Origin: Streptomyces sp. NBS 14/10
Lineage (GTDB): Bacteria > Actinomycetota > Actinomycetes > Streptomycetales > Streptomycetaceae
Direction of reading: 5' to 3'
Assembly (NCBI RefSeq): GCF_002224125.1
Contig: NZ_NCSM01000038.1
Coordinates: 61,437-74,873 of the forward strand
DNA: 13,437 bases
Shown piece by piece: positions 1 to 13,437 of this stretch; within the stretch, counting starts at the first letter, position 1, and each line of letters begins with the position of its first letter. Made by a program: the position numbers and the translations under genes. Under the pieces are notes generated by a model. The model did no database searches. It was given only the letters and a program-made list of their open reading frames with translations, and was not told the origin of the DNA.

Positions 1-109
1 CGTGCCGCAGCACGAGCAATTCCGCGTCCCTGGCCGTGTCCCGGCGCAGCAACATCGCCGGGACCGCGAGTAGCTTGCGAGTCACCCGGTATACGAGCGA
101 AACGATCAC
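1..109 (-). pseudogene. N-terminus of integrase-type (DDE) transposase, cut by window edge
   Basis: The reverse strand from a GTG at 109 reads VIVSLVYRVTRKLLAVPAM..., ending ...AELLVLRH at the window edge, 36 codons without a stop. It matches the N-terminus of the transposase at 6868 (VIVSLLYKLARKLLTVPSV...AELLVLRH), with roughly 26 of 36 residues the same by eye. Such single-ORF proteins begin with a hydrophobic stretch and an 'AE(L/I)LxLRHE' helix before the catalytic rve domain. Only this N-terminus is visible, so whether the copy is intact cannot be judged. The GTG is the first start in this alignment; the related copy starts three codons earlier. The element end lies upstream, at about 185. 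It is a relative of the later element, not an identical copy. Confidence 0.75.
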
Positions 110-161
110 CGAACAGGATTCCAGCAGACTGTCATGGCACGCCAGACCACCCCCGAGCAGC

Positions 162-185
162 AACGATGAGTTTCCGAACGGCACA
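162..185 (-). repeat. Terminal inverted repeat of the partial element at the left edge
   Basis: Read on the reverse strand from 185, the sequence TGTGCCGTTCGGAAACTCAT resembles the left terminal repeat of the element at 6814 (TGTGCCGCTCGAAAAGTCAT). It lies at a similar distance from the transposase start in both copies (about 75 against 54 bases). It therefore marks the outer end of the left-edge element and the point where it meets the IS630 fragment. Confidence 0.6.
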
Positions 186-487
186 CCCCGCTGATCGTGG
201 TGTGGGACCGGCTGAACACCCACATCTCGAAGACGATGAAGGCGCTCGTGGCGGAGCGCGAGTGGCTGACCGTGGTGCTGCTGCCCGGATACGCGCCCGA
301 GCTGAATCCGGTGGAGGCCCTGTGGGCGCACATCAAGCGGAGCCTGGCCAACCTGGCCACCCGCACCCTCACCGAACTGGAGACTCTACTCCGCAGACGG
401 CTCAAGGCGCTCCAGTACAGACATGGCGTCCTCGGTGGATTCCTCGCCGGGACAGACCTCGATCTCGACAGACCGGACCGACCCTAA
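186..487 (+). pseudogene. IS630-family transposase, C-terminal fragment
   Basis: The frame reads PLIVVWDRLNTH, then LPGYAPELNPVEALWAHIK, and stops at 485-487. These are IS630/Tc1-like DDE landmarks: the second catalytic Asp in 'VxWDxLxxH', and the catalytic Glu in 'LPxYAPxLNPxExxW'. About 100 residues remain of a family that usually has around 340. The N-terminal helix-turn-helix and the first catalytic Asp are missing, so the copy is inactive. The reading frame is broken upstream by a stop at 167-169, exactly where the neighbouring element's terminal repeat begins. An adjacent element therefore truncated this gene. The GTG at 197 is an internal codon, not a true start. The bases after the stop (CCGAAGTCAGTAAC, about 491) may belong to the right end of this IS, but that is not certain. 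Confidence 0.8.
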
Positions 488-576
488 TACGCCGAAGTCA
501 GTAACTGATCCAGGTCATCTCAGCGGATAGCCCGGAGACCCATTGAGCGAATTCCATCCCGCGCACTACCAGGCGA

Positions 577-1545
577 TCACGAAGATGGTGACCGTGGCGC
601 CGGACTCGGCGGCAGGGGCGGTACCGCCACAAGAGGCAGTGGCGCACGAGGACGCAGTCGCTCGGTGATCGCGTGGCCTGCGTCGACTGTCTGCGGGGTG
701 GCAGGGATAGCGAGCCGCTCGGCCAGGTCGTGGAGGTGCAGGTCGGCGGCGGTCTCGACCAGGTCGGCGAGTACGTTGGCGGCGGCGCGGGCTCGGAAAA
801 CACTGGTGGCCAGGGTGGCGGGGCCGATGACAGCAGCGGGCCACCAAGCAGCGCCGAGGGCGGTGTAGAGCAGTCCCCAGGCCGCGAGCCGGGCGGTGGC
901 GGCGTAGGCGGTGCGGGCGGCAGTTATGTCAGTGCGCAGTTCTGCGGGCAATACCGTCCATAGGCGGGGCCAAACCAAGGCGAGATCATCGAGGCCGTTG
1001 ACCTCGGCGGTGCGGGTGGCGGTGTGCCCGAAGCGGTCACCGACCCGGGTCGCGCATACGGGCCGGGCGGGGCCGAGCCGGGCGCGACGGCGTTGGCAGA
1101 CGCGTACCTGGGCGGCAGCGCGCTCCGGCGCGACGTCGTGGCGCGTGGGCTGGGCTGCCTGCCGGATTGCGGTCTTGAGCTGCCGAGTCGCCTCGTCCCA
1201 GCGTCGCCGACGTAAGCGCAGCAGCCATGTCGCTGGGGGCTGGTCTGCAGGCAGCGCCCAGAGGCGCTCGACGAGACCGCCCAGGGCGCTGGCGAGCAAG
1301 CCGACCCCGGAGGCGGCGAGCAGCGATGCGCTGGCGGCAAGTACGACAGTGCCCGGGGCATGGGCCGCGGGACGGGTGGCGAGCTGGTTGAGCCATGTGC
1401 TCAGTCTGTCCGCGGCAAAGGGGTGGGTCTGGCCCAGATGCAGCGCTGCAGCCAGCAGCGCGGTCCACAGCAGGCCGGGCAGCAGCAGGGCGTTGACCCA
1501 TCGCTCAGCGAGCTTCGTGCCGATCCCGGCGAGGAAGGAGCTCAT
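577..1545 (-). CDS. Multi-pass membrane protein of the CHAT module
   Basis: A 322-aa protein starting MSSFLAGIGTKLAERW. This start was chosen because its ATG overlaps the stop of the upstream gene (ATGA, 1542-1545); the open frame runs further upstream without support. Predicted membrane segments by eye are residues 18-37, 66-92 and about 220-250 (one long or two short helices, rich in W, A and L). Between the second and third lies a basic, Arg-rich region (about 105-180), probably cytoplasmic. The last ~20 residues are Pro-rich. Leu111 is encoded by TTA. I recall related Streptomyces proteins of about this length but know no biochemical function. Translational coupling to the zinc-ribbon gene and divergence from the CHAT protease gene suggest one functional unit. 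As the only membrane component, it is the natural candidate for anchor, pore or effector; that role is inference. Confidence 0.75.
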   Translation of the reverse strand: MSSFLAGIGTKLAERWVNALLLPGLLWTALLAAALHLGQTHPFAADRLSTWLNQLATRPAAHAPGTVVLAASASLLAASGVGLLASALGGLVERLWALPADQPPATWLLRLRRRRWDEATRQLKTAIRQAAQPTRHDVAPERAAAQVRVCQRRRARLGPARPVCATRVGDRFGHTATRTAEVNGLDDLALVWPRLWTVLPAELRTDITAARTAYAATARLAAWGLLYTALGAAWWPAAVIGPATLATSVFRARAAANVLADLVETAADLHLHDLAERLAIPATPQTVDAGHAITERLRPRAPLPLVAVPPLPPSPAPRSPSS

Positions 1546-1979
1546 GAGGCATTGGGTGGGTAGGGCTTCATACGCCCCTCCGGGCCGTGAGCGGCGCACG
1601 TCGGCGGGTGTGCGGTCTCGTCCGGCGTGACCACTCGGTTGCATTTGCCGAGCGGGCAGGTCCAGCCCATGACCTCGGGAGCACCGCCCATCCACGGGGG
1701 GAGGACATTCATCCCCGGGGGCAGGGCCGGGATACCGCCGGGCGAGCCGACTTCCCGGCTTGTCAGTCCGGCTAGTCCCTGCCTGGCGCAGGCGTCTTCG
1801 ATCGCATCGATCAGCTCGCTCAGCCGCGGGCCTTCGGGGTCTGTCGTGCCCGTCAGAAGAGCCAGTAACTCGGTGAGGGCATGCTCTCCACCTCCATCAC
1901 GGATGATTGTCCGCAGCGACGGCCAGCGGCTGAGTTGGTCGCACAATGTCCCCACACGATCGCGTAGCAGTAAGTACAT
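1542..1979 (-). CDS. Small protein with C-terminal zinc-ribbon-like motif, CHAT module
   Basis: A 145-aa protein starting MYLLLRDRVGTLCDQL. The start is supported by GGGAAGG seven to eight bases upstream; the open frame continues to 2072 but has no ribosome site there. Residues 1-75 look helical and could be a small interaction domain of the adaptor type found in conflict systems. Residues 80-105 are a Pro/Gly/Met-rich linker. The C-terminus holds CPLGKC and TCAAH (Cys108, Cys113, Cys128, His131), consistent with a zinc ribbon. The third codon is TTA, so bldA-dependent translation would act right at the start. The stop overlaps the membrane-protein start by four bases. No catalytic motif is visible; a recruiting or regulatory role for the neighbouring protease and membrane protein is inference. 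Confidence 0.75.
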   Translation of the reverse strand: MYLLLRDRVGTLCDQLSRWPSLRTIIRDGGGEHALTELLALLTGTTDPEGPRLSELIDAIEDACARQGLAGLTSREVGSPGGIPALPPGMNVLPPWMGGAPEVMGWTCPLGKCNRVVTPDETAHPPTCAAHGPEGRMKPYPPNAS

Positions 1980-2203
1980 GCGTGCCTTCCCGGGCCCCGC
2001 CCTTGGCAGCCCTTGCAACTGAACGAACGACAAGCAGTCCCAAAGGGTTCGTCGGTTCCGAAAGTTGACCAAAGCCTAGGCCGATCACATCGGTGTGTCA
2101 GTACAGTCCCTGGAACAAGCACCGCCAGCGGGCTCGGGGCTACATGGAATCTCCGCGGGCCCGGAGAACCGCAGCGCTGAACAGACACCGGGGGGGCACG
2201 CCC
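1980..2203. promoter_or_regulatory. Divergent intergenic region of the CHAT module
   Basis: These 224 bases separate the reverse-strand zinc-ribbon/membrane pair from the forward CHAT gene, so both promoters must lie here. A perfect 5-bp inverted repeat with a 3-bp spacer (CCGAT-CAC-ATCGG, 2081-2093) is a possible operator. TTGACC at 2065-2070 could be a forward -35 box, but the -10 hexamer at the right spacing (CATCGG) is poor. No convincing sigma-70-like promoter was seen on the reverse strand. Confidence 0.4.
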
Positions 2204-5200
2204 ATGACGGACCGCGAGGTGGCACTCGCCGCCCTTCACCACCACCTCGCCCGTGCCGACCGCAACCCAGCTCACATCTTCGACGATGCCGCGCTCGAGG
2301 CCGCCCGAGCTCTGATGCGCATTACTGACCCCGAGAGGGATTTGGCTGCCGCCCACGCCCTGGGCTGGTATCACTGGCAGCGCTCCCTCGTCCTTCCAGC
2401 AGGACGAGACGAGGAAGACCAGATAGCAGCAGTCGGCCACCTGGTGCACGTCTACCAGGCACGTCCCGAGTTAGCTTCCGCCGCCCTGGGGCGTGTGGTG
2501 CATCAGGCGGGCCCCACCAGCCTTGTGGCTACCGGGCTGCTGCTCGTCATGGACCGCTATGCCAACGATCTCTTGGCCTCCTTCGGCAACTCCCGTCGGG
2601 AACAGCTACTCGACACAGTCATCGTCCAGTTCCGCGCGATGCTCAAGGTGATGCCTAGCCACTTTCCCACCCGGCCCTCGAACCTGAACGGTCTGGGGAT
2701 CGCGCTCGGTTTCCTTTTCGAGGACACCAAGGAGCTGAACGTGGCTCAGGAAGCGGTCGAGGTCCTGCGAGAAGCGGTCGCCACCGCACCGAAAGACCAC
2801 CCCGAACGCGCCATTTCGCTGGGGTGCCTGGGACTCACGCTTGCGAAGTTGTACGGGTGCACCCAGGAGATGGAGCTGCTCGAAGAGGCTGTGCGGATGA
2901 CGCGGTCGGCAGCAGCACTCACGCCTTGCGGCCACCCCAACCGTCCGCAGGTCCTCTCTACCCTAGGGGGTGTGCTCCGGCTCTGGTGCGCACGGGCAGG
3001 GGAGTCGAGTACTGCTCAGGAGGCGGTTGAGGCTCTACGGGAAGCGATCGCCACCACACCCCGTGATCACCCGGAGCGCTGCGATCGGCTGAACAACTTG
3101 GGGGCGGTCCTCCTACGCGTATCCGAGCACACCCGAGAGAAGGGGGCAGCCGAGGAAGCAGCTCGAGTTCTGCGGGAGGCAGTAGCCAAGACACCTCACG
3201 ACAACCCCGAGCGCTCTGATCGCCTGGGCAATTTGGGGGAGGCCCTGCTACGTGTCTCCGAGCACACAGGACGGGCAGAGGGAGCCGAAGCGGCAGCTGA
3301 TGTCTTACGCGAAGCGCTGTCCGCCACAGACCCGGACGACCCGGGGCGCCCCCGGCACCTGGGCAACTTGGGGGCCGCCCTCATGCGCATGGCTGAGCAC
3401 TCCGGACAGAGGGAGGTGTGGGACGACGCGGTGCTGGTACAGCGAGAGGCGGTGGCCATCACCTCTCCGGACGACCCTGATCGTCCCGCGTACCTGCACA
3501 ACCTGGCGAGTGCACTCGTGCGCATGGCTGAGGGCACCGTGGACACGGCGGTGGCGGAGGAAGCGGTGCGCCTCCATCAGGAGGCCGTGGAGATGGCGCC
3601 TCCGAACGCTCCCCAGCGTCCCATGTACTTGAGTGGCCTCGGATCTTCGTTGGTGGTGCTCTTCAGGCACACCGGGAAAGTGGAGGTATTAGAGGAGGCG
3701 GTCCGAATTCACCGGGACATTATGGAAGTTACCCCCCACGACCATCCAGATCGACCAGTACGTCTCAGTAACCTCGGATCTGCTCTCCAAGAGATGTCGG
3801 ACAGAAGCGGGCAGATGGCAATGCTGGAGGAAGCCGTCGGGGTATTGCGAGAGGCGACGTCTACCGTTCCCCACGATCATCCGGCCCGCCCCCACCACTT
3901 GAACCAACTTGGGACCGCACTCGCCCGTCTGTTCCAGCGCACCGGCCAGATGGCGCTGTTGGAAGAAGCGATTGACGTCCTACGGCAGGCTTCCGAGACC
4001 GCCCCCCGCCAGCACCTCTCGCACCTGAACAATCTCGGGTCCGTTCTTGTGAACCTGTTTAAGTGCACTGACCGAATGGAGGCGCTGGAAGAAGCCGTCG
4101 AGGTCTTGCGGCGGGCCATCGAAGCGGCCCCCGATGACCATCCCACCGTTTTGTTGAGCCTCGGGACCGCCCTCCTGCGCCTGTTCAGGCGCACTGGACG
4201 CATGGAGGTGCTGGAAGAGGGGGTCGGGCTCCTACGGACGGCTGCAGCCAGTGTTCCCGACGATCATCCGACCCGCCCCGCTCACTTGAACAATCTCGGG
4301 TCCGCGCTTCTTAGCCTGTTTGAACGCACTGGGCAAACGGATGAGCTGAGAGAGGCGGTTGATGTCCTGCGGGCGGCCGCCGAAACCGAAGCAGACAATC
4401 ACCCCAATCGTCCCATGTACTTGAACAACCTCGGGACCGCTCTCAAGAACCTGTGCGAGCGTACCGGGCAGTTGGAGAAGCTGGACGAAGGGATCGGGTT
4501 CTTGCGGGAAGCCGCGGAGCCCGCCCACCACGATCACCCTATGCGCTCCACGATCCTAGTCAACCTCGGGACCGCTCTCGAGAGCTCATTCGCACAAACC
4601 AGGTGTACAGCCGTCCGGGAGGAGGCGCGCGACTGCTACCGCCGCGCCGCAGACAGCGCCACAGGTATCACAATCAACCGTATCGAGGCGTACAGGCGCC
4701 TTGCGCGAATGGCGACGGAGCCCCAGGACGCACAAGAGGGGTTGCAAGCTATGGAATCGGCCATCGACCTGCTGGCGGCCCTCGCTCCGGGGACTCTCAT
4801 CCGTACGGACCGCGAGCATCAACTCGGCAAAGCATCGCAACTAGCGGGTGAGGCAGCCGCAGCGGCACTGAACGCGGGCCGCCCCGATCGAGCTGTGGAA
4901 CTGCTGGAGCGAGCTCGCGGCATCCTCGCCGCCGAGACCCTTGCCACGAGAAGCATCGAAGCGGCTCGGCTCCGAGAGCAGCACCCCCGTCTGGCAGACG
5001 AACTCGACCAACTGCACAACCGACTCGCCGTTTTGGATCGTCCGCGCTCGGCGCCGGCAGAAGCGCCCGCGGTGCCCTCGTTGGAGGGGGCTCGGAATGA
5101 AAACCGACGCCTGGCCGCGGAGCGCCAGGAGGTGCACCAGGCTTGGCAGAACCTGGTCGACTGTGTTCGCGGACTCCCAGGCTTCTCGGACTTCTTGCAG

Positions 5201-6322
5201 GCACCTTCCGTCGACCAACTCAGGCGTCACGCGCATGACGGACCAATTGTCATCACCATTGCCACCCGAATCCGCTGCGATGCCCTCATCCTCACCGATA
5301 CCCCCGGCACTCCGGTCCAGGTCGTGCCCCTGACTACACTGAGCCTCCTCGCCACCCTCGATCACGTGCTGCGTCTGCGCGAGGCACTACGCGCCAGCAC
5401 CGATCCCCATCTCCACCCAACGGCGCGAGCCGAGGCACAGCAGGACATCCTGGCCACCCTAGGCTGGCTCTGGGACACCGTCGCCGAACCCGTTCTGACC
5501 CACCTCGGCCACACCTCAGATCCCGCGCCGGGCGAGCCTTGGCCCCGCGTATGGTGGTGTCCCGTTGGAGTCATCGCCAGCCTCCCCCTCCACGCTGCCG
5601 GCCATCACGCCGAAGGCCCTGACGCCCCGATCGGTCGGCGTACCGTCCTCGACTGTGTCGTCTCCTCCTACACCACCACCGTGCGTGCCCTGGGCCACGC
5701 CCGTTCCCTTCAATTTGATGACACCTCTGACGTGGCGACGCTGATCGTTCCAGTCTCAGACGCCCCTGGCGCCACCCGGCTCGGAGCCGGTGACGAGGCT
5801 GCCGCGATCACCGCTGTTGTCTCGCACGCTCATTTGCTTGCCGAACCCACGCGCGACACCGTCCTCCAGGGCCTGCCCAATTACCAGATCGTCCACTTCT
5901 CCTGCCACGGCTACGTCGACTTGGACGATCTCACCAACAGCCACTTGCTCCTCACTGACTACGCCACCAGGCCGCTCACCGTCGCCGACATCCGTGACTT
6001 GAACCTGACCGCTGCTCTGGCCTACCTTTCCGCCTGCGACACGAGCGTCACCGCCCCTCGTCTGGCCGACGAATCCCTGCACATCACCGGAGCTTTCCAG
6101 CTCGCCGGCTACCGGCACGTCATCGGTACGCTGTGGCCAATCGACGACCGCATTGCCTCCAAGGTCGCCACCGACTTCTACGCTTATCTCACTGACAACG
6201 GCGCCGCACAGGTCCAAACCGATATGACCGCCCATGCCCTGAACTACGCCGTTACTCGTCTGCGAACCCGTTACCCCAACACTCCTACGCTGTGGGCCGC
6301 GTACACCCACACCGGCATCTGA
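2204..6322 (+). CDS. TPR-repeat CHAT-domain (caspase-like) protease
   Basis: A 1372-aa cytoplasmic protein; no signal peptide or membrane segment is visible. The ATG at 2204 (MTDREVALAALHHHL) follows a G-run at about 2190; the frame is open further upstream but has no better ribosome site. Residues 1-150 are helical. Residues ~155-810 hold about 15 TPR-like repeats of ~45 residues, marked by 'DHPxRPxxLxNLGxAL' and 'LEEAVxxLRxA'. These usually bind proteins or peptides and act as the sensor arm. Residues ~815-1010 are a helical linker. Residues ~1012-1372 are a CHAT domain (clan CD, caspase/separase-like) with catalytic His1235 in VHFSCHGY and Cys1278 in LSACDTS, both present. TTA codons at Leu90, Leu368 and Leu496 suggest bldA control. 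A self-contained protease that cleaves a partner on activation is the expected role; target and trigger are unknown. Confidence 0.9.
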   Translation: MTDREVALAALHHHLARADRNPAHIFDDAALEAARALMRITDPERDLAAAHALGWYHWQRSLVLPAGRDEEDQIAAVGHLVHVYQARPELASAALGRVVHQAGPTSLVATGLLLVMDRYANDLLASFGNSRREQLLDTVIVQFRAMLKVMPSHFPTRPSNLNGLGIALGFLFEDTKELNVAQEAVEVLREAVATAPKDHPERAISLGCLGLTLAKLYGCTQEMELLEEAVRMTRSAAALTPCGHPNRPQVLSTLGGVLRLWCARAGESSTAQEAVEALREAIATTPRDHPERCDRLNNLGAVLLRVSEHTREKGAAEEAARVLREAVAKTPHDNPERSDRLGNLGEALLRVSEHTGRAEGAEAAADVLREALSATDPDDPGRPRHLGNLGAALMRMAEHSGQREVWDDAVLVQREAVAITSPDDPDRPAYLHNLASALVRMAEGTVDTAVAEEAVRLHQEAVEMAPPNAPQRPMYLSGLGSSLVVLFRHTGKVEVLEEAVRIHRDIMEVTPHDHPDRPVRLSNLGSALQEMSDRSGQMAMLEEAVGVLREATSTVPHDHPARPHHLNQLGTALARLFQRTGQMALLEEAIDVLRQASETAPRQHLSHLNNLGSVLVNLFKCTDRMEALEEAVEVLRRAIEAAPDDHPTVLLSLGTALLRLFRRTGRMEVLEEGVGLLRTAAASVPDDHPTRPAHLNNLGSALLSLFERTGQTDELREAVDVLRAAAETEADNHPNRPMYLNNLGTALKNLCERTGQLEKLDEGIGFLREAAEPAHHDHPMRSTILVNLGTALESSFAQTRCTAVREEARDCYRRAADSATGITINRIEAYRRLARMATEPQDAQEGLQAMESAIDLLAALAPGTLIRTDREHQLGKASQLAGEAAAAALNAGRPDRAVELLERARGILAAETLATRSIEAARLREQHPRLADELDQLHNRLAVLDRPRSAPAEAPAVPSLEGARNENRRLAAERQEVHQAWQNLVDCVRGLPGFSDFLQAPSVDQLRRHAHDGPIVITIATRIRCDALILTDTPGTPVQVVPLTTLSLLATLDHVLRLREALRASTDPHLHPTARAEAQQDILATLGWLWDTVAEPVLTHLGHTSDPAPGEPWPRVWWCPVGVIASLPLHAAGHHAEGPDAPIGRRTVLDCVVSSYTTTVRALGHARSLQFDDTSDVATLIVPVSDAPGATRLGAGDEAAAITAVVSHAHLLAEPTRDTVLQGLPNYQIVHFSCHGYVDLDDLTNSHLLLTDYATRPLTVADIRDLNLTAALAYLSACDTSVTAPRLADESLHITGAFQLAGYRHVIGTLWPIDDRIASKVATDFYAYLTDNGAAQVQTDMTAHALNYAVTRLRTRYPNTPTLWAAYTHTGI
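2680..4630 (+). repeat. Tandem TPR-coding repeats within the CHAT gene
   Basis: About 15 in-frame units of roughly 45 codons are recognisable by a recurring Leu-Gly-x-Ala-Leu core (first near 2692, last near 4566). DNA similarity is clear between later units, for example CTCGGGACCGC recurring with CTCGGGTCCGC variants. Units 11 and 12 (about 4000-4170) are a few codons shorter just before the LG core. The ~45-residue unit is longer than the canonical 34-residue TPR and closer to the ~42-residue kinesin-light-chain type. Confidence 0.75.
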
Positions 6323-6371
6323 GCGGGGCCCTGAAGGACTCTGTTGGTCGATGTGATCTGGGTTTTGTCGG

Positions 6372-6514
6372 TCAGGCTGCGTGGCTGAGGACGAGCTGTT
6401 CGTAGTGGGAGACTCGTGTGGTGCCCAGGGGGGTTCCGGTCCACCAGGCGTCGAGTGGTGGAAGTTGAGCGCGGCAGCGGTCAGGACTTGGGCCAGTGAG
6501 GTCTTGGCGAGGCC
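6372..6514 (-). pseudogene. IS1182-family transposase, C-terminal remnant (frameshifted)
   Basis: On the reverse strand the sequence reads GLAKTSLAQVLTAAALNFHH and then, after a one-base frame change, LDAWWTGTPLGTTRVSHYE...SHAA with a TGA at 6372-6374. This is the C-terminal signature I know from actinobacterial IS1182-type transposases ('GLxKTxLxHVLTAAALN...LxAWxxG'). Only about 48 codons remain; the catalytic core is gone. It starts 50 bases after the CHAT stop codon. The bases between (CCTGAAGGACTCTGTTGG..., from about 6330) are probably this element's outer end, so the insertion lies just behind the CHAT gene. Confidence 0.65.
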
Positions 6515-7989
<1,475 letters not shown>

Positions 7990-8223
7990 CTGCATCTGCC
8001 CCCAGCAGGTCCCCGGTGCCTGCTCGAGACAGCCACCGTCCTCGTCGAACTTCGTCACCTCGGCCTCGAACGTGGTCGTCGCTTCCTTCACGCTCAGCCT
8101 CTTCACCTTCGCGGCCGGCTTCGCGGTGTCCTCGTCGCTCGAACTGCTGCACCCGCTCGCGGCCGCAACGGTCACGGCCAGGACCGGCGCGCCGACCGTC
8201 TTCCCCCACCTGTGTCTCCCCAT
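7990..8223 (-). pseudogene. Lipoprotein gene truncated by the adjacent IS
   Basis: From the ATG at 8223 the reverse strand encodes a basic N-terminus (MGRHRWGKTV), a hydrophobic stretch (APVLAVTVAAAS) and a lipobox with Cys25 (AASGCSSSSDED). This is a type II signal peptide followed by a Ser/Asp-rich tether. The remaining ectodomain starts KRLSVKEATTTFEAEVTKFD and contains CLEQAPGTCWGQMQ with two Cys that may pair. Codon 78 is the last native one. The frame then runs into the IS terminal repeat and stops at 7933-7935 in foreign sequence. It resembles Streptomyces surface lipoproteins of unknown function with the same CLEQAPGTCW segment. The C-terminal part is lost, so a functional product is unlikely. 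Confidence 0.7.
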
Positions 8224-8448
8224 GACGCGGGATCATCGCACGGACTTGCGACACGGACACGTCAAAGCCCTTGAATTCGCCAACGCAGTGCCCGACCGGA
8301 AGGGCGCAGCGCACCACGTCGGCGAGCGAACGCATGTCGGTCGCCGTGCACATGGTGCACTCCGGGGGCGCGGATCTCGACGTGCACGACTGGCGTACCC
8401 CACAGAGCTGCTGCGGCGCTGGGTGGACTGCTGGCAGGATGCGTGCTC
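8224..8448. other. Divergent intergenic region between lipoprotein stump and membrane gene
   Basis: No frame here has a ribosome site or a recognisable product. The region should hold the old lipoprotein promoter (reverse) and the promoter of the membrane protein at 8449 (forward). No convincing -35/-10 pair was found on either strand. Confidence 0.3.
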
Positions 8449-9528
8449 ATGACCACGTTGCCGGATCAGACGGGGAGTACGCCTGGCCCCACTGCTCCCC
8501 CTGTGCCGGTCCCGAGCACATCCCGCCCCTTTGACGCCTCCGTCAAGCGGCTGAGGGACGACTGTGACGCGCTGGGCGTAGGGAACCCGGTGCCCCTTCG
8601 ACTCCGAGTCGCGCTGAGGCGCCGCCTCCAGCTTCGCCAATGGAAGCGAGCCATTCTAGGCCTGGCTCTGCTGTCGGTAGGGACCTTAGCTGGGTTCACG
8701 GCCGCCCAATTCACAGTGTTCCTAGTTAGGCCAGATCTGTCGTTTGTTTACCAGTACAGCCAAGCCAGTAAGGATGGGTCTATATGGCCGCAATTCGATG
8801 AGATGTCGCCGTTGGAACAGGCTGCTGCAATCACGGGCTTGACGGCTGTCTTTATGTGGGCGGTCTTCAAGGTAGTGGAGAGATGGAGCGGGTGGCAATC
8901 CAACATCGGGCGCAGGCGTTCCCAGGTTGCTAGAGTCTTCCTCGCGCGCCGATATGCGATTGTCCGGGAATGCGCCGAGGCAATTCATGCCTGCGCGGTG
9001 GCCCGACAGCACCGAGAACAGCGTCCCGCGCATACCAAGAAGATCTCGAAGCGGTTGAGGGCCGTACGCCGTGCTGTACTCAATGCGCACAGCAGCCGGG
9101 GAAGCGTTCCAATCTTCTCGGCACGCAGAAAGCGGCTGAAGCTGCACGAGCGCCATGTCATCGCTGCTCTCCAAGAGTTGGAGGCCAAGCTGGACTGCTC
9201 TCCGAACGACGCCCGTAGGGAGCTTGCCGAGGCGCTGCTAACTATCGCTGACCGGTATTGCCAGGGTCGTGTGGGCGACCTGCTGAACGAGGCACAGCTC
9301 ACGGGAGTGCCTACACAACGCAACTGGGAGGCCCTGAGGTACCTATTCGCTTTCCTCCTCGCTGCGGGTGACGTCATTGGAGTCGCGAAGAGTGGAATAG
9401 TCCCAGAAGATGCGCAACAAATCGTGTACGCCCTGGTATGCGGTATCGCACTCGTCCTTGCATTCGGGCGTCAATTCAGGCGTGCAATCGATGTGTTCAG
9501 CGCCATCACGGGCGGTGGCGGTCCTTGA
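8449..9528 (+). CDS. Integral membrane protein of unknown function
   Basis: A 359-aa protein starting MTTLPDQTGSTPG. The ATG at 8449 was chosen because GCAGGA lies about nine bases upstream; the in-frame GTG at 8443 would be too close. The first 30 residues are Pro/Thr/Ser-rich and the next 35 basic. Predicted membrane helices are at residues 68-93, 123-142, 296-313 and 325-341. A long, Arg/Lys-rich helical domain between helices 2 and 3 (about 145-290) would be cytoplasmic. It shows no catalytic motif and I do not recognise the family. Leu80 is a TTA codon. Codon use is less GC-biased than in neighbouring genes, suggesting recent transfer. The layout, paired helices around a soluble middle domain, resembles many uncharacterised accessory-gene membrane proteins, including some in defence islands; that link is only suggestive. 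Confidence 0.75.
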   Translation: MTTLPDQTGSTPGPTAPPVPVPSTSRPFDASVKRLRDDCDALGVGNPVPLRLRVALRRRLQLRQWKRAILGLALLSVGTLAGFTAAQFTVFLVRPDLSFVYQYSQASKDGSIWPQFDEMSPLEQAAAITGLTAVFMWAVFKVVERWSGWQSNIGRRRSQVARVFLARRYAIVRECAEAIHACAVARQHREQRPAHTKKISKRLRAVRRAVLNAHSSRGSVPIFSARRKRLKLHERHVIAALQELEAKLDCSPNDARRELAEALLTIADRYCQGRVGDLLNEAQLTGVPTQRNWEALRYLFAFLLAAGDVIGVAKSGIVPEDAQQIVYALVCGIALVLAFGRQFRRAIDVFSAITGGGGP

Positions 9529-9811
9529 ACTTACGACAGTCACGGCGTAGTCGCTTACGGGCGCAGCAGAAGTGGAGGGCGGCCGACGTTGACCGGACTC
9601 AGCAGGCACCCCGAGCGGTCGCCGACCCGCGCGCCGTGGCCAGACTGACGAGCGGGTGGTCCCGTGGGGCGCAGCGATACGGGCACATGTGCTTGCCGCG
9701 AATGTCATCCGCCCTGGTCGGATGCCTGTATCGGGACCGGCGGTCGTCGGCCTCGCCGCCCGGGTAGGCGCCCTCGCGTAGTCGCTGGTTCACGCGTCAT
9801 GATGATCGACC
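9529..9811. other. Region without a supported gene, upstream of truncated transposase
   Basis: No frame has both a ribosome site and a recognisable product. A reverse-strand frame from 9793 to 9599 (64 aa, containing HMCPYRC) is open but I cannot assign it and its coding nature is doubtful. The left end of the transposase element starting near 9812 should lie here, but I could not find its terminal repeat. Confidence 0.35.
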
Positions 9812-10471
9812 GTGCTGCTGCGACTGGCCTACCTGAGCGTGACTAACGTGTTCGCGCTGCTTCGTCTGCTGCCGATGAGCGACCGGAACAAGGATGCGGA
9901 GATCCTGGCTCTCCGTCATCAGATCACGGTGCTCGAACGCCAACTCGACAGTGCCCGAGTACGGTTCACTGCGAGCGACCGGGCGTTCCTGGCGGCGCTG
10001 CTGCACCGGATGCCGTTGCCCGCCCTGCGACGGGTGCGACTGCTCGTACGTCCTGACACGGTGCTGCGCTGGCATCGTGACCTTGCCAGGCGTCGGCATG
10101 CCGCCTTATCGCGGTCCAAGCTACCCGGTCGGCCTCGTACCGTGCGGTCCATCCGGATTCTGGTGCTGCGTCTGGCGAGGGAGAATCCGAACTGGGGCTA
10201 CCGGCGTCTGCACGGCGAATTGCTCGTGCTGGGAGTGAAGGTGGCCGCGTCGACCGTCTGGAAGATCCTCAAGGATGCCGGCATCGATCCAGCGCCCGAC
10301 CAGAGCTCCAGCACATGGGCCGACTTCCTGCGCTCCCAAGCCGACGCTCTCCTGGCCTGCGACCTCTTTGAGACGGTCACCCTGTCCGGCACGCGGATGT
10401 ACGTACTCGCGGTGATCGAACACAGCAGCCGCCGGATCCGGATCCTGGGCGCCACCGCACACCCGACCACC
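9812..10471 (+). pseudogene. Integrase-type transposase, 3' end removed by an adjacent IS
   Basis: A GTG start at 9812 gives MLLRLAYLSVTNVFALLRLL, then [17 protein letters not shown], a helix-turn-helix-like region with ENPNWGYRRLHGEL, and the first catalytic Asp in LLACDLFETVTLSG. The reading frame is intact to ILGATAHPTT and then meets the terminal repeat of the next element at 10472. About 220 of the usual ~340-370 residues remain. The second Asp and the Glu are missing, so it cannot be active. It is a third member of the same broad family in this window, but its sequence differs clearly from the other two types. Confidence 0.85.
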
Positions 10472-11682
<1,211 letters not shown>

Positions 11683-11944
11683 CGAACTCCTCGAGCAGCC
11701 GGTCTACGACGGCCCCTACGCACGAGCCGCCGCCCTGGTCCACGTCCTGGGACGCTGCCGCTGGCTGGAACGCTCCAACCTCGCTGTCGCCGCGGCAACC
11801 GGCGTGATGTACCTGGAAGCCTCCGGCATCCCTGTCAAACCCACCCAAGACGACGCCATAGCCCTGCGCGACCTGCTGCGCGACCCGGCCTGCACAGCAG
11901 CCCAAATCGCAGCACTGCTGCGCGCATGGCCCTCGGTTTCCTGA
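11683..11944 (+). pseudogene. Fic/Doc-like protein, C-terminal remnant
   Basis: The frame reads ELLEQPVYDGPYARAAALVH, then VLGRCRWLERSNLAVAAATG, VMYLEASGIPVKPTQDD and AAQIAALLRAWPSVS, stopping at 11942-11944. The pattern AAALxHxL...N..LA...A..YLxxxG matches the C-terminal half of Doc-type Fic proteins. However, the HxFxxGNKR AMPylation/phosphorylation motif is replaced by CRWLERSNLA, so catalytic residues are absent. I recall Streptomyces proteins annotated as 'Fic family toxin component' with the same PVYDGPxARAAAL start. The N-terminus and any antitoxin gene upstream are lost, cut by the IS end at 11682. The assignment rests on this resemblance only. Confidence 0.5.
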
Positions 11945-11973
11945 CCATCACACGGCAGCGAGGCGAGGAGCAG

Positions 11974-12198
11974 GTGGGAACCAAATACCTCCGCCGACTG
12001 CAGTTCGAGACGAACAGCCCCGTCGTCGAAGGCCAGTGGACGGTCCCAGGCACCGCCCAGGACCAGTACACCGAATGCGTCGGCCTCCACGGAACCAGCC
12101 CATCCGTCGTGATCCAGCTCATCGAGGAGACCGACGGCCGCCGGCGCGCACGCAAGACCTGGACCGCACAGGGCGAGGTCGAGGGCCCGGCATCCTGA
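11974..12198 (+). CDS. Small protein of unknown function
   Basis: About 74 aa from a GTG at 11974 (VGTKYLRRLQFETNSPVVEG). The start was chosen for GGCGAGGAG a few bases upstream; an ATG at 11926 is in frame but overlaps the Fic-like coding sequence and lacks a ribosome site. The protein has VVEGQWTVPGTAQDQYTECV, then HGTSPSVVIQLIEETDGRRR and KTWTAQGE. No membrane segment, cysteine cluster or catalytic motif is seen. I recall similar small Streptomyces proteins near mobile elements ('VVEGxW...ETDGxxxxxKxWTAQ') but no function. It lies 29 bases after the Fic-like stop and was probably cotranscribed with it. Confidence 0.55.
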   Translation: MGTKYLRRLQFETNSPVVEGQWTVPGTAQDQYTECVGLHGTSPSVVIQLIEETDGRRRARKTWTAQGEVEGPAS

Positions 12199-12206
12199 GA
12201 GCACCT

Positions 12207-12311
12207 ATGCCGTCCAAGCCCCGCCCGCCGCTGCCGCGCCACCTCGCCCCTGCCAAGCGGCCGATCGCCGAGGTCACCAGCCTGCTCGCACCTGGCGACA
12301 GCAGGCGCTGA
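12207..12311 (+). CDS. Possible 34-aa basic peptide
   Basis: ATG at 12207 gives MPSKPRPPLPRHLAPAKRPI and ends LLAPGDSRR. GAGAG sits about six bases upstream, and the start lies 8 bases after the previous stop, which fits an operon. It is Pro/Arg-rich and too short to judge by composition. It could be a random open stretch in high-GC DNA. Confidence 0.3.
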   Translation: MPSKPRPPLPRHLAPAKRPIAEVTSLLAPGDSRR

Positions 12312-12680
12312 GTTCTGGCCGACGGCGAGGCAGGTGCGGAATGGGATCAGCTTGGAGAGCGACCACTCCAGCAGCTAGGTACTTGACACAGGAATATGCC
12401 AAGTTGCAGAGGTTAAGGTCCCCCCTTGCCTGTGCCTATCACGCATTATTAACCCTTGAGTCCTCCTTCGCCAGGGCCGCCGCACGGCCTCTTGCCATCG
12501 GGAACGCTCGCTGATCTGCCATCGCAGCGCCCTGACCTGTGGGAATACATCGGGCCGTTTTCCCTCGCGGCAGTCGCTAATGTCTTGGGTGTGCCCGGCG
12601 TCTTTGTGACGGTTCTGCCGGGGTCCCGTCGTCGTACGGGCCCCTCAGGGCCCATGACGGCCCGGGAAGGAGGTGGGAGG
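12312..12680. other. Intergenic region with structured leader
   Basis: No gene was recognised. The middle (12380-12460) is unusually AT-rich for this window and has a TTGACA at 12383-12388 with no good -10 at 16-18 bases. The last 60 bases can fold: CCCGT/ACGGG (12625-12629 with 12636-12640), continued by GGG/CCC, and a GGGCCC repeat at 12639-12653. These lie directly before the 44-aa gene and may form its leader. Confidence 0.35.
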
Positions 12681-12815
12681 GTGCCCGGCACCAACGGCGA
12701 CGACGATCGCCGCGAGGACCGGGAACCCCGTGGGCTCGGCCGAGTCGGTCAGTTCCTGGCGTTGGTGACAGCGTTGGTGATCGACCTGGTGATCAGGCGT
12801 CTGATCGGCGGCTGA
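12681..12815 (+). CDS. Small single-pass membrane peptide, 44 aa
   Basis: A GTG at 12681 is preceded by AAGGAGG (12667-12673) seven bases upstream, an almost perfect Shine-Dalgarno, which decides the start over the longer frame from 12456. The peptide begins MPGTNGDDDRREDREPRGLG (acidic/charged, probably cytosolic) and ends with one hydrophobic helix, FLALVTALVIDLV, followed by IRRLIGG. Charged N-terminal and basic C-terminal flanks fit a single-pass membrane or amphipathic peptide. The family is unknown. Candidates include a toxin-like or regulatory membrane peptide or a subunit of an element transfer system; nothing in the sequence decides. It is flanked by potential hairpins on both sides. 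Confidence 0.55.
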   Translation: MPGTNGDDDRREDREPRGLGRVGQFLALVTALVIDLVIRRLIGG

Positions 12816-12820
12816 ACGAG

Positions 12821-12852
12821 CACGGCCCCGGCGGTGGGACGCCAGGGCCGTG
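12821..12852 (+). terminator. Hairpin downstream of the 44-aa gene
   Basis: CACGGCCC pairs with GGGCCGTG around an inner GGCG/CGCC stem with a GTGGGA loop. This strong stem begins five bases after the stop codon. There is no U-run, which is common for actinomycete terminators. Its 3' half overlaps a second potential stem (see 12840-12891). Confidence 0.55.
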
Positions 12853-12891
12853 AACTGCGGGGATTCCTCCCGGAGTGGGTAGGCCCTGGCG
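12840..12891. repeat. Perfect 10-bp inverted repeat competing with the terminator hairpin
   Basis: CGCCAGGGCC at 12840-12849 is an exact reverse complement of GGCCCTGGCG at 12882-12891, with a 32-base spacer. The first arm is also the 3' arm of the hairpin at 12821-12852, so the two structures exclude each other in RNA. Confidence 0.6.
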
Positions 12892-13152
12892 TCGATTGAG
12901 TGGGCGGCAGGGCCTTCCTGCCTGCCAGTATGCCCCGACCGCGCAAGGCCTCGCGGCAGAGCCCGACACCTCGGTGGCCACGGCCTCCCGGACCGGCCGG
13001 TGAGTTCGCAGCTACCGGAACACCCGCACGGATGAGACCTCGGTCACAGCGGTTGCCTGACTTGCGTCGCGATAGCCACGCGCCACGTCAGACGCTCCGC
13101 CCGATCTCCTGCCTGTTGCCGCAGGTCGCCGCGCGTAATCAAGCGTGTCGCC
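12892..13152. other. Stretch without a supported gene
   Basis: A short hairpin GGCAGG-GCCTT-CCTGCC lies at 12906-12922. The forward frame from 12900 to 13199 is open but has no ribosome site and an Arg/Pro-rich composition typical of shadow frames. No tRNA, CRISPR or IS end was recognised. Confidence 0.3.
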
Positions 13153-13422
13153 TCACGTGTCAAATCGCTCTGGCCTGCGGCAACTTGGCGATCGTCTAAT
13201 CCGGAATCGGCTGTTCCCCCTTGCGTGTGTACTGTGAGGTCCGCAATTCGCCCTCCCCTCACGCAGCTGCTCCAGCCGCGCCTCGAGTAGGTAATGGGCG
13301 GTGCGGTCCCGGGCGGTGTCGGCGGCCTCGGTCGCGGCGGCGACGGCGTCCGCGCCGTTCGGGTTGGCCCTGAACCAGCGGCGGTTCTGCTCGGTCGCGT
13401 ACTGCGGGTGCCGATAAATCAT
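13153..13422 (-). CDS. Small hypothetical protein
   Basis: An 89-aa frame from the ATG at 13422 (MIYRHPQYATEQNRRWFRAN); an in-frame stop just upstream (TGA, 12 bases before) makes this the only available start. Residues 1-57 look protein-like: an aromatic/basic N-terminus and an Ala-rich amphipathic helix (ADAVAAATEAADTARDRTAH, YLLEARLEQLREG). After about residue 58 the composition turns Arg/Ser/Pro-rich, as in non-coding frames, so the true C-terminus may have been lost by a frameshift near 13250. The family is unknown. The ribosome site is weak. Confidence 0.45.
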   Translation of the reverse strand: MIYRHPQYATEQNRRWFRANPNGADAVAAATEAADTARDRTAHYLLEARLEQLREGRANCGPHSTHARGNSRFRIRRSPSCRRPERFDT

Positions 13423-13437
13423 CCGCGCAGCTCAGGC

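Follow-up and report, generated by a model that had tools for sequence, protein, structure and literature searches.

A conserved trio of TPR-CHAT protease, zinc-ribbon-like adaptor and helical membrane protein in Streptomyces as a candidate protease switch with membrane output

What does a TPR-CHAT protease act on when its gene stands beside those of a small cysteine-rich protein and a multi-pass membrane protein? To our knowledge, few TPR-CHAT proteases outside type III-E CRISPR have established partners or substrates. We addressed the question at a locus of Streptomyces sp. NBS 14/10, lying within a stretch of 13,437 nucleotides (the window) that stops at a contig end and carries transposase pieces flanking the genes of interest. 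A first-pass annotation had described an intact divergent set of genes for proteins of 1372, 145 and 322 aa, and all three frames were found as described, arranged as follows.

577..1545, minus strand: P0001, 322-aa membrane protein, with a hydrophobic hairpin on each side of a basic helical middle
1542..1545, minus strand: ATGA overlap of the adaptor stop and the membrane-protein start (reading of the sequence)
1542..1979, minus strand: P0002, 145-aa adaptor (46 homologues; AlphaFold2 model)
1980..2203, no strand: intergenic region of 224 bases between the divergent genes (reading of the sequence)
2204..6322, plus strand: P0003, 1372-aa TPR-CHAT protein (family search; dyad comparison)

Family searches of P0003 disclosed a C-terminal CHAT domain (PF12770, E 3.6e-37, 128.8 bits against a cut-off of 24) preceded by a TPR array, in which TPR_10 and TPR-S scored above their cut-offs and the unit spacing was 45 aa in five of seven intervals.

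2621..4693, plus strand: TPR array of several units at 45-aa spacing, roughly residues 140-830 (limits approximate)
5453..6316, plus strand: CHAT protease domain, residues 1084-1371 (PF12770)
5906..5908, plus strand: His1235 of VHFSCHG, presumed catalytic dyad (homologue comparison)
6035..6037, plus strand: Cys1278 of LSACDT, presumed catalytic dyad (homologue comparison)

The motifs VHFSCHG and LSACDT contain His1235 and Cys1278, which we take to be the catalytic dyad of the CHAT domain. Both residues were kept in 30 of the 31 CHAT homologues examined, and the remaining one (L013) ends at a contig end, so that the pair was present in all 30 homologues that reach the dyad. The catalytic residues credited to the protein in the first-pass annotation are therefore in place, and the loss of the dyad that it had considered as a possible outcome of a CHAT alignment was not observed. 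Judged by its residues, P0003 is apparently a competent CHAT protease. Against PADLOC-DB 2.0.0 it returned only DruC, at E 0.014.

The membrane protein P0001 displayed two hydrophobic hairpins in its hydropathy profile, and its AlphaFold2 model was all-helical and confident (mean pLDDT 92.8, pTM 0.81), with long helices at residues 2-37, 64-96, 201-230 and 235-277, in agreement with the multi-pass protein expected earlier. The family comprises at least 92 proteins, query included, among the best 8000 candidates scored. The turn of the second hairpin carries a WWPA motif, in which W234 and P236 are invariant and W235 and A237 are at least 90% conserved.

835..846, minus strand: WWPA motif, residues 234-237, turn of the second hairpin (40 sequences)

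The AlphaFold2 model of the adaptor P0002 (mean pLDDT 77.7, pTM 0.64) consists of a four-helix N-terminal domain, a disordered linker at residues 76-94, the segment with values below 50, and a C-terminal zinc-ribbon-like part. Neither P0001 nor P0002 matched any family of Pfam, NCBIfam or PADLOC at E<=1. Four Cys residues of the adaptor are invariant.

1941..1943, minus strand: Cys13, helix 1, proposed fourth zinc ligand (35 of 35 sequences)
1656..1658, minus strand: Cys108, ribbon (35 of 35 sequences)
1641..1643, minus strand: Cys113, ribbon (35 of 35 sequences)
1596..1598, minus strand: Cys128, ribbon (35 of 35 sequences)

The earlier term zinc-ribbon-like has to be amended: the ribbon has three invariant Cys in place of the four ligands of a four-ligand zinc ribbon, and the fourth, Cys13, sits in the N-terminal helix, where it is proposed to complete the zinc site. 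Counted by eye, 62 of 65 three-Cys adaptor rows have the helix-1 Cys, among them all those having a CHAT gene, while five adaptors with four-ligand ribbons are without it. One adaptor (L138) retains the helix-1 Cys despite a nearest CHAT gene about 15 kb off. Arg75 was kept in 33 of 35 sequences and the linker disorder begins directly after it; the T-x-R at residues 73-75 is conserved, but its Arg is not universal, as L062 and L064 have YTDHAG there.

Whether the three genes belong together had been made to depend on how often homologues of the two small genes occur near a TPR-CHAT gene, and they usually do. In the 33 places with the 145-aa adaptor, window included, a membrane-protein homologue adjoins every time, and a TPR-CHAT gene is close in 32, the remaining place being broken by a contig end. 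In a search of 101 Streptomycetaceae genomes, 42 of which have TPR-CHAT proteases, 44 membrane-protein loci turned up, and 35 of them had a TPR-CHAT gene no more than 10 kb away, against about 0.07 expected; of the nine without CHAT, two are weak unread rows and one is at a contig end. The linkage was thus found from both directions of search. By comparison, only 35 of the 73 TPR-CHAT loci in these genomes have a membrane gene within 10 kb, and the 19 that were read of the other 38 had neither a membrane nor an adaptor match. Gene order across 40 stretches was divergent in 21, collinear in nine, convergent in two and not found in eight, and this variation indicates a linkage independent of order. 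The adaptor and membrane genes overlap in 19 of 32 relatives (by 4 bases in 15, by 1 base in 4), a hand count that rests on the gene starts chosen for the relatives' frames.

CHAT and membrane-protein distances correlate over 64 loci (r 0.89), a pattern that would also arise from plain co-inheritance. Averaged over 58 loci, identity to the window was 49 percent for CHAT, 43 percent for the membrane protein, 39 percent for the adaptor and 34 percent for the TPR array, the array being the most variable part and CHAT and the membrane protein the least; rapid TPR divergence is expected anyway, which weakens an argument from variability. A quick CHAT tree was used, and five of the 24 rows labelled noM (L016, L063, L134, L135 and L142) do hold a membrane gene, in pieces or below the length filter.

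Comparison with distant relatives revealed three loci where the adaptor is not free-standing but C-terminal in a protein carrying a TCAD9-like match, at 36.2, 33.5 and 21.8 bits, all below the Pfam cut-off of 40; the window's own adaptor gave no TCAD9 match in Pfam. TCAD names are tied to ternary conflict systems. At two of the three loci a gene with HTH, AAA and TPR parts lies in the same run (AAA_16 below its cut-off), and we read it from its domain make-up as probably STAND-like. These fusions and STAND-like genes lend weak support to the link with conflict systems drawn in the first-pass annotation; the gene flanks showed no clear defence excess among the matches listed (see below).

Bacterial gasdermins offer one point of reference, their caspase-fold protease being encoded next to a membrane-acting protein. 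The trio shares this adjacency. The gasdermin fold is beta-rich, and we rejected a gasdermin identity for P0001, which has no Pfam match and is predicted to be all-helical with permanent hydrophobic hairpins. Craspase (type III-E CRISPR; Csx29 with its substrate Csx30) is alike in that a CHAT protease follows a TPR array and partner genes lie adjacent; the partners in the trio are instead a zinc adaptor and a membrane protein, and no Cas gene was found among the nine other window frames scanned. Csx29 identity of P0003 was also rejected, as NF041237 scored 31.3 bits against a cut-off of 300 and covered only residues 1215-1327.

Kaur et al. 2020 (PMC7159879) describe, as System 4, a two-gene system of actinobacteria in which a caspase-superfamily protease is paired with a membrane-linked constant component, EACC1, which has one TM helix and alpha+beta flanks. 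The likeness lies in the actinobacterial pairing of such a protease with a membrane-linked component, and the difference in the four long helices of P0001 in place of one TM helix and in the TPR-CHAT nature of the protease. EACC1 membership was rejected, since neither P0001 nor P0002 matched at E<=1 and P0001 has two hairpins; the distant adaptor L149 reached E 0.081 and 13.4 bits, below the cut-off of 23.6. VMAP and the other ternary conflict systems, which have effector-associated domains (Kaur et al. 2020), resemble the trio in a small all-helical adaptor domain and through the three relatives with a TCAD9-like fusion, whose scores fall below 40, and differ in that MoxR, vWA and VMAP had no match in the trio proteins or the nine other window frames in family searches. 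No CATRA-named match (CATRA system, Burroughs and Aravind 2020) appeared in family searches of the trio proteins and L149, no trio component belonged to an anti-phage system of PADLOC-DB 2.0.0, and in a search of openly licensed literature we recognised no paper describing the trio.

The three genes can be treated as one unit because they are co-inherited, the dyad is conserved, and the adaptor gene lies next to the membrane gene, often overlapping it. Our preferred reading, held tentatively and with slightly less than even confidence, is that this unit is a cytosolic protease switch with membrane output, in which CHAT cuts within the adaptor-membrane complex. The TPR array would sense a trigger from within the cell, whether foreign or stress-related, and then free the CHAT domain, while the zinc adaptor would dock the protease onto the membrane protein. 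Active CHAT could then cut within the complex, with the T-x-R at adaptor residues 73-75, at the start of the disordered linker, as the first candidate site. Cutting may alter the state of the membrane protein by opening it, oligomerising it or releasing a cytosolic part, and one hyphal compartment could then be arrested or die, or else a signal could arise at the membrane. The input may come, for some relatives, from a STAND-like TPR protein and the TCAD9-like part fused to the adaptor. On this account the conserved partner pair would supply the TPR-CHAT class with candidates for both a substrate and a site of action. In multicellular bacteria, the components of caspase-like signalling would be joined by a zinc adaptor and a helical membrane protein. 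Should the membrane protein be the target, a caspase-fold protease would control membranes here without a gasdermin.

A more specific and unlikely version makes the trio a membrane executioner of mycelial bacteria: the helical protein would be held in check by the zinc adaptor, in which Cys13 would tie the ribbon to helix 1, until a CHAT cut in the linker frees it and the compartment is killed or sealed. Taken as a whole, this unlikely version would also make the adaptor and the membrane protein two new protein families, and the system a functional counterpart of caspase-gasdermin pairs that has the protease fold in common with them but not the pore fold or the adaptor.

Alternatively, and somewhat less probably than the switch with membrane output, the adaptor-membrane pair could be sensor and anchor: the membrane protein would perceive an envelope event, the adaptor would recruit and activate the TPR-CHAT protease, and this would cut other proteins of the cell. 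The same logic was proposed for the membrane-associated EACC1-caspase pair by Kaur et al. 2020 (PMC7159879), the membrane protein is conserved nearly as well as the protease, and CHAT genes without the pair exist, as expected if substrates lie elsewhere. However, the most variable part is the TPR array and not the membrane protein, and the distant loci have input-like modules within the run of genes and still retain the membrane protein.

It is quite unlikely that the trio has no part in conflict and serves mycelial actinobacteria as an envelope-signalling module, either housekeeping or developmental. This idea draws on the flanks, where 107 ORFs at 20 trio loci were compared with 103 ORFs in 20 control stretches from the same contigs, each some 100 kb distant (PADLOC, E 1e-10), with no clear excess of defence proteins at the trio loci among the matches listed. 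The trio flanks matched 43 PADLOC families; at least 16 of them were PD-T4-6 models matching one member each, likely one protein, and the 25 families listed also included a subtilase, mad3, mad6, mad8, AriA, MkoA and two entries named C3a. In the control stretches 18 families matched, mostly Cas12f-like models, with mad2, mad3, mad8, Csx1, PD-T7-3 and MzaA. In our reading most of these matches are probably kinases, ATPases and transposon nucleases of a generic kind, and the matches listed leave room for a small defence excess. Also in favour of a housekeeping role, the phage collection held no match to P0001, and L058 and L060, of the same subfamily, lie near the chromosome middle, though L065, a third member, is near an end. 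Against it stands a patchy presence, with the adaptor model found in 28 of 392 genomes of the genus, the membrane model in 32 of 101 of the family, and 4 of 296 genomes positive in a phylum sample, own genome counted each time. Trio-type genes also occur in eight plasmid records, one copy is decayed (L016), and some genomes, such as G546, have several copies. Furthermore, 9 of 21 loci on contigs >6 Mb fall in the first or last 10 percent of the contig, the 21 having been picked by hand with G542:C1:4252188, not near an end, left out.

Finally, an accidental grouping of the genes at an IS-rich contig end, suggested by the flanking transposase pieces and the end of the window, is rejected as virtually impossible given the linkage counts for adaptor places (32/33) and membrane loci (35/44 against about 0.07 expected), and the same genome carries a second trio, L129.

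We found three intact genes at 577-6322, arranged as the first-pass annotation had described them, with the small pair divergent from the CHAT gene. The 1372-aa protein comprises a TPR array followed by a C-terminal CHAT domain (PF12770, 128.8 bits), in which both catalytic residues claimed earlier, H1235 and C1278, were located. The genes for the 145-aa adaptor and the 322-aa membrane protein overlap each other by ATGA, and neither protein gave a match at E≤1 in Pfam, NCBIfam or PADLOC. The window forms the end of contig C60 in a genome of 12.1 Mb, and the trio is flanked by transposase pieces, a DDE_3 remnant on the left and rve_3 or HTH_21 type frames on the right:

197-487: transposase piece
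577-6322: trio, three intact genes
7221-7958: transposase piece
9812-10474: transposase piece
10493-11611: transposase piece, the longest frame on the right

A 361-aa frame at 8443-9528 (plus strand) has no Pfam match and displays hydrophobic segments by eye; it is perhaps a separate membrane protein. The same genome holds a second complete, diverged trio at L129 (G000:C13:259500-275500), with 40 percent identity to the window in CHAT and 37 percent in the membrane protein, and an additional CHAT piece at G000:C35:202382-202729.

The three genes almost certainly constitute one unit. The count of both small proteins beside TPR-CHAT genes, as the first-pass annotation had proposed, supported this from either side. 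A one-sequence adaptor search of 199 related genomes returned 9 places, window counted, and a profile run against 392 genomes from the genus returned 29 places in 28 of them; the 33 distinct places combined, i.e., the window and 32 others (L012-L019, L052-L075), were all read. A membrane-protein homologue adjoins the adaptor at 32/32 non-window places, counting as present the shortened membrane frame of a decayed copy (L016) and a damaged or mis-assembled frame (L063), and a TPR-CHAT homologue is close at 31/32, the exception (L014) being cut by a contig end. Start-stop overlap between the adjacent small genes is frequent.

In 101 Streptomycetaceae genomes, a 40-row membrane-protein profile yielded 48 rows in 32 genomes (44 loci with pieces merged), and a CHAT query yielded 73 loci in 42 genomes. 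Thirty-five of the 44 membrane loci lie ≤10 kb from a CHAT locus, versus about 0.07 expected when 8.6 Mb is taken as the mean genome size; the nine others include two weak rows and one at a contig end. Counted from CHAT, 35/73 loci have a membrane locus ≤10 kb away, or 15/22 at E≤1e-60. Neither a membrane nor an adaptor match appeared in 19 stretches read from the remaining 38 CHAT loci, and the protease family is therefore wider than the trio. Orientation was read in 40 stretches, namely the 44 loci minus the window, the previously read G284:C6 and the two weakest loci. The CHAT gene ran divergently in 21, collinearly in 9 and convergently in 2; the other 8 showed none, although that of L136 sits just beyond the stretch (L178).

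PLSDB holds the membrane gene in 8 records, with CHAT adjoining in 6 and absent beside it in the Streptomyces plasmid loci L078 and L082. In both, the membrane gene is paired with a divergent adaptor, and the two lie just upstream of a very large gene whose annotation is SDR oxidoreductase or type I polyketide synthase. Some membrane-protein homologues (P0088, P0091, P0115 and others) are named 'Vegetative cell wall protein gp1' in public records, a label that looks like a carry-over from low-complexity similarity.

The earlier description of the adaptor as zinc-ribbon-like held for a ribbon-like part and failed for a full ligand set within it, as only three Cys are invariant there and the fourth invariant Cys, C13, lies in helix 1. 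Setting aside L016, which lacks the ribbon, and L143, whose ribbon has four ligands, from 67 adaptor rows left 65, of which 62 retain the helix-1 Cys, judged by eye and with duplicates included (L076 = L083, L136 = L178; L078 and L082 look like a single lineage). A scripted pattern missed L072, L073, L116 and L128, and its matches in L078 and L125 were off-position. The stretches read around the three adaptors lacking this Cys (L078, L082, L125) contain no CHAT gene; among the 62, L014 was not judgeable for CHAT. L138, outside the survey, keeps the Cys with its nearest CHAT about 15 kb away, which speaks against a strict rule. Five distant adaptors (L139, L143, L145, L147, L149), judged by eye on unaligned sequences, have four ribbon ligands and no helix-1 Cys, each beside a CHAT gene; L151, four-ligand with no CHAT, was excluded from this count. 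Cysteine covariation alone makes Cys13 a candidate fourth zinc ligand, and an economical reading is that it would pin the ribbon to the helical domain.

The trio is co-inherited. CHAT and membrane-protein distances at 64 loci, two identical plasmid rows included, gave a Mantel r of 0.89 (0/999 permutations as high), a correlation that shared descent alone would yield. On a quick CHAT tree, with 5 rows wrongly labelled as lacking the membrane gene, the label 'with membrane gene' required 14 changes versus 21.3 in shuffles; judged from this comparison, the association is old, with repeated loss or exchange. A phylum sample gave hits in 4/296 genomes, own genome counted. Of 21 hand-picked loci on large contigs, a set that omits one additional locus not close to an end, 9 fell within the terminal 10 percent on one side or the other (p 0.014), which together with patchy presence, plasmid copies and a decayed copy argues for an accessory role. 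Trio flanks compared with control stretches displayed no clear excess of PADLOC matches among the matches listed, and a phage collection search gave no match.

Mean identity to the window over 58 loci was 49 percent for CHAT, 43 for the membrane protein, 39 for the adaptor and 34 for the TPR part; in L012 and L076, both near relatives, the values were 66-67, 70-72, 60-61 and 44-45 percent, respectively. The region N-terminal of CHAT is between 426 and 1427 aa long; the lengths come from stop-to-stop frames, overlong in places, and include one decayed and one cut locus. The array is variable against a more conserved output, and the simple reading would be an input that varies and an output that is conserved, though repeats diverge fast anyway. 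Hydropathy of the 322-aa protein revealed a basic middle part flanked by two hydrophobic hairpins, and its AlphaFold2 model (86 sequences) is confident and all-helical (mean pLDDT 92.8, pTM 0.81). The adaptor model (35 sequences) has helices at 2-18, 20-28, 32-43 and 50-66, a disordered linker at 76-94 and a ribbon surrounded by short strands. T73 (34/35 sequences) and R75 (33/35, not conserved in every subfamily) directly precede the linker, and would be the first place to look for a putative cut site in the adaptor.

We tentatively propose that a trigger acts through the TPR array, that the adaptor provides docking and that the protease would cut within the adaptor-membrane complex, with the outcome at the membrane; such cutting is plausible, short of likely. 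A somewhat less probable alternative is that the adaptor-membrane pair would serve as anchor and sensor rather than target, the protease cutting elsewhere.

In L136, L137 and L138 a larger protein, encoded directly upstream of the membrane gene, carries the adaptor module as its C-terminal part and has a TCAD9-like match of 21.8, 36.2 and 33.5 bits, respectively (cut-off 40). L136 and L137 have an HTH/AAA/TPR protein in the same gene run (AAA_16 under cut-off), which we read as STAND-like; L137 is a four-gene run of CHAT, HTH/AAA/TPR, TCAD9-adaptor and membrane genes. These fusions and STAND-like genes suggest a tie between trio relatives and the network that Kaur and colleagues described (PMC7159879; PMC8195603); a search of the main text of PMC7159879 did not find the term CHAT. 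The L149 adaptor (6598-7263), beside CHAT and membrane genes, matched EACC1 very weakly (E 0.081, below cut-off), a possible distant link to the EACC1 system.
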